Source of the DNA: an uncultured Pelagibacteraceae bacterium
GTDB lineage: Bacteria > Pseudomonadota > Alphaproteobacteria > Pelagibacterales > Pelagibacteraceae
Length of the DNA: 60,000 nt
Assembly (NCBI GenBank): GCA_902588835.1
Contig: CACIQQ010000006.1
Coordinates: forward strand, 1-60,000
Reading direction: 5' to 3'
The first letter of the stretch is position 1; every line of letters starts with the position of its first letter. Of the stretch, positions 1-60,000 are shown piece by piece. The notes under the pieces were generated by a model that worked only from the letters and a program-made list of their open reading frames with translations, ran no database searches and was not told the origin of the DNA. A program made the translations under genes and the position numbers.

Positions 1-1
1 A

Positions 2-163
2 ATTGGTTTAGCAATGTTAAGGATTATAGAAATAATTGGCGAAGATGAACTTCAAAATCTTGGCTCGGAAACTCTTTATTTCTTAGTGAATGCACTAAAC
101 CAAATGGACATAGATTTAATAAGAAATGAAATCCTTTCTGAAATCTTACCAGTTAGAGTATAA
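2..163 (+). CDS. C-terminal end of an unrecognised protein
   Basis: The window opens inside a reading frame that gives 53 residues before a TAA, ending in ILSEILPVRV. The 5' part lies outside the window. The visible part looks helical and rich in Leu, Ile and Glu. I do not recognise a family. It lies 8 bases before def on the same strand and is probably co-transcribed with def-fmt-truA. Confidence 0.6.
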   Translation: MGLAMLRIIEIIGEDELQNLGSETLYFLVNALNQMDIDLIRNEILSEILPVRV

Positions 164-171
164 ATTTTGTT

Positions 172-696
172 ATGGCCAAAAGAAAAATCATACTGGTTCC
201 AGATGAAATCCTCAAAAAAAAATCTGAAAAAATTGAGAAAATAGCTGACAAAGAAAAGCAGTTAGCTGACGATTTATTTGAAACAATGTACAAGCATAAT
301 GGTATAGGTCTTGCCGCTGTTCAAGTTGGTGTTTTGAGAAGAATGATTGTTATTGATGTTTCTAAAAAAGATGAAGAAAAAAAACCCTTTTGTTTAATAA
401 ATCCAGTCATTAAGTCTTTTGGTAAAGACAGGTCGACATATGAAGAAGGTTGTTTGTCGATACCTGAAACATTTATTGAGATAGAAAGACCAAAAACCTG
501 TATTGTTGAATATGTTGATATTTCAGGAAATAAAACAAACATGGAATGTGATGGTTTGTTATCTACATGTATTCAACATGAAATTAATCACTTAGACGGT
601 AAGTTGATTATTGATTTTTTGTCAAAGCTTAAAAAAGATATTCTAATAAAAAAGTTATCTAAAAACAAAAATACATCTAGTAGAGTAATTGTGTAA
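172..696 (+). CDS. def: Peptide deformylase
   Basis: Removes the N-terminal formyl group from new proteins in the cytoplasm using a metal ion. All three family motifs are present: GIGLAAVQ (residues 44-51), EEGCLS (91-96, metal ligand Cys94) and QHEINHLDG (135-143, ligands His136 and His140 and catalytic Glu137). The length of 174 residues is normal. The next gene, fmt, starts on the base after the stop codon. Def undoes the formylation that Fmt installs on initiator tRNA, so the two are functionally paired, and this pairing is very common in bacteria. Confidence 0.97.
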   Translation: MAKRKIILVPDEILKKKSEKIEKIADKEKQLADDLFETMYKHNGIGLAAVQVGVLRRMIVIDVSKKDEEKKPFCLINPVIKSFGKDRSTYEEGCLSIPETFIEIERPKTCIVEYVDISGNKTNMECDGLLSTCIQHEINHLDGKLIIDFLSKLKKDILIKKLSKNKNTSSRVIV

Positions 697-1626
697 ATGC
701 CAGATAATATTATTTTTATGGGTACTTCAAAATTTGCTGTTCCCATACTTGAAAAGATAAGTGAGAGTAAACTAAATATTTCTGTTGTTTACACACAACC
801 ACCAAAAAAATCTAGCAGGGGAATGAAAATTCGAAAAACTCCAATTCATATTAAATCTGAATTACTTGGCTTACCAATTAGAACTCCAAGTAGTCTTAAA
901 AATAACATTGATGAGTATAATTTTATAAAAAAAAAAAACCCCACGATTGTTGTAGTAATTTCATACGGTCAAATTATACCGAAGGAATTTTTGGAACTTT
1001 CCAAAAAAGGTTTTTTTAATATACATGCATCTATTTTACCTAAATTCAGAGGTGCTGCTCCAATACAAAGGGCAATAATGAATTTGGAAACTGAGACGGG
1101 AATTAGTTTTATGAAAATTAATGAAAATCTAGATACCGGTCCTGTTCTTGAAACTTATAAAATTAAAATTGACTTAAATTTAAATGCAACTGGACTTGAA
1201 AATAAATTATCTCAATTAGCGGCTGAAAAAACAATTGAAAACATCGATAATATTATTAAAGGCAAAGTGAAGCTCAAAGAACAAGACCATTCAAAAGCAA
1301 CATATGCTGAAAAAATAAATAAAAAAGAAGGAAAGATAACTTGGAATGATGACTCCAAGAAAATTATTGGAAAAATAAATGGTTTACACCCTAATCCAGG
1401 AGCATATTTTATATTTAATGGAGATCGATATAAAATTTTAAAAGCTGAAATTGGAAATGGATCAGGACATCCTGGCGAAGTTTTAAATGATAAACTTGAG
1501 ATAGCATGCTCAAATAATGAAAGTATAAAGGTCATCGAAATTCAAAAAGAAGGGAAAAAAATCCAAGAGATAAACGAATTTTTGAACGGTTCAAAAATAC
1601 ATAAAGGCTGCACTCTTAATGAATAG
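697..1626 (+). CDS. fmt: Methionyl-tRNA formyltransferase
   Basis: Formylates Met-tRNA(fMet) with 10-formyl-tetrahydrofolate so that translation can start. The hydrolase-fold core carries NIHASILPKFRGAAPIQ at residues 108-124, with catalytic Asn108 and His110, followed by LDTGPV with Asp146. The C-terminal third is the tRNA-binding domain. At 309 residues the length is normal. The ATG directly follows the def stop codon, and the 3' end overlaps truA by 8 bases. A run of twelve A at 927-938 lies in frame in the Lys-rich stretch before the formyl-transfer core. Confidence 0.97.
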   Translation: MPDNIIFMGTSKFAVPILEKISESKLNISVVYTQPPKKSSRGMKIRKTPIHIKSELLGLPIRTPSSLKNNIDEYNFIKKKNPTIVVVISYGQIIPKEFLELSKKGFFNIHASILPKFRGAAPIQRAIMNLETETGISFMKINENLDTGPVLETYKIKIDLNLNATGLENKLSQLAAEKTIENIDNIIKGKVKLKEQDHSKATYAEKINKKEGKITWNDDSKKIIGKINGLHPNPGAYFIFNGDRYKILKAEIGNGSGHPGEVLNDKLEIACSNNESIKVIEIQKEGKKIQEINEFLNGSKIHKGCTLNE

Positions 1627-2359
1627 ATATCAAATCCTTATTGAGTATGTAGGAACCGGTTATAGTGGATGGCAAATACAAAAAAAAGGAAAAACAATTC
1701 AAGGGAAAATTCAAAAAGTCATCTCTAAAATTTTAAAAGAAAAAGTAAATATAATAGGATCAGGTAGAACTGATTCTGGAGTACATGCTTTAGAACAATC
1801 AGCTCATTTTGATACAAGTGCAAAAATAAAAGATAGCAATAAATTTTTAAAATCAATTAATCATTTTTTATGTAGATACAGCATAAGTATTTTAGACTTA
1901 AAAGAAAGGGAGCTTACTTTTCACGCTCGATACTCTGCAAAAGCGAGAATATATAAATACGTTATTTTAAATCGTAAATCTGGTTCAGTGTTAAAAAATA
2001 AAAGGTGTTGGCACATAATAAAAAAACTTGATCTAGAAATGATGAAAAAAGGAGCAAAAAAATTAATTGGAACAAAAGATTTTTCAACGTTTAGATCATC
2101 AAGTTGTTCAGCGAAAACTCCAGTAAGAACAATTAAATCAATAAAATTTTTAACTAAAAAAGACATTATTGAGATTGAGATAAAAGCTCAGTCATTCCTT
2201 CAAAATCAGGTAAGATCGATGGTTGGTTGCTTGAAGTATGTTGGGGAGGACAAGTGGAGTATTCAAAAATTTGACAAGATAATTAAATCAAAAAAAAGAA
2301 TTAATTGTGCACCCCCCGCTCCGGCAGAGGGACTATATTTAACTAAAGTGATTTATTAG
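1619..2359 (+). CDS. truA: tRNA pseudouridine(38-40) synthase TruA
   Basis: Converts uridines 38-40 of the tRNA anticodon arm to pseudouridine. The family motif GRTDSGVHA occurs at residues 49-57, with catalytic Asp52. FLQNQVRSMVG near residues 194-204 is the conserved C-terminal block. The 246-residue length is normal. It overlaps fmt by 8 bases, so translation may be coupled, and its 3' end overlaps the convergent SET-domain gene by 4 bases. Confidence 0.96.
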   Translation: MNRYQILIEYVGTGYSGWQIQKKGKTIQGKIQKVISKILKEKVNIIGSGRTDSGVHALEQSAHFDTSAKIKDSNKFLKSINHFLCRYSISILDLKERELTFHARYSAKARIYKYVILNRKSGSVLKNKRCWHIIKKLDLEMMKKGAKKLIGTKDFSTFRSSSCSAKTPVRTIKSIKFLTKKDIIEIEIKAQSFLQNQVRSMVGCLKYVGEDKWSIQKFDKIIKSKKRINCAPPAPAEGLYLTKVIY

Positions 2360-2823
2360 TTTTTTTTACTAATAGCGAATTTTTTATTAATCCTAAACCT
2401 TGAACCTGCTCTTACAATATATCCACAACAATTTTTTGCACCACATTTACAAGGGAACTGTTTATAGTCTTTATCAAATCCAAAACCATAGTCGCAAGTA
2501 AGTTCTTCTCCTTTTTTAATATCTCTTATTGCTGATACCCAAACCTTAAAACCTTTCCCCTCATAGTCACAATTATTATTACATGAATGATTAATCAAAC
2601 CTGCGGTATTCCAATGAAAGTCTCCGTCTAGGGTATATCTATTATTAAGTGTGAATAAATAGATTGGTTTATTATTGTCAAATTTTGCTGACTCTTCAAC
2701 TTCTTTATTTGTAATGATTTTTCCAATATAATTAATTATTTTTGTTCCTTCTTTAATATCTTTTGTTGCATATAAACCTCGCTTGTTGTCTATTTTAGAC
2801 TTTTTAATCTTATACAGTTTCAT
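2356..2823 (-). CDS. Small SET-domain protein (putative lysine methyltransferase)
   Basis: A compact 155-residue SET-domain protein. Visible parts are the N-terminal RGLYA strand (15-19), NHSCNNNC (78-85, the pseudoknot NHSC motif) and GEELTCDYG (105-113). A post-SET-like cysteine cluster follows at Cys125, Cys127 and Cys132, expected to bind zinc. The family transfers methyl groups from S-adenosylmethionine to protein lysines; the bacterial substrate cannot be read from sequence. Its ATG overlaps the stop of the upstream histone-deacetylase-family gene by one base (TAATG), which suggests coupled translation. Confidence 0.88.
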   Translation of the reverse strand: MKLYKIKKSKIDNKRGLYATKDIKEGTKIINYIGKIITNKEVEESAKFDNNKPIYLFTLNNRYTLDGDFHWNTAGLINHSCNNNCDYEGKGFKVWVSAIRDIKKGEELTCDYGFGFDKDYKQFPCKCGAKNCCGYIVRAGSRFRINKKFAISKKN

Positions 2824-3746
2824 TAATTATTTTCTACGAGAGCATTTACATGATTAAATGCACTATCTGCAAGGGCATTAAGGTCGTACCCTCCTTCCAA
2901 CACTGATACAACTTTTCCATTAGTGAATTCGTTTGTTGCTTTAAGAGTTCTTTTTGTAATCTCATAAAAATCTTCAGATTTTAATTCAAACTGCGCTAGA
3001 GGATCAGCAATATTAGCATCGAAACCCATGCTTAAAATCAAAAATTCAGGTTTAAATTCAACTAGTTTATCTAAAACTCTATCCAAAGCATTCATATATT
3101 TTTCTGATGTAGTCCCAGCAGGAAGAGGCACATTGAAGATGTTATTGTGTTTACCTTTTTCTTTTTCACTTCCAGTTCCTGGATAAAATGGATATTGGTG
3201 AGTAGATAAATATAAAACGTTTTTATTATCATAAAAAATATCTTGTGTACCATTTCCATGATGAACATCTGGATCGAATATTGCAATTTTTTTATATTTA
3301 TACTTTTCAACAAGGTAATGAGCGGCAACTGCGCAATTATTATAGATGCAAAAACCCATCGCTTTATTTTTTTCTGCATGGTGTCCAGGAGGTCTTACTA
3401 CACAAAAAGCATTTCTAAATTTCTTCTGTTCAACGCCATCTACTGCTTTAATTACTGATCCCACTGCATCTATTGTAGCATCTTTGCTTCCAGGTGAAAT
3501 AATAGTGTCGCCATCTAAAAATTTTAATCCTTGATTAGGAAAACTTTTTTTAACCATGCTAACATAATCTTCACTATGTGCTTTTTTTAGTATATTTTCA
3601 TCAAAGGAGATTGGTTTATCCCAAATTAAACTTTTATTTTTTTTAAGTCTTTCAGTTATCGCAGTAACTCTTTTAGGTTGTTCAGGGTGACCATCACCTG
3701 TTAAATGATTAACCGAAGTTTTTGAAGATATTATCGCAGTTTTCAC
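2823..3746 (-). CDS. Histone deacetylase family protein
   Basis: Zinc-dependent deacetylase of the arginase/HDAC fold, 307 residues, cytoplasmic. The active-site set is complete: RPPGHHAE with His122-His123, DPDVHHGNG with metal ligands Asp160 and His162, GFDANIADP with the third ligand Asp243, and the catalytic Tyr in EGGYDL (Tyr287). Bacterial relatives act on acetyl-lysine or acetylated polyamines; the substrate here is unknown. The start is GTG, overlapping the dapE stop by one base. The SET-domain gene follows with another one-base overlap, so both may be translated together. Confidence 0.93.
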   Translation of the reverse strand: MKTAIISSKTSVNHLTGDGHPEQPKRVTAITERLKKNKSLIWDKPISFDENILKKAHSEDYVSMVKKSFPNQGLKFLDGDTIISPGSKDATIDAVGSVIKAVDGVEQKKFRNAFCVVRPPGHHAEKNKAMGFCIYNNCAVAAHYLVEKYKYKKIAIFDPDVHHGNGTQDIFYDNKNVLYLSTHQYPFYPGTGSEKEKGKHNNIFNVPLPAGTTSEKYMNALDRVLDKLVEFKPEFLILSMGFDANIADPLAQFELKSEDFYEITKRTLKATNEFTNGKVVSVLEGGYDLNALADSAFNHVNALVENN

Positions 3747-4900
3747 TAAAAATAGTTATTAAGAATGTTAGCATAAATTTTTGTTAATTTTTTAAGATCA
3801 CTTAGGGATACTGCTTCATCAACTTTATGCATTGTCTTACCTACAAGGCCAAATTCTAAACATGGAGAAATATTTTTTAGAAATCTAGCGTCAGATGTTC
3901 CTCCGGTTGTCGAAAGTTTTGGTTTAATTTTTGTAATTTTTTTTACAACATTCCGTATCATATTTGTCGTAGCATTTTGTTTTATTAAAAATGCTTCACC
4001 AGAAACTCTGTAATCTATTTTAAATTTTGATTTATTCTTTGTATTAATTTTACTTAAAATTTTATTAATTCTTTTTTTGATAGAACTTGATGAGTGCTTG
4101 TTATTAAATCTTATATTAAAAGTTGCATTAGCAACTCTCGGAATAACATTATCAGCTTTATTATCAATATTTATTTTCGTAATCTCTAAATTTGTTGGCT
4201 GAAAGTTTTTGGCACCTTTATCAAACTTTATATTTTTTAATTCATTTAAAACTTTAACAATTATCGTTGAGGGATTATTTGCTCTATGAGGATAGGCAAC
4301 ATGCCCTTGCATACCAATTATTTCTATTTTTCCAGTTAAACTTCCTCTTCGACCAATTTTTATCATTTCTCCTAATTTATTTGGATTTGTTGGTTCACCA
4401 ACTAAACAAAAATTAATTTTTTCCTTTTTCTTTTTTAAATAATCTACGACTTTTTTTGTACCGTTTACCGCATCTCCTTCTTCATCACCTGTTATTAATA
4501 GACTAATTGATCCATTGAAGCTTTTATTATTATTCAAAAAAATACTTACGGCTGAAACAAAAGCAGCTACTGAGCCTTTCATATCATTTGCACCTCTACC
4601 AATTAAATGACCTTTTTTAATAGAGGGTCTGAAAGGATTAACTGTCCAGTCTTTAATATCTCCAGGGGGTACAACATCTAAGTGGCCCGCAAAACAAAAA
4701 TTAGGCCCTTTACTTCCTAGTCTAGCATATAGATTTTTTACCGGTTGGAAATTTTTTTCTTTGAAATTTAAAATTTTAGTTTTGAAACCCATTTTCTTTA
4801 ATTTTTTTTCTAAAAATTTCATTACACCAGCGTCTTTAGGTGTTATTGATGGAAACTTCATTAGCTCTTTGGCTAATTGTAATTCATTTATTTTTTGCAT
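3746..4900 (-). CDS. dapE: Succinyl-diaminopimelate desuccinylase
   Basis: Hydrolyses N-succinyl-L,L-diaminopimelate in the succinylase branch of lysine and peptidoglycan-precursor synthesis. M20 metallopeptidase motifs are visible: AGHLDVVPPGD (His73, Asp75), GRGANDMKG (bridging Asp106) and the glutamate pair Glu140-Glu141 in TGDEEGD. The 384-residue length fits. It follows dapD with 2 bases between them, placing consecutive pathway enzymes side by side. Confidence 0.96.
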   Translation of the reverse strand: MQKINELQLAKELMKFPSITPKDAGVMKFLEKKLKKMGFKTKILNFKEKNFQPVKNLYARLGSKGPNFCFAGHLDVVPPGDIKDWTVNPFRPSIKKGHLIGRGANDMKGSVAAFVSAVSIFLNNNKSFNGSISLLITGDEEGDAVNGTKKVVDYLKKKKEKINFCLVGEPTNPNKLGEMIKIGRRGSLTGKIEIIGMQGHVAYPHRANNPSTIIVKVLNELKNIKFDKGAKNFQPTNLEITKINIDNKADNVIPRVANATFNIRFNNKHSSSSIKKRINKILSKINTKNKSKFKIDYRVSGEAFLIKQNATTNMIRNVVKKITKIKPKLSTTGGTSDARFLKNISPCLEFGLVGKTMHKVDEAVSLSDLKKLTKIYANILNNYF

Positions 4901-4902
4901 AA

Positions 4903-5706
4903 TTAGTCTCTTAAAAGATCGTTAATTGATGTCTTTGACCTCGTCTTTGCGTCTACAGTTTTTATTATATGAACAGCATAAAGATCTTTATGAGTGCCAG
5001 GTACCACGACCGAATAAGGTGGAACATGCCCTTTTGTAACCTCGCCATTTGATCTATTTACAATTTTTGTACTTTGACCAATGTAACATCCCATTGAAAG
5101 AACGCTTCCTTCTCCCACTATAACACCCTCTACAACTTCTGACATTGCTCCAACGAAGACGTTATCCTCAATTATAGTTGGAAGTGCTTGAGCTGGTTCT
5201 AAGACTCCACCAATACCTGAACCAGCAGATATATGACAATTTTCTCCAATTTGACAGCAGCTACCAGCTCTACTAAAAGTATCCATCATTGTTCCAGCAC
5301 CGATGTACGCTCCTATGTTCACATAACAAGGCATGAGCACGGCATTTTTTCCAATGAAAGATCCTGGTCTTACTGGACTGTTTGGTGTCATTCGAAATCC
5401 AGCAGCCTCATGTTGTTCCTTTGTCCAATTAGCTGTTTTACCTTTTAATAAGTGAGCTTTATCGTACCAGCTACTATACGGACCACTTAAATTATCCATA
5501 GGGTAAATTCTAAAGCTAAGCATGATAGCCTTTTTAAGATATTGGTGAGTTTTCCATTCCCCATTAATTTTTTCTGCTACTCTAGACTTACCACTATCTA
5601 AATCTTTAATTACTTGTTTTATTGCATCCTTCAAAGATTGATCTGAATCTTGATTTACTTGGTCTTTTTTTTCCCAAGCGTCATTAATTATTTTTTCTAA
5701 GGACAT
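4903..5706 (-). CDS. dapD: Tetrahydrodipicolinate N-succinyltransferase
   Basis: Succinylates tetrahydrodipicolinate with succinyl-CoA in lysine biosynthesis. The protein has a helical N-terminal domain and then a left-handed beta-helix built from hexapeptide repeats (for example IGAYIGAGTMMD and IGENCHISAGSGIGGV), ending in the PPYSVVVPGT region typical of DapD. The length of 267 residues is standard. It lies between a HAD phosphatase and dapE on the minus strand, an order also seen in rhizobia. Confidence 0.97.
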   Translation of the reverse strand: MSLEKIINDAWEKKDQVNQDSDQSLKDAIKQVIKDLDSGKSRVAEKINGEWKTHQYLKKAIMLSFRIYPMDNLSGPYSSWYDKAHLLKGKTANWTKEQHEAAGFRMTPNSPVRPGSFIGKNAVLMPCYVNIGAYIGAGTMMDTFSRAGSCCQIGENCHISAGSGIGGVLEPAQALPTIIEDNVFVGAMSEVVEGVIVGEGSVLSMGCYIGQSTKIVNRSNGEVTKGHVPPYSVVVPGTHKDLYAVHIIKTVDAKTRSKTSINDLLRD

Positions 5707-5709
5707 AAT

Positions 5710-6402
5710 TTATTTACTTTTTAATAACCTTATTTCCTTAAGAAATAAAGATAGATTTTCAATTTTATGAGAAATATAATCTTTATCAGAGTCAATTTTT
5801 CCAAAATGTTCATCATTGATTAACCAAACAGTTGTACAGCCTTTTTCAAAGCCAATACTTAAATTTTTAGCTATATCCTCTATATAAATTGTTTCTTTGG
5901 GTTTAATACCAAATTTTTTGACCATTAAATCAAAGGTCTGGGCTTCTGGTTTAGGAACATATCCAGCGTCTTTTATATCGAATACTTTTTCTTTTCCAAA
6001 AAGATCGTAAATACCTAATCGTGTTAAAATATTTTGAGCATGTTCAGCGCTACCATTTGTAAAAATAAATTTTTCCATATCTAAATTCTCTAGTTCACTT
6101 CTCAATATTTTGTCTTCTTTCATAAATGAAATGTCAATATCATGTACATATTTAAGAAACTCATCCCCAATAACATTATGATGTAACATTAGACCATTAA
6201 GACTTGTATTGTATTTGTAAAAATAATTAGTTTGAAGTTCTTTTGCCTTTTTTTCATCCAAACCAAGTTTTTCCTGAATAAAAAGAGTCATTCTTTTTGA
6301 TACAAGACCAAAGACTTTTTCTAAAGGATAACCATTATGAGAACCATAGCAAACCCCATCAAGGTCCAAAAGAAGGTATTTCATTTCTTTCAAACTTTTC
6401 AT
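5710..6402 (-). CDS. HAD-family hydrolase, pyrimidine 5'-nucleotidase type
   Basis: A 230-residue haloacid-dehalogenase phosphatase. Motif I is LDLDGV (residues 12-17, nucleophile Asp13), motif II is FTNGS and motif IV includes YIEDIAKNL. PKPEAQTFD precedes motif IV. The type resembles yeast Sdt1/Phm8-like pyrimidine 5'-nucleotidases, and in many alphaproteobacteria such a gene lies between argB and dapD as it does here. The exact substrate is not determined by sequence. Its start overlaps the end of argB by 4 bases. Confidence 0.85.
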   Translation of the reverse strand: MKSLKEMKYLLLDLDGVCYGSHNGYPLEKVFGLVSKRMTLFIQEKLGLDEKKAKELQTNYFYKYNTSLNGLMLHHNVIGDEFLKYVHDIDISFMKEDKILRSELENLDMEKFIFTNGSAEHAQNILTRLGIYDLFGKEKVFDIKDAGYVPKPEAQTFDLMVKKFGIKPKETIYIEDIAKNLSIGFEKGCTTVWLINDEHFGKIDSDKDYISHKIENLSLFLKEIRLLKSK

Positions 6403-7247
6403 TTTCTTATTAATGTTCCCGATCCTTTATCGGAAAATAATTCAAATAAAACTGAACGAGGTTTACGACCGTCAATTATACCAACTGCAGTTACATCGTT
6501 TTTCACAGCATCAAGACAAGTATTAATTTTTGGTATCATACCCTCAGTAATTGTTTTATCCTCTATCATTTCGATTATTTTTGAAGAATTGATTTCTGAA
6601 ATAAGTTTTTTCTCTCTATTCAAAACGCCCTCAACATTTGTCATTAAAAGCAGTCTTCTTGATTTAAGAGATTTTGCAACTGCCCCAGCTGCGTGATCTC
6701 CATTAATATTATAGGTCTGTTTGTTTTCTCCTAGCCCTAAAGGGGAGATAATGGGTATAATATTATTTTTTAATTTTCCAAAAATAGTCTCTATATTAAT
6801 TTTATTAGGAATTCCCACAAAACCAAGTTCTTTTTGTTCAGGAATAATTTCTATAACATTATCTTTTTTTGTATGCAGTGAGGCTGCCTGAGACCCAATT
6901 TTTTTTAAAGAATTTACAATATCTTCATTAAAATCAATAAGTACAGTCTCGACGACACTTATAATTTTTTCATCAGTAACTCTAAGACCTCTAACAAATT
7001 TGGACTCAATATTTTGTTTAGATAACTCCCTTTTTATTCTTGGTCCTCCTCCGTGCACAACAACCACTTGCAAACCAATCTTGTTAAGTACACTTAAATC
7101 TTTGATGAAATTCTCAAAAATTTTTCTATCAATAAATACATTTCCCCCATATTTAATAACTATTATTTCATTTTTGTATTTCTCAACATATTTCAAAACT
7201 TCTTCGACTGGCGGTCCGTCTGTAGGTAAGATCTTTTTTAAATCCAT
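6399..7247 (-). CDS. argB: Acetylglutamate kinase
   Basis: Phosphorylates N-acetylglutamate, the second step of arginine synthesis. Motifs are IVIKYGG near the start, VVVHGGGPRI, and the NINGDHAAGAVAKSL region. I chose the ATG at 7247 (MDLKKILPTDGP, 282 residues). The longer frame adds 26 residues that only mirror the coding sequence of yidC, whose stop overlaps this ATG by one base (TAATG). Rhizobia usually have engB between yidC and argB; it is absent here. Confidence 0.96.
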   Translation of the reverse strand: MDLKKILPTDGPPVEEVLKYVEKYKNEIIVIKYGGNVFIDRKIFENFIKDLSVLNKIGLQVVVVHGGGPRIKRELSKQNIESKFVRGLRVTDEKIISVVETVLIDFNEDIVNSLKKIGSQAASLHTKKDNVIEIIPEQKELGFVGIPNKINIETIFGKLKNNIIPIISPLGLGENKQTYNINGDHAAGAVAKSLKSRRLLLMTNVEGVLNREKKLISEINSSKIIEMIEDKTITEGMIPKINTCLDAVKNDVTAVGIIDGRKPRSVLFELFSDKGSGTLIRK

Positions 7248-8932
7248 TATTGAGAGGTTTTCACAGTAGTTCTCTTCATAATGACGTACTGTTGAGCCAT
7301 TGTAAGAATATTGTTGGCCGTCCAATACAGAACTAATCCCGAAGGGAAAGGTGCAAGTATTACAGTTAAGAAAACAGGAAAAAACATAAAAATTTTCTTT
7401 TGTATATCATCTTGTGGAGCTGGATTAAGTTTCTGTTGTGCCCACATTGTTAGCCCCATTAGCACGGGTAACGCACCGATGATTAAAAAGTCAGGTGGTG
7501 ACCATGGTATCAGTCCAAATAAATTAAAAATTGATGTGGGGTCTTTTTCAGAAAGATCTTTTATCCATCCAAAAAAGGGCTGATGTCTCATTTCAATTGT
7601 TACAAACAACATTTTATAAATAGCGAAAAAAAATGGTATAGAAATTAAAATTGGCACACAACCACTTACAGGATTAACTCCTTCTTTCTTATAAAGTTGC
7701 ATAATTGCCTGCTGAAGTTTCATCTTATCATCTTTATGCACTTCTTTAAGACGAGCCATTTCGGGTTGTAAAATTTTCATACGACTCATCGATCTAAATG
7801 CATAATTATTGAGTGGAAAGAACAATAATCTTAAACAAACAGTTATTAATATAATTGCTAATCCATAATTTCCTGCAAGTTTAAAAAAGTAATCATTTAA
7901 AAAAAATAAAGGTTTTACAATCCAATAAAACCACCCCCAGTCAATGACAAGGTCAAATTTTGATAATCCTAATTTCTCATTATATTCATCAATTACATCT
8001 ACTTCTTTTGCAGCAATAACAATATCAACTTTATTACTAATTTGCTTATTAGGTTGTGCCTCTAAAGCCTCAGTTTCTATATAACTAATTTTAAATTTTT
8101 CACTGTACTCAAAGTCCGCTCTAAAATTTTTGTTTTTTTCTGGTATTAAGCTTGTAAGCCAATATTTATCAGTAATACCTAGAAAACCTTTTTCAGCATT
8201 TATAGAATATTTTTTGTCTATTACATCATCATAATCTTTTTCCACTAACTGATCATCAAACACCCCAAGTGGTCCCTCATGTAAAATAAAAAAATTTACT
8301 ATATCTTTAGGAATATTTTTTCGGATAATTTGGCTATAAGGATAAAAATTATATATTTTGTTAGTATTATTTTTTATTTTTTGGTTAACAGTAAATAAAA
8401 ATTTATTATCAATGCTAATAATTTTTTCAAAAGTAAGTCCTTGAGAATTTTCCCATATTAATCTAACGTCATTTCCTGGGGAAAGTTTTGTGTTTCCTTC
8501 TACTTTCCATTTTGATTTATTATTTGGTAAATCAATATTTTTATTGTTACTAACCCAGCCTGTTTCTAAGTAATATGTATCAGAAGCGTTTCTTGGATTA
8601 AGTAGTACCACTTTTTTTTTGCCTTCAAGTTTTTCATTGTAATTTTTAAAAAGTAAATCATCTATAATTGCACCTTTTAAAGAAAGTGAACCCTTAACGT
8701 TATCGTTTTCAAATATAATTCTTTTATCTTTATTTAAAGCCTCTTTTCTTGAAAGAAGGTTATTAGTTTCAGAATTTTCTATCTCTGGAGCATCTAAATT
8801 TTTAACTGAGTCTATTCTTTTTTGCTTTATCTTTTCTCGATCTTCTGGTGAAGGTGAAAAAAATAAAGCCCACAAAACAATTATTGCTGCACTGAGTGAT
8901 ATAGCTGCAATTATATTTTTATTTGAGTCCAT
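7247..8932 (-). CDS. yidC: Membrane protein insertase YidC
   Basis: Inserts and folds inner-membrane proteins, alone or with SecYEG. At 561 residues it has the Gram-negative plan: an N-terminal membrane helix (about residues 8-26), a large periplasmic beta domain, then the conserved five-helix insertase core containing YGLAIILITVCLRLLFFPL, with the positively charged groove Arg in that stretch. It is part of the rpmH-rnpA-yidD-yidC cluster near-universal in bacteria. Confidence 0.97.
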   Translation of the reverse strand: MDSNKNIIAAISLSAAIIVLWALFFSPSPEDREKIKQKRIDSVKNLDAPEIENSETNNLLSRKEALNKDKRIIFENDNVKGSLSLKGAIIDDLLFKNYNEKLEGKKKVVLLNPRNASDTYYLETGWVSNNKNIDLPNNKSKWKVEGNTKLSPGNDVRLIWENSQGLTFEKIISIDNKFLFTVNQKIKNNTNKIYNFYPYSQIIRKNIPKDIVNFFILHEGPLGVFDDQLVEKDYDDVIDKKYSINAEKGFLGITDKYWLTSLIPEKNKNFRADFEYSEKFKISYIETEALEAQPNKQISNKVDIVIAAKEVDVIDEYNEKLGLSKFDLVIDWGWFYWIVKPLFFLNDYFFKLAGNYGLAIILITVCLRLLFFPLNNYAFRSMSRMKILQPEMARLKEVHKDDKMKLQQAIMQLYKKEGVNPVSGCVPILISIPFFFAIYKMLFVTIEMRHQPFFGWIKDLSEKDPTSIFNLFGLIPWSPPDFLIIGALPVLMGLTMWAQQKLNPAPQDDIQKKIFMFFPVFLTVILAPFPSGLVLYWTANNILTMAQQYVIMKRTTVKTSQ

Positions 8933-8934
8933 TT

Positions 8935-9177
8935 TTAATTTTTATTTTTTTTAACTGGTTCAAATCCCTCACCACCACCAAGGAATTTTATGGGATGACA
9001 ACTTAAAACTCTTTTAGTACCTTTGAAAAAACCTTTAATCAAACCATACTCCTTTAAAGATTCTATAAAATACTCTGAACAAGTTGGTAAATACCTACAG
9101 TTGTTACCTAGCAAAGGTGAGATTAAGTACTGATAAAACTTTATTATCTTGATAATAATTTTGGTTAGAATCTTCAT
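8935..9177 (-). CDS. yidD: Membrane protein insertion efficiency factor YidD
   Basis: An 80-residue YidD-family protein with an amphipathic N-terminal helix and the cysteine-containing core CRYLPTCSEY, followed by GTKRVLSCHP. It assists YidC-dependent insertion. It sits between rnpA and yidC, its canonical position, 2 bases before yidC and overlapping the end of rnpA by one base. Confidence 0.95.
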   Translation of the reverse strand: MKILTKIIIKIIKFYQYLISPLLGNNCRYLPTCSEYFIESLKEYGLIKGFFKGTKRVLSCHPIKFLGGGEGFEPVKKNKN

Positions 9178-9518
9178 TAGCTTATTTTTTCAAAACTTTT
9201 TTGTAATGCCTCTTTAATTTCTTCGTATTTTTCCTCTAAAACACTTTTTTTTGCAAGAACTAAATAAGAAAAGTTAAGATTTAATTTAGCTATCTTAGTT
9301 ATTGCATATGTCATATTTTTGAGCCTTCTTTTTATCTTATTTCTATCAACAGCTTTCCCCATTTTCTTTTTTGCTACAAAACTTATATTGAGACATGTAT
9401 TTTTTTTATTAGGAATCTTTTTAAAAAAAATTGTGAAATAAGAATTGGAAATTTTTCCTCCGTTAAGAAGTTTTTTAAAGTCCTCATTCTTTGAGAGACT
9501 TTTGATTTTAATATTCAT
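9177..9518 (-). CDS. rnpA: Ribonuclease P protein component
   Basis: Protein subunit of RNase P, which matures tRNA 5' ends. It has 113 basic residues. The RNR signature appears as KKKMGKAVDRNKIKRRLKN (about 50-68). The ATG overlaps the rpmH stop codon by one base (TAATG). The RNA subunit gene is not in this window. Confidence 0.94.
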   Translation of the reverse strand: MNIKIKSLSKNEDFKKLLNGGKISNSYFTIFFKKIPNKKNTCLNISFVAKKKMGKAVDRNKIKRRLKNMTYAITKIAKLNLNFSYLVLAKKSVLEEKYEEIKEALQKSFEKIS

Positions 9519-9652
9519 TAAACAGTAAGTTTTTTTCGACCTTTTTTTCTTCTTCTGGCTAGAAGTTTTTTTCCACCTTTTGTTTTCATTTTTGATCTAA
9601 ACCCGTGGCGTCTTTTTCTGACAAGTTTACTTGGCTGATAAGTTCTTTTCAT
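9518..9652 (-). CDS. rpmH: 50S ribosomal protein L34
   Basis: A 44-residue basic protein beginning [18 protein letters not shown] and ending GRKKLTV, a full match to the L34 pattern. It is the first gene of the rpmH-rnpA-yidD-yidC cluster. Its start is 57 bases from the divergent TVP38-type gene, so this gap must hold both promoters. Confidence 0.97.
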
Positions 9653-9709
9653 AAGATTTTAATTATGTAGTATTAAAAATTTAAGTACTTATAATGTAAA
9701 ATCTATAAT

Positions 9710-10432
9710 ATGCAAACTATGAAAAACGTAAAAAAATGGTTAGGTTTAGCTTATATTATATTCCTGGGATTTTTTTTATACTTCTTGTTAACTTATGTAA
9801 GTATTGAGGAACTAACTTCATATAGTTTTCTCAGATCAAATAGTGAGTATCTGATTAATTTTAAACAAAATAATATAATATTTTCGTCTTTTGTATTTAT
9901 TATATTTGGAATTGTTTGGATTTCTTTACTTCAAGGATTTGGGTCTCCATTAGGGTTAATTTGTGGATATATTTTCGGACCTTATTTTGGAACTTTAATT
10001 TTTTCGCTAACTTTTGCTTTAGGATCTAGTGTAACTTTTGTAGTTGCTAATTATTTTTTTAAAAACTACATCATTGAAAAAATACAAAATAAGTATCAAT
10101 ATCTTAATGACAAAATAAGAAACAATCAGTTTTTAGCAGTCGGCCTCCTTAGATTTCTTGGTGGTATTCCGATACAGATACAAAATTTAATTCCTGTATT
10201 ATTTGATGTAAAATTAAAAAACTATTTTTTTGGAACCTTACTTGGAGTTATTATTCAAGCATTTATTGTTTGTTCGTTAGGATCAGCTTTAGAAAAGAAA
10301 ATATATGAAAATGATGAATTACCAAAAATATTGGATCTTTTAAAAACTCAAGAAATTTATTTACCAATATCAGCTATAATATTTTTGTTTGTTCTGACAT
10401 TTTTTTTAAGAAAATTTTTCTTTAAAAAGTAA
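9710..10432 (+). CDS. TVP38/TMEM64-type (SNARE-associated domain) membrane protein
   Basis: A 240-residue inner-membrane protein with about six hydrophobic segments. The domain core reads GSPLGLICGYIFGPYFGT and later LLRFLGGIPIQIQNLI, which match the DedA/VTT re-entrant-loop pattern. The family is linked to lipid scrambling or transport, but the bacterial role is unsettled. A TATAAT at 9690-9695 would give a very short leader. A second ATG at 9719 is also possible. The stop codon directly abuts the 3' CCA of the opposite-strand tRNA-Thr. Confidence 0.88.
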   Translation: MQTMKNVKKWLGLAYIIFLGFFLYFLLTYVSIEELTSYSFLRSNSEYLINFKQNNIIFSSFVFIIFGIVWISLLQGFGSPLGLICGYIFGPYFGTLIFSLTFALGSSVTFVVANYFFKNYIIEKIQNKYQYLNDKIRNNQFLAVGLLRFLGGIPIQIQNLIPVLFDVKLKNYFFGTLLGVIIQAFIVCSLGSALEKKIYENDELPKILDLLKTQEIYLPISAIIFLFVLTFFLRKFFFKK

Positions 10433-10507
10433 TGGTGCCCTCGATGAGAATCTAACTCATGACTGACCCTTACCAAGGGCCTGTTTTAACACTAAAACTA
10501 CAAGGGC
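10433..10507 (-). tRNA. tRNA-Thr (GGU anticodon)
   Basis: Folds as a cloverleaf on the minus strand. Acceptor GCCCTTG pairs with CGAGGGC, the anticodon stem GGCCC/GGGTC closes loop TTGGTAA (anticodon GGT), and T stem ATGAG/CTCAT. Discriminator A and an encoded CCA follow. Two oddities: the D stem is AU-only apart from one pair and may have five pairs, and the T loop reads TTAGATT, so position 56 is A instead of the near-invariant C. The base in the position of G19 is T, so the 19-56 pair may be U-A. Confidence 0.88.
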
Positions 10508-10549
10508 GAGTAAATAAAAATAGTGTAAAAATCAATAAAATTCAAATTT

Positions 10550-10583
10550 TTGACTTAATTTTTTATTTTATTAAGTCTATAAT
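10550..10583 (+). promoter_or_regulatory. Inverted repeat overlapping promoter-like boxes
   Basis: A TTGACT (10550-10555) overlaps a perfect 8-base inverted repeat, GACTTAAT (10552-10559) and ATTAAGTC (10570-10577), separated by 10 bases. A TATAAT follows at once (10578-10583). The spacing between the two boxes is 22 bases, longer than the usual 17, so they may not act as one promoter. It lies between tRNA-Thr and the small gene at 10600. Confidence 0.4.
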
Positions 10584-10599
10584 AATTTTTGGTAATTTT

Positions 10600-10794
10600 A
10601 TGGGAATTCACTACGATTATAAATCTACAAGAGGCGCTAAAGCAATGGAGAAGCAAGCTAAAAGAGAAAAGAAATTAGCTGAACGAAGAGCCAAAAAACA
10701 ATCTAAGCAGGGAACAAATAAATCTGAAGATAAGACAATACCAATTGATCAAGTTGTAACTTTGGAGCATCTTACCAATCCTGAGAAAAAATAA
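10600..10794 (+). CDS. Small highly charged protein of unknown function
   Basis: 64 residues beginning MGIHYDYKSTRGAKAMEKQ, then a Lys/Arg/Glu-rich helix (about 12-36), and an acidic to neutral tail ending LEHLTNPEKK. I chose this ATG because upstream codons of the open frame run antisense through tRNA-Thr. The composition suggests an RNA- or ribosome-associated protein, but I do not recognise a family. Start and function are uncertain; coding is likely, given a clear break in composition at the stop. Confidence 0.6.
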   Translation: MGIHYDYKSTRGAKAMEKQAKREKKLAERRAKKQSKQGTNKSEDKTIPIDQVVTLEHLTNPEKK

Positions 10795-10802
10795 TCTTTT
10801 TA

Positions 10803-10916
10803 ATGAATTCTAAAAGAAAGCCTTCTAAGCTTGATCTCGAGAGAGCCCTTAGAAAAAATTTAAGAAAAAGAAAAATTCACAAACGAAAAAATCAAAACAA
10901 TGATTCTAAACGATAA
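10803..10916 (+). CDS. Very small basic protein, hypothetical
   Basis: A 37-residue frame, MNSKRKPSKLDLERALRKN and on, nearly all Lys, Arg, Asn and Ser, with an amphipathic helix in the middle. It starts 8 bases after the previous gene and overlaps the start of dcd by 17 bases, an arrangement typical of coupled genes in this genome. No family is recognised, and chance cannot be excluded for such a short A-rich frame. Confidence 0.4.
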   Translation: MNSKRKPSKLDLERALRKNLRKRKIHKRKNQNNDSKR

Positions 10917-11451
10917 ACAAATTAAGGAACTTGCAGAAAAGGAGGAGATGATAAGTCCATTTGTGAGTGAAAGTATATCTAAAGGCATTAGTCATGGACT
11001 TAACTCATTTGGCTATGACCTAAGATGTGGTTCTGAATTTAAAATTTTTACAAATATAAAAGGAGCAACCGCTGATCCAAAAAATTTTAGTGAGGATAAT
11101 TTTATAACTATTAAAGGAGAAGATTCTGTTTTAATTCCCCCAAATTCTTTCGCACTAGCAAGTAGTCTTGAGTATTTTAAAATGCCAAGAAACGTGACTG
11201 GTTTAGTAACTGCTAAAAGTACTTACGCAAGATGTGGACTTGGAACTCCCCCAACGGTTTTAGAAGCAGGTTGGCATGGCAACTTAGTTTTAGAATTTTC
11301 AAATCATACAAGCAACTCCATAAAATTGTATGCAAATAGTGGGGCAGCGCAAATTTTGTTCTTCAGTGGAGATCAGCCAGAGGTATCCTATTCTGATAGA
11401 AAAGGAAAATATCAAGGTCAAGTTGGTATAACTTTAGCAAAATCAAAATAG
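10900..11451 (+). CDS. dcd: dCTP deaminase
   Basis: Deaminates dCTP to dUTP, feeding thymidylate synthesis. Conserved blocks include GLNSFGYDLRCG (33-44), KSTYARCGL (106-114) and the catalytic Glu in NLVLEFSN (Glu132). The length of 183 residues is normal. murA follows after one base. Confidence 0.95.
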   Translation: MILNDKQIKELAEKEEMISPFVSESISKGISHGLNSFGYDLRCGSEFKIFTNIKGATADPKNFSEDNFITIKGEDSVLIPPNSFALASSLEYFKMPRNVTGLVTAKSTYARCGLGTPPTVLEAGWHGNLVLEFSNHTSNSIKLYANSGAAQILFFSGDQPEVSYSDRKGKYQGQVGITLAKSK

Positions 11452-11452
11452 T

Positions 11453-12721
11453 ATGAAAAGATTTATAATTACTGGCCCAAGCAAAGCCGTAAATGGAATA
11501 GTAAATATAAGTGGTGCAAAAAACTCATGCCTTCCCCTTATGGCGGCATCTATTCTTTTTAAAAAAGAAGTAATTTTAAGAAATGTTCCTTTGGTTCAAG
11601 ACGTTCTTACAATGAAAGATCTTTTAATCTCTTTAGGTTCTAAAGTTAAAATTTTAGAGAAAAAAAAGATTATGATTATTACAAATAAAAAGGATCATAA
11701 ATTAACTGTTCCCTATAACTTGGTGTCTACAATGCGAGCAGGAGTTCTAACCATGGGTTCCTTACTTGGAAGATATCCAAAGAAAAACATAAGAGTTGCT
11801 CAAGGAGGAGGTTGTGCATTAGGAATTCGCGATACATCTTGGCATCTCGAAGGGTTCAAAAGTTTAGGGGCTGAACATGTTTTGGAAAAGGGATATGTGA
11901 AAATATCTTCAAAGAATGGTTTGGTAGGTAAAAGCTATAAGTTTCCAAAAATTACAGTTACAGGCACGTCAAATTTAATCATGTCTTCAATTTTTGTAAG
12001 AGGTTCCCATGTTTTAAAAAATATATCTTTAGAACCTGAGGTAACAGATCTTATTAAATTTCTAAACAACTCAGGTGCAAATATAAAGTTTATTGGCAAA
12101 AGATCTTTAAGAATTAAAGGTGTTAAAGAGCTATTAAGCGGTAATCATAAAATTATTGGTGATAGGATAGAAGCATTTAGTTATCTATGTGTAGGAGCAA
12201 TTACAAAGGGTAGTGTAAAAGTGGCGAATATAAATCCCAAATTTTTACCTTCAGAATTAAAGATATTAAAAAAAATAGGTTTTAAAATTGATGTAAGTAA
12301 AAATTATATAAAATTAAAAACAATTAAAAAATTAAAACCTATAAACGTCAAAACTGGACCATGGCCTGGATTTGCAACAGATTGTTTGCCAATTTTAATA
12401 CCTGTTTTAACAAGAATTTTTGGACAAAGTAAAATCAAAGAGACAATTTTTACTAATAGATTTATGGCTGTACCCGAACTTAATAGAATGGGAGCAGATA
12501 TAAAAATTAAAAAAAATTTTGCAGTAATTAATGGAGAAAAAAAATTGAACTCTGCTGATTGCATTTCGTCTGATCTGAGAACTACTTTCTCAATAATATT
12601 GGGTGCTATCGCAGCAAAGGGATCATCAACAATATCAAGAATTTATCATGGATTGAGAGGGTACTCAAATCTTCAACTTAAATTAAGAAAACTTGGTATT
12701 AAAGTAAAAATGAAAACATAA
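11453..12721 (+). CDS. murA: UDP-N-acetylglucosamine 1-carboxyvinyltransferase
   Basis: First committed enzyme of peptidoglycan synthesis, cytoplasmic; adds enolpyruvate to UDP-GlcNAc. The catalytic Cys loop reads GGGCALGIR (Cys121), the substrate Lys is in SGAKNSCLP (Lys23), and the active-site Asp lies in PGFATDCLP. 422 residues. The loop after the Cys differs from the common RPVDLH, reading RDTSWHL, but the key Cys and Arg remain. It overlaps the DUF2948 gene by one base (TAATG). The order murA-DUF2948-hisD is a known alphaproteobacterial block. Confidence 0.93.
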   Translation: MKRFIITGPSKAVNGIVNISGAKNSCLPLMAASILFKKEVILRNVPLVQDVLTMKDLLISLGSKVKILEKKKIMIITNKKDHKLTVPYNLVSTMRAGVLTMGSLLGRYPKKNIRVAQGGGCALGIRDTSWHLEGFKSLGAEHVLEKGYVKISSKNGLVGKSYKFPKITVTGTSNLIMSSIFVRGSHVLKNISLEPEVTDLIKFLNNSGANIKFIGKRSLRIKGVKELLSGNHKIIGDRIEAFSYLCVGAITKGSVKVANINPKFLPSELKILKKIGFKIDVSKNYIKLKTIKKLKPINVKTGPWPGFATDCLPILIPVLTRIFGQSKIKETIFTNRFMAVPELNRMGADIKIKKNFAVINGEKKLNSADCISSDLRTTFSIILGAIAAKGSSTISRIYHGLRGYSNLQLKLRKLGIKVKMKT

Positions 12722-13110
12722 TGGTAAAAAATTTTTTATCCAAAATATTAGCAAGAGATCTCAATGGTCTAAATATAATTTCTACATACTGTGAGGACTC
12801 AACCACAAGCGTTTCAGAGATTAAATATCTTAAAAAAAATAAAATATTCTTACTGTCTCTAACTCGAAAATCTCTGAAAGATAACAAAAAAAGTAACATT
12901 ATAAGTGTTTGTAAGTTTGAATTTATAGAAAATGTAGTAGCAAAAAATGTAGATCAAAAAGATAGTAAACTGAAATTAAAGTTGATGGGAATAGATGTAA
13001 TGAAAATAGATAAACAATATGAAATTAATTTGTTATTTTCAGATAATCGTTTTATAACCCTATATTCTGAAATTATAGAGGTAACATTGGAGGATTTAAA
13101 AAAAAAATAA
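12721..13110 (+). CDS. DUF2948 family protein
   Basis: A 129-residue protein identified by its beta-rich pattern (LKYLKKNKIFLLSLTR, then FEFIENVVAKNVDQK) and by its place between murA and hisD, where alphaproteobacteria carry a DUF2948 gene. The function is unknown for the whole family. It starts inside the murA stop codon and ends one base before hisD, so it is probably translated with both. Confidence 0.8.
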   Translation: MVKNFLSKILARDLNGLNIISTYCEDSTTSVSEIKYLKKNKIFLLSLTRKSLKDNKKSNIISVCKFEFIENVVAKNVDQKDSKLKLKLMGIDVMKIDKQYEINLLFSDNRFITLYSEIIEVTLEDLKKK

Positions 13111-13111
13111 A

Positions 13112-14398
13112 ATGAAAGTAATTTCTGCTAAAAATAAGAGTTTTGATAAATTGTTGGATAAACTTCTTTCTAAAAGAAAAAATAAACTTCGATCAGATTA
13201 TATTTCAGTAAAAAATATAATTAAAGATGTTAGAAAAAATGGAGATAAAGCCCTAGTAAAATATGAGAAAAGATTTAATAAAAATAAAACAATTATCCCG
13301 AACTCAAAAAAAATAAAAGAATCCATTAAATCCTTGGACCAAAAAGTAAAAAAAGCGATAGATGCAGCTTATAATAGAATTTATAAATTCCATTCACTTC
13401 AAAAGTTCAAAGATGTCTCATATATTGATAAGTATCAAAATAAAGTGAAATATAAATATGTTCCACTTGAGTCAGTTGCGATCTACGTTCCAGGTTCAAA
13501 AGTTTCTTATCCATCTAGTGTTTTAATGAGTACAATACCTGCAATTGTTGCCGGAGTTAAAAGAATTGTAATGATTAATCCTGGTTACAAAGGAATCCAA
13601 AATGCTGCAGTTTTGTACGCTGCAAGAAAATGCAAAATTAAAGAAATTTATTCAATTGGTGGCCCTTCAGCAATTGCAGCTGCTGCATATGGAACTAAAT
13701 CAATTAAACCTGTAAATAAAATTGTAGGACCAGGAAATTCATATGTTGCTTCAGCAAAAAAAGAGGTTTTCGGGGATATAGGAATTGAGTCAATGACAGC
13801 TGGACCTTCAGAAATTTTAGTTGTTTGTGACAACAAATCTAATCCAGAGTGGTTGGCAAGCGATTTAATTGCTCAAGCTGAACATGATTCTCTCGCCCAG
13901 TGTATTTTAATTTCAAAAGATAAAAACATTCTAAAAAAAACTAAGAATGAAATAACAAATCAACTTAAAAGCATTTCGAGAAGCTCAATTGCAAAAAAAA
14001 GTTTAATGACGAATGGCATACTAATCTACGAAAATTCAGAAAATAGAATTGCAGAAATAATTAATAAGGTGGGCCCAGAGCACTTAGAGCTTAATATAAA
14101 AAATTATAAGTCTTTAATTCCAAAAATTAAGAATGCTGGTTCTATTTGCTTGGGAAAATATGCAGTGATGGCAATGACAGATTATGGAGTACCGGGCACC
14201 AATCATGTTCTTCCAACTAATATGACCAGTAAATACTCAAGTGGATTAAGTGTTTCAGAGTTCATTAAAAAAATTTCATACATAAATTTATCAAAAAAGG
14301 GTATTGAAACTCTTGGTCCATCAGTTATAACTCTTGCAACTAATGAAGGTTTAGATGGACATGCTAAATCAATTAAAAAAAGATTAGGAGAATTATAG
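13112..14398 (+). CDS. hisD: Histidinol dehydrogenase
   Basis: Oxidises histidinol to histidine in two NAD-linked steps. Landmarks are the NAD-region PGPGN-like segment [13 protein letters not shown], the block [11 protein letters not shown], zinc-site QAEHDSLAQ, and VGPEHLELN, which carries the catalytic Glu-His pair. [15 protein letters not shown] completes the pattern. 428 residues is normal. Other histidine genes (hisZ, hisG) lie downstream past a short tRNA and cold-shock insert. Confidence 0.97.
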
Positions 14399-14400
14399 AT

Positions 14401-14616
14401 TTGTCAAAACAAGACTCTTTAGAATTTAAAGGAAAGGTAATAGACCTTTTGCCCAATGCAATGTTTAGGGTCAAATTAGAAAATAATCACATTGTTACAG
14501 CGCATACAGCTGGAAAATTAAGAAAAAACAGAATTAGAGTTTTGCAGGGAGACAATGTTACTGTAGAAGTAACTCCATATGATCTTACAAAGGGTCGTAT
14601 AACATTTAGATTTTAA
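14401..14616 (+). CDS. infA: Translation initiation factor IF-1
   Basis: A 71-residue OB-fold protein that binds the ribosomal A site during initiation. [33 protein letters not shown] and the ending KGRITFRF match IF-1 throughout. The start is TTG: alignment to E. coli IF-1 is collinear from this codon, and no ATG or GTG lies nearby in frame. It begins 2 bases after hisD, and tRNA-Phe begins one base after its stop. Confidence 0.96.
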
Positions 14617-14617
14617 T

Positions 14618-14692
14618 GGCCTTGTAGCTCAGTAGTAGAGCAGTACCCTGAAAAGGTATGTGTCGTAAGTGCGATTCTTACCAAGGCCACCA
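14618..14692 (+). tRNA. tRNA-Phe (GAA anticodon)
   Basis: A complete cloverleaf with encoded CCA. Acceptor GGCCTTG/CAAGGCC, D stem GCTC/GAGC, anticodon stem GTACC/GGTAT with loop CTGAAAA (GAA), T stem GTAAG/CTTAC. The T loop reads TGCGATT, so position 55 is G where U (pseudouridine) is almost universal. The D loop AGTAGTA has A at position 18 instead of G. The 18-55 contact therefore appears to be A-G, while 19-56 stays G-C. It lies one base after infA, so it is probably processed out of a shared transcript. Confidence 0.95.
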
Positions 14693-14759
14693 CCAAATAG
14701 CTCAATAATAGACAATTAAATCACTTGCATCCCATTTAGAAATCTAATACTTAATCATC

Positions 14760-14779
14760 TTCTTTGTATAAACAAAGAA
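14760..14779 (+). promoter_or_regulatory. Hairpin in the cold-shock gene leader
   Basis: A perfect 8-base stem TTCTTTGT/ACAAAGAA closes a 4-base ATAA loop, 22 bases before the cold-shock gene ATG. The purine-rich AAAGAAAGAG after it could be the ribosome-binding site. Its position suggests a temperature- or translation-responsive leader, but this is inference. Confidence 0.4.
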
Positions 14780-14801
14780 TAACTAATAAAGAAAGAGTAA
14801 A

Positions 14802-15011
14802 ATGAGTCTAAAAGGTAAAGTAAAATGGTTTAATGGAAAAAAAGGTTACGGTTTCATTGAACGTGAAGATAAAGAAAAAGATGTGTTCGTCCATGCTTCT
14901 GCTGTTAGAGATGCTGGTTTAAGATTTTTAAACGAAGGTGACGAGATTACATTTGAAGTTGAAGACGGAGATAAAGGTCCTTCAGCAGTTAAACTGCAAA
15001 AAACCTCTTAA
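14802..15011 (+). CDS. Cold-shock protein, CspA family
   Basis: A 69-residue single cold-shock domain that binds single-stranded RNA and DNA. RNP1 is KGYGFIER and RNP2 is DVFVHAS; the start [18 protein letters not shown] is diagnostic. Members act as RNA chaperones. A hairpin precedes it and structured sequence follows, consistent with control at the RNA level. Which csp paralogue it is cannot be told from this window. Confidence 0.95.
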
Positions 15012-15027
15012 TTCTAATTCATCATTA

Positions 15028-15071
15028 TTGTATAGGAGTATGAAGCCCACAGGGTTACTATTCCTATACAA
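15028..15071 (+). other. Long hairpin downstream of the cold-shock gene
   Basis: TTGTATAGGA (15028-15037) pairs perfectly with TCCTATACAA (15062-15071). Inside, AGCCC-ACA-GGGTT can form a second short stem. It begins 17 bases after the cold-shock stop codon. It may be the transcript end or a stabilising 3' element; a T-rich but not uninterrupted tract follows. A further stem, ATTAGAT-GTT-ATCTAAT, lies at 15092-15108. Confidence 0.5.
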
Positions 15072-15157
15072 TTCATTCTTGTATTTTAAGAATTAGATGT
15101 TATCTAATCACTATGATTATATTAAATAATACGTTTAACTCACTTCACAGACATACA

Positions 15158-15178
15158 CATGCTGGCTGCATGCTAGCT
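15158..15178 (+). repeat. Tandem 10-base repeat
   Basis: CATGCTGGCT, one G, then CATGCTAGCT: two copies with one mismatch. It lies in the gap between the cold-shock gene and tRNA-His, where the rest is AT-rich with only the hairpins noted and weak promoter-like sequence (TATAAA at 15218-15223). Confidence 0.45.
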
Positions 15179-15233
15179 ATTTAATTATTTAATAAATTTA
15201 AATTTAACAACAATTAATATAAAATAAACATAG

Positions 15234-15308
15234 GCCCTGGTGGTGAAATGGTTATCACGGAAGTTTGTGGAACTTCAGTTTTTGGTTCGATCCCAAGCCA
15301 GGGTACCA
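15234..15308 (+). tRNA. tRNA-His (GUG anticodon)
   Basis: Acceptor GCCCTGG pairs with CCAGGGT (first pair G-U), D stem GTGA/TCAC, anticodon stem GAAGT/ACTTC with loop TTGTGGA, and the normal T loop TTCGATC. The discriminator is A73 rather than the C73 of most bacterial tRNA-His; CCA is encoded. The base before position 1 is G, so whether a G-1 is kept depends on RNase P. A73 fits the divergent alphaproteobacterial HisRS type. The hisS start codon lies only 6 bases beyond the CCA. Confidence 0.95.
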
Positions 15309-15314
15309 AAAAAA

Positions 15315-16709
15315 ATGAGTAAAGAAAATAAATTAACTCCTGGGTTACCCCAGGGATTTGAAGATAGGTGGAATAAAAAATTACTTCTTAAAAAGAAACT
15401 TTTAAAAGTTATAGAGAATAATTTTATAAAATACGGGTTCGACCCTTTGGAAACTCCATCTTTTGAAATTGCAGAAAATATTGGATCCTTTCTCGCAGAG
15501 GACGAAAGTAATCCTATGTCTGATGTATTTTCTTTTAAAGATGGAACTAAAGATATTACCCTTCGTTATGATTTATCAAGTCCATTAGCGAGATTTGTTG
15601 CTCTAAACAATCAAGATCTTCCATCAATATATAAAAGATATGCAATCCAAAATGTTTTTAGAAATGAGAAAGCTGGAAATGCGCGATACAGGGAATTTAC
15701 GCAAGCAGATTGTGATATTGTAGGAAATGTTAACCCAGCTCAAGCGAATGCAGAATTATGTAATTTAATTGCAAGCACATTGTTGGAGTGTGGTTTAAAA
15801 ACAGATCAATTTATCATTAACGTCAGCAACAGAAAAATAATTCAAGGTATAATCAAAGATCTAAAGATTCCAGATACTAAACAGACTAAGGTTATGAGAG
15901 CTATAGACAAGCTTGATAAACCTGGTTTTGGATTAAGAGGTGTTGAGGATTTATTAAAAAAAGAGAGAAAAGATAAAAGTGGTGCAATTACAAAAGGTGC
16001 CAATCTAAGTGATGACCAAGTATCTAAGATTTTAGATTTTTTAAAGATTAATGATTTGAGTAAACTTAAACAAAATTTTAAAAATCCTTTAACACAAGAG
16101 GGAATTAAAGAATTAGAAGATCTTCTAGAAATTTTAAAATTTGGAAATTATTCTGGTCAAATTAAAACTAATTTTGCAATTGTAAGAGGTCTTGCATATT
16201 ATGATGGTTTTTGTGTTGAAACTAATCTTAGTTTTAAAGCAAAAAATAACAAAGGCAAGGAAGTAGATATTGGAAGCATTTGCTCTGGAGGACAATACAA
16301 TAAATTAATATCTAGATTTAAGGGAGTAGATATACCTGGTACAGGTGTAAGTATTGGTGTTGATAGATTGTTATTTGCGATGATGCAATTAAACCCAGAA
16401 ATCAATGAACAAAAGCCGGTTATTATTTGTGTGATGGATGGAAAATATTTGAAAAATTATTACGAAATTTTAGAAACTTTGAGAAAAAATAATATTAATT
16501 CAGAAATCTTTTTAGACAGTAAAAAAAATCTCGGGAAACAATTAACTTATGCCAATAAAAAAGGGTGTCCGGTTGCTGTAATTTGTGGGGAAAATGAATT
16601 TAAAGATAACAACATCACCTTGAAAAATCTTCTTGGGGTCAAAGGAGAAAATAATCAAGTTACATTTTCAAAAGAAAATTTAATCAATGAAATCAAAAAA
16701 TTTATCTGA
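15315..16709 (+). CDS. hisS: Histidyl-tRNA synthetase (divergent alphaproteobacterial type)
   Basis: Charges tRNA-His. I chose the ATG at 15315 (MSKENKLTPGLPQGFEDR, 464 residues) because the longer frame would read through tRNA-His. Class II motifs are visible: motif 2 around AIQNVFRNEKAGNARYREFTQ, with RYDLSSPLARFVA before it, and motif 3 around GTGVSIGVDRL. The sequence GFEDRWNKK...YGFDPLETPSFE follows the longer divergent HisRS form of many alphaproteobacteria, which recognises A73 tRNA-His. It overlaps hisZ by 23 bases. No Shine-Dalgarno sequence fits in the 6-base gap after the tRNA. Confidence 0.94.
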   Translation: MSKENKLTPGLPQGFEDRWNKKLLLKKKLLKVIENNFIKYGFDPLETPSFEIAENIGSFLAEDESNPMSDVFSFKDGTKDITLRYDLSSPLARFVALNNQDLPSIYKRYAIQNVFRNEKAGNARYREFTQADCDIVGNVNPAQANAELCNLIASTLLECGLKTDQFIINVSNRKIIQGIIKDLKIPDTKQTKVMRAIDKLDKPGFGLRGVEDLLKKERKDKSGAITKGANLSDDQVSKILDFLKINDLSKLKQNFKNPLTQEGIKELEDLLEILKFGNYSGQIKTNFAIVRGLAYYDGFCVETNLSFKAKNNKGKEVDIGSICSGGQYNKLISRFKGVDIPGTGVSIGVDRLLFAMMQLNPEINEQKPVIICVMDGKYLKNYYEILETLRKNNINSEIFLDSKKNLGKQLTYANKKGCPVAVICGENEFKDNNITLKNLLGVKGENNQVTFSKENLINEIKKFI

Positions 16710-17736
16710 AAAAATTCTTAGATCTGTAAAATCTAAAGGATTTAAATACATTGAATTACCATCCGTAATTGAAGCTAATCACATAGTTCAAAGATCAGGC
16801 GAAAATTTTAGAAAGTTTATCTTTTCGTTTATCGATCAAAATGGAAGCGAGTTATGTTTAAGACCGGATTTAACAATAGTTTCTTGCCTTAGGTACCTTG
16901 AAAACAATCTTAAAACTAAAGAAAAAATATTTTATAGTGGTCAGGCATATAGAAAATCAAATAATAAAAAAGACTCAATTATTAGAGACCAAATTGGATT
17001 TGAAATTATTGGTTCAAAAGATGAGAAAAAAGATGATAAAGAAATAATTGATACTTCTCTTAAATCAATAAAAAACTTAAAGTATTCTACAGGCACATTG
17101 ACAATAGGGAATGTGGAAATATTTAATCTTTTAATCTCAAAATTGGATATCCCTAAGAGATGGAAGTTGAGACTTTCAAGACATTTTTGGAGAGAAAGCT
17201 ATTTCAATGACTTGCTTAAAAGATTAGAGACAAACTCAGATGTTGATCCAACAATTGTAGAGGTTGATAAAAAACATTATTTGAAAATGACCAAAGAAAA
17301 CAAGACATCAATAATTGCTGGTAGATCCATTGATGAAATTTTAAAGAGGTTTGATAAAAAGATTAAAGACCCAAGACGCCCAAGCAAGGGTAGAAATGTT
17401 TCTAAAATTATTAGAGAGTTTTTAAAGATCAAATGTCCAATCAATAAAGCAGCACAGGAATTAAATAAATTTTTTAAAAAAAATAAAATTAATCTAGCAG
17501 TCGATCAAAAATATTTTCCATTATCAAATAAAAAAATTTCAAAGCTTAATGTAATTTTTTCAACTGCCTTTGGAAGACAACTCGAATACTACACAGGCAT
17601 GGTGTTTAAAATTGACATTAAATCAAAAAATAAAATTAAAAATATATTTAATGGTGGAAGATATGATCAATTAATTTCTGATTTAGGATCAAAAAAAAAA
17701 GTGCCAGCTGTTGGGGCAGCGATAAACTTAAAGTAA
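16687..17736 (+). CDS. hisZ: ATP phosphoribosyltransferase regulatory subunit HisZ
   Basis: A 349-residue catalytically inactive HisRS-like protein that partners short-form HisG. It keeps the class II fold (LCLRPDLTI, SGQAYRK and AFGRQLEYYTGMVFKI, GGRYDQLI) but lacks the HisRS anticodon-binding end. The gene lies between hisS and a short hisG, the standard operon, with 23 bases of overlap upstream and 3 bases to hisG. Together they form the regulated first enzyme of histidine synthesis. Confidence 0.93.
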   Translation: MKSKNLSEKILRSVKSKGFKYIELPSVIEANHIVQRSGENFRKFIFSFIDQNGSELCLRPDLTIVSCLRYLENNLKTKEKIFYSGQAYRKSNNKKDSIIRDQIGFEIIGSKDEKKDDKEIIDTSLKSIKNLKYSTGTLTIGNVEIFNLLISKLDIPKRWKLRLSRHFWRESYFNDLLKRLETNSDVDPTIVEVDKKHYLKMTKENKTSIIAGRSIDEILKRFDKKIKDPRRPSKGRNVSKIIREFLKIKCPINKAAQELNKFFKKNKINLAVDQKYFPLSNKKISKLNVIFSTAFGRQLEYYTGMVFKIDIKSKNKIKNIFNGGRYDQLISDLGSKKKVPAVGAAINLK

Positions 17737-17739
17737 ATT

Positions 17740-18423
17740 ATGAAAAATACAATTAACATAGGTATACCAAGCAAAGGCAGATTAAGGAAAGACGTTTTAA
17801 AGATTTTTAAAAGAAAAAAACTAAAACTTATTTCAGAAAGAGGGGAAAGGGATCTCATTGGATCAATTAAAAATAAAAAAAATTTAAAAATATTATATTT
17901 ACATGCTAGAGAGATCATAGAAAGACTAGGGGATAGTTCTCTAGATATAGGTTTTTCTGGTTTTGACTTATTTAAAGAAAGTGAATTTAATACACAAAAA
18001 AAAATAAACCTTGTTAAAAAATACGATTTTGGAAAAGCAAATCTGGTTGTTGCTATTCCTGATCCGTGGATTGATGTTCAAACAGTTGCAGACTTAGAAG
18101 AAATTGCGTTTGAATTTAGAGATAAAAAAAAGAAAAGACTTAGAGTTGCAACTAAATATCCCAATCTGACTAGAGACTTCTTGTTTTCAAAAGGTGTAAC
18201 TCAATTTCAAATTGTCGAAAGTTTGGGCGCTACGGAAGTTTATCCTTTTACTGGTTCAGCAAATTTGATTTCTGACATCACCTCTACTGGGAAAACGATT
18301 AAAAGTAATAATTTACGTATACTTAAAGATGGTGAAATTTTGAAATCTCAGGCCTGTGTTTTTTCATCAAAAAAAAGTTTTTCAAAAAAAGGTTTAAAAA
18401 ATATTATTAAGTTATTTTCTTAG
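17740..18423 (+). CDS. hisG: ATP phosphoribosyltransferase, short form
   Basis: Condenses ATP with PRPP, the first step of histidine synthesis. It begins IGIPSKGRL and at 227 residues lacks the C-terminal regulatory domain of long HisG, so it needs HisZ for activity and feedback control. The PRPP-loop region is visible near ATEVYPFTGSANLISDIT. It ends the hisS-hisZ-hisG operon. The last 12 bases overlap a small opposite-strand frame. Confidence 0.95.
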   Translation: MKNTINIGIPSKGRLRKDVLKIFKRKKLKLISERGERDLIGSIKNKKNLKILYLHAREIIERLGDSSLDIGFSGFDLFKESEFNTQKKINLVKKYDFGKANLVVAIPDPWIDVQTVADLEEIAFEFRDKKKKRLRVATKYPNLTRDFLFSKGVTQFQIVESLGATEVYPFTGSANLISDITSTGKTIKSNNLRILKDGEILKSQACVFSSKKSFSKKGLKNIIKLFS

Positions 18424-18543
18424 CAACAAGTCCTTAAGATAGATAAGAATAATTTTAATTACATCTAAATTTCTTAAAGTTGCATAAACAGCTATTAAAA
18501 CACCTACTATAATTATTAATTTAAAGGTTAATTGAAATTCCAT
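18412..18543 (-). CDS. Small putative membrane protein
   Basis: A 43-residue frame on the minus strand, MEFQLTFKLIIIVGVLIAVYA and on, with one strong hydrophobic helix (about residues 6-22) and a basic amphipathic tail ending in Lys. It overlaps the last 12 bases of hisG and fills most of the hisG-rmuC gap. The membrane-helix pattern argues for a real gene, but no family is recognised and the ribosome-binding site is weak. Confidence 0.45.
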   Translation of the reverse strand: MEFQLTFKLIIIVGVLIAVYATLRNLDVIKIILIYLKDLLLRK

Positions 18544-18634
18544 TATTTTAATTAGTTATATAACAATTTCATTTGTTTTTTTAATCTTTTTACTTGTATA
18601 CTTTGATAAAATAGGAATATTCATAATTGATAGC

Positions 18635-19690
18635 ATGCAAGATTCGATATTATATTTAATTTTAGTTTTAATGGTAATAATAATTTATCTATTAATTGCT
18701 CAGAGGAGAAATAAATCGGAACCAAAAGATAATTCTCAAGAAATTAATAATTTAAGGGATAGTATTAATAGTTCATTTAATACAATGAGCGCATCTTTTA
18801 ACAGTTTATCTAAAGATGTCACAAGAGATATGACTCAGACACTAACATCAGTAAATCAAAAAGTTGAAGCATTTAATATGCAGGTAAAAGATTTAAATGA
18901 AAGCCAGAGAGGCATAAACAAGATACTTGCAGGGGTGAAAAAATTTGGAACATTAGCTGAATTTAGTTTAGGATCTTTATTAGAGGATTTGTTACCAGCT
19001 TCACAATATTTGTCTAATGTTAAAATGAAAGAAGATACGAGTGAAAATGTTGAGTTTGCTATCAAACTTAAAGAGGATGTGCTTGTACCAGTAGATAGTC
19101 ATTTTCCTGTAGATAAATTTAAAGCCATAGAGGATGCATTTAAAGATGAGGATAAAAAGGCCGCTGCTGATGCAAGAAAAAATTTAGCAAAAGCTTTTAG
19201 GGACAAAGCAAAATCAGTTAATGATAAATATATAAACCCTCCTAAAACTACAGACTTCGCAATTGTTTATGCTCCAACAGAAAGTTTATTTTCAGAATTA
19301 AGCTCTTACCAAGACCCTGTTAATAAAGAGTTGTTGACACAAGAAATAATGAAAAAGTATAAAGTTGTAATTTTAGGACCAAATACTCTCTCAGCTTATT
19401 TGCAATCTCTTCATATGGGATTTCAAACTTTGAAAGTTCAAAAGCACGCAACAGAAATCTATGATCATTTAAAAACAATCAGCACTAGATTTTCAACCCA
19501 TTTCGATAATATTTATAAATTAAGAAAAAAATTAGAGGAGGCCATGACAGTTGTTGACAGTTTTGGAAAAGATGCCAGATCTATTACGCGAACACTAGAA
19601 AATATAAAAGATCCAGAGCAGATTGAAAGGGCTATCAATACAGAAAATGTAGAAAAGCTAAGTAAACAACCCAAACAAGCTAAAAACTAA
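18635..19690 (+). CDS. rmuC: RmuC-family DNA recombination protein
   Basis: 351 residues with an N-terminal membrane helix (about 4-21), a coiled-coil stretch (about 35-95), then the RmuC nuclease-like core: EFSLGSLLEDLLPASQYLSNV, VEFAIKLKEDVLVPVDSHFPVDKF and FAIVYAPTESLFSEL. RmuC limits inversions at repeats in E. coli and has a PD-(D/E)XK-like fold. Two exonuclease-type genes follow on the same strand. Confidence 0.92.
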   Translation: MQDSILYLILVLMVIIIYLLIAQRRNKSEPKDNSQEINNLRDSINSSFNTMSASFNSLSKDVTRDMTQTLTSVNQKVEAFNMQVKDLNESQRGINKILAGVKKFGTLAEFSLGSLLEDLLPASQYLSNVKMKEDTSENVEFAIKLKEDVLVPVDSHFPVDKFKAIEDAFKDEDKKAAADARKNLAKAFRDKAKSVNDKYINPPKTTDFAIVYAPTESLFSELSSYQDPVNKELLTQEIMKKYKVVILGPNTLSAYLQSLHMGFQTLKVQKHATEIYDHLKTISTRFSTHFDNIYKLRKKLEEAMTVVDSFGKDARSITRTLENIKDPEQIERAINTENVEKLSKQPKQAKN

Positions 19691-19726
19691 TTCATTTCAA
19701 ATTAAAAAACAAATATAACAGCTCAA

Positions 19727-20410
19727 ATGGAATGGAATAAAAAATTTAATTATCCAAGTTCTACTCGAGCATTAATTCAAGGAAAAAGGCACTACTCTTT
19801 AGATGGATCTAACTTACCTTCTGTTACAACCATACTTTCAGCAACAAAAAGTGAAGAGGACAAAGCTGCATTAGCTGCATGGAAGGAAAGAGTTGGAAAG
19901 CTTGAGGCAGATAGAATCAAAAAAGAAGCATCAAGTAGGGGTAGTTCAATTCACAAGTTTATTGAAGAGTTTCTACATGGAAAGCTTAATCAAGATTTAA
20001 TTGATAATAACAATCACTCAAAAAAAATGGCAGAAGAAATTATAGATAATGGTCTAAAAAATAAACTAACAGAAGTTTGGGGTGCTGAAGCAACACTATA
20101 TTATCCTAACAAATATGCTGGCACAGCTGACTGCATAGGTGTTTATGAAGGTAGAGAGACAATTTTAGATTTTAAACAAAGTAATAAACCGAAAAAGAAA
20201 GAGTATATTGAAGACTATTTTTTACAAATAGGGGCCTATTCATTAGCGCATAACACAGTTTATAACTCCAATATCACACAGGGAGTTGTTTTGATGTGTA
20301 CAGTAGACAGACTATTTCAAGATTTTAAAATTGAAGGTAATGAACTTTTAGATTATCAAAGTAAATTTCTTGAGAGAGTTGAAAAATTTTACAACCTTTT
20401 TGTCAAATGA
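19727..20410 (+). CDS. PD-(D/E)XK exonuclease, MGME1/phage type
   Basis: 227 residues. The start SLDGSNLPSVTTILSATKSEED and RGSSIHKF (His76) resemble exonucleases of T4-like marine phages and mitochondrial MGME1. The catalytic core is visible: AGTAD (Asp135), ILDFKQSNK (Asp148, Lys150) and LQIGAYSLAH (Gln167). The family degrades or trims single-stranded DNA ends and flaps. It sits 36 bases after rmuC and 54 bases before an exonuclease I-like gene, suggesting work in DNA end processing. The phage-like pattern raises the possibility of old transfer, although base use matches the neighbours. Confidence 0.8.
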   Translation: MEWNKKFNYPSSTRALIQGKRHYSLDGSNLPSVTTILSATKSEEDKAALAAWKERVGKLEADRIKKEASSRGSSIHKFIEEFLHGKLNQDLIDNNNHSKKMAEEIIDNGLKNKLTEVWGAEATLYYPNKYAGTADCIGVYEGRETILDFKQSNKPKKKEYIEDYFLQIGAYSLAHNTVYNSNITQGVVLMCTVDRLFQDFKIEGNELLDYQSKFLERVEKFYNLFVK

Positions 20411-20464
20411 AATTGACAAATTATTAAATTAATATACTAACAAATTTACTTGCTACTTGTTTAG

Positions 20465-21946
20465 ATGCGAGATCATATCCTCTTCACAAAAAGCATTAAA
20501 ATAAAAGGAAAAAAATTGAATATTGTTATTTGGGATATTGAGTCATCAAGTTCATCTACTGATTTTGGTAGCATAATTGAGATTGGAGGAATATTGGTTG
20601 ATGAAAACTTTAAAGAAAAAGATAGATTTAATCTAAGATGTAGACTACCCGAAGGTGAAATACCTCAGTGTATGGCGCTGCTCGTTAATAAAACAAACGT
20701 AGATTTGCTAACAAAAACAAACCTAAGCCATTATCAGATGTTAAATCAAGTTGAAGCAATTTTTAAAAAGTGGAGTCCCGCAATATTCATGGGATGGTCA
20801 AACATAGGTTTTGATGATGAAATGATTAGAAAAGAGTTTTTTAAGGGTATTAGATACCCCTACATTACTAATGCCTCACCAAACAAAAGACATGATGGAC
20901 TAAATATAGCAAGAGGTGCTTTTGCTATTGATAATAAAATATTAAACACTGAAATTAACGAAAAGGGTAATGCAGTAATGAAATTAGAATCTTTAGCAAG
21001 AATGAATGGTTTTGAATCTGGAGGAGCACATAGTGCAATTTTTGATGCTGAGCTCACACTTAAAGTACTAGGCTTAATTAAGAAAAAACAGCCAGAAACA
21101 TGGAACGATTTTTTAAAAACTGCAAATAAGTTAGACACAGAAACAATTATTAAAAAAGAAAAGATTATTACTTTAAATGAGTATTTCTATGGAAAATCAA
21201 GACTTTACCTTTGTGCTCCTCTCCACCCGAAATTTTGTACCCACCCGATATATCAGTGGGGCCAAGCAGTCGACCTAAGGGTTGATGTAGAGCCTCTTCT
21301 TAAAATGTCGATCAATGATTTGAAAGCTGAGATGAAAAAATCACCCAAATTTTTAAGAACTATCAGATCAAATAAAGCACCTATAATTTTGGATAAAAAA
21401 TTTGGTATGGATGTTGAACCCTATAATGCAATAGATAAAAACATACTGGTAAAAAGAGCTGAATTAGTAAACAGTAACGAAAAGTTTTCTGAAAATATAT
21501 TAACCGCTTTAAGAGAAATTGCTGAAGAAAAAGAACAATCAAAATCTCAAGAAGATATACTACCAGAAGAGAGCATATACAAAAAGTTCACTCCAAACAA
21601 AGATACAAATTTATTCTCAAAATGGCATGAGGCATCTTGGTCAGATAAACTAAGATTGCTGGATAAATTTGAGGATGAAAGACTTGTTGGATTTGGCAAA
21701 AAAATAATATTTCAAGAAGCTCCACATGTTCTGCCCGAATCTATTTTAAAACAGGTGAAGCGAGATATAGCTAAGAGAATTCTTAGTGATAAAAAAGAAA
21801 AGTGGTGGACTTGCAAAGAATTTTATTTTGAGTGCGACAATTTAAGAGATAAGTTTACTAATGAAAATGATGAGAAAAATCTCAAATTTTTGGACCAACT
21901 AAATAATTTTGTAATGTCCATTGAGAAGAAATATCAAAATGTTTAA
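20465..21946 (+). CDS. sbcB: Exodeoxyribonuclease I-like 3'-5' exonuclease
   Basis: 493 residues. The N-terminal DEDDh domain has WDIES (Asp24, Glu26), GWSNIGFDDEM (Asp117/118) and AHSAIFDAE (His189, Asp194), matching E. coli ExoI in order and spacing. The C-terminal half keeps the ExoI SH3-like and helical region (KKSPKFLRTIRSNKAP). ExoI digests single-stranded DNA 3'-5' in recombination and mismatch repair. The first ATG puts about 18 residues before the nuclease strand. I use sbcB as the closest name; orthology is likely, not proven. Confidence 0.85.
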   Translation: MRDHILFTKSIKIKGKKLNIVIWDIESSSSSTDFGSIIEIGGILVDENFKEKDRFNLRCRLPEGEIPQCMALLVNKTNVDLLTKTNLSHYQMLNQVEAIFKKWSPAIFMGWSNIGFDDEMIRKEFFKGIRYPYITNASPNKRHDGLNIARGAFAIDNKILNTEINEKGNAVMKLESLARMNGFESGGAHSAIFDAELTLKVLGLIKKKQPETWNDFLKTANKLDTETIIKKEKIITLNEYFYGKSRLYLCAPLHPKFCTHPIYQWGQAVDLRVDVEPLLKMSINDLKAEMKKSPKFLRTIRSNKAPIILDKKFGMDVEPYNAIDKNILVKRAELVNSNEKFSENILTALREIAEEKEQSKSQEDILPEESIYKKFTPNKDTNLFSKWHEASWSDKLRLLDKFEDERLVGFGKKIIFQEAPHVLPESILKQVKRDIAKRILSDKKEKWWTCKEFYFECDNLRDKFTNENDEKNLKFLDQLNNFVMSIEKKYQNV

Positions 21947-22012
21947 TGTGGATAAAATAGATTTTAATCATTTTGGGCTTGAATATAAATCTAATCTTTA
22001 TATATAAATATT

Positions 22013-22330
22013 ATGGCTACTGTAAACGTAACAGATGAAAACTTTGAGTCAGAAGTTATTAAGGCTAGCAAACCAGTTATAGTTGACTTCTGGGCAGAGT
22101 GGTGTGGACCTTGTAAACAAATTGGACCAATCTTAGAAGAAATTTCTAATGAGATGTCTGATGTTGTAATTGCCAAACACAATATTGATAATGAACCCAA
22201 CACTCCAACAAAATACGGAATTAGAGGTATACCAACTATGCTTTTATTTTCTGGTGGAGAATTGAAAGCAACAAAAGTTGGAGCTACCACTAAATCTAAT
22301 ATTGTTTCTTGGATTAAAGAAAATACTTAA
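22013..22330 (+). CDS. trxA: Thioredoxin
   Basis: 105 residues with the redox motif WCGPC (Cys31, Cys34), FWAEW before it and the cis-proline segment GIPTM. Reduces disulfides in cytoplasmic proteins such as ribonucleotide reductase. It has its own upstream gap of 66 bases with TTGAAT and TATATA boxes. Its end overlaps the convergent folC by 4 bases. Confidence 0.97.
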   Translation: MATVNVTDENFESEVIKASKPVIVDFWAEWCGPCKQIGPILEEISNEMSDVVIAKHNIDNEPNTPTKYGIRGIPTMLLFSGGELKATKVGATTKSNIVSWIKENT

Positions 22331-23595
22331 TTTAAATTTAGAACTTCCCCAATTAAATAAAGTGATCCTGTAACTAAAGTAATAGTGTTAATATCCTTTG
22401 AGTTTAAATGAATTGCACCATCGATACTATCTGAAATTTTTAACTTAAAATTGAGATTACTTATCTTTTCTTTAAATTCATTTTTAGAAATCCCTCCATC
22501 CTGATTAGGAATATCAATTAAAGTAACTGAATTAACTAGACCCTCAAAAGATTTCATAAATTTTTGATGTTCCTTATCTTTCATCATAGCTACAACGAGA
22601 TTAACTTTTTGATTTTGGTTTTTAATCCAGTTTGCAATAACATAACTGCTTGAAATATTATGGCCTCCATCAACTACCAATCTATTGTTACCTGCAATTT
22701 TTTTTAATTTTCCTGACTTTATTTCCTGCAATCTTCCTTTAAGAGAGATATTTTGAATACCTGATTTGATATCTTGATCTTTAACGTTAAATATTTTTCT
22801 AGACGCTGCAATTGAAGTACTAATATTATAAAGTTGATGGTCTCCTAGAATATTGGGTTCTGGTAATATCAATTCACCAATATCATCTTGGTATTGAATG
22901 AAGCTATTATATGATCTTGAGATATTGAAGTTTTTTCCAAAAAAATATTTATTTGATGTATTTTGATTTAACGATTCTTCCACTTTTTTACCAATCTCAT
23001 CATTCACCTGTTTGTTTATAAAAATATTAGAGTTTAAAAGTTTACAAGTTTTTTCATGTATAACTCCATCAATACTCTTATTTTCTAACCATTGAAAATG
23101 ATCGTTATGTATTACACCAATTAATGTCATTAAATTTTTTTTAAAAACATTGGTACTATCGAATTGGTGAAATAATCCAGCTTCGATTATATTGATATTA
23201 TTTTTAAAGCTTTCTGCATATTTTAAAAAGGCACAAGTAAGAATTTCGAATACCGTCGCGTTATCATCTCCTAATACTTTTTCTGTATCTTCTAATAGTT
23301 TAAAAAGATTTTCTTCATCAATTTCATTATCATTAAATACAAAACGTTCAGTGTAAGATTGAAGATGTGGGGAGGTATACATATTACACTTTAATCCAGC
23401 TTGATTAAGAATTGCCTTTAAACTGTATGACATACTTGCCTTAGCATTCGTTCCTACTACAGTGACTATATTTTTAAGTTTCTCTTGAGGGTTTCCAAGT
23501 TTTTTTAAAAGATTAAAAGTTCGACCCAGGGAAAGGTCTAATTTCTTTTTATGATGCTTCTCTAGTTCCGATATTATATTCTGGAGTTTGTTCAT
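22327..23595 (-). CDS. folC: Folylpolyglutamate / dihydrofolate synthase
   Basis: Adds glutamate to dihydropteroate and folates using ATP. 422 residues with FolC layout: LDLSLGRTF, the P-loop, SPHLQSYTERF, an EK pair near HEKTCKL and VVDGGHN. The P-loop reads GTNAKAS (48-54) where the family is nearly always GTNGKGS: the ATP-binding Lys52 is kept but both flanking Gly are Ala. The ATG is inside accD, overlapping it by 47 bases; N-terminal alignment to other FolC supports this start. Confidence 0.92.
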   Translation of the reverse strand: MNKLQNIISELEKHHKKKLDLSLGRTFNLLKKLGNPQEKLKNIVTVVGTNAKASMSYSLKAILNQAGLKCNMYTSPHLQSYTERFVFNDNEIDEENLFKLLEDTEKVLGDDNATVFEILTCAFLKYAESFKNNINIIEAGLFHQFDSTNVFKKNLMTLIGVIHNDHFQWLENKSIDGVIHEKTCKLLNSNIFINKQVNDEIGKKVEESLNQNTSNKYFFGKNFNISRSYNSFIQYQDDIGELILPEPNILGDHQLYNISTSIAASRKIFNVKDQDIKSGIQNISLKGRLQEIKSGKLKKIAGNNRLVVDGGHNISSSYVIANWIKNQNQKVNLVVAMMKDKEHQKFMKSFEGLVNSVTLIDIPNQDGGISKNEFKEKISNLNFKLKISDSIDGAIHLNSKDINTITLVTGSLYLIGEVLNLN

Positions 23596-24478
23596 TATTC
23601 TCTGAATTTACTTCAGAATTTTTCTTTAGCAATATAGATAATACTTGGCCAATTTTTTTGGATAAATCTTTACGAGGTATAATGTTATCTACAAATCCAC
23701 AATCAAGAACATGCTCAGCTTTTTGAAAATTTTCAGGCAATTCTTCTTTTACTGTTCCCTCTATAACCCTTCTTCCTGCAAATGCAATTAAAGCTCCAGG
23801 CTCAGATATTTGAATGTCTCCAAGCATCGCAAAAGAAGCAGTGATCCCTCCAGCAGTTGGATCTGTGAGACACACTATGTAAGGTAATTTATTTTCTTTT
23901 AAATCATTAATGGCCATAGTAGTTCTTGTCATTTGCGCAAGGGCAAGGGGACTTTCATGCATTCTTTGACCACCACCACAAGTGAAAATCACAAAAGGTT
24001 TTTTTTCCTCAACAGCTTTTTGAATACCAAAAATAATTGCTTCACCCTCACTTGTTGCAATTGAACCACCCATAAAAGCAAAGTTGATTGCACCAACTAT
24101 AACATCTATGTTTCCAATTTTACCTTTAGCAATCATAACTGCACAATCTTGATTTGTTTTTTTTCTCGCAGAATTTAACTTCTTAATATATGGAGAAGAA
24201 TCTTCAAATTCTAAAGGATCGTCAGCAGGTATTGGGGTTTTTAATACTTCATAATTATTTTTACCAAAAATTATATCAAATCTTTGAATACAGTTTATAC
24301 GATGATGTTTTCCACATGCATTACAGACCCATAAATTTTCCTCTAAATCTTTTTTCAAAACAGGACCTTTACAACAAGAAGTCCAATCACTATTTTCTAT
24401 ATCACTCGTTGATGGTCTTTTTTTTAATAACTGCTTAATCTTTTCACCGAATCTAAGAGTTTTTTTTAACCAATTCAT
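23549..24478 (-). CDS. accD: Acetyl-CoA carboxylase carboxyltransferase subunit beta
   Basis: Transfers carboxyl from biotin to acetyl-CoA, with AccA. 309 residues. The crotonase core is standard (FAFMGGSIATSEGEAI, GGGQRMHESPLALAQM, LTDPTAGGITASFAMLGD, GFVDNIIPR). The N-terminal zinc finger is unusual: the first Cys pair, normally CxxC, is adjacent Cys35-Cys36, while the second, VCNAC (Cys52, Cys55), is normal. It overlaps trpA by 4 bases and folC by 47. The order trpFBA-accD-folC is conserved in alphaproteobacteria. Confidence 0.95.
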   Translation of the reverse strand: MNWLKKTLRFGEKIKQLLKKRPSTSDIENSDWTSCCKGPVLKKDLEENLWVCNACGKHHRINCIQRFDIIFGKNNYEVLKTPIPADDPLEFEDSSPYIKKLNSARKKTNQDCAVMIAKGKIGNIDVIVGAINFAFMGGSIATSEGEAIIFGIQKAVEEKKPFVIFTCGGGQRMHESPLALAQMTRTTMAINDLKENKLPYIVCLTDPTAGGITASFAMLGDIQISEPGALIAFAGRRVIEGTVKEELPENFQKAEHVLDCGFVDNIIPRKDLSKKIGQVLSILLKKNSEVNSENNEQTPEYNIGTREAS

Positions 24479-25275
24479 ATAATTTTGTTTTTTAGTTTCC
24501 TTACTAATTTACTTACATTTGTGACGGGATTTTGTCTATCTTTTAAACTTCTTGTTATTTCTCGACAAATTGCACTACCAACAACAAGACCATCAGCAGA
24601 TCTTAGATTTGAAATAGTTTTTTCGGTTATACCAAAACCTATTACAACATTTTTTGATGGTTTAATTTTTTTTATAACATTAAAATTTTTAATAATTCTT
24701 TTTGTACTATACTTTAAGACAGATCCTGTAGTTGATATGGTTGAAATCATATAAATCATTTCATGTGAACTCTTGATTATCTCTTTCATTCTTTTCACAG
24801 TTGTAGTAGGGGCTATTAATTGAACGAAACAAATAGAATTTTTTTTACATAATTTAGCAAAATTTTTATTATCTGGAAATGAGAGATCAACAATAATTAG
24901 TCCATCAACACCAGATGCTTTGCATTTTTGGACAAATTTTTTTTCTCCAAAATTAAATATCATTTGGTAGTAGCCCATCAATATTATTGGTTTAGAAGGT
25001 TTTGTTTTCTTAAATTTTTTAACAAGACTAAAAATATCATTTAATCTAATACCATTTTGTAAAGCTCTGTAAGAGCTATTTTGAATATCTTTACCATCGG
25101 CAGTTGGGCAATTGTGAGGTATTCCCCATTCTGCAATATCCAAATCCTTTGATATTGAATTTAGTATTTGTAGTGATTTGTCCTTAGTATTATCACCACA
25201 AACTGTATAGGATATCAGCGCAGGTCTGTTTTCACTTTTCGCAATTTTAAAGGCATTGTTAATAGAGTTTTTCAT
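24475..25275 (-). CDS. trpA: Tryptophan synthase alpha subunit (divergent)
   Basis: Cleaves indole-glycerol phosphate to indole. 266 residues. Both catalytic acids of the family are in place: Glu in IAEWGIP and Asp in TADGKDIQ. However, the subunit-contact loop between them, normally PFSDPLADG, reads PHNCPTADG, and loop 6 reads ISTTGSVLKYS instead of RxGVTGxxN. It overlaps trpB by 4 bases and accD by 4 bases. Context makes the assignment safe; efficiency of the alpha-beta contact is an open question. Confidence 0.9.
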   Translation of the reverse strand: MKNSINNAFKIAKSENRPALISYTVCGDNTKDKSLQILNSISKDLDIAEWGIPHNCPTADGKDIQNSSYRALQNGIRLNDIFSLVKKFKKTKPSKPIILMGYYQMIFNFGEKKFVQKCKASGVDGLIIVDLSFPDNKNFAKLCKKNSICFVQLIAPTTTVKRMKEIIKSSHEMIYMISTISTTGSVLKYSTKRIIKNFNVIKKIKPSKNVVIGFGITEKTISNLRSADGLVVGSAICREITRSLKDRQNPVTNVSKLVRKLKNKII

Positions 25276-26486
25276 TTAGGGTAGTATCCTAATTGTTCAA
25301 TATAAATCTTTTTATCTTTGTAACCTTTTCCACAATTGTTGACTACAAGTACATCACTTTTTTTCAATTTTGGAGCTAAACGAATGCATTCACTCCATGC
25401 ATGTGCTGGTTCCAAACTTGGTCGGATATCTTCTAATTTAGTAATTAACTTGAAAGCAGCTAATGCTTCTTTGTCTGAAGCATTAGTGTATCGTGCTCTA
25501 CCAGAGTCTTTTAACAATCCATGTAAAGGACTTGAGCCGGGATAATCTAAACCCGCACTCAATGAATGAGTTTCTGCTATTTGGCCTTCTTTATCAGTCA
25601 AACAATATTGTGCAGCTCCATGTAAAATAGCGACTTTTGCATTTGTAGATAGAGGTGCAGCATACTTTGCCTCAACACCAATTAGCTCAACATGTTTTTT
25701 GTCGTAATCTATAAACTCATTCCAAAATCCTAGCGCGCTACTCCCTCCGCCTATGACATTGATTAATTTAAGTTTAGGTATTTCACCAAACTCTTTAATT
25801 AATTGTTTTTTTAATTCTCTAGAAATTTGAGAAGTTGACCATGCACAAATCTTTAAAAAAATATTGCAGCCTATTGCTGAGCCCACAGCAAGATGGGTAT
25901 TATCACAGTTTGAAACATAGTGGCGCATACATTCGGAAACAGCATCAACTAAAGTTTTTGATCCTGAGTCAACTGGCACAACTTCAGCACCTGCATCGCG
26001 CATAAATTTTACATTGGGTGCTTGTCTAGAAATATCCTTTGTTCCCATAAAAATTTTGCACTTTAAATTCATTTTTTTTGCTGCCATTGCAAGATTTTTT
26101 CCGAACATTCCGGCACCGGTATCTCCTGCTATATAGCGTTTACCGCTTTCTTTACAAATTAAAGCATTCACAGTTGCATGATATGCTTTATGCGCGTCAC
26201 CATTTATAGCTGATACGTCTTTACACCAAATTTGTGCCCCACCTAAATATCTAGTTAAATTTTCTAATTTAAAAAAGGGTGTTTCACCTCCAAGATAATG
26301 TTTAAAATAATGATCCCTTTTTTTAAGAAATTTTCTATCTTTTCTTAATTTTTCAAAAAGCTTAGATAAATCCTCAATGGGTTTTCGCATTGTCTCTGCA
26401 CAATAGTTTCCACCAAATTTATTCCCATAAAATCCAAACTTATCGTGCTGGTCAATAAGAGGGATCTTTTTCTTTAATTTAATCAT
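25272..26486 (-). CDS. trpB: Tryptophan synthase beta subunit (divergent)
   Basis: PLP enzyme joining indole and serine. 404 residues, collinear with TrpB from FGFYGNKFGGNYCAETM to the end. The PLP Lys is Lys100 in NGDAHKAYH (usual TGAHKIN). GGGSSALG, GLDYPG and SGRARY are recognisable. Key positions differ: the catalytic Glu of AETGAGQHG is Asp122 (GDTGAGMFG), the PLP-contact Ser of LSGRG is Cys (NCGKG), and the GPHPYP segment is missing. It overlaps trpF by 8 bases. It could have altered kinetics or substrate, but operon context supports tryptophan synthesis. Confidence 0.85.
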   Translation of the reverse strand: MIKLKKKIPLIDQHDKFGFYGNKFGGNYCAETMRKPIEDLSKLFEKLRKDRKFLKKRDHYFKHYLGGETPFFKLENLTRYLGGAQIWCKDVSAINGDAHKAYHATVNALICKESGKRYIAGDTGAGMFGKNLAMAAKKMNLKCKIFMGTKDISRQAPNVKFMRDAGAEVVPVDSGSKTLVDAVSECMRHYVSNCDNTHLAVGSAIGCNIFLKICAWSTSQISRELKKQLIKEFGEIPKLKLINVIGGGSSALGFWNEFIDYDKKHVELIGVEAKYAAPLSTNAKVAILHGAAQYCLTDKEGQIAETHSLSAGLDYPGSSPLHGLLKDSGRARYTNASDKEALAAFKLITKLEDIRPSLEPAHAWSECIRLAPKLKKSDVLVVNNCGKGYKDKKIYIEQLGYYPK

Positions 26487-27096
26487 TTAATTTTTTAACG
26501 TTGTCTAAGAAAATTTTTACTTTAGAAATATCTTTTAATCCAGATGTCTCTACGCCCCCAGATATATCAATATAATTACAAATTTTCATAAACTTATCAA
26601 GATTATCGTTGTGTTTAATGTTTCCAGCTATCATCCTATTAACATTGACCGGCACATTTTCCATTAAAGCGTGGTCAAATTCTAATGATTTTTCATACCC
26701 CTTACTGTCAAATAATATTATATCAGAACAATCTTCGTATTTCTCATATTTAAGAATGTCCTCTTTTGTCTCGACAGTAATTGCAGAAATAATCTTTTTG
26801 TTGTATTTCTTTTTAATCAATTTTATTTCCTCAGGGGTACAATTGTAAATCTGAAAATACTCAAAGTTAAGTTTCTGCATCTCATCTAATATAAATTTAT
26901 CAGGCTTGACTAAGACGGATACAAATTGTGATTTTTTTTTATCAACTTTTATGAGTTTTTGAAGAGACTTTATATCAACAAATCTTTTAGATTTTGGATA
27001 ATTACAAATAAAACCAATTAATTCTGGAGGATATATATAATTTATTAAAAAATTTAATGTTTTACTATCTTTGACTCCACAAATCTTAGATTGCAT
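26479..27096 (-). CDS. trpF: Phosphoribosylanthranilate isomerase
   Basis: Isomerises phosphoribosylanthranilate in tryptophan synthesis. I chose the ATG at 27096 (205 residues), which overlaps the pyrF stop as TGATG; the codon one upstream is TTG. SKICGVKD carries the catalytic Cys, IGFICNYPKSKRFV and DISGGVET fit the family. The GGTGxxFDW segment is replaced by EKSLEFDHA, so this protein is also more divergent than usual. Confidence 0.88.
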   Translation of the reverse strand: MQSKICGVKDSKTLNFLINYIYPPELIGFICNYPKSKRFVDIKSLQKLIKVDKKKSQFVSVLVKPDKFILDEMQKLNFEYFQIYNCTPEEIKLIKKKYNKKIISAITVETKEDILKYEKYEDCSDIILFDSKGYEKSLEFDHALMENVPVNVNRMIAGNIKHNDNLDKFMKICNYIDISGGVETSGLKDISKVKIFLDNVKKLND

Positions 27097-27773
27097 CAAT
27101 CCTCTAAAATTTTTAGCAGATTTTGAAAATTTTTTTTAACATTTCCTTTTGTAATTGATCTCCCAATTACTAACCAATCACTTCCTGCCGCAAAAGCATC
27201 ATTAGGTTTCATAATTCTTTTCTGATCATTAGTAGTATTTTGAATTTTTATTCCTGGAGTAATTATCTCCTTGTTAAATACCTTCTTCACAGACTTTATT
27301 TCATGTCCACTACAAACTATTGCATCTAAATTTGCTTTTTTAGCTAGCTTGGCTTGATGCATTACCAATTCATTTACTTTTTTGGTATAACCAATTTCTT
27401 TCAAATCCTTGTTGTCTAAAGAAGTTAAAGTTGTTACTCCAGTAATTTTTATTCTCTTACCCTCTTTTTTTAAAGCTTTTAAGGCACTTAGTCCTGCACT
27501 TAAATGAACAGTTAAATAAGAGATCTTTAAATATTTCAATGACCTAATTGCTGATCTCACAGTATTAGGAATATCGTTAAGTTTTAAGTCTAAGAATATT
27601 GTTTGTTTTTTTAAATCTGAGAGAAATCTTCTTCCATCTTTTGAGTAAAAAAACTCAAGACCGAACTTATAGCCAACTTTTATTTTATTTGTTTGTGTAT
27701 TTCTTATTATTTTCTTTGCTACAGGGATATTGTTTGTGTCTACAGCAATAAATATTTTTTTTTTATTCATCAT
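27096..27773 (-). CDS. pyrF: Orotidine 5'-phosphate decarboxylase
   Basis: Makes UMP from OMP. 225 residues, TIM-barrel pattern with AVDTNNI near the start, the catalytic FLDLKLNDIPNT block (Asp-Lys-Asp network) and VIGRSIT at the phosphate site. It starts one base after ihfB and overlaps trpF by one base. The two PR-linked barrels pyrF and trpF are thus adjacent. Confidence 0.95.
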   Translation of the reverse strand: MMNKKKIFIAVDTNNIPVAKKIIRNTQTNKIKVGYKFGLEFFYSKDGRRFLSDLKKQTIFLDLKLNDIPNTVRSAIRSLKYLKISYLTVHLSAGLSALKALKKEGKRIKITGVTTLTSLDNKDLKEIGYTKKVNELVMHQAKLAKKANLDAIVCSGHEIKSVKKVFNKEIITPGIKIQNTTNDQKRIMKPNDAFAAGSDWLVIGRSITKGNVKKNFQNLLKILED

Positions 27774-28049
27774 TTATCTCATTAAAAAGATCTTTTGACA
27801 TTTTGAAGTTAATACTTTTTTTTTATTAACTATTACTTTCTCTCCAGTTTTTGGATTTCTTGAGATTTTGCTTTTTTGATTCTTAGTAGAAAAAACACCC
27901 CATCCTCGTAGCTCAACTCTTTCATCATTTTTTAAAGCTATTTTGATTTCGTTTATAAAAACTTCAAAAAATTTTTCCAAATCTTTTTTTAATAAGTTGG
28001 GATAACTTTTTGATAATTGTTTTACTAAATCTGATTTAGTTGTCGGCAA
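27774..28049 (-). CDS. ihfB: Integration host factor subunit beta / HU-family protein
   Basis: A 91-residue DNA-bending protein. ELRGWGVFSTKNQKSKISRNPKTGEKV is the HU/IHF arm, with the intercalating Pro in RNPKTG. Position directly downstream of rpsA supports the beta subunit of IHF. The C-terminus (KCQKIFLMR) diverges from the usual FKPGKELR, but the fold should hold. It is also a conceivable target of the modifying enzymes at 2.4-3.7 kb, with no evidence either way. Confidence 0.88.
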   Translation of the reverse strand: MPTTKSDLVKQLSKSYPNLLKKDLEKFFEVFINEIKIALKNDERVELRGWGVFSTKNQKSKISRNPKTGEKVIVNKKKVLTSKCQKIFLMR

Positions 28050-28060
28050 TTTTTTTTTAC

Positions 28061-29788
28061 CTACTTTTTTTCTTTATCTTTTTTTTTTAGTTTATCAGAT
28101 AAAGTTGAAAAAGGTAGATTTTTTCCAGATAGTGGGGAGCTAAACTTAGTTACCGCTTCTTTATTTTGAATTTCTTCAAGAAGTTTAATACTTAAAGATA
28201 CTTTTCTCTTCTCTAAACTTACATCAGCTATAGCACAGTCTATTCTTTCACCACCAACAAATCTTGATGGCCGAGCATCACTAGCACTTACGGCTATTTG
28301 AGATTTTTTAATCAAAATGTTCATATCACAACCCTCTGGCTGAACTGTCAGGCCTTTGCTGTCAGACGATATAATTCTTACAGTGATAGTTTCATTTATT
28401 TTTTTATCTTTGAAATAATCAAAAGGATCTTTTTGAGTTTGCTTTAAGCCAACTCGAACCTTCTGTTGATCGTCTTTGATTTCTAAAATTTTAACTTTTA
28501 TTTTGTCTCCGATTTTATAATTTTTTAACTCTGTCTCTGGATTCTTTGTGTAACTAAGATCATTACAATGCAGAAACGCATCTATATCGTAACCATCAAG
28601 CTTTAAATAAATTGCATAATCATTTGAGCTACTTACTGTTCCCTCAATTGTGCTTCCGACTGGATTCTTCTCATTTAAAACTTTATAAGGATTATCAATT
28701 GTTAGTTTATGAGATATTGCAATTCTTCTTTTTTCTTTATCAATTTCGGTTATCACGCACATGATTTTATCTCCAACTTTAAAAGTTTTTTTAGGAGATA
28801 CATTTTTTCTTGTCCAGCTAATTTCACTTGAGTGCAAGAGTGTGGTCAGCCCGGGTTCTAATTCACAGAATGCGCCAAAGTCCATAAGTTTAATTACTTT
28901 GACCTCATACTTTTTATTCAATTCATAGTTCGTGATTTTTTCAAACGGATCAGGAGATAGCTGTTTAATTGAGCATCCAACTTGTAGCTTTTCCTTATCA
29001 ACAGAAATAACCAGTAGATCATGTTTATCACCAATTGTAAAAATTTCCTCAGGGTGATTTACTCTTGAGTAACTAATCTCTTGTAAATGTACAAGACAAT
29101 CAATTTCATTATTAACATTAAAAAAACATCCAAAAGAACTATATCCTTTTACTATTGCATTTTTAATAATGTCACCAACTTTATATTTTTCAATAATTTT
29201 TGCTTTGTCCTCTTTCTTACTTGATGAAATTATTTGTCTTCGTGAAACACATGCATTGCCTCTTATTTTATCCATCTTTATTAAAGCGAACTTTTGCGGC
29301 TCATTCATTAAATGCGAGATATCTTTTAAGGGTGTATCAGAAATTTGGGATCCTGGACAAAACATCAAAGAACCCGTATCTACATGTTCAACGATTACTC
29401 CACCTTTACACTTACTAGTAATTTTACCTATTATGGGCTCGTTTTTTTCAAATGCTTTAACTAAAACATCCCATCCTTTAATTTTTTGAGCTTTACTTGC
29501 TGATACAACAATTTCACCATTTTTGTCCTCAAGTCTTTCTAACAAAACTGGAATTTTTCCGCCAATTATAATTTTTTTTTCAAGTCCAATTGCTTTTAAT
29601 TCGTTCAAATCTATTATTGGTTCAGATTTTAAACCACAGTCCAAAAAAACAAACTTTTCTGTTATTTTAGTTATAACACCTTCAATTATTTTACCTTCAA
29701 CTAAACTTTGAGTTTTTGAAAATTGGGAATCTAGTAATTTTTCAAATTCTTTAGATGCTTCAGTTTTAACGCTTTTAAATATTTCCAT
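28061..29788 (-). CDS. rpsA: 30S ribosomal protein S1
   Basis: 575 residues with six S1 RNA-binding repeats; typical repeat ends include GDIIKNAIVKGYSSFGCFF, KVIKLMDFGAFCELE and GTVSSSNDYAIYLKL. S1 binds mRNA leaders and helps initiation, which matters in a genome with few clear Shine-Dalgarno sequences. It is followed by ihfB as usual, but cmk, normally just upstream between aroA and rpsA, is missing. The 106 bases before it hold no clear promoter or repeat that I can see. Confidence 0.96.
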   Translation of the reverse strand: MEIFKSVKTEASKEFEKLLDSQFSKTQSLVEGKIIEGVITKITEKFVFLDCGLKSEPIIDLNELKAIGLEKKIIIGGKIPVLLERLEDKNGEIVVSASKAQKIKGWDVLVKAFEKNEPIIGKITSKCKGGVIVEHVDTGSLMFCPGSQISDTPLKDISHLMNEPQKFALIKMDKIRGNACVSRRQIISSSKKEDKAKIIEKYKVGDIIKNAIVKGYSSFGCFFNVNNEIDCLVHLQEISYSRVNHPEEIFTIGDKHDLLVISVDKEKLQVGCSIKQLSPDPFEKITNYELNKKYEVKVIKLMDFGAFCELEPGLTTLLHSSEISWTRKNVSPKKTFKVGDKIMCVITEIDKEKRRIAISHKLTIDNPYKVLNEKNPVGSTIEGTVSSSNDYAIYLKLDGYDIDAFLHCNDLSYTKNPETELKNYKIGDKIKVKILEIKDDQQKVRVGLKQTQKDPFDYFKDKKINETITVRIISSDSKGLTVQPEGCDMNILIKKSQIAVSASDARPSRFVGGERIDCAIADVSLEKRKVSLSIKLLEEIQNKEAVTKFSSPLSGKNLPFSTLSDKLKKKDKEKK

Positions 29789-29894
29789 AATTTTTAAAAT
29801 TTCGATGTTTTAGATAAAAAAAAAGAATTAATCAAGTCACAAATAGTTGTTTCAATTAAAGATATTAGAGGTTTTTTACGATTTAAGATGAGAT

Positions 29895-31235
29895 CTATTT
29901 AGTAATTTTAAATTTATAACCTAATTGTTTTAAAATTTTTAAAAAAGAGGGAAATGAACTTTTATAAGAATCTGGATCGTTAATTCTCCAATTACCACCA
30001 AATGTACAAGCAGCAACTACTGAAGTCATAAATATTCTGTGATCTTTATAATATTGGCTTATGTTTATTGATCTTTCTATCTTTATTTTGGGATTTCCAA
30101 AAATTTTTATTGAGTTTTTTTTTAATATAGTTCTTATCCCTATTTGATTTAACAATTTTGATCCTAATTTTAATCTAGGACTTTCTTTTTTATCGAGCTC
30201 ATCGAGTTTTGAAAAACTTGATATCCCTCGGGCTTTTGCAGCAACAAGAAATATTATTAGAAATTCATCAATCAAATTACTATTAAGTCTTGGGGGACAA
30301 TCAATTTTTTTTAAATTTGATTGACTTTTAACTTGAATATCTGCTCGTTTTTCGCCGTATCTTTCTTTTATATTATTTATTTTAATATTAGCTCCCATTC
30401 GATTTAAAATTTTAATAAATCCAATTCTGGATTGATTTACATTCACGTCTTTAATTTTTAATTCACAATTTTTTGATAAAAGTGTTAATACGATTAAAAA
30501 TGCACAAGAACTTGGATCAGAGGGAACAATGTAGTTAAAAGATTTAAAATTTTTTTGGCCATCTATTTTTATCTCATCAGTATTCTCTTTTTTATGAATA
30601 GAAATAGGTATACCCAAATGCTTAAAAATATTTTCAGTATGATCCCGAGATTTTTTCGCATTAATTATAGTTTGTCCTGGCGAATTTAATGCCGCTAACA
30701 TTACCGTACTTTTACACTGTGCCGATCCTCTATTTTCATAATAACGTATTGGATTTACTGAGTTAGCACCTATGATTTTTATTGGCAAAGTTTTTTTTAT
30801 ACCTACCTTAAAGTTTGCACCAATCTCCCGAAGGGGCAAAATAACTCTTCCAAAATCTCTTCGAGATAAACTTTTGTCACCTATCAATTTAATGTAGTAA
30901 GGAGATTTTATTAAAAGTCCCAAGATCAATCTTGCAAATGTTCCGGAGTTTCCAGCATCTAAGACAATATTTTTTTTATAATTAAACCCATTGATGCCAT
31001 TTCCAAATACATAGCATTTTTTTTTGTTTAAATAAATTTTTATACCTAATTTTTTTAAGCAATTAATTGAATTGATTATATCCTCTGATAATAAAATATT
31101 TTCAATTAAAGTTTTGCCGTGAGCTTGGGATGCAAGTAAAAGAGCCCTTATTGAAATGCTTTTATCGCCATCGACTAATACTGTTTGATTGAAAGAGTTG
31201 TATTTGTGTTTTATAAATAACTTTTTTCCCATCAA
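29895..31235 (-). CDS. aroA: 3-phosphoshikimate 1-carboxyvinyltransferase (EPSP synthase)
   Basis: Shikimate-pathway enzyme. 446 residues. Blocks are VDGDKSISIRALLLAS near the start, LDAGNSGTFARLILGLL, GDKSLSRRDFGRVI, SRDHTENIF, NLIDEFLII (catalytic Asp) and LDKKESPRL (catalytic Glu). It ends the minus-strand group that follows lptB, with 3 bases between. The usual downstream neighbour cmk is absent. Confidence 0.94.
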   Translation of the reverse strand: MMGKKLFIKHKYNSFNQTVLVDGDKSISIRALLLASQAHGKTLIENILLSEDIINSINCLKKLGIKIYLNKKKCYVFGNGINGFNYKKNIVLDAGNSGTFARLILGLLIKSPYYIKLIGDKSLSRRDFGRVILPLREIGANFKVGIKKTLPIKIIGANSVNPIRYYENRGSAQCKSTVMLAALNSPGQTIINAKKSRDHTENIFKHLGIPISIHKKENTDEIKIDGQKNFKSFNYIVPSDPSSCAFLIVLTLLSKNCELKIKDVNVNQSRIGFIKILNRMGANIKINNIKERYGEKRADIQVKSQSNLKKIDCPPRLNSNLIDEFLIIFLVAAKARGISSFSKLDELDKKESPRLKLGSKLLNQIGIRTILKKNSIKIFGNPKIKIERSINISQYYKDHRIFMTSVVAACTFGGNWRINDPDSYKSSFPSFLKILKQLGYKFKITK

Positions 31236-31238
31236 TTA

Positions 31239-32015
31239 TTAGTTAAATTTGAAAGAGTCACCAAAATATGCAGTTTGAGCATTAGGATTTTTTACTAACT
31301 CTGAAGGCGTACCTTTTGCAATTACTTTACCATCGGATAAAACTATCGCTACATCCACACAAGATAAAAGATCTCGTGCTTGATGGTCACATATGCAAAT
31401 TGTTATTCTATTTTCAGATTGAAGATTGACTATTATTTGCTGCAACATTTTAATTGTCATTACATCTAAAGCTGCAAAACATTCATCTAGCAGTAATAGT
31501 TCGGGATTTCCAAGTAGAGCCATTGCAATTACAAGTTTTTTCTTCTGTCCTCCTGATAAAAATTTTGCTTTAATATCTCTTATAGACTCAAGATCAAATT
31601 TTGAAGTAAGATAGTTTATTTTTTCAATCCTATCCCTTGAGTTTTCGATTAAAACTTCACCAACAGCTTTTAAGTTTTCAAATAAAGAAAGATCATAAAA
31701 ATAACCACCATATTGGGGAACATAACCTATTTTAAATCTAGTAGTTCTAAGAAATATTGGAAAATTATTAACTTTCTCACCACTAATAAAAATTGATCCT
31801 TTCTCAGGTGAAATAAGACCAGTTATAAGATTAAAAATTGTTGATTTTCCAACTCCATTAGGGCCAAGCATTCCGAAAATTTCTCCTTTATTAATTTCAA
31901 AATTTATATTTTCCAAAATCTGCCTTTTCCCAAATGACAGCGAAACATTGTCTAGTTTCAAAATAGATTTTTTTTGCTTAAAACTTTTAATCCTAAATTT
32001 TTTAATTATTGCCAT
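31239..32015 (-). CDS. lptB: LPS export ABC transporter ATP-binding protein
   Basis: 258 residues. Walker A is GPNGVGKST, the signature LSGGQKKKL and Walker B LLLLDECFAALD. The protein powers LPS extraction from the inner membrane. It overlaps the lptC-like gene by 14 bases, which fixes the role. The usual EP of Walker B is EC (Cys for Pro). lptA, normally between lptC and lptB, is absent. Confidence 0.9.
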   Translation of the reverse strand: MAIIKKFRIKSFKQKKSILKLDNVSLSFGKRQILENINFEINKGEIFGMLGPNGVGKSTIFNLITGLISPEKGSIFISGEKVNNFPIFLRTTRFKIGYVPQYGGYFYDLSLFENLKAVGEVLIENSRDRIEKINYLTSKFDLESIRDIKAKFLSGGQKKKLVIAMALLGNPELLLLDECFAALDVMTIKMLQQIIVNLQSENRITICICDHQARDLLSCVDVAIVLSDGKVIAKGTPSELVKNPNAQTAYFGDSFKFN

Positions 32016-32589
32016 TTTTTGATTTACTATTTATTTGGACTTTTTTATTAGAATTTTCCATAAAAATCTTAGTTTTTTTGCTTAATATATCGATTTCAGC
32101 TCTGTCAGCACTTAAGGACGAAATCCCACCTAGGTAACGAACATTATCATATATAGAAACTAAATTTTTTTCAAAAGACAAATCTAAAAATTCACTTTTC
32201 AAAAAATGTTCTCCATAATCAACAGAAACAGAATTATTAAATAGCGTATCATAATTTTTTGTGTTGTACTTAGCAAACTTGGAAGAAATTGATATAAATT
32301 CGGAATTATTTAAAGAAATTAAAGCATCGACATTTTCCAAGTAAAGTATATCGGGATCATTTTTATCAATATTGCCTTTTTTTGCCTCTATTTTGTACTC
32401 ATTTCCCTCTTTATCAGTTGAAGAATATTTTAGGTCTTCTATTAAACTTTCATTTGTGAGAGGTTTTTCAAAGCCGGTTATAAGATCGCTACTTAAATTA
32501 GATTTTTTAAAATATTTAAAAAAAAGCCCTAGTGAAATAATTAAAAAGATAATTATTAAAAAAAATTGAATATAAATTTTTTTTGTCAT
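32002..32589 (-). CDS. lptC: LPS export protein LptC-like
   Basis: 195 residues: an N-terminal membrane helix (about 7-27) followed by a periplasmic beta-jellyroll-like domain (EYKIEAKKGNIDKNDPDILYLENVDALI). LptC links the LptBFG transporter to periplasmic LptA. Assignment rests on fold pattern and on its place between kdsD and lptB. It overlaps kdsD by 4 bases. Confidence 0.8.
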   Translation of the reverse strand: MTKKIYIQFFLIIIFLIISLGLFFKYFKKSNLSSDLITGFEKPLTNESLIEDLKYSSTDKEGNEYKIEAKKGNIDKNDPDILYLENVDALISLNNSEFISISSKFAKYNTKNYDTLFNNSVSVDYGEHFLKSEFLDLSFEKNLVSIYDNVRYLGGISSLSADRAEIDILSKKTKIFMENSNKKVQINSKSKNGNN

Positions 32590-33566
32590 TGAATATTACT
32601 CTCTAAAATATTGTGTATATGAAGAACACCAATTGTTTTATTTTTATATTTCTTTCGGTGAACACATAAAAAAGTAATTCTTTTTGAATTCATTAAAGAT
32701 AAAGCTTTAGCTGCCAAAACATTAGATTCAACTGAAATTGGATTTTTTGTCATAACATCTCTTACCTTTAGTTGTTTTAGATCACCTTTTTTTTCACTTG
32801 TACGTCTTATTTGCCCATCCGTAATAATTCCAGTTGTTTTTTTTTTGCTATTTCGAGCGACTAAAACACCAAGTTTTTTTCGAGAAATAAATTTTAAGGC
32901 ACTACTCATATTAGAATTTTCATTAATAAATGGAATTTTTTTACCTGTTAACATCAGGTCCTCTACGGATTTTAACCTTGATCCTAAACTGCCTGAGGGG
33001 TGAAATTTTTTAAAATCTTTTTGACCAAACTTCTTCTGTTTCATTGTTGCTATTGCAATTGCATCACCTATTGCTAGTTGTACAATAGTCGAAGAAGTAG
33101 GTACTATTCCACCTGGACCAGCTTCTTTTACTTCTGGTGTTAATATTTTAATGTCGGATGCTCGGTATAGTAATGAATTTTTTTTTGAAACAATACCTAT
33201 CAATGTGATACCTCTATTTCTGTTTGCAAATTGAATAATATTTTTTAACTCTGTGGACTCGCCACTATTGCTAATTAAAATTAATACATCATTTGTACTA
33301 ATTTGACCTAAATCACCATGAGAACAAGAGCTCGCATCAACAAAAAAAGACGGAGTTCCAACTGAAGCTAAAGTGGAAGCTATCTTTTTTGCAATAATTC
33401 CCGATTTACCGACTCCAGATAAAATTACTTTCCCTTTTTTACAGTTTAATATTTTTTCAACGGTTTTTTTAAAATTTTTATCTAAGGAATTTTTTAATTT
33501 ATTTAAGGAAGCTATTTCAGTGTTTATTACCTCTTTAGCTATTATTTTATAAATATCTTTTTTCAT
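32586..33566 (-). CDS. kdsD: Arabinose-5-phosphate isomerase
   Basis: Starts Kdo synthesis by converting ribulose-5-P to arabinose-5-P. 326 residues from the ATG at 33566, which overlaps the rnd stop (TAATG); an in-frame ATG 12 bases upstream is less likely. SIS domain with ILSGVGKSGIIAKKIASTL and ILISNSGESTELKN, then two CBS domains in the C-terminal third, the KpsF/GutQ plan. Confidence 0.93.
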   Translation of the reverse strand: MKKDIYKIIAKEVINTEIASLNKLKNSLDKNFKKTVEKILNCKKGKVILSGVGKSGIIAKKIASTLASVGTPSFFVDASSCSHGDLGQISTNDVLILISNSGESTELKNIIQFANRNRGITLIGIVSKKNSLLYRASDIKILTPEVKEAGPGGIVPTSSTIVQLAIGDAIAIATMKQKKFGQKDFKKFHPSGSLGSRLKSVEDLMLTGKKIPFINENSNMSSALKFISRKKLGVLVARNSKKKTTGIITDGQIRRTSEKKGDLKQLKVRDVMTKNPISVESNVLAAKALSLMNSKRITFLCVHRKKYKNKTIGVLHIHNILESNIQ

Positions 33567-34171
33567 TAATGTGACCAAATATCATCTGAAAATGACGCTA
33601 AATCTAAGTTTACTCTTGTGTTAATAAACTTTAAACAATCTTCGTATAAATCATATCTTTTTTCTCTCTTTAATATTTTTGTAAGAGCATCATTAATTTT
33701 ATGTAAATATAAAACATCGTTAGCACAATATTTTATTTGAGCTTGAGATAGCTCTCCTCCAAAATCAGAACTTTGATATTGTTTGCTAACATCGACCCCA
33801 ACAAATTCTTTGATCAAATCTTTTAAACCATGTTTTTCAGTATATGATCTTGCTAGTTTTGACTGAAGTTTGGTATCTTCTATATTGTAAACATCAATCA
33901 TAAGATATTTTTTGATGAAAGTAAGATCAGCTCTAGCAAAGTGAAAAATCTTTTTAATTGATTTATCTGATAATATTTTTTTTAAAACAGGAGCTTTATA
34001 ATCATTTCTGTCAAGTTGTACTATGTGCGCATCTGAATTGCCCGATGAAATTTGTACTAAACACAATTTGTCCCTTTGGAAATTCAATCCCATAAATTCG
34101 CAGTCAACAGCAATCCTATTGCCAATATTGAGATCTTCTGGTAAATCTGTTTTGTGAACTTTTATATCCAT
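33566..34171 (-). CDS. rnd: RNase D-like 3'-5' exonuclease
   Basis: 201 residues from the ATG at 34171 (MDIKVHKTDLPEDL), which aligns with short alphaproteobacterial RNase D proteins; the frame extends 10 codons more into the divergent neighbour. DEDDy motifs: AVDCEFMGL, HFARADLTF and YCANDVLYL. It lacks the HRDC domains of long RNase D. It trims RNA 3' ends, probably tRNA precursors. Confidence 0.9.
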   Translation of the reverse strand: MDIKVHKTDLPEDLNIGNRIAVDCEFMGLNFQRDKLCLVQISSGNSDAHIVQLDRNDYKAPVLKKILSDKSIKKIFHFARADLTFIKKYLMIDVYNIEDTKLQSKLARSYTEKHGLKDLIKEFVGVDVSKQYQSSDFGGELSQAQIKYCANDVLYLHKINDALTKILKREKRYDLYEDCLKFINTRVNLDLASFSDDIWSH

Positions 34172-34191
34172 AAGCTTGTAATTATTTATAT

Positions 34192-35139
34192 ATGAAACCA
34201 AAAAATTGTCTAATTTTTGGCGCCTCTGGTCAAATCGGGAGAAATTTGATTAGAAGTTTAACCAAAAATAATATTAAAGTAACAGCATTAACAAGAAATA
34301 TTCATCAAAAGGGCTATAAACTTAAAACCCAAGCCAATCCTGGATATCTTGAAATAGTTGAAGGAAGTATTTTTGACCATGAACTGGTTGAAAAATTGTT
34401 TAGTAATGCTGATTTATGCGTGAACCTGATTGGTATATTATTTGAAAAAGGTAAGAATAATTTTAATAACATACATATCGAATTTCCAAAAATGATTTCA
34501 AGGTATGCATCGACCTATAAACTAGAAAAATTTGTACACTTATCTGCTCTTGGTATTGAAAATGCAAAAGACTCAATTTATGCTCAGAGTAAATTAAAAG
34601 GTGAAGAAGAAATTTTAAATAATTTTGATAAGGCTGTAATTGTAAGACCCTCAATAGTATATTCGGTCGATGATAATTTTACGACCCAATTAATGACTTT
34701 GCTGGGATTATTGCCTATTTTTCCAATTTACTATAATGGAAAAACAAAGTTTAGACCTATTTTTTGTTCAGATTTAACAAATTCTATTACTAAAATTATA
34801 ACTGATGATATTAAGGAAAATATAATTGAATTCGCTGGACCAGAGGAAATGTCTTTTAAGGAAATTTTAGAAAAACTTCTTTCTTTAATAGAAAAAAAAA
34901 GGTTACTACTTCCGATGCCAATCTCTCTTGCTAGAATGACTGCATATATTTTTGAACTTTTACCTAAACCACTCATCACAAACGATCAGCTTAGATTGTT
35001 GCAATATGATAACGTTTTATCTGGCAAATACAAAAGTAATAATGATTTTGGGTTCAATTGTTCGTCAAAATTTGAGGATGAGGTAAATAAATATTCTTAT
35101 ATGTGGAAAAATGAAGGAGAATACTCTAAAAAAGAGTAA
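34192..35139 (+). CDS. NDUFA9-like NAD(P)-binding protein
   Basis: 315 residues of the atypical short-chain dehydrogenase fold. The Rossmann glycine motif is IFGASGQIGRNL (8-19) and YAQSKLKGE provides the Tyr-Lys pair. The order of motifs matches the complex I NDUFA9-type family of alphaproteobacteria and mitochondria. It may support respiratory complex I assembly or stability; no nuo genes are in the window. Confidence 0.82.
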   Translation: MKPKNCLIFGASGQIGRNLIRSLTKNNIKVTALTRNIHQKGYKLKTQANPGYLEIVEGSIFDHELVEKLFSNADLCVNLIGILFEKGKNNFNNIHIEFPKMISRYASTYKLEKFVHLSALGIENAKDSIYAQSKLKGEEEILNNFDKAVIVRPSIVYSVDDNFTTQLMTLLGLLPIFPIYYNGKTKFRPIFCSDLTNSITKIITDDIKENIIEFAGPEEMSFKEILEKLLSLIEKKRLLLPMPISLARMTAYIFELLPKPLITNDQLRLLQYDNVLSGKYKSNNDFGFNCSSKFEDEVNKYSYMWKNEGEYSKKE

Positions 35140-35148
35140 ATTAATATT

Positions 35149-35400
35149 ATGGTTACATCTATAGTATATACTTTAATTGGTTTAATATTGTGCTTTGTTT
35201 TATATATTGCTTTTAGAGCTATAAATACTGGCATGGAAGCAAAAAAAGCTAACAAAAATTTAGATACCATAAAAGAAAATACTCTCGATAATCAAGGAGA
35301 CTTAGTCAGTAAACTAAACGAGTTAAAGGAATTGCACGAGAGAAAAATTCTAAATGATGAAGAATTCGCTACTGCTAAAAAAAAAATATTAGATGAATAA
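35149..35400 (+). CDS. Small membrane protein with SHOCT domain
   Basis: 83 residues: an N-terminal membrane helix (about 4-23), a polar linker, then LNELKELHERKILNDEEFATAKKKIL, the SHOCT pattern (short C-terminal domain). It starts 9 bases after the NDUFA9-like gene and ends one base from the convergent gcrA. Family function is unknown; likely membrane-anchored with a cytoplasmic tail. Confidence 0.8.
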   Translation: MVTSIVYTLIGLILCFVLYIAFRAINTGMEAKKANKNLDTIKENTLDNQGDLVSKLNELKELHERKILNDEEFATAKKKILDE

Positions 35401-35401
35401 T

Positions 35402-35902
35402 TTAAGCTGATTTGATTTTTTTTCTAATAAATTTGGGCACTTCATTATCTTTGTCTTTATCCAAAACGTCTTCTTTCCTATTTTTTGGTTGGAACGCATA
35501 TAACAAATGCAGTTTGCAATAAGAAAAATCTTTCAACGACGTTCTGCCACAAAAGTAAAAATTATCCTCATTCGGATGTCCTATTGGCCATTTACAGGAA
35601 TTTTCATCAAGCTCTTCAAGTTGTTTAGGATTTTCAGGCTCAAAATCTTTGTCTATAATTAACGATTTAAATTTACTTCTTCTTAAATTTTTACGAGAGA
35701 TTTTATTTTCATTCTCATTATTATTAGTTGATAATTGTGAGCTTTTTTTTGTTTGAATTTTTCCAGATAAATTTAATCTATGGGCTTTGCCGATTACAGC
35801 ATTTCTAGTTAAGCCCCCAAGTATTTGTGCAATTTCGTTTGCTGTGTTTCCTTTGCCCCATAATTCTTTAAGTTTTTCTACTTTTTCGGGTGTCCAGCTC
35901 AT
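35402..35902 (-). CDS. gcrA: Cell-cycle regulator GcrA
   Basis: 166 residues. The N-terminal WTPEKVEKLKELWGKGNTANEIAQILGG and NAVIGKAHRLNL is the GcrA DNA-binding helix-turn-helix. The C-terminal CKWPIGHP...FCGRTSLKDFSYCKLH block is the sigma70-contact region. GcrA activates promoters methylated at GANTC in alphaproteobacteria. In many relatives it lies next to argD-argF, as it nearly does here. Confidence 0.94.
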   Translation of the reverse strand: MSWTPEKVEKLKELWGKGNTANEIAQILGGLTRNAVIGKAHRLNLSGKIQTKKSSQLSTNNNENENKISRKNLRRSKFKSLIIDKDFEPENPKQLEELDENSCKWPIGHPNEDNFYFCGRTSLKDFSYCKLHLLYAFQPKNRKEDVLDKDKDNEVPKFIRKKIKSA

Positions 35903-36023
35903 TACAATATTTAGTTATTATTTAAATTATAATACTACATATAGTAATTCATAATATGTCTATTAAAACAAGCATTTTCTTTTATTTCTTAACAATTTTA
36001 TTAAAAGAAAATTATAAATACTT

Positions 36024-36836
36024 ATGGTTGAACTTAATAAAAAATACAAAATTGGGGTACGAAGATTTAGCTTTATAAACTGGATAGGCTTTTACTCGTT
36101 ATATAAAAAAGAGACGCTTCGATTTCTAATTGTGTCTGGTCAAACAATCTTAGGACCAGTCGTTACAGCAATTTTATTTTTGATGGTCATTTCTCTTGCA
36201 TTAGGTGAAAATAGAGGAATAGTTCTTGGAGTTCCTTTTATAGAATTTTTAGCGCCTGGATTAATAAGTATGCAAATAATTCAACAATCTTTTGCACACT
36301 CATCATCCTCAATACTATCAGGAAAAATGATGGGAAATATTGTGGATTTGGTAGGAAGTCCACTTTCAGCACTTGAAGTAACTCTCGCTGTAGTTTTCGC
36401 CTCAATTACAAGGTCTATTATGATAAGTTTTTTATCAATCTTAGTATTTAGTATTTTTATAGATATCCGTATAGAAAACGTTCTATATTTCTCGGTTTTC
36501 TTATTTCTGTCGTCTTTTTCTATGGGAGCAATGGGGTTTATAGCAGGTATGTGGTCTGATAAATGGGAGAATATGGCAACTGTAACCAACTTCATTATTG
36601 TTCCAATGTCCTTTTTGTCGGGTACTTTTTATTCAATAAATAGATTACCTGAAATCCTACAGAAAATAAGTTTTTTAAATCCTTTTTTTCATATGATTGA
36701 CGGGTTGAGATTTTCCTTTATCGGAAGTAGCGATGGTTCAATTAAATTTGGTCTTATATATTTATTTTTATTTAGTTTGATTATATGGTTCATATCATTC
36801 CTCCTATATAAAAAAGGATACAAAATTAGAAATTAA
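36024..36836 (+). CDS. ABC-2 type transporter permease
   Basis: 270 residues with about six membrane helices and the ABC-2 region MSFLSGTFYSINRLPEILQ, followed by FLNPFFHMIDGLRFSFIG, as in YadH-type permeases. No ATPase gene is adjacent; lptB is the only ABC ATPase visible and belongs to another system. argD starts one base after the stop. The substrate is unknown. Confidence 0.85.
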   Translation: MVELNKKYKIGVRRFSFINWIGFYSLYKKETLRFLIVSGQTILGPVVTAILFLMVISLALGENRGIVLGVPFIEFLAPGLISMQIIQQSFAHSSSSILSGKMMGNIVDLVGSPLSALEVTLAVVFASITRSIMISFLSILVFSIFIDIRIENVLYFSVFLFLSSFSMGAMGFIAGMWSDKWENMATVTNFIIVPMSFLSGTFYSINRLPEILQKISFLNPFFHMIDGLRFSFIGSSDGSIKFGLIYLFLFSLIIWFISFLLYKKGYKIRN

Positions 36837-38000
36837 ATGACATTTTTAGCAAACAATTATAATAGAAAAAAAATTTCTTTTAAAAAAGGCATTGGAAGTT
36901 ATTTAGTTGCCACAAATGGTAAGAAATATTTAGATTTTTGCTCAGGAATTGCTGTCAATAGCTTAGGCCATGCAAATCCAAGATTAGTTAAAGCATTGTA
37001 TAAACAAGCAAAAAAAGTTTGGCATGTTTCAAATGCTTTCACGATCCCAGAGGGAGAGATGCTAGCAAAAAAATTGGTCAAAAAAACTTTTGCAGACTCG
37101 GTGATATTCCAAAATTCTGGAACTGAAGCAACAGAGGTTGCTATAAAAGTGGCAAGAAGATACTTTTACTCAATAGGAAAACCAAAAAAAAATAGAATCT
37201 TGTGTGTAAAAAATTCATTTCATGGTCGGACTATAGCTGCAATTTTTGCCAGTGGGTCAAAAAAAATGACCGAAGGTTTCGGCCCAAAAGTAAGTGGTTT
37301 CGATCATTTTACTTTTGGAGATCATAATTCTTTAAAAAAAAAAATCTCAAAAAATACTGCAGCCATTATGGTTGAGACAATTATGGGCGAAGGTGGAATA
37401 AAAGTAATACCTGATTGGTGTTTAAGAGATCTAAGAAAATTATGTAATAAGAAAAAAATATTACTCATATTAGACGAAGTTCAATGTGGAATTGGCAGAT
37501 CAGGTGATTTTTTTGCTTTTGAAAGCTCAAAAGTGAAACCAGATATTGTACCTATAGCTAAAGGTATAGGTGGAGGTTTTCCGATTGGTGCAGTACTGAT
37601 GAATAAGAAGGTTAGTAAAGCTATGGTACCGGGAACTCATGGATCAACATTTGGAGGCAATCCCTTAGCTATGTCTGTTGGAAATGAAGTAATGGATATA
37701 ATTTCAAATAAAAAATTTTTGAATAATGTTAAAAATTTATCAAAATATTTTTTACAAAATTTAAATTTTTTAAAAGATAAATATCCAAATATAATTAAAC
37801 AAATAAGAGGAAAAGGTTTGTTAATAGGTATTCAATTACATAAAGATCAAACTTTATTTATAAAAAAATTGATGGAAAATAAATTACTGACTATTAAAGC
37901 AGCTGAAAATGTTATTCGTATTTTACCACCCCTAAATGTAAAGAAAAGTGAAATCGATGTAGCATTAAAAGTTATTAATAAAGTTTGCTTAGAATCTTAG
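36837..38000 (+). CDS. argD: Acetylornithine aminotransferase
   Basis: PLP enzyme of arginine synthesis, probably also able to serve in lysine synthesis as DapC. 387 residues. Blocks: LDFCSGIAVNSLGHANP, NSGTEATEVAIKVAR, NSFHGRT, ILDEVQCGIGRSG and the PLP Lys in PIAKGIGGGFPIGA. argF follows after 4 bases. An A11 run at 37334-37344 is in frame. Confidence 0.95.
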   Translation: MTFLANNYNRKKISFKKGIGSYLVATNGKKYLDFCSGIAVNSLGHANPRLVKALYKQAKKVWHVSNAFTIPEGEMLAKKLVKKTFADSVIFQNSGTEATEVAIKVARRYFYSIGKPKKNRILCVKNSFHGRTIAAIFASGSKKMTEGFGPKVSGFDHFTFGDHNSLKKKISKNTAAIMVETIMGEGGIKVIPDWCLRDLRKLCNKKKILLILDEVQCGIGRSGDFFAFESSKVKPDIVPIAKGIGGGFPIGAVLMNKKVSKAMVPGTHGSTFGGNPLAMSVGNEVMDIISNKKFLNNVKNLSKYFLQNLNFLKDKYPNIIKQIRGKGLLIGIQLHKDQTLFIKKLMENKLLTIKAAENVIRILPPLNVKKSEIDVALKVINKVCLES

Positions 38001-38004
38001 TTTA

Positions 38005-38934
38005 ATGAAACACTTTATAAATTTAAAAGATATATCTTCAAAAGATCTTAGAAAGATTATCGATGATGCTAAAAACAGAAAAAGATTAAGAAAAAAACTT
38101 AGCACTCTTGAGGTTGACAAAGGATCTCCGCTTAAAGGAAAAATATTGATACAAATGTTTGAAAAACCAAGCTCAAGAACAAGAATAAGTTTTTATTTGG
38201 CAATCAAGCAGTTAGGAGGGGGAACTTTAACATTAAGATCTAATGAGCTTCATTTAGGCCAAGGAGGAGAAAGTATTACCGATACTGCCAAAGTTCTCTC
38301 TACTTATGGAGATGGTTTTATGTTGAGAACTGATAGTGAAAAAAAAATGGAAGATTTTAAAAAATATTTATCAATACCTATAATAAATGGTTTAAGCCCT
38401 TTATCTCATCCTACTCAAGTATTGTCTGATATTTTCACTGTTGAAGAAATTAAAAAAAAACCTATTTCAAAATTGAATATTTGTTGGATTGGTGACTCAA
38501 ATAATGTTTTGAATAGTTTAATTGCCGCCTCAGTGAAATTTTCTTTTAAGCTAAGCATTGGCTGTCCAAAAAAATTTGAACCTGGAAAAGAAATTAAAAA
38601 CTGGGTCAAAAAAAATAATAAAAAAATTCATATTTATAATGATCCAAAAAAAGCAGTCTCTGGTGCTGACGTAATATTTTCAGATAAAGTAATTTCACTT
38701 AACGATAAAGTGAATAAGAAAAAAAAGATCTATGCGTTTAAAAATTTTAAAATAGATAAAAAGTTAGCTAGATTAGCAAAAAAGAATTTTATATTTTTAC
38801 ATTGTTTGCCTAGAGGAAATGAAGTTTCGGATGATGTTTTTTTGAGTCAAAACTCACATGTCTGGCAACAAGCGCTTAATAGAGTTCATGTTCAAAAAAG
38901 TATTTTATTATATTGTTTTGGAAAATTAAGGTAA
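38005..38934 (+). CDS. argF: Ornithine carbamoyltransferase
   Basis: Makes citrulline from ornithine and carbamoyl phosphate. 309 residues. SSRTRISF binds carbamoyl phosphate, SHPTQ and the C-terminal FLHCLPRGNEV bind ornithine. It forms a pair with argD and overlaps the convergent cytochrome gene by 9 bases. An A9 run (38452-38460) encodes part of EEIKKKP in frame. Confidence 0.95.
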   Translation: MKHFINLKDISSKDLRKIIDDAKNRKRLRKKLSTLEVDKGSPLKGKILIQMFEKPSSRTRISFYLAIKQLGGGTLTLRSNELHLGQGGESITDTAKVLSTYGDGFMLRTDSEKKMEDFKKYLSIPIINGLSPLSHPTQVLSDIFTVEEIKKKPISKLNICWIGDSNNVLNSLIAASVKFSFKLSIGCPKKFEPGKEIKNWVKKNNKKIHIYNDPKKAVSGADVIFSDKVISLNDKVNKKKKIYAFKNFKIDKKLARLAKKNFIFLHCLPRGNEVSDDVFLSQNSHVWQQALNRVHVQKSILLYCFGKLR

Positions 38935-39465
38935 CGGTAATGGGCTTTCCGAATTTTTGTTTAAATATAGAATAACTGATGCTCTATCTTTTTCTTTTCT
39001 TAAACCAGCAAATGCCATTTTCGTACCTTTTATCCAAGCTTGAGGTTTGATTAAATAACCATTTAACTCTTCAAAAGTCCAATTTTTTGTGTAAGCAACA
39101 AGTGCTTTTGAATATTTGTAATCTTCGACGGCAGCAACTTTTCTTCCCACAACATTGTATAAAGCTGGTCCAATTTTATTTCCTCCACCTGCTTGTATCG
39201 AGTGACATGCTGAACATTTTTTAAAGATTTTTTCGCCATGCGCTAGATCAGCTTGGGCCATTAAAGCCGATATATCAACTTCGACCTTTTCCTCTTTTTG
39301 AGCTACAGAATTTTTGGAAACTTCTTCAGTTACCTCAACTTTATAACCAGAAACCTCTGGCTTTTCTACATTGAATAATAAGTTTGAGATCTTTCCAATA
39401 CCAATAACTAAGAGCGCAACTAACAGAACAGCTGCAATTATTTTATTTATTTCAAAAGAATCCAT
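38926..39465 (-). CDS. cycM: Membrane-anchored cytochrome c, CycM type
   Basis: 179 residues: membrane anchor at about 8-30, a charged linker, then a class I cytochrome c with CSACH (84-88) and likely axial Met150 in GTKMAF. It carries electrons from the bc1 complex to the terminal oxidase. Its divergent position before kdsB-pheA is a conserved alphaproteobacterial arrangement. Confidence 0.92.
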   Translation of the reverse strand: MDSFEINKIIAAVLLVALLVIGIGKISNLLFNVEKPEVSGYKVEVTEEVSKNSVAQKEEKVEVDISALMAQADLAHGEKIFKKCSACHSIQAGGGNKIGPALYNVVGRKVAAVEDYKYSKALVAYTKNWTFEELNGYLIKPQAWIKGTKMAFAGLRKEKDRASVILYLNKNSESPLPLP

Positions 39466-39527
39466 TATTTTTTCTTAAGAACTCATATAACATGTTAATA
39501 TTAAAATAAACTAATTAAAAAATTATT

Positions 39528-39544
39528 TGCGTCTGTAAGACGCA
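39528..39544 (+). promoter_or_regulatory. Hairpin just before kdsB
   Basis: TGCGTCT and AGACGCA form a perfect 7-base stem around a GTA loop, 12 bases before the kdsB ATG. The stem is far richer in GC than its surroundings, so it stands out. It might gate kdsB translation or mark an upstream transcript end; no T tract follows. Confidence 0.4.
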
Positions 39545-39556
39545 TTAAACTTTAAA

Positions 39557-40303
39557 ATGAATAACACAATTATCTTGATACCGTCTAGAATGAGCGCATC
39601 AAGGTTACCTGGAAAACCTTTACTAAAAATAAATGGCATAAGCATTATTCAGCACGTATACAACAAAGCTAAGGCGACAAATTTAGGCAAAGTTTATGTT
39701 GCTACAGAGGATGCTGAAATTCAGAATGAAATTGAGAGAAATGGTGGTAATTCGATTATGACTACTAAAAATCATCAAACAGGCACTGATAGAATTTTTG
39801 AAGCAGTAGAGAAAATTAAAGACATAGAAAATGTCAAATATGTCATTAATTTGCAGGGAGACGAACCTCAAATATCGACTGAGGATATAATAAATCTTGA
39901 TAAAAATGTTAGAAAACTAAATTCTAAAATTGGTACGCTTTGCACAGATATTAAGGACAAAAAAATATTTAGTGATAAAAATATTGTAAAAGTCTCCGTA
40001 AATGAAACTTTTCGAAAAAATAATTATTCACCAGCTTTGACTTTTTTTAGAAATGCAGAACATTTTGATGAAAAAAATACCTATCATCACATTGGAATTT
40101 ATCAGTATGAAATCTCGATTTTAAAGAAATTTATTAATTTCAAACAGACAGAAAATGAAAAAAAATTTAGATTGGAGCAGCTACGTGCTTTAGATAACGG
40201 TATCTCGATAGATGTTATGTATACGCAAAATTCTTCAATAGGTGTAGATACAATGGATGATTTTATGGAAATTAAAAAAATAATGGAATATAAAAAAGGT
40301 TAA
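39557..40303 (+). CDS. kdsB: 3-deoxy-manno-octulosonate cytidylyltransferase
   Basis: Activates Kdo as CMP-Kdo for LPS core synthesis. 248 residues. Start IPSRMSASRLPGKPL, VATEDAEI, TGTDRIFEA and INLQGDEPQI match the family. It is 4 bases before pheA and shares the LPS theme with kdsD and lptB elsewhere in the window. Confidence 0.95.
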   Translation: MNNTIILIPSRMSASRLPGKPLLKINGISIIQHVYNKAKATNLGKVYVATEDAEIQNEIERNGGNSIMTTKNHQTGTDRIFEAVEKIKDIENVKYVINLQGDEPQISTEDIINLDKNVRKLNSKIGTLCTDIKDKKIFSDKNIVKVSVNETFRKNNYSPALTFFRNAEHFDEKNTYHHIGIYQYEISILKKFINFKQTENEKKFRLEQLRALDNGISIDVMYTQNSSIGVDTMDDFMEIKKIMEYKKG

Positions 40304-40307
40304 ATTT

Positions 40308-41138
40308 ATGAAAATTGTATACCAAGGTTCACCTGGCGCATATTCCCACTTAGCGGCTAAAAAAATATACCCTGAGTATGAACCTATTTCGCAAAATACT
40401 TTTGAAGAATGTTTTAATCTTTGCTTAAAAAATGAGAGTTATAGAACCATTATTCCTGTAGAAAATTCAATAGCAGGAAGAGTTGCAGACATACAATATC
40501 TGATAAATAAATATAAACTCCAGATTTATGCAGAACATTTTCAACCGATCACTCATAATTTAATGATACTGCCTAGCTCAAATATGAAAAATATATCTTC
40601 AGTAAGATCGCACACCCAAGCTATTTCACAGTGTCAAAAAATTATCACAGAAAACAAGCTTGAGCCTATTATTGCAGCAGATACCGCAGGTAGTGCAAAA
40701 TATATTAGTGATAACAAAATTAAAAATGAAGCTGCAATAGCATCTGAGCTAGCTGCTGAAATTTACAATTTGAAAATAGTTAAAAAGAATATTGAGGACA
40801 ATAGGGGCAATGTCACGAGGTTTTTAATTATGGGCAGCAAAGCTTCTCATCCAGAATTTAAGAAAAAAAATTATATTACAAGTTGTATTTTTAAAGTAAA
40901 AAATAAACCTGCCGCTCTTTACAAATGTTTAGGTGGCTTTGCTACTAATAATGTTAATTTAAGTAAATTAGAAAGTTTCTCTGATCAAAACAGTTTTGAA
41001 CAGTATTTATTTATATGCGATATTTATGGACATATTGAAGATCCAAAAATCCAAAAATCTTTAGAAGAGCTAGGATTCCATACTGTTAGTTTAGATATTC
41101 TAGGAGTTTACGAAGCAAGCGAATATAGAAAAATCTAA
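40308..41138 (+). CDS. pheA: Prephenate dehydratase
   Basis: Converts prephenate to phenylpyruvate. 276 residues: catalytic domain with YQGSPGAYSHLAA, IPVENSIAGRVAD and NVTRFLIMG, then an ACT domain (KVKNKPAALYKCLGGF). The Phe-binding ESRP motif reads ESFS, in line with the altered ESY forms common in alphaproteobacteria. There is no chorismate mutase domain. It follows kdsB by 4 bases. Confidence 0.93.
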   Translation: MKIVYQGSPGAYSHLAAKKIYPEYEPISQNTFEECFNLCLKNESYRTIIPVENSIAGRVADIQYLINKYKLQIYAEHFQPITHNLMILPSSNMKNISSVRSHTQAISQCQKIITENKLEPIIAADTAGSAKYISDNKIKNEAAIASELAAEIYNLKIVKKNIEDNRGNVTRFLIMGSKASHPEFKKKNYITSCIFKVKNKPAALYKCLGGFATNNVNLSKLESFSDQNSFEQYLFICDIYGHIEDPKIQKSLEELGFHTVSLDILGVYEASEYRKI

Positions 41139-41156
41139 AAATTTACAAAGTTTTGT

Positions 41157-41185
41157 TGTAGACTGGAAAATATAACTGTTATAAT
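41157..41185 (+). promoter_or_regulatory. Promoter of the 4.5S RNA gene
   Basis: TTGTAG (41157-41162), a 17-base spacer and a perfect TATAAT (41180-41185), ending 4 bases before the predicted RNA start. This is the best-formed promoter in the window and would also feed dnaX-ybaB-recR. Confidence 0.7.
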
Positions 41186-41189
41186 AACT

Positions 41190-41276
41190 GGGGGCCAATC
41201 AGGTGGTGATACCACGAATCCCCCAGGCTTGAAAAAGAGCAAGGGTAATGAGTATTTTCCAGGTTGATTGGTCTCC
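41190..41276 (+). ncRNA. ffs: Signal recognition particle 4.5S RNA
   Basis: The outer ends pair over 12 positions (GGGGGCCAATCA with TGATTGGTCTCC, two G-U). The tip carries the SRP domain IV signature CCAGG-CTT-GAAA-AAG-AGCA-AGGGTAA, with the tetraloop and asymmetric loop for Ffh binding. At about 87 bases it is the short bacterial form. It lies upstream of dnaX, its classical position. dnaX begins 8 bases after its end. Confidence 0.92.
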
Positions 41277-41284
41277 TAAAAAAA

Positions 41285-42913
41285 ATGAGCAATAATTCAA
41301 AAGTTTTAGCACTGAAATACAGACCTCAAGTCTTTAAAGATTTAATAGGTCAAGACATCATTGTAGAAACAATTGAAAAGTCCATCTCTCAAAATAAAAT
41401 TCCCAATGCTTTTTTATTTACAGGAATAAGGGGTGTTGGCAAAACAACAATTGCAAGAATTTTAGCGAAATCTTTAAATTGTGGAAATTCTGAGAAAAAT
41501 AATTGTTTAAAAAATAAATGTAGAAATTGTGATGAAATATCCGAGTCTAGACACATCGATGTTCTAGAAATGGATGCAGCGAGCAAAACTGGTGTTGATG
41601 ATGTTAGGGACTTAATAGAATTTTCAAGATATGGACCAACATCTTCAAAATTTAAAATTTTTATAATCGATGAAGTCCACATGTTAAGTAAGCAAGCTTT
41701 TAATGCCTTACTAAAAACTCTAGAGGAACCACCTGCTTATTTAAAGTTTATTTTTGCTACAACCGAGGTTAACAAAATCCCAGTAACTGTCTTATCAAGA
41801 TGTCAAAGATTTGATTTATCAAGAATCAAGTCTGAGGAATTAAGTGAATTTTTGGTAAAGGTTGCTGAAATGGAGAAAATAGATGTCAATCAAGATGTTA
41901 TAAACCTTATCTCAAAAATTTCAGAAGGTTCAGTTAGAGACGCATTGTCATTATTAGATAGAATATCACTAACCAATGATGATAGCCAAAAAGGGACTAT
42001 AAGCTTAGAAAGTGCAAGGGAAATATTTGGATATTTTGATAAAGAGTTTGCCATAAACCTCATAGAGAAAATATTTGATGGAGACGAAGACAAAACTCTA
42101 GATCTATACAGGCAGATTTATCAAAAAGGAATAGAACCAAAAATTTTTTTAAATGGTTTTTTGGAAATTATATATTATTTGAAAAATTTTAAAAATTTAG
42201 AAAGAGCAAGTTTTTCTACTGATTTAACTGAAAATAATTTTGCAAAAATTAAAGAAATGTCTGAGAAATTAGATGCTCATACATTACTTCTTTTCTGGCA
42301 ATTTACTATAGAGACAATGGATGAAGTTAATATTGTAAACGATCCAAACTTATCTGTAGAGATGTTTTTGATACGCTTGCTTTATTTAAAAAGTAATCAA
42401 ACAAAAACTGATAATGCAGCACCAAATCAAAACAATAAAATTGATAATAATTTTGAGAAAAAGAAAATAGCTGTAAATCAACTTAAATCTTCTTCTCAAG
42501 AAAAACAAAAAAAGATTTTAGATGAGCAAAAATCTATTAATAACCTTGAAATAAAATCTTTTAAGGAATTAATTGACATGTGTAATTTAAAAAAAGAATT
42601 AGAACTTAAATATGAGTTGGAAACTAATGTAAATTTAATAAACTTTAAAAATGGTTATATAGAAATTTCTTTTAACGAGAATCTAAAAAAAGATTTTGTA
42701 AAAATATTATCATCCAAGCTTTATGAGTGGACCAATACCAGATGGATTATTTCTCTTTCACAAAATAAAGGACAAGAAACAATTAAAAGAACATCAGAAG
42801 GGGAGAAAAAGAATAATTTAAAAAATTTTGAACAAACAGATATGTTCAATAATATTAAAAACTCGTTTCCTGACGCTGAATTGATAGATGTAAAAGATAA
42901 CAAGGATGACTGA
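41285..42913 (+). CDS. dnaX: DNA polymerase III subunits gamma and tau
   Basis: Clamp-loader ATPase. I chose the ATG at 41285 (MSNNSKVLALKYRP, 542 residues); the longer frame runs into 4.5S RNA. Walker A GIRGVGKTT, a Cys4 zinc module (NCLKNKCRNC region), DEVHMLS and the SRC motif VLSRCQRFD are clear. At codons 408-410 the slippery heptamer A-AAA-AAG sits in frame, and a -1 shift ends after three codons (TGA 42523-42525), giving a 413-residue gamma-like form. It overlaps ybaB by 8 bases. Confidence 0.95.
   Translation: MSNNSKVLALKYRPQVFKDLIGQDIIVETIEKSISQNKIPNAFLFTGIRGVGKTTIARILAKSLNCGNSEKNNCLKNKCRNCDEISESRHIDVLEMDAASKTGVDDVRDLIEFSRYGPTSSKFKIFIIDEVHMLSKQAFNALLKTLEEPPAYLKFIFATTEVNKIPVTVLSRCQRFDLSRIKSEELSEFLVKVAEMEKIDVNQDVINLISKISEGSVRDALSLLDRISLTNDDSQKGTISLESAREIFGYFDKEFAINLIEKIFDGDEDKTLDLYRQIYQKGIEPKIFLNGFLEIIYYLKNFKNLERASFSTDLTENNFAKIKEMSEKLDAHTLLLFWQFTIETMDEVNIVNDPNLSVEMFLIRLLYLKSNQTKTDNAAPNQNNKIDNNFEKKKIAVNQLKSSSQEKQKKILDEQKSINNLEIKSFKELIDMCNLKKELELKYELETNVNLINFKNGYIEISFNENLKKDFVKILSSKLYEWTNTRWIISLSQNKGQETIKRTSEGEKKNNLKNFEQTDMFNNIKNSFPDAELIDVKDNKDD
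42508..42525 (+). promoter_or_regulatory. Predicted programmed frameshift site in dnaX
   Basis: A-AAA-AAG (42508-42514) is in the X-XXY-YYZ register and identical to the E. coli dnaX slippery site. Reading in -1 gives Asp-Phe-Arg-stop. A weak 5-base stem (42519-42523 with 42532-42536) follows. No upstream Shine-Dalgarno stimulator is visible. RNA polymerase slippage on the A7 run is an alternative route. Confidence 0.6.
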
Positions 42914-43223
42914 TTTTAATAAAATTTTAGATAAGGCAAAAGAGATAGAAGAAAAGATAAAGGATAGTCAAGAAAAAATTAAACAAATTAAAGCGGAAGG
43001 TTCATCTGGTGGTGGTTTAGTTAAAGTTATACTAAACGGTAATAGTGAAATAGAAAAAATAGATATTTCTGAAAAAATCTTTTCTGAGGACAAGACTATG
43101 TTAGAAGATTTAATTGTGGCTGCTCATAATGAAGCAAAAAAAAATTTAAAAACTAAAACTACTGAAGAAATAACAAAAGCTACTGGTAATTTTGGCATTC
43201 CAGGCTTTAAGTGGCCTTTCTGA
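42906..43223 (+). CDS. ybaB: Nucleoid-associated protein, YbaB/EbfC family
   Basis: 105 residues with an N-terminal helix (coiled) and the beta core VKVILNGNSEIEKIDIS, then a second helix. It binds DNA as a dimer. It sits between dnaX and recR as in most bacteria, overlapping dnaX by 8 bases. Confidence 0.93.
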   Translation: MTDFNKILDKAKEIEEKIKDSQEKIKQIKAEGSSGGGLVKVILNGNSEIEKIDISEKIFSEDKTMLEDLIVAAHNEAKKNLKTKTTEEITKATGNFGIPGFKWPF

Positions 43224-43225
43224 GT

Positions 43226-43828
43226 ATGAATAATCTCACCGAAATAGAGGAATTAATAAAAATAATTTCTAAACTTCCAGGACTTGGACCAAAGTCCGCA
43301 AAAAGAATAGTTTTAAAATTAATTAATAATCGTGAGGAGTTAATAAAACCAATGGCGAAAACATTGGCGGAGGTTTATAAAAATGTATCTCGTTGTAAAA
43401 TTTGTGGGACTTTGAAAAGCAAATCCATAGAATGTAGTTTCAGTGATTGTAACTTTATTGAGAGTAAATTTGATAAAATTTGTGTTGTTGAAAATATTTC
43501 TGATCAATGGAGCATTGAAAGTTCAAATATTTATAAGGGTTATTTCCACATTTTAGGGGGGACTATTTCTTCAGCGGGACAAAATAAAGAGGATTTATTA
43601 GTTAGCTCTTTGGTGGAAAGGGTAAAAAAAGATAAAATTAAAGAGGTTATTTTAGCTACAAGCGCAACTGTGGAAGGTCAAACGACCGCATATTATATTC
43701 AAGATAGCTTAAAAAATTTAAATATTAAAATAACCAAGTTGGCACAAGGTTTACCTGTGGGTGGTGAAATAGAAAGTTTGGATGATGGAACCTTAAATTC
43801 TGCTTTCAAAAATAGGACAACTATCTAG
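43226..43828 (+). CDS. recR: Recombination protein RecR
   Basis: RecFOR pathway protein. I chose the ATG at 43226 (MNNLTEIEELIKII, 200 residues), 2 bases after ybaB, over an upstream in-frame GTG. HhH motif LPGLGPKSAKRIVLKL, Cys4 zinc finger (CKIC and CSFSDC), Toprim block ICVVENISD and the final GGEIESLDDGTL are present. It overlaps the convergent glcB by 8 bases. Confidence 0.95.
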   Translation: MNNLTEIEELIKIISKLPGLGPKSAKRIVLKLINNREELIKPMAKTLAEVYKNVSRCKICGTLKSKSIECSFSDCNFIESKFDKICVVENISDQWSIESSNIYKGYFHILGGTISSAGQNKEDLLVSSLVERVKKDKIKEVILATSATVEGQTTAYYIQDSLKNLNIKITKLAQGLPVGGEIESLDDGTLNSAFKNRTTI

Positions 43829-45995
43829 AGGGACTTAAATTTTTTTTTATAGATCTGTTCAAGTGCAATAAAGGTTCCGTATAACCTGATGATTGGTCCT
43901 TACCTTTAAAAACCAAGTCACAAGCAGTTTTAAAAGCAATAGATTTATCAAAATTATCAGACATATTTTTGTATTCAGGATCATTTTTGTTTTGATCGTC
44001 TACTATTTTTGCCATTTTTTTTAATGTTTCTAATACCTGATTGGGAGTACATATATTATGATGTAACCAGTTAGCAATATGCTGAGAAGATATTCTTAAA
44101 GTTGCACGATCCTCCATTAGACCGATATTGTTTATGTCTGGAACTTTTGAACAACCTACACCACTATCTATCCATCTTACAACGTATCCCAATATCCCTT
44201 GGCAATTATTTTCAAGTTCAGTTTTAATTTCATCCATTGACCAGTTTGGACCTCGAATAATTGGTAATTTTAAAAGATTATCTAAGTCAAATTTTCTTTT
44301 ATTAGATAGTTTTTTATGAACTTTGAAAACGTTAACTTTGTGATAATGAGTTGCATGTAAAGTTGCTGCAGTTGGCGAAGGAGTCCAGGCACAATTCGCT
44401 CCAGAAGAAGGATGTCCTATTTTTTCATTTAACATATCTGCCATTCTATCTGGCGCAGCCCACATTCCTTTTCCAATTTGTGCTTTACCAGAAAAACCAC
44501 ATTCCAATCCAACAACAACATTATTGTTCTCATATGCTTTAATCCAATCAGAATTTTTTATATCACCTTTCTTAATCACTGGACCCGACTCCATAGATGT
44601 ATGTATCTCATCACCAGTTCGATCTAAAAACCCAGTATTAATAAAAACAACTCTTTTTTTTACATTTCTAATACACTCTTTTAAATTAGCACTTGTTCGT
44701 CTTTCCTCATCCATTATCCCAATTTTGATTGTATTCTTTTTCATTTTTAAAATATTTTCAACATGACTAAAAATTTCATCAGCAAATGCGACTTCATCTG
44801 GTCCATGCATCTTTGGTTTAACAATATAAATTGAATTTTTTCTTGAGTTCCCTTTTTTAATAAAATCATGCAAACACGATGCAGAAATTATAAAGGCGTC
44901 CATAATACCCTCAGGAACCTCTGATTTATCTGATAATAAAATTGAAGGGTTTTTCATTAAGTGCCCGACATTTCTATTTAATAAAAGAGCTCTTCCATGC
45001 AATTTAAATTTTTTTCCATTTTGAGAAATGTAATTTCTATCTGAATTTAAAACTCTTTTATATTTTTTTCCTAATTTTTCAAATTTGACCTGCAAATTTC
45101 CCTTCATTAGACCCAACCAGTTTCTGTAGCCCAGCACTTTGTCACTTGCATCTACTGCCGCAACACTATCTTCATGATCTATGATTGTTGAGACAGCGGA
45201 TTCTATTACTAGATCACTAAGCCCAATGGGATCGTTGTTTGCATGGAAAGCGTAAGGATTAATAATTAATTCTACATGAAGCCCATTATTAATAAGCAAA
45301 ACACCTTTAAGACCTTTTTTATCTTGTCGATATCCTTTAAACTGCTTCTTATTTTTCAAAGATATAGTTTTTTTACCAATTTTTAAAATTAATTTATGTT
45401 TTACAATTTTTAATTGACTAAGTTTTTTCCATGAAGCATTTTTTAATGGAAAAATTTCATCTAAGAAATCTCTACAATAATTAATGACTTTACCTCCACG
45501 GACAGGATTATATCTGTTGTCAAGTTTTTCAGAGCCGATTGCATCTGTTCCATATAAAGCATCATATAAACTTCCCCATCTCGCATTTGCAGCATTTAAA
45601 GCGTATCTTGCATTTGAAATTGGAACTACTAGTTGGGGACCTGGTGTTTTTGATATTTCTTCATCAACATTTTCTGTTTGAATTTTGAAGTTTTTTCCCT
45701 CTTTTTTTAGATAGTTAATAGAATATAAAAACTTTTTATATGCCGCTAAATTGAACTCATTATCTTTGTTTTGTACATGCCAATCATCAATTTTTTTTTG
45801 AATACTTTCTCTAATATCAATCAACTTTTCATTTTTTGGTTTTAAAATGTGTAAAGATTTTTCAAAACCACTCCAAAAATTTTTTGGCTTTATTTTTGTG
45901 CCCTTAAGAACCTCGTTGTTTACAAACTTTAATAGCTCTTTTGATACATAAAGACTTCCAACACTCGTGTATTCTTTTAAATTTTTAGTTTTCAT
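43821..45995 (-). CDS. glcB: Malate synthase G
   Basis: Condenses glyoxylate and acetyl-CoA to malate. 724 residues, the long G isoform. MHGPDEVAFADEIF, GIMDEERRTSANL and INTGFLDRTGDEIHTSM mark the active-site region. In P. ubique this gene is reported under glycine-riboswitch control. Here only about 100 AT-rich bases precede it, with no glycine-aptamer signature that I can see. Confidence 0.95.
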   Translation of the reverse strand: MKTKNLKEYTSVGSLYVSKELLKFVNNEVLKGTKIKPKNFWSGFEKSLHILKPKNEKLIDIRESIQKKIDDWHVQNKDNEFNLAAYKKFLYSINYLKKEGKNFKIQTENVDEEISKTPGPQLVVPISNARYALNAANARWGSLYDALYGTDAIGSEKLDNRYNPVRGGKVINYCRDFLDEIFPLKNASWKKLSQLKIVKHKLILKIGKKTISLKNKKQFKGYRQDKKGLKGVLLINNGLHVELIINPYAFHANNDPIGLSDLVIESAVSTIIDHEDSVAAVDASDKVLGYRNWLGLMKGNLQVKFEKLGKKYKRVLNSDRNYISQNGKKFKLHGRALLLNRNVGHLMKNPSILLSDKSEVPEGIMDAFIISASCLHDFIKKGNSRKNSIYIVKPKMHGPDEVAFADEIFSHVENILKMKKNTIKIGIMDEERRTSANLKECIRNVKKRVVFINTGFLDRTGDEIHTSMESGPVIKKGDIKNSDWIKAYENNNVVVGLECGFSGKAQIGKGMWAAPDRMADMLNEKIGHPSSGANCAWTPSPTAATLHATHYHKVNVFKVHKKLSNKRKFDLDNLLKLPIIRGPNWSMDEIKTELENNCQGILGYVVRWIDSGVGCSKVPDINNIGLMEDRATLRISSQHIANWLHHNICTPNQVLETLKKMAKIVDDQNKNDPEYKNMSDNFDKSIAFKTACDLVFKGKDQSSGYTEPLLHLNRSIKKNLSPSR

Positions 45996-46101
45996 AGTTA
46001 AAAATTATCTTAGAAATTAATAAATTAACATATATAATAATTACACACTAATAAAAGTAATCATTTTATTGCCATTTTTAAATATTAGTGGATATTTAAT
46101 T

Positions 46102-47202
46102 ATGAAAAATTATTTGAATTTTGAAAAAGATATAAAATCCTTAGAAAACGAGATTGAAAAACTTCAAGATCCATTTGCTAAAGATGGCATCACACAAGTT
46201 GAAACTGGAAAACTGGCAAAACTTCAGAATGATTTAAGTTCTAAACTAAATGAAATCTATTCAAACCTTGATCCATGGCAAACAACAATGGTAGCTCGTC
46301 ATGAAGATCGCCCTAAATCAAAATTTTTTATTGATAATCTTTTTGAGGATTTCTTTCCAATTCATGGTGATCGGTTATTTGGGGAGGACAAATCTTTGAT
46401 TTCTGGATTAGCGACTTTTCAAAATAAATCTGTAATGGTGATTGGACAAGAAAAAGGTGAGGATCTTGATACTAGAATTGAAAGAAATTTTGGAATGATG
46501 AAACCGGAGGGATATCGAAAATCAATTAGACTGATGAAGTTAGCTGATAAATTCAACTTACCAATTATTTTATTTATAGATACCCCTGGCGCGTATCCTG
46601 GAGTTGGAGCAGAGGAGAGAGGTCAAGCCGAAGCAATAGCAAGATCAATAGAATGCTCAATGTCGGTTGGTGTGCCTACAATTTCAATTATTATTGGTGA
46701 GGGAGGATCTGGTGGCGCAATAGCATTAGCATCCTCAAATAAAATTATAATGTTAGAAAACGCAATTTATTCAGTAATATCCCCAGAAGGATGTGCATCT
46801 ATTTTATGGAGAGATCCAACAAAAACTCTAGAAGCTGCAAAAGCAATGAAACTTACTTCTAAAGATCTTTTGAATTTAAAAATTATTGATGAAATAATTC
46901 CTGAACCAACGGGAGGAGCTCACAGAGATAAAAACCTAATTTTAGAAAATGTAAAATTGTCTATTGATAAAAATTTAAATGAGTTAAGCAATCTTTCTAA
47001 AGCTGAAATTATATCTCGTAAAAAAGAAAAATTTTTAGAAATCGGTAGGGACAGGGGTTTAACAGAGGGTGTTTCTATTTCAAATAAATTATCAATTAAT
47101 TTTACAAACGTGAGTAAATTGAAAAAAGTTTTATTTAAATACAAATATTTTTTTATAGGATCGATATTTATTTTAGCAGCTTTTCTTTTTCTCTTAAAAT
47201 AA
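46102..47202 (+). CDS. accA: Acetyl-CoA carboxylase carboxyltransferase subunit alpha, with C-terminal membrane helix
   Basis: 366 residues from the ATG at 46102 (MKNYLNFEKDI), matching the family start; the upstream ATG adds 11 non-conserved residues. Core blocks FIDTPGAYPGVGAEERGQ, GEGGSGGAIAL and SVISPEGCASILW are normal. About 45 residues extend past the usual end and finish in a strong hydrophobic helix, YFFIGSIFILAAFLFLL, flanked by Lys, suggesting a tail anchor. The E. coli protein ends before this. A frameshift is unlikely since the reading frame is clean. Confidence 0.93.
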   Translation: MKNYLNFEKDIKSLENEIEKLQDPFAKDGITQVETGKLAKLQNDLSSKLNEIYSNLDPWQTTMVARHEDRPKSKFFIDNLFEDFFPIHGDRLFGEDKSLISGLATFQNKSVMVIGQEKGEDLDTRIERNFGMMKPEGYRKSIRLMKLADKFNLPIILFIDTPGAYPGVGAEERGQAEAIARSIECSMSVGVPTISIIIGEGGSGGAIALASSNKIIMLENAIYSVISPEGCASILWRDPTKTLEAAKAMKLTSKDLLNLKIIDEIIPEPTGGAHRDKNLILENVKLSIDKNLNELSNLSKAEIISRKKEKFLEIGRDRGLTEGVSISNKLSINFTNVSKLKKVLFKYKYFFIGSIFILAAFLFLLK

Positions 47203-47222
47203 TACTAAAATTAACTGGAATC

Positions 47223-49627
47223 TTATCTTCTTTTTTCTACGATTTTTAAATTTAGCAAAATCATTACTATGTCTTGCCTAATTTTATTTAGCAGTGTTTC
47301 AAAAGAATGAAACGCCTCCTTTTTGTACTCGACCAAGGGATCTCTTTGTCCATAAGACCTTAAACCTATAACTTGACGTAACTGCTCTAAATACTGAATA
47401 TGATTTTTCCAATTTAAATCAATTAACTGCAAAAAGATTTTCTTTTCTATTTCCTTTGAGCCTTCCTCTCCTAAATAAGCACTTCTTTCCTCTCTCTTTT
47501 TTTAAAATTTGAATTTATAGAGTTGGTTATTTCTTTGTCACTTAGACTTTTAAACCTCTCATCTAAATTGTCTTTTTCACCAAAAAGAGTGTTAACTCTA
47601 TTGGTATGAGCTTTATTTTCAAAAAATGATGGAGATTTTTCTCTTTGTTTAATTAGATCCTCAATTTCGTCTTTTAAAAAGTTATCTATAGTTTCAAACA
47701 CATTCTGTTTTTCTAAAACTTCTCTCCTCTGATTAAATATTACATGCCTCTGATCATTAAGTACATCGTCAAACTTTAATAAAGTTTTTCTAATATCGAA
47801 GTTTCTAGCCTCAACTTTTTGCTGCGCTCTTTCCAAGGCTTTGTTGATCCAAGGATGATCAATACTCTCTCCATCTTTTAAACCAAGTTTTTCTAATATC
47901 TTATTAATAGATTCTGAACCAAAAATTCTCATTAAATCATCTTCCAGGCTTACATAAAAAATTGAATTACCTTCATCACCCTGTCTTCCAGCTCTTCCTC
48001 TAGCTTGGTTATCAACTCTTCTAGACTCCATTCTCTCCGTACCTATAACAAAAAGCCCTCCTAGTTTTTTAATTCTTTCCTTGTTATCTTTTAAATTATC
48101 TGAATCTTTTCCGCCTAATTTGATATCCACACCTCTACCTGAGATACTTGTTGTAATTATCACCGAATTTAATTTACCTGCGTTGGCAATAATCTCAGCC
48201 TCCTTTTCATGATTTTTTGCGTTTAGAACAGTATGAGGAATTTTATTTTTTTTAAACAAACCTGAATAAATCTCAGATTTATCAACACTAGATGTAAAAA
48301 TAAGCAATGGTTGACCTTTTGAATTCAACATTTTAACTTTAGAAATAATTGCATCTTGCTTTTCTTTTTCTGTTCTAAAAATCTGATCGTTCCAATCTTT
48401 TCTAATCATTTCTTTATTTGTTGGAATAACAACTACATTAAGATTGTAAATTTCATAAAATTCCTGACTTTCTGTAACAGCAGTACCAGTACATCCTGCA
48501 AGTTTTTTATATAATTTAAAATAATTTTGATAGGTAATCGATGCAAGTGTCTGATTTTCCATTTGGACTTTTAAGTTTTCTTTAGCCTCCAAAGCCTGAT
48601 GAAGTCCATCACCATACCTTCTACCTTCAAGAATTCTTCCCGTAAGCTCATCAACAATTTTGATTTTACCATCTACTTCAACATAGTCTTTATCTTTTGA
48701 AAAAAGATGATTTGCTTTCAAGGCTTGATTAACGTGATGTACAAGGTTTAAATTAGCTGGATCATAAAAATTATTATTTTTAAGTATTCCAATATTACTT
48801 AATAATTTTTCTATAGTGTTTATTCCTTCATTAGTTAAGGTGACATTCTTATCTTTTTCATCTAATTCATAATCACTTGGTTTTAATTTTGTTACAAGTT
48901 TATTTATAGCTTTATATTGATTACTCGTTTCATCTGACTGTCCGGAAATAACCAACGGTGTCCTAGCTTCGTCTATTAGACAAGAATCTATTTCATCTAC
49001 AATAGCAAAGCTGTGATCTCTTTGTACTAATTTGTTTGATGAATATTTCATATTATCTTTTAAATAATCGAAACCAAGCTCACTATTTGTTGCGTAAGTA
49101 ATATTTTTCAAATAATTTTCTCTTCTTTCATCATCAGATTGATCATTGTTAATATAACCTGCACTTAAACCAAGAAAATTATAAATTTTTGACATGTTCT
49201 CACAATCTCGCTTTGCTAAATAATCGTTTACTGTAACAACATGAACACCCTTTCCAGAAAGGGCATTTAAATAGGCTGCTAATGCAATTGTGATTGTCTT
49301 TCCCTCTCCAGTTTTCATTTCTGCTATTTTACCCTGATGTAATGCAATCCCTCCTAGCAATTGAACATCAAAGTGTCTTTCATTTCTTGATCTATGAGAA
49401 GCCTCTCTTACGTACGCAAAAGCTTCAGGCAAAATTTCATCGAGAGTTTTTCCACTTTGAATTTTATTCTTTAGTTCATCAGTTTTATTTGGAAAATCAC
49501 TATCTTTTATCTTGGCAACATCATTTTCGAGTGAGTTTATTTTTTCTATAATTTTCTTGAACTTTGAAAGTTCGATATCATTGTTGCTCTTAAATATTTT
49601 GCTTATAAAGCTTAATGGATTTAACAT
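47223..49627 (-). CDS. secA: Protein translocase ATPase SecA, split by a frameshift
   Basis: The long frame 47471-49627 (718 residues) has Walker A MKTGEGKTI, Walker B VDEIDSCLIDEARTP, the cross-linking and second motor domains (GRGVDIKLGG, QARGRAGRQGDEG). It ends early after NFKKRERKEVLI. The next frame carries the helical scaffold (LQLIDLNWKNHIQYLEQLR to the end). One extra A in the A7 run (T7 at 47497-47503 on the plus strand) joins them as KKKREERSAYLGEEGS, about 801 residues. The C-terminal metal-binding tail is missing even then. Confidence 0.9.
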
Positions 49628-49692
49628 TTTTTTTTGATATATAATTAATTATTAATCGATTATATAGTTATAAATTAATTTTTTTAAATAGA

Positions 49693-50994
49693 ATGCCTTT
49701 AAATTTAAGCAATTTTTTATTATCCAAAAAGGAAAAGTCGAAAATGGCTGACTTTCAGGACTTAGACCATATTGATGGTGTCTCAGTTTCTACAACTTCA
49801 GCTAATTTATATAATAACGATAGAGATGATTTAGTCCTTTTTTATTTCAGACATGGCGCTGAACATGCATCTGTCTATACCCAATCACAAGTAATTTCTG
49901 AGAACATAAAGTGGAATAAGAAAATAAAGACAAAAAAGATTCGTGCTCTCTTAGTAAATACAAGAAATGCAAACGCACTTACTGGAAAAAAAGGATATGA
50001 AGCTCTTAAAGAAATCTCAGAGGAATTATCGACAAATTTAACAAATAAACAAAAAGAGGACGAAGACAATCCAAAAAAAATAAAATCAAATGAAGTTTTG
50101 TTTGGATGCACTGGTACAATAGGTGAAATATTTCCAAAAGAGAAAATTAAGTCTTCAATAAAAAATTTGGTAGATAAGATAAAGTATACGCAAAATAAGT
50201 ATTTATGGATAAAAGCTGCCATGGGTATTTTAACAACTGATTTAAAACCAAAACTTGCTATGGAAGAATGTAATATTGGAAATACAAAAGTAAAGATTTA
50301 TGGTCTTGCAAAAGGATCTGGAATGATTTTTCCAAATATGGGAACAACTTTGGCATATATTTTTACTGACGCAGACCTTTCCTCAAATGTATTAAAAAAG
50401 ATATTGAAAAAAAACATTCAAAACACTTTTAATGCAATTAGTTGTGATGGTGATACCAGCACAAATGATATGGTAACAATTTTTTCAACAGGAAAGGCAA
50501 AAAATAAACTTGTTAATAATATAAATGATATGAAACTAAAAGATTTTGATTTAGCTCTAAATAATGTTTTATTAAATTTAGCTAAAAGAGTTGTGAGTGA
50601 TGGTGAAGGTGCCTCAAAGTTTATAAAGATTAATTCTTTAAAGTGTTCTAGTGAAAGTGATGCGAAAAAAATATCATTTTCAATTGCTAACTCACCATTA
50701 GTAAAAACAGCCATCACAGGAGAAGATCCAAATTGGGGAAGAATACTAATGGCAGCTGGTAAAGCAGGCGTAGAGTTTGAGATAGATCGAGTAAACTTAT
50801 TTATAGGAGATTATAAAATTTTGGACAAAGGACAGCTAAATAAAAATTATATCGAAAAAGATGTTGCGGATTATATGAAGCAAGATAATTTAGAAATCTC
50901 AATTGAGATTAATAACGGTAACAAAAGTTTTACTTGTTACACGATGGACTTTACTCAAAAATATATATCTATTAACTCAGATTATAGAAGTTAA
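49693..50994 (+). CDS. argJ: Glutamate N-acetyltransferase / ornithine acetyltransferase
   Basis: Recycles the acetyl group between ornithine and glutamate in arginine synthesis. 433 residues. NTRNANALTG, KGSGMIFPNMGTTLAYI (self-cleavage Thr in GTTL, usually ATML), CDGDTSTNDMV and EDPNWGRILMAAG match. With argB, argD and argF in the window this supports the cyclic acetyl pathway. An internal ATG at 49744 is an alternative start. Confidence 0.92.
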   Translation: MPLNLSNFLLSKKEKSKMADFQDLDHIDGVSVSTTSANLYNNDRDDLVLFYFRHGAEHASVYTQSQVISENIKWNKKIKTKKIRALLVNTRNANALTGKKGYEALKEISEELSTNLTNKQKEDEDNPKKIKSNEVLFGCTGTIGEIFPKEKIKSSIKNLVDKIKYTQNKYLWIKAAMGILTTDLKPKLAMEECNIGNTKVKIYGLAKGSGMIFPNMGTTLAYIFTDADLSSNVLKKILKKNIQNTFNAISCDGDTSTNDMVTIFSTGKAKNKLVNNINDMKLKDFDLALNNVLLNLAKRVVSDGEGASKFIKINSLKCSSESDAKKISFSIANSPLVKTAITGEDPNWGRILMAAGKAGVEFEIDRVNLFIGDYKILDKGQLNKNYIEKDVADYMKQDNLEISIEINNGNKSFTCYTMDFTQKYISINSDYRS

Positions 50995-51031
50995 AGGTTG
51001 AAAAAAAGAAAGGTATTATTACTTACACCAT

Positions 51032-51454
51032 ATGATTAAATATAAATTAATTTGTAAAAATTGTAACAACATTTTTGACAGTTGGTTTTCTAGTTCTAAA
51101 GAATATGAGAAATTAAAAAAGAGAAAATATTTGAACTGTGACATTTGCGATTCTCGAAAAATAGAAAAAGCTCTTATGGCACCAAATGTGTTAAATAGCT
51201 CAGAACTTAAGAGAAATGATATAAATAAAATTAAGGATATCAAGTTAAAGTTAAAAGAATTTAAAAAGTTCATAAAAGATAATTTCAAATATGTTGGAGA
51301 TAATTTTGCTTATGAGGCAAGGTCAATACATTATGACATAAAAAAGAAAAACAAAGCAATTTACGGAAAAGCATCACTAAAGGAAATAGAAGATCTCAAA
51401 CAAGAGGGTATTCAAACTCAGGAGTTTCCTTGGATAGAGGATAAAGAAAATTAA
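51032..51454 (+). CDS. DUF1178 family protein
   Basis: 140 residues. An N-terminal zinc-ribbon-like part has CKNC and CDIC, typical of DUF1178 (IKYKLICKNCNNIFDSWFSS), and a conserved EARSIHYD in the second half. Function unknown for the family. It overlaps the convergent ubiG by 4 bases. Confidence 0.88.
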   Translation: MIKYKLICKNCNNIFDSWFSSSKEYEKLKKRKYLNCDICDSRKIEKALMAPNVLNSSELKRNDINKIKDIKLKLKEFKKFIKDNFKYVGDNFAYEARSIHYDIKKKNKAIYGKASLKEIEDLKQEGIQTQEFPWIEDKEN

Positions 51455-52179
51455 GTTTTAGAAAATTCTGCAAGATAATTCACAGAGCTATCTTCAGATA
51501 CAATCCACTCGTTTTTTAGAACATCAAACTTTACACCAATTAAGTTATTCAAATTTAATGAATTATTTCTACAAATGTTAATTAAATCTTCAGGTTTTAA
51601 AAATTTGTTCCAGTCATGAGTACCTATAGGCAACCATTTTAAGATATATTCAGCACCAATTATTGCAAAAAAATAGGACTTTAATGTTTTATTTAAAGTT
51701 GCAATAAACATTAAACCATTTTTCCTTAAAAGTTCTGAGCTTTTTAATAAAAAAAAATTAACATTATCTACGTGTTCAACTATCTCCATATTTAATACCA
51801 CATCAAATTTTTCTTTCGCAACAAATTTCTCTGGAGATGAGCAGTAATAATTTATATTTAATTTACTCTTTTCCAAATGCATTTTAGCAATTTTGATGTT
51901 TTTGTCTGAAGCATCTATACCTGTAACTGTTGCGCCCAATCTTGAAAGGGGTTCACTTAAAAGACCTCCACCACATCCAATATCTAATATTTTAATATCT
52001 TTTAAAGGTAATTTCTCCGATTTACTTCCAAATTTTTTAGCAATTGTATCTTTAATATATCTAAGTCTGACTGGATTAAAATTATGTAATGGTTTAAACT
52101 TACCCTCGGGGTCCCACCACTCATCAGCTAACTTTGAAAATTTATCAATTTCCTTTTTATTAATAGTGTCTTTTTTCAT
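51451..52179 (-). CDS. ubiG: Ubiquinone biosynthesis O-methyltransferase
   Basis: 242 residues. SAM-binding ILDIGCGGGLLSEPLSRLG with TGIDAS, and EWWDPEGKFKPLH near the start identify UbiG, which does both O-methylations of ubiquinone. It stands divergent from lysC, a conserved alphaproteobacterial pair with 65 bases between. Confidence 0.95.
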   Translation of the reverse strand: MKKDTINKKEIDKFSKLADEWWDPEGKFKPLHNFNPVRLRYIKDTIAKKFGSKSEKLPLKDIKILDIGCGGGLLSEPLSRLGATVTGIDASDKNIKIAKMHLEKSKLNINYYCSSPEKFVAKEKFDVVLNMEIVEHVDNVNFFLLKSSELLRKNGLMFIATLNKTLKSYFFAIIGAEYILKWLPIGTHDWNKFLKPEDLINICRNNSLNLNNLIGVKFDVLKNEWIVSEDSSVNYLAEFSKT

Positions 52180-52244
52180 TGGTTGTTGACTTTACAATTT
52201 AGATGTATTTTATCTAAATATAAAAATTTAAATATAAAATATCA

Positions 52245-53459
52245 ATGAAAATAATTGTTTTAAAATTTGGTGGAACGTCAGTTGGTACATTAGATAGAAT
52301 TACAAAGATATCTAAAATAATCATTTCGTACATAAAAAAAAAATACAAAGTTATTGTTGTAACTTCTGCAATGAGTGGTGTTACTAATGAACTTATTAAA
52401 AAAGCCAAAAAAATTTCTAAAAATTTTCCAAACTCCGAAAGAGATGTCCTGTTATCCACTGGCGAACAAATGTCTAGCGCTTTAATAGCTGGAAAGTTAT
52501 GTGAATTAGGCTTTGTTTCAAGATCTTGGATGTCATGGCAGATCCCTATTATAACACGAGGTAATTATAGTTCTGCAAGAATTTTAAAAATTGGTACAAA
52601 TCAGATAAAAAAATATTTAAAAAAAGGTGGCACACCAGTAATAACTGGTTTTCAAGGTATAAATAAAGAAAATAGAATTACCACTTTTGAAAGAGGGGGC
52701 AGTGATGCAAGTGCAATTATGCTTGCTAAGTTTTTTAAAGCTAAAAGGTGTATAATTTATACTGATGTTGAAGGAGTTTATACAACTGATCCAAATTTAA
52801 CAAAAAAAGCTAAAAAAATAAAAGTATTATCTTACGAAGAGATGTTAGAAATGTCTTCACTTGGTGCTAAAGTAATGCAGCCAGCCTCAATTCAGGATGC
52901 AAAATTAAATAAAGTAAAGATTGATGTTAAATCATCATTTACAAATAAACCGGGGACACAAATAATCGGAAGAAATAAGATTAAAAATGTGAATATAATC
53001 AGGGGCGTATCTTTTACTAAAAATGATGCAAAAGTTAGTCTTCTTGGTGTGAAGGATAAACCAGGGGTCGCTGCAGCAATATTTGAGCCATTTTATAAAA
53101 ATTCTATAAATGTTGACATGGTTGTTCAAAATATTTCATCAGACGGCAAACAAACAGATTTAACTTTTACAATTAAGTCTGATGATCTTTTAAAAACTAG
53201 AAGACTCATATCCAAAAATAAAAAAATTAAATTTAAGAAACTAATTGTAGATAAAAATGTTGCAAAAGTTTCAATTGTTGGAGTTGGAATGATTACAACA
53301 CCAGGGGTTACTTACCGAATGTTCAAGGCATTGGCGAATAAAAAAATTAACATTCTTGTAATTTCTACCTCAGAAATAAAGATATCTGTTTTAATTCAAA
53401 TTAAAAATTTAAAAAAATCGGTTGAATTATTGCATAAAGAATTTAATTTAAATAAATGA
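52245..53459 (+). CDS. lysC: Aspartate kinase
   Basis: First enzyme of the aspartate family (lysine, threonine, methionine). 404 residues. KFGGTSVG at the start, ERGGSDASA and [12 protein letters not shown] form the kinase domain. Two C-terminal ACT domains (about 265 onward) give feedback control. It overlaps ispG by 4 bases. Confidence 0.96.
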
Positions 53460-54556
53460 GTTATAAAGAATTTAGGGATATAAAAAGAAAAAAAACAAAA
53501 GAGATTAATGTTGGTGACGTAAAAATCGGTGGAGACAATCCAATTACAGTTCAGACAATGACAAATACTTTAACTACCAATGTTAAAGAAACTATTAATC
53601 AAATTAATGACTGCGCGGAGGAAGGTGCTGAGCTAGTTAGAGTTTCATGTCCCGATGAGGAGTCAACAATTTCTCTAAAAGAAATAGTAAAAAATAGTAA
53701 AGTTCCAATTGTTGCCGATATTCATTTTCATTACAAAAGAGCTATAGAGGCAGCTAAAAGCGGTGCAAAATGTTTGAGGATAAATCCAGGAAATATTGGT
53801 CAAAAAGAAAAAATTAAACAAGTAATAACAGCAGCTAAAGACTACAACTGTGCATTAAGGATTGGAGTTAATGCTGGTTCTTTAGAAAAAGATATTTTAG
53901 AAAAATATAAAGGACCTTGTCCAGATGCTTTAGTAGAAAGTGCAATGAGGAATATAAAGCTTATAGAGGATGAAGACTTTTTTAATTTTAAAGTAAGCGT
54001 CAAATCATCAGATGTTTTTCTATCAGTAGCTTCTTACAGACTTCTCTCAACTAAGACAGATTACCCTTTACACTTAGGAGTAACAGAGTCAGGTAGTTTT
54101 GTCCCAGGAAGTGTCAAAACTTCAATAGGTTTAGGCTCGCTTTTGATGGAAGGAATTGGTGATACAATTAGAGTTTCTCTATCCGATGATCCAATTAAAG
54201 AAGTTAAAATAGGTAACGAAATATTAAAATCCCTAAATTTAAGAAATAGGGGAGTAAAAGTTATTTCATGTCCCTCTTGTGCGCGTCAAGGTTTTGAAGT
54301 AATTGACGTAGTAAAAAAATTAGAAGAAAAATTATCACATATTAAGACACCTTTAACCTTATCGATAATCGGTTGTGTCGTAAATGGACCTGGTGAAGCA
54401 GCCTCAGCTGATATTGGAATTACCGGCGGGGGCAAGGATAGCAATATGTTATACTTGAATGGTATTCAAAAAGAAAAATTAAAAAATGAAGAGATAATTT
54501 CCAAAGTAGTAGCATTGGTTGAGAAAAAAGAAAAAGACATTAAAAATAAAATTTAA
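53456..54556 (+). CDS. ispG: 4-hydroxy-3-methylbut-2-enyl-diphosphate synthase
   Basis: Iron-sulfur enzyme of the MEP isoprenoid pathway. 366 residues. DIHFHYKRA in the barrel domain, then the cluster cysteines in [10 protein letters not shown] and [13 protein letters not shown]. It overlaps lysC by 4 bases and prfA by 1 base. Confidence 0.96.
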
Positions 54557-55629
54557 TGATACCATTTGATAAGGTAAGGGAGATAATAAAAAAACATGAG
54601 ATTCTTGAAAAAGAGCTATCATCTGGTGCAATCGAAAAAAAATTATTTGCATCCAAATCAAAAGAGTATTCAGAATTAAACGCAATAATTAATAATGCGA
54701 AAGACTACATTACATTTGATAAAACAAGGGATGATCTTAAAAAGATTATTAGCGATGAAAATAACGATAAAGAAATGGTAGAGTTAGCTAAGATTGAACT
54801 TAATGAACTTGAAGTAAAAAAAGAAAAAAATGAGACTAAACTGAAATTATTTTTGTTACCAAAAGACGAAGCAGATACCAAAAATGCAATAATAGAAATA
54901 CGTGCCGGAACAGGTGGATTAGAGGCAAGTTTGTTCGCGTCAGACCTTTTTAAAATGTATGAAAAAGTAAGCCAAAAGAAAAAATGGTCTTTAGAAATAA
55001 TAAGTATATCTAAAAGTGATGCAGGTGGACTTAAGGAAGTGATTGCTTCAATAAAGGGAAGAAATATTTATTCATCGCTTAAATATGAAAGCGGAGTTCA
55101 TAGAGTTCAAAGAGTCCCTGACACCGAAACACAAGGAAGAGTTCATACATCAGCTGCAACCGTGGCTGTATTACCAGAAGCAGAAGAGGTGGATATTAAA
55201 ATTGAAGAAAAAGATTTAAGAATCGATGTATTTAGAAGTAGTGGTCCAGGTGGGCAAAGTGTGAACACCACGGACTCAGCTGTCAGAATTACACATATAC
55301 CAACAGGAATTGTTGTTAGTCAGCAAGATGAAAAATCTCAGATTAGAAATAAAGAGAAGGGTCTTAAAATTTTAAGGTCAAGAATTTATGAATTTGAAAG
55401 AAATAAAAGGGATGAGGAAAGAGCGAAAGACCGAAAAAATAAAATTGGATCAGGAGATAGATCTGAAAGAATAAGAACATATAATTTTCCGCAAGGTAGA
55501 GTCACAGATCATAGAGTAAATTTAACCTTGCACAAATTAGAGGAGTTTATGGAAGGAGAAATTTTCGATGAAATGATTGATAATTTAAGCCTTCAAGCTC
55601 AGGAAGATGAATTAAAAAAATTATCATGA
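54556..55629 (+). CDS. prfA: Peptide chain release factor 1
   Basis: Terminates at UAA and UAG. 357 residues. The stop-codon tripeptide appears as PDT in [15 protein letters not shown], and the catalytic GGQ in [15 protein letters not shown]. prmC, which methylates that Gln, follows with a 4-base overlap. Confidence 0.97.
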
Positions 55630-56465
55630 AAATTTTAAACAATTTAAAAGAAGGTGGTGAAATTCTCAAAAGAAACAACATATCTTCTTATAAAATTGAC
55701 TGTGAAATTTTAATGTCAAAAACTCTAAATATCTCAAGAGAAGATGTTCTTCTAAATCTAGAAAAAAATTTGAAAAAAGAGGAAAAAGAAAAATATTTTA
55801 ATCTAATTAATAGAAGAAAAAAAAAGGAACCGATTGCCTATATAATAAACAAAAAAAGTTTTTGGAGGGATAATTTTATAACAAATAAAGATGTGCTTAT
55901 ACCACGTCCCGATTCAGAGCATTTAGTAGAGCAGACACTTAAATTAATAAAAAAAAATCAAGCGAAAAGAATTCTTGATGTAGGAGTAGGCTCTGGATGT
56001 TTGTCAATATCTATTTTAAAAGAGAGACCATATTGTAAATTTGATGCAATAGATCCATCTGAAAGTGCTTTAAAATTGGCTAAAACTAATGCAAATTTAC
56101 ATCAATTACTACATAGAATTAAATTTCACAAAAGAGATGTTGACAATTTTTATTACGATAAATATGATTTAATAATAAGTAATCCTCCATATATTAATAA
56201 ACACAAAATAAAATATTTGGGTACAATTAATTATGAACCAAAGATTGCTTTAGATGGTGGAGTAGATGGTTTAGAAGTAATTAGAAAAGTTATTTCAAAA
56301 TCAAAACACATACTAAAAAATAATGGTAAACTTATCCTTGAAATTGGATACGATCAGAAATACAAAGTGATTAATTTCTTAAAAAAGAAAAATTTTTTTA
56401 TTAATAAAATAATCAAGGATTATGGAAATAATATAAGATGTATAGTATCTACAAAAATAAGTTAA
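55626..56465 (+). CDS. prmC: Release factor glutamine methyltransferase
   Basis: Methylates the Gln of the GGQ motif in release factors. 279 residues. [14 protein letters not shown] binds SAM and SNPPYI is the catalytic NPPY motif. Direct coupling to prfA is the usual arrangement. Confidence 0.96.
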
Positions 56466-56472
56466 ACAACAT

Positions 56473-56769
56473 ATGAGACAATTTAAAAACAATTTAAAAA
56501 GAAATAGAGGAAGAAATCACTCTGATAGATCATTTAAAAGAGGTCCTGATGTAGACAGATTAAATGGTAATTTTGTAAACAATGATAATTCGTTCAGAAG
56601 AAAAATGAATAGAAGCAATGGAAATGTTCAAAAATTAATTTCCAAATATAACGATCTTGCGAGAGAAGCTTTATCTAACGGCGATAAAATTTTGTCTGAA
56701 AACTATTTTCAATATGCTGATCACTTCTTAAGAGTTTCATTGGAACAAAAAGAAAAAGACGCTTCTTAA
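56473..56769 (+). CDS. DUF4167 family protein
   Basis: 98 residues: a basic Asn/Arg-rich N-terminal half (FKNNLKRNRGRNHSDRS) and a helical end KYNDLAREALSNGDKILSENY. DUF4167 follows prmC in many alphaproteobacteria. The basic part suggests RNA binding; the function is unknown. Confidence 0.88.
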   Translation: MRQFKNNLKRNRGRNHSDRSFKRGPDVDRLNGNFVNNDNSFRRKMNRSNGNVQKLISKYNDLAREALSNGDKILSENYFQYADHFLRVSLEQKEKDAS

Positions 56770-56775
56770 AAAATA

Positions 56776-58083
56776 CTAATAAATTTTTGTTATTAAATCT
56801 GACTTTAACACATCAGTTTTTATTCTTACAATCTCAAAGTTTTCTCTAACTGGACCTTTAAGAGATTTACCTGGGGGCAACTTAAGTGTTTGTGAGTTCA
56901 CTTTTTTTCCATTTTCAATTACTTCATAGTGCAAGTGTGGTCCAGTTGACATACCTGTTGAACCAACAAATCCAATAATCTGTCCTTGTTTAACTCTGTA
57001 TCCAGGCACTGCAAGATTTGAAAATTTTGACATGTGTGCATAAATTGTTTGATAAGTTGTGTTATGTTTTATTTTTACACAATTGCCTCCTCCGCCACAC
57101 CATCCAGCTTTAATTATTATCCCGTCACCAGAAGCCATGATAGGCGTTCCCAAAGGAGCGGCAAAGTCAGTACCACGATGCATTTTGTTAAATCCAAGAA
57201 TTGGATGTTTTCTCATCCCGAATGGAGAGGATAATCTTGCTCCATTGATTGGAGTTTTCATTAATGCTTTTTTTATACTTTTACCGTTTTCATCGTAATG
57301 CCCATAGAATTTTTTATCTGGATAAAAATATAGTTGATTTGTTTGTCCTCTTAAAACTAAATTTGCATATATTATTTCTCCAGTACTAAACACTTCATTA
57401 TTTTCGTCGATAAATGTTTCATATATAATTTGATATGAGTCATTTTTTCTTATATCTCTCTGAAAATCGACTTGAAAACCATAAAGTCTTGCAAACTCAA
57501 TAATTATATTAGGATTAATATCTTGCTTGGTTGCTGAATTATATAGACTTGATTTTATTACACCCTCTTTTAGAATTAATTTTTTAGTTAGGTTTGTTAC
57601 TATTTCTTCTTTTTGAAGTTTTTCAGTTTCTAAATTCTTTACTATTTGTATTTTTCTTGTTTTTGAAACAGGAATAAGTAAGCTTAATATTTTTTTGCTA
57701 TCTTTGTCAGAGTTATCTAATACTATATTTATTATTTGTTTCGATCTAATTTTATTTGTATCTTTTTTGTCTAAGATGCCAAATATCTTTTTTATTTCTT
57801 CATCCTTTACTGAGAATTCCTTTAATATATCTTTGAGAGTTTGACCACTTCTGACAGAGTAATCTATTTCTTCATACTTAGGGGTCAAATTAAAAAAAAC
57901 ATGATTTATCGTTTTTTTGAAGTAAGTGTTTCTTAGAATTTTTAGGTACTCGTTATCTATTTCTTTACTTTGATGTTTGTAAAGTTGAATAATTAATGTT
58001 GAAATTACAACAAGAAGTATCAGAAGAAAAACTTCAGTATTTTTTCTAATTAATGATAAAACCTTAAGTTGAATAAATTTCAT
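56776..58083 (-). CDS. M23-family peptidoglycan endopeptidase
   Basis: 435 residues. Membrane anchor at about 13-31, a LysM/OapA-like segment (YSVRSGQTLKDILKEFSV), then the LytM domain: HRGTDFAAPLGTPI with metal ligands His and Asp, and GPHLHYEV with the HxH. SPFGMRKHPI is also typical. It likely cuts peptide cross-links during growth or division, acting in the periplasm. Confidence 0.93.
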   Translation of the reverse strand: MKFIQLKVLSLIRKNTEVFLLILLVVISTLIIQLYKHQSKEIDNEYLKILRNTYFKKTINHVFFNLTPKYEEIDYSVRSGQTLKDILKEFSVKDEEIKKIFGILDKKDTNKIRSKQIINIVLDNSDKDSKKILSLLIPVSKTRKIQIVKNLETEKLQKEEIVTNLTKKLILKEGVIKSSLYNSATKQDINPNIIIEFARLYGFQVDFQRDIRKNDSYQIIYETFIDENNEVFSTGEIIYANLVLRGQTNQLYFYPDKKFYGHYDENGKSIKKALMKTPINGARLSSPFGMRKHPILGFNKMHRGTDFAAPLGTPIMASGDGIIIKAGWCGGGGNCVKIKHNTTYQTIYAHMSKFSNLAVPGYRVKQGQIIGFVGSTGMSTGPHLHYEVIENGKKVNSQTLKLPPGKSLKGPVRENFEIVRIKTDVLKSDLITKIY

Positions 58084-58383
58084 AAGATTTCTATAATTTA
58101 TTGCCTATAAAAAAACCAGCTCAAAAAGCCCACGTTTTTATTGACTTTTTAATCATATTTTCTTTTATAATACCTTGATTTACTAATGATTTGTACTATA
58201 AGCAATCTCTCCAAACAATGAAAATTGTTAATTATTAGGGTCAAACCTAATTAGCTATTTGAAAAAGTAAGATTTTAAGAAGAGAAGTGTGGACGGTTAA
58301 GGTTACCGAAATTTGTCGTACACACTTCAACATTATATAAATTTATTCTTAGATTTATATAGAAGCTAGTGTGCGCCGTTTTT
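58084..58383 (+). promoter_or_regulatory. rRNA operon promoter and leader region
   Basis: This 300-base gap holds the rRNA promoter and leader. TTGACT (58141-58146) and TATAAT (58166-58171) are 19 bases apart; TTGATT (58175) with TATAAG (58197) 16 bases on may be a second promoter. Two small hairpins follow: AACAAT/ATTGTT (58214-58229, GAAA loop) and ATTAGG/CCTAAT (58234-58251). Then comes the left arm of the 16S processing stem. The M23 gene promoter must also lie here on the other strand. Confidence 0.6.
58281..58300 (+). other. Left arm of the 16S rRNA processing stem
   Basis: AGAGAAGTGTGGACGGTTAA pairs over 20 positions (two G-U) with 59914-59933 beyond the 16S 3' end. This is the usual RNase III stalk. 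GAAGTGTG within it (58284-58291) can also pair with CACACTTC at 58321-58328, giving a competing local hairpin. Confidence 0.8.
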
Positions 58384-59859
<1,476 letters not shown>

Positions 59860-59913
59860 TAAGGATGAATAAAATTTTTTATAATTTTATTCTAAATATT
59901 TAACAGGCTAATG

Positions 59914-59933
59914 TTGACCGTCCGCACTTCTCT
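59914..59933 (+). other. Right arm of the 16S rRNA processing stem
   Basis: TTGACCGTCCGCACTTCTCT, complementary to 58281-58300. It lies 55 bases after the 16S end and 33 bases before the tRNA. The rest of the short spacer is AT-rich with nothing else visible. Confidence 0.8.
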
Positions 59934-59966
59934 TTTTAATTTTTGTGTTTCTCTTAAAAACAATGA

Positions 59967-60000
59967 GGGCCGGTAGCTCAGTTGGTTAGAGCACACCCTT
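59967..60000 (+). tRNA. tRNA-Ile (partial, cut by the window end)
   Basis: Acceptor GGGCCGG, D stem GCTC/GAGC with the normal AGTTGGTTA loop, and the start of the anticodon arm CACCC-TT. The window ends just before the anticodon. Identity as tRNA-Ile(GAU) is inferred from its place in the 16S-23S spacer and from its 5' half. Confidence 0.8.

Follow-up and report, generated by a model that had tools for sequence, protein, structure and literature searches.

The tRNA-Phe gene and its elbow

The window, by which we mean the whole stretch of 60,000 nucleotides analysed, derives from a SAR11 (Pelagibacteraceae) bacterium and carries three tRNA genes. One of these encodes a tRNA-Phe and lies immediately behind infA. 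The features of this region are:

14401..14616, plus strand: infA, presumably encoding translation initiation factor IF-1 (product named from its sequence); stop codon 1 nt ahead of tRNA-Phe
14618..14692, plus strand: tRNA-Phe(GAA), CCA encoded (ARAGORN and Rfam RF00005)
14631..14637, plus strand: D loop AGUAGUA, 7 nt, with A18 at 14634 and G19 at 14635 (sequence, pattern match from 14634)
14670..14676, plus strand: T loop UGCGAUU, with U54 at 14670, G55 at 14671, C56 at 14672, G57 at 14673 and A58 at 14674

Residues are numbered after Sprinzl. Cloverleaf, anticodon (GAA, 14650-14652) and CCA end are those of an elongator tRNA-Phe. All stems pair, and the RF00005 score (68 bits, from a match that stops at 14689, short of the CCA) is the highest among the three tRNAs of the window. 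The gene shares with canonical bacterial tRNA-Phe (RF00005) the cloverleaf, the GAA anticodon, the CCA, and the G19-C56 and U54-A58 contacts, and retains a purine at position 57. It differs in having A18-G55 in place of G18-Psi55, a 7-nt D loop, and no possible Psi55. The register is set by C56, which requires a G as position 19; position 18 is therefore A, and position 55 is G. The D loop is 1 base shorter than the loop AGUUGGUA of canonical relatives. The sequence-only reading had reported A18 and G55 in an otherwise intact tRNA-Phe cloverleaf, and sequence, ARAGORN and Rfam agree in confirming this.

G18 and Psi55 are commonly treated as invariant. The available portion of PMC7912444 calls U55 conserved and Psi55 universally conserved. 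The same gene body recurs at 19 loci in further records or genomes; the most frequent other A18/G55 version of tRNA-Phe was found at 29 loci, some genomes being perhaps present in both source sets. Because of this recurrence, chance or an assembly slip is excluded.

The genome of the window (G000) measures 967 kb in 25 contigs and is 86.6% complete. It features 23 tRNA matches, and ARAGORN reads these loci as 23 tRNAs, 1 of which is a tRNA-Phe. No second tRNA-Phe, canonical or otherwise, was found in this 86.6% complete assembly. In the relative G078, whose genome is complete (100%, a single contig), 32 tRNA matches were obtained, all of which were read, Leu and Thr among them; its single tRNA-Phe carries A18/G55, as do 3 of the 32 tRNAs in all (Phe, Thr-GGU and Val-GAC). 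The gene of the window does not look like a pseudogene either, as its stems are unbroken and no intact paralogue was found in the assembly (86.6% complete). It is very likely the sole tRNA-Phe of its bacterium, and its presence in single copy argues that the tRNA is charged with phenylalanine and used in translation.

tRNA-Phe versions behind infA

Repertoires of tRNA-Phe genes were compared at 110 infA loci, 80 of which are the best 80 of a longer infA list and come from named genomes, and 30 are additional; genomes may overlap between the two sets. A tRNA-Phe gene resides within 100 nt behind infA in all 110 loci, and the gap measures 1-9 nt among the 80 loci listed. Position 55 is G in 62 loci and U in 48. 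The U55 genes, which the sequence-only reading would have taken as a sign of assembly error, do exist, but they are clearly different versions residing in the same slot. At least 6 clearly distinct tRNA-Phe versions occupy the slot. On a tree of MurA, HisD, HisS and Dcd (73 rows, 72 loci plus the window) the state of position 55 changes at least 4 times, and at least 7 times on a tree of HisD only (111 rows). Some of these switches look like replacements of the whole tRNA-Phe gene rather than two point mutations; locus L089 adjoins L082 on the tree, yet its tRNA-Phe is wholly different.

U55 is found in the tRNA-Phe of the sister family f159 and of the genera g5, g9 and g12, wherever tRNA-Phe was listed or read, and G18/U55 is for this reason very likely the older state. 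A18/G55 marks the tRNA-Phe of all 3 g2 genomes read.

A further tRNA-Phe behind infA, with the T loop UUCGUUU, was observed at eight loci (L045, L054, L068, L069, L075, L089, L097, L099). This version lacks A58, and has no A21 as parsed.

Coupling of positions 18 and 55

The two substitutions had been viewed as compensation rather than decay. SAR11 tRNAs support this view, as A18 and G55 occur jointly or not at all in the loci read. Coupling was analysed in 131 distinct tRNA bodies, obtained from 231 loci unselected for 18/55; four of the loci (L595, L596, L597, L601) belong to other Alphaproteobacteria, as do the rpsO loci L607, L608 and L611, which were omitted. All 131 tRNAs obey the same rule: U55-C56 is accompanied by GG in the D loop (107 tRNAs), G55-C56 by AG (21), and U55-A56 by GU (3). 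The covariation is strict, with 21 A18/G55 tRNAs and no mixed combination of 18 and 55 among the 131 (Fisher p = 1.6e-24; the calculation uses distinct sequences, whose shared descent makes them non-independent). By isotype, these 21 distinct A18/G55 tRNAs comprise 11 Phe, 5 Thr, 4 His and 1 Val. Missing intermediates suggest that single changes at 18 or 55 are costly.

Generic tRNA patterns, which demand U20 and an encoded CCA and hence undercount, were searched in 101 genomes of the genus. A18/G55 gave 48 matches in 46 genomes, sorted by anticodon loop into 41 Phe and 7 Thr. A18/U55 gave no match in the same 101 genomes, and G18/G55 one, judged by eye not to be a tRNA. In another scan at least 210 of 300 genomes matched, and only the G18/U55 and A18/G55 pairings were seen by eye among the matches listed.

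Independent contrasts on the tree of the four flanking proteins give the same picture. Positions 18 and 55 change together in 4/4 contrasts for Phe, 2/2 for Thr and 2/2 for His (pooled 8/8, p ~0.008; no single tRNA family is significant). The contrasts include whole-gene replacements, and thus do not prove two successive mutations. Two tRNA-His genes show the swap relative to a fairly near relation: the tRNA-His of L109 differs from that of the window at 12 residues, and that of G009 from that of G005 also at 12; both 18 and 55 are included in each case.

A rule of this kind has reportedly been described by Doyon, Zagryadskaya, Chen and Steinberg (J Mol Biol 2004), who are said to have found a "specific purine trap" in suppressor tRNAs selected from a laboratory library. 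In that rule, a purine at 18 is held between the U54-A58 pair and a purine at 57, and is G if residue 55 is U, A if residue 55 is G. The tRNA-Phe of the window fits the rule, having A18/G55 and keeping both U54-A58 and a purine at 57. The 18/55 part of the rule holds in 21/21 distinct G55 tRNAs, the Val one having A54 and U58. In contrast to the library tRNAs, the tRNA described here is natural, probably the only tRNA-Phe of its cell, and recurrent across a clade.

Other elbow variants

A second type of altered contact is probably present in another tRNA of the window:

10433..10507, minus strand: tRNA-Thr(GGU), T loop UUAGAUU, D loop UAGUGUUA (ARAGORN, Rfam)

The D arm of this tRNA is odd and U-rich. 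The simplest reading is that U19-A56 probably replaces G19-C56, the register of the D arm being less sure. A56 and a GU D loop co-occur in 7/7 tree contrasts (p = 0.016).

Several very different tRNA-Thr versions reside at roughly the same place in relatives. In six loci (L076, L092, L101, L103, L104, L108) the tRNA-Thr(GGU) features the T loop GUCAGUA, where G54 and G58 replace the U54-A58 pair. The tRNA-Val(GAC) of L567 (G078), with T loop AGCGUAA, combines A18-G55 with A54 and U58, and it is possible that its 54-58 pair has been swapped too.

A18/G55 tRNAs in viral contigs and outside the genus

Viral contigs of IMG/VR were scanned with patterns for the four 18/55 combinations, reading the first 80 loci per scan (at least 120 stretches matched). 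Matches inside called tRNAs were 127/135 for G18/U55, 51/83 for A18/G55, 14/80 for A18/U55 and 0/80 for G18/G55. By eye, a GG lies upstream in 10 of the 14 A18/U55 matches, where the matched A is thus a residue other than 18; the remaining 4 are without a clear GG. The phage A18/G55 isotypes include Met, Gly, Asn, Gln, Phe, Trp, Ala and Pro.

A strict count was made on 240 loci of the A18/G55, G18/G55 and A18/U55 scans, where 333 of 582 distinct bodies could be classified; 58 pattern matches and 191 bodies outside the D-loop rule were omitted, and 25 further calls were unparsed. G55-C56 is accompanied by AG in 31/32 tRNAs, U55-C56 by GG in 284/290, U55-U56 by GA in 7/8, and U55-A56 by GU in 2/2; one G55-A56 tRNA has no fitting D loop. 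A looser count retrieved 45 G55-C56 tRNAs with AG, the exceptions being 2 G55 tRNAs with AGG, 2 G55 tRNAs without AG, and 4 U55 tRNAs with AG and no GG. These figures suggest that 18-55 and 19-56 mostly act as exchangeable pairs in phage tRNAs.

The swap is a minority state in phage tRNAs, since only 6 of the 386 framed tRNAs retrieved by the canonical scan have G55-C56 (77 others are without the G53-C61 frame, and one of the 6 lies in a contig also matched by the A18/G55 scan). Pieces of three named phages contain 12 called tRNAs, all U55 and none G55, and A18/G55 has therefore been seen so far in viral contigs and not in a named phage. U55 is found in a Xanthomonas phage tRNA-Phe and in the tRNA-Met of phage D3, which shares 85% identity with an A18/G55 tRNA-Met from a viral contig. 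A stretch taken from the A18/G55 tRNA-Thr has no exact match in viral_contigs. Uncalled stretches of four viral contigs (L182, L191, L215, L221) feature the T loop UGCGAAU, hence G55, and by eye look like 3' ends of tmRNAs.

A class-wide search of 289 genomes was carried out with the pattern AGTA..GTGC, which detects a tRNA only if it has U20, lacks 20a and encodes its CCA, and thus undercounts. Six genomes matched, 2 of them from the SAR11 genus. G655 has an A18/G55 tRNA-Met, the only called one outside SAR11 in this sample, located in a Pro-Met-Trp cluster resembling a phage array. The match in G845 falls in a tRNA-like stretch where no tRNA was called, and those in G642 and G693 were taken by eye for chance. 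The genus g9 (L623, L624) carries an A18/G55 tRNA-His, with D loop AGUUAGUUA and T loop UGCAACU, which escaped the class-wide pattern because of its AGUUA motif. Given the undercount, we make no claim that, phages apart, A18/G55 is confined to SAR11.

The proposed A18-G55 contact

We are confident that the gene of the window encodes a working tRNA-Phe, very likely the sole one of this SAR11 bacterium, in which A18-G55 takes the place of the G18-U55 elbow contact. From the coupling we read A18-G55 as a compensating pair, which would preserve the L-shape of a working tRNA. A18 would occupy the place of G18 between the purine at 57 and A58, and pair with G55. With G19-C56 and U54-A58 kept, shape and translation are expected to be normal; the outer pair, G19-C56, which usually serves as the docking face, would be unchanged, Phe codons would be decoded normally, and position 55 would remain unmodified. 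Rapid translocation is said to depend on the 18-55 pair (Pan et al. 2006).

Departures from the usual elbow are also found in metazoan mitochondria, where tRNAs without an elbow have been described (PMC4810234, from the portion available). These tRNAs lose the contact; in the SAR11 tRNA-Phe the contact is rewritten and presumably kept.

Loss of TruB and origin of the swap

The sequence-only reading had named U55 as the target of TruB. TruB is indeed the pseudouridine-55 synthase, but the point is moot here, as the Pfam domain TruB_N was found in none of 61 genomes of the genus, those of the window and the complete G078 included, nor in any of the 10 genus genomes at least 90% complete; all 14 control genomes were positive. 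With no TruB detected in the genome of the window, Psi55 would be expected in this organism only if some other enzyme produced it.

In a set of 40 chosen genomes TruB_N was found in f159 (7/8, the miss being 79% complete), g9 (2/2), g5 (2/2), g12 (3/3) and other Alphaproteobacteria (6/6), and was not found in g1 (11/11), g2 (3/3), g4 (3/3), g3 (1/1) and g10 (1/1). The neighbourhood of rpsO was read at 16 loci, 3 of them from outside the order, with infB and rbfA identified by eye. The order rbfA-truB-rpsO is present in 5/5 TruB-bearing genomes of the order. Genes are arranged as infB-rbfA-rpsO, without truB, in 8/8 TruB-less genomes, where rbfA lies within 12 nt of rpsO or overlaps it; these are L613 (the genome of the window), L615-L618 and L620-L622, from the genera g1, g2 and g4. 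The simplest account is that truB was lost once, in the ancestor of g1, g2 and g4.

One explanation makes this loss the cause of the swap: without Psi55, selection on U55 would weaken, and elbow pairs would drift as compensated swaps. The distribution of TruB_N fits in part, as it is found in f159 (7/8) and in g5, g9 and g12 (7/7), which have U55 in tRNA-Phe where read, and gave no match in g1 or g2, where G55 is present, nor in g3, g4 and g10. Loss and swap are, however, not in step, as 48/110 genus loci keep U55 in tRNA-Phe, and g9 combines TruB with an A18/G55 tRNA-His, so that TruB loss is not required for the swap and was dropped as a necessary cause. A18/G55 tRNAs also occur in phage contigs from many samples (contigs read without their hosts). 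Mycoplasma genitalium and M. pneumoniae, too, lack TruB (PMC4014445, available part); these Mollicutes likewise have reduced genomes without the Psi55 synthase, and no A18/G55 swap is mentioned in that part of the source. As the cause of the swap, TruB loss is a real possibility that we consider on balance doubtful. Under the preferred reading of a compensating A18-G55 pair, the ancestral loss of the synthase may have eased giving up U55. The frequency of the swap in SAR11 could plausibly stem from relaxation following TruB loss, from frequent tRNA gene replacement, or from the two acting together.

Replacement could also account for the swap as such, if an entire A18/G55 gene came in from a phage or some other cell and displaced the native tRNA-Phe, the pair having arisen elsewhere. 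The multiplicity of versions in the slot behind infA (at least 6) points in this direction, as do the many A18/G55 isotypes of phage contigs and the phage-array-like setting of the lone called A18/G55 tRNA outside SAR11 (6/289 genomes matched). Sequence comparisons speak against import: the AGGAGUA version is exactly the commonest canonical SAR11 version in the 3' side of the D stem, the anticodon arm and the variable loop; the SAR11-type Phe anticodon arm has 0 exact matches in viral_contigs; and the 10 INPHARED records spanning at least 80% of the window tRNA-Phe are 73-78% identical to it, the one read being canonical. We therefore hold import to be unlikely. Selection to evade a reader of the elbow, such as a nuclease, a toxin or a phage factor, could explain the recurrence of the swap among phage tRNAs and across several isotypes of SAR11, but only 3/32 tRNAs of the complete G078 carry it, and this explanation seems improbable. 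Although two of the most conserved tRNA bases are changed, a decayed gene, a pseudogene or an assembly error is hardly credible, with intact stems, no other copy found, and the recurrence of this body (19 other loci) and of another A18/G55 version (29 loci).

Setting these alternatives aside, the compensated A18-G55 contact may be part of a broader phenomenon. The dominant SAR11 lineage, having lost truB, may rewrite the elbow freely, with A18-G55 (Phe, Thr, Val, His) and U19-A56 (Thr) as exchangeable solutions, and phages sharing the code; we advance this tentatively, as a conjecture with slightly less than even chances.

Significance

If this conjecture of a freely rewritten elbow is correct, some of the most abundant organisms of the ocean would read all Phe codons with an elbow different from the one that textbooks call invariant. 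A natural clade with a seemingly single and essential tRNA that relies on another pair, with canonical relatives residing in the same slot, and with the modifying enzyme gone, is a ready-made experiment on the purpose of the elbow pair and of Psi55. Neither natural A18-G55 tRNAs nor TruB loss in SAR11 were found reported in titles and the first part of abstracts, which is weak evidence, as few subscription papers were covered. Filters demanding G18 and U55 would throw out genuine tRNAs, from phages as well as from abundant marine bacteria. A study of SAR11 tRNAs states, in the portion available, that sequences with unusual secondary structures were removed (PMC3937112).

The stop codon of infA and the mature 5' end of tRNA-Phe are separated by 1 nt (14614-14618). 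The two genes are perhaps carried by one transcript. If so, the RNase P cut would yield an infA mRNA that terminates at the stop codon.
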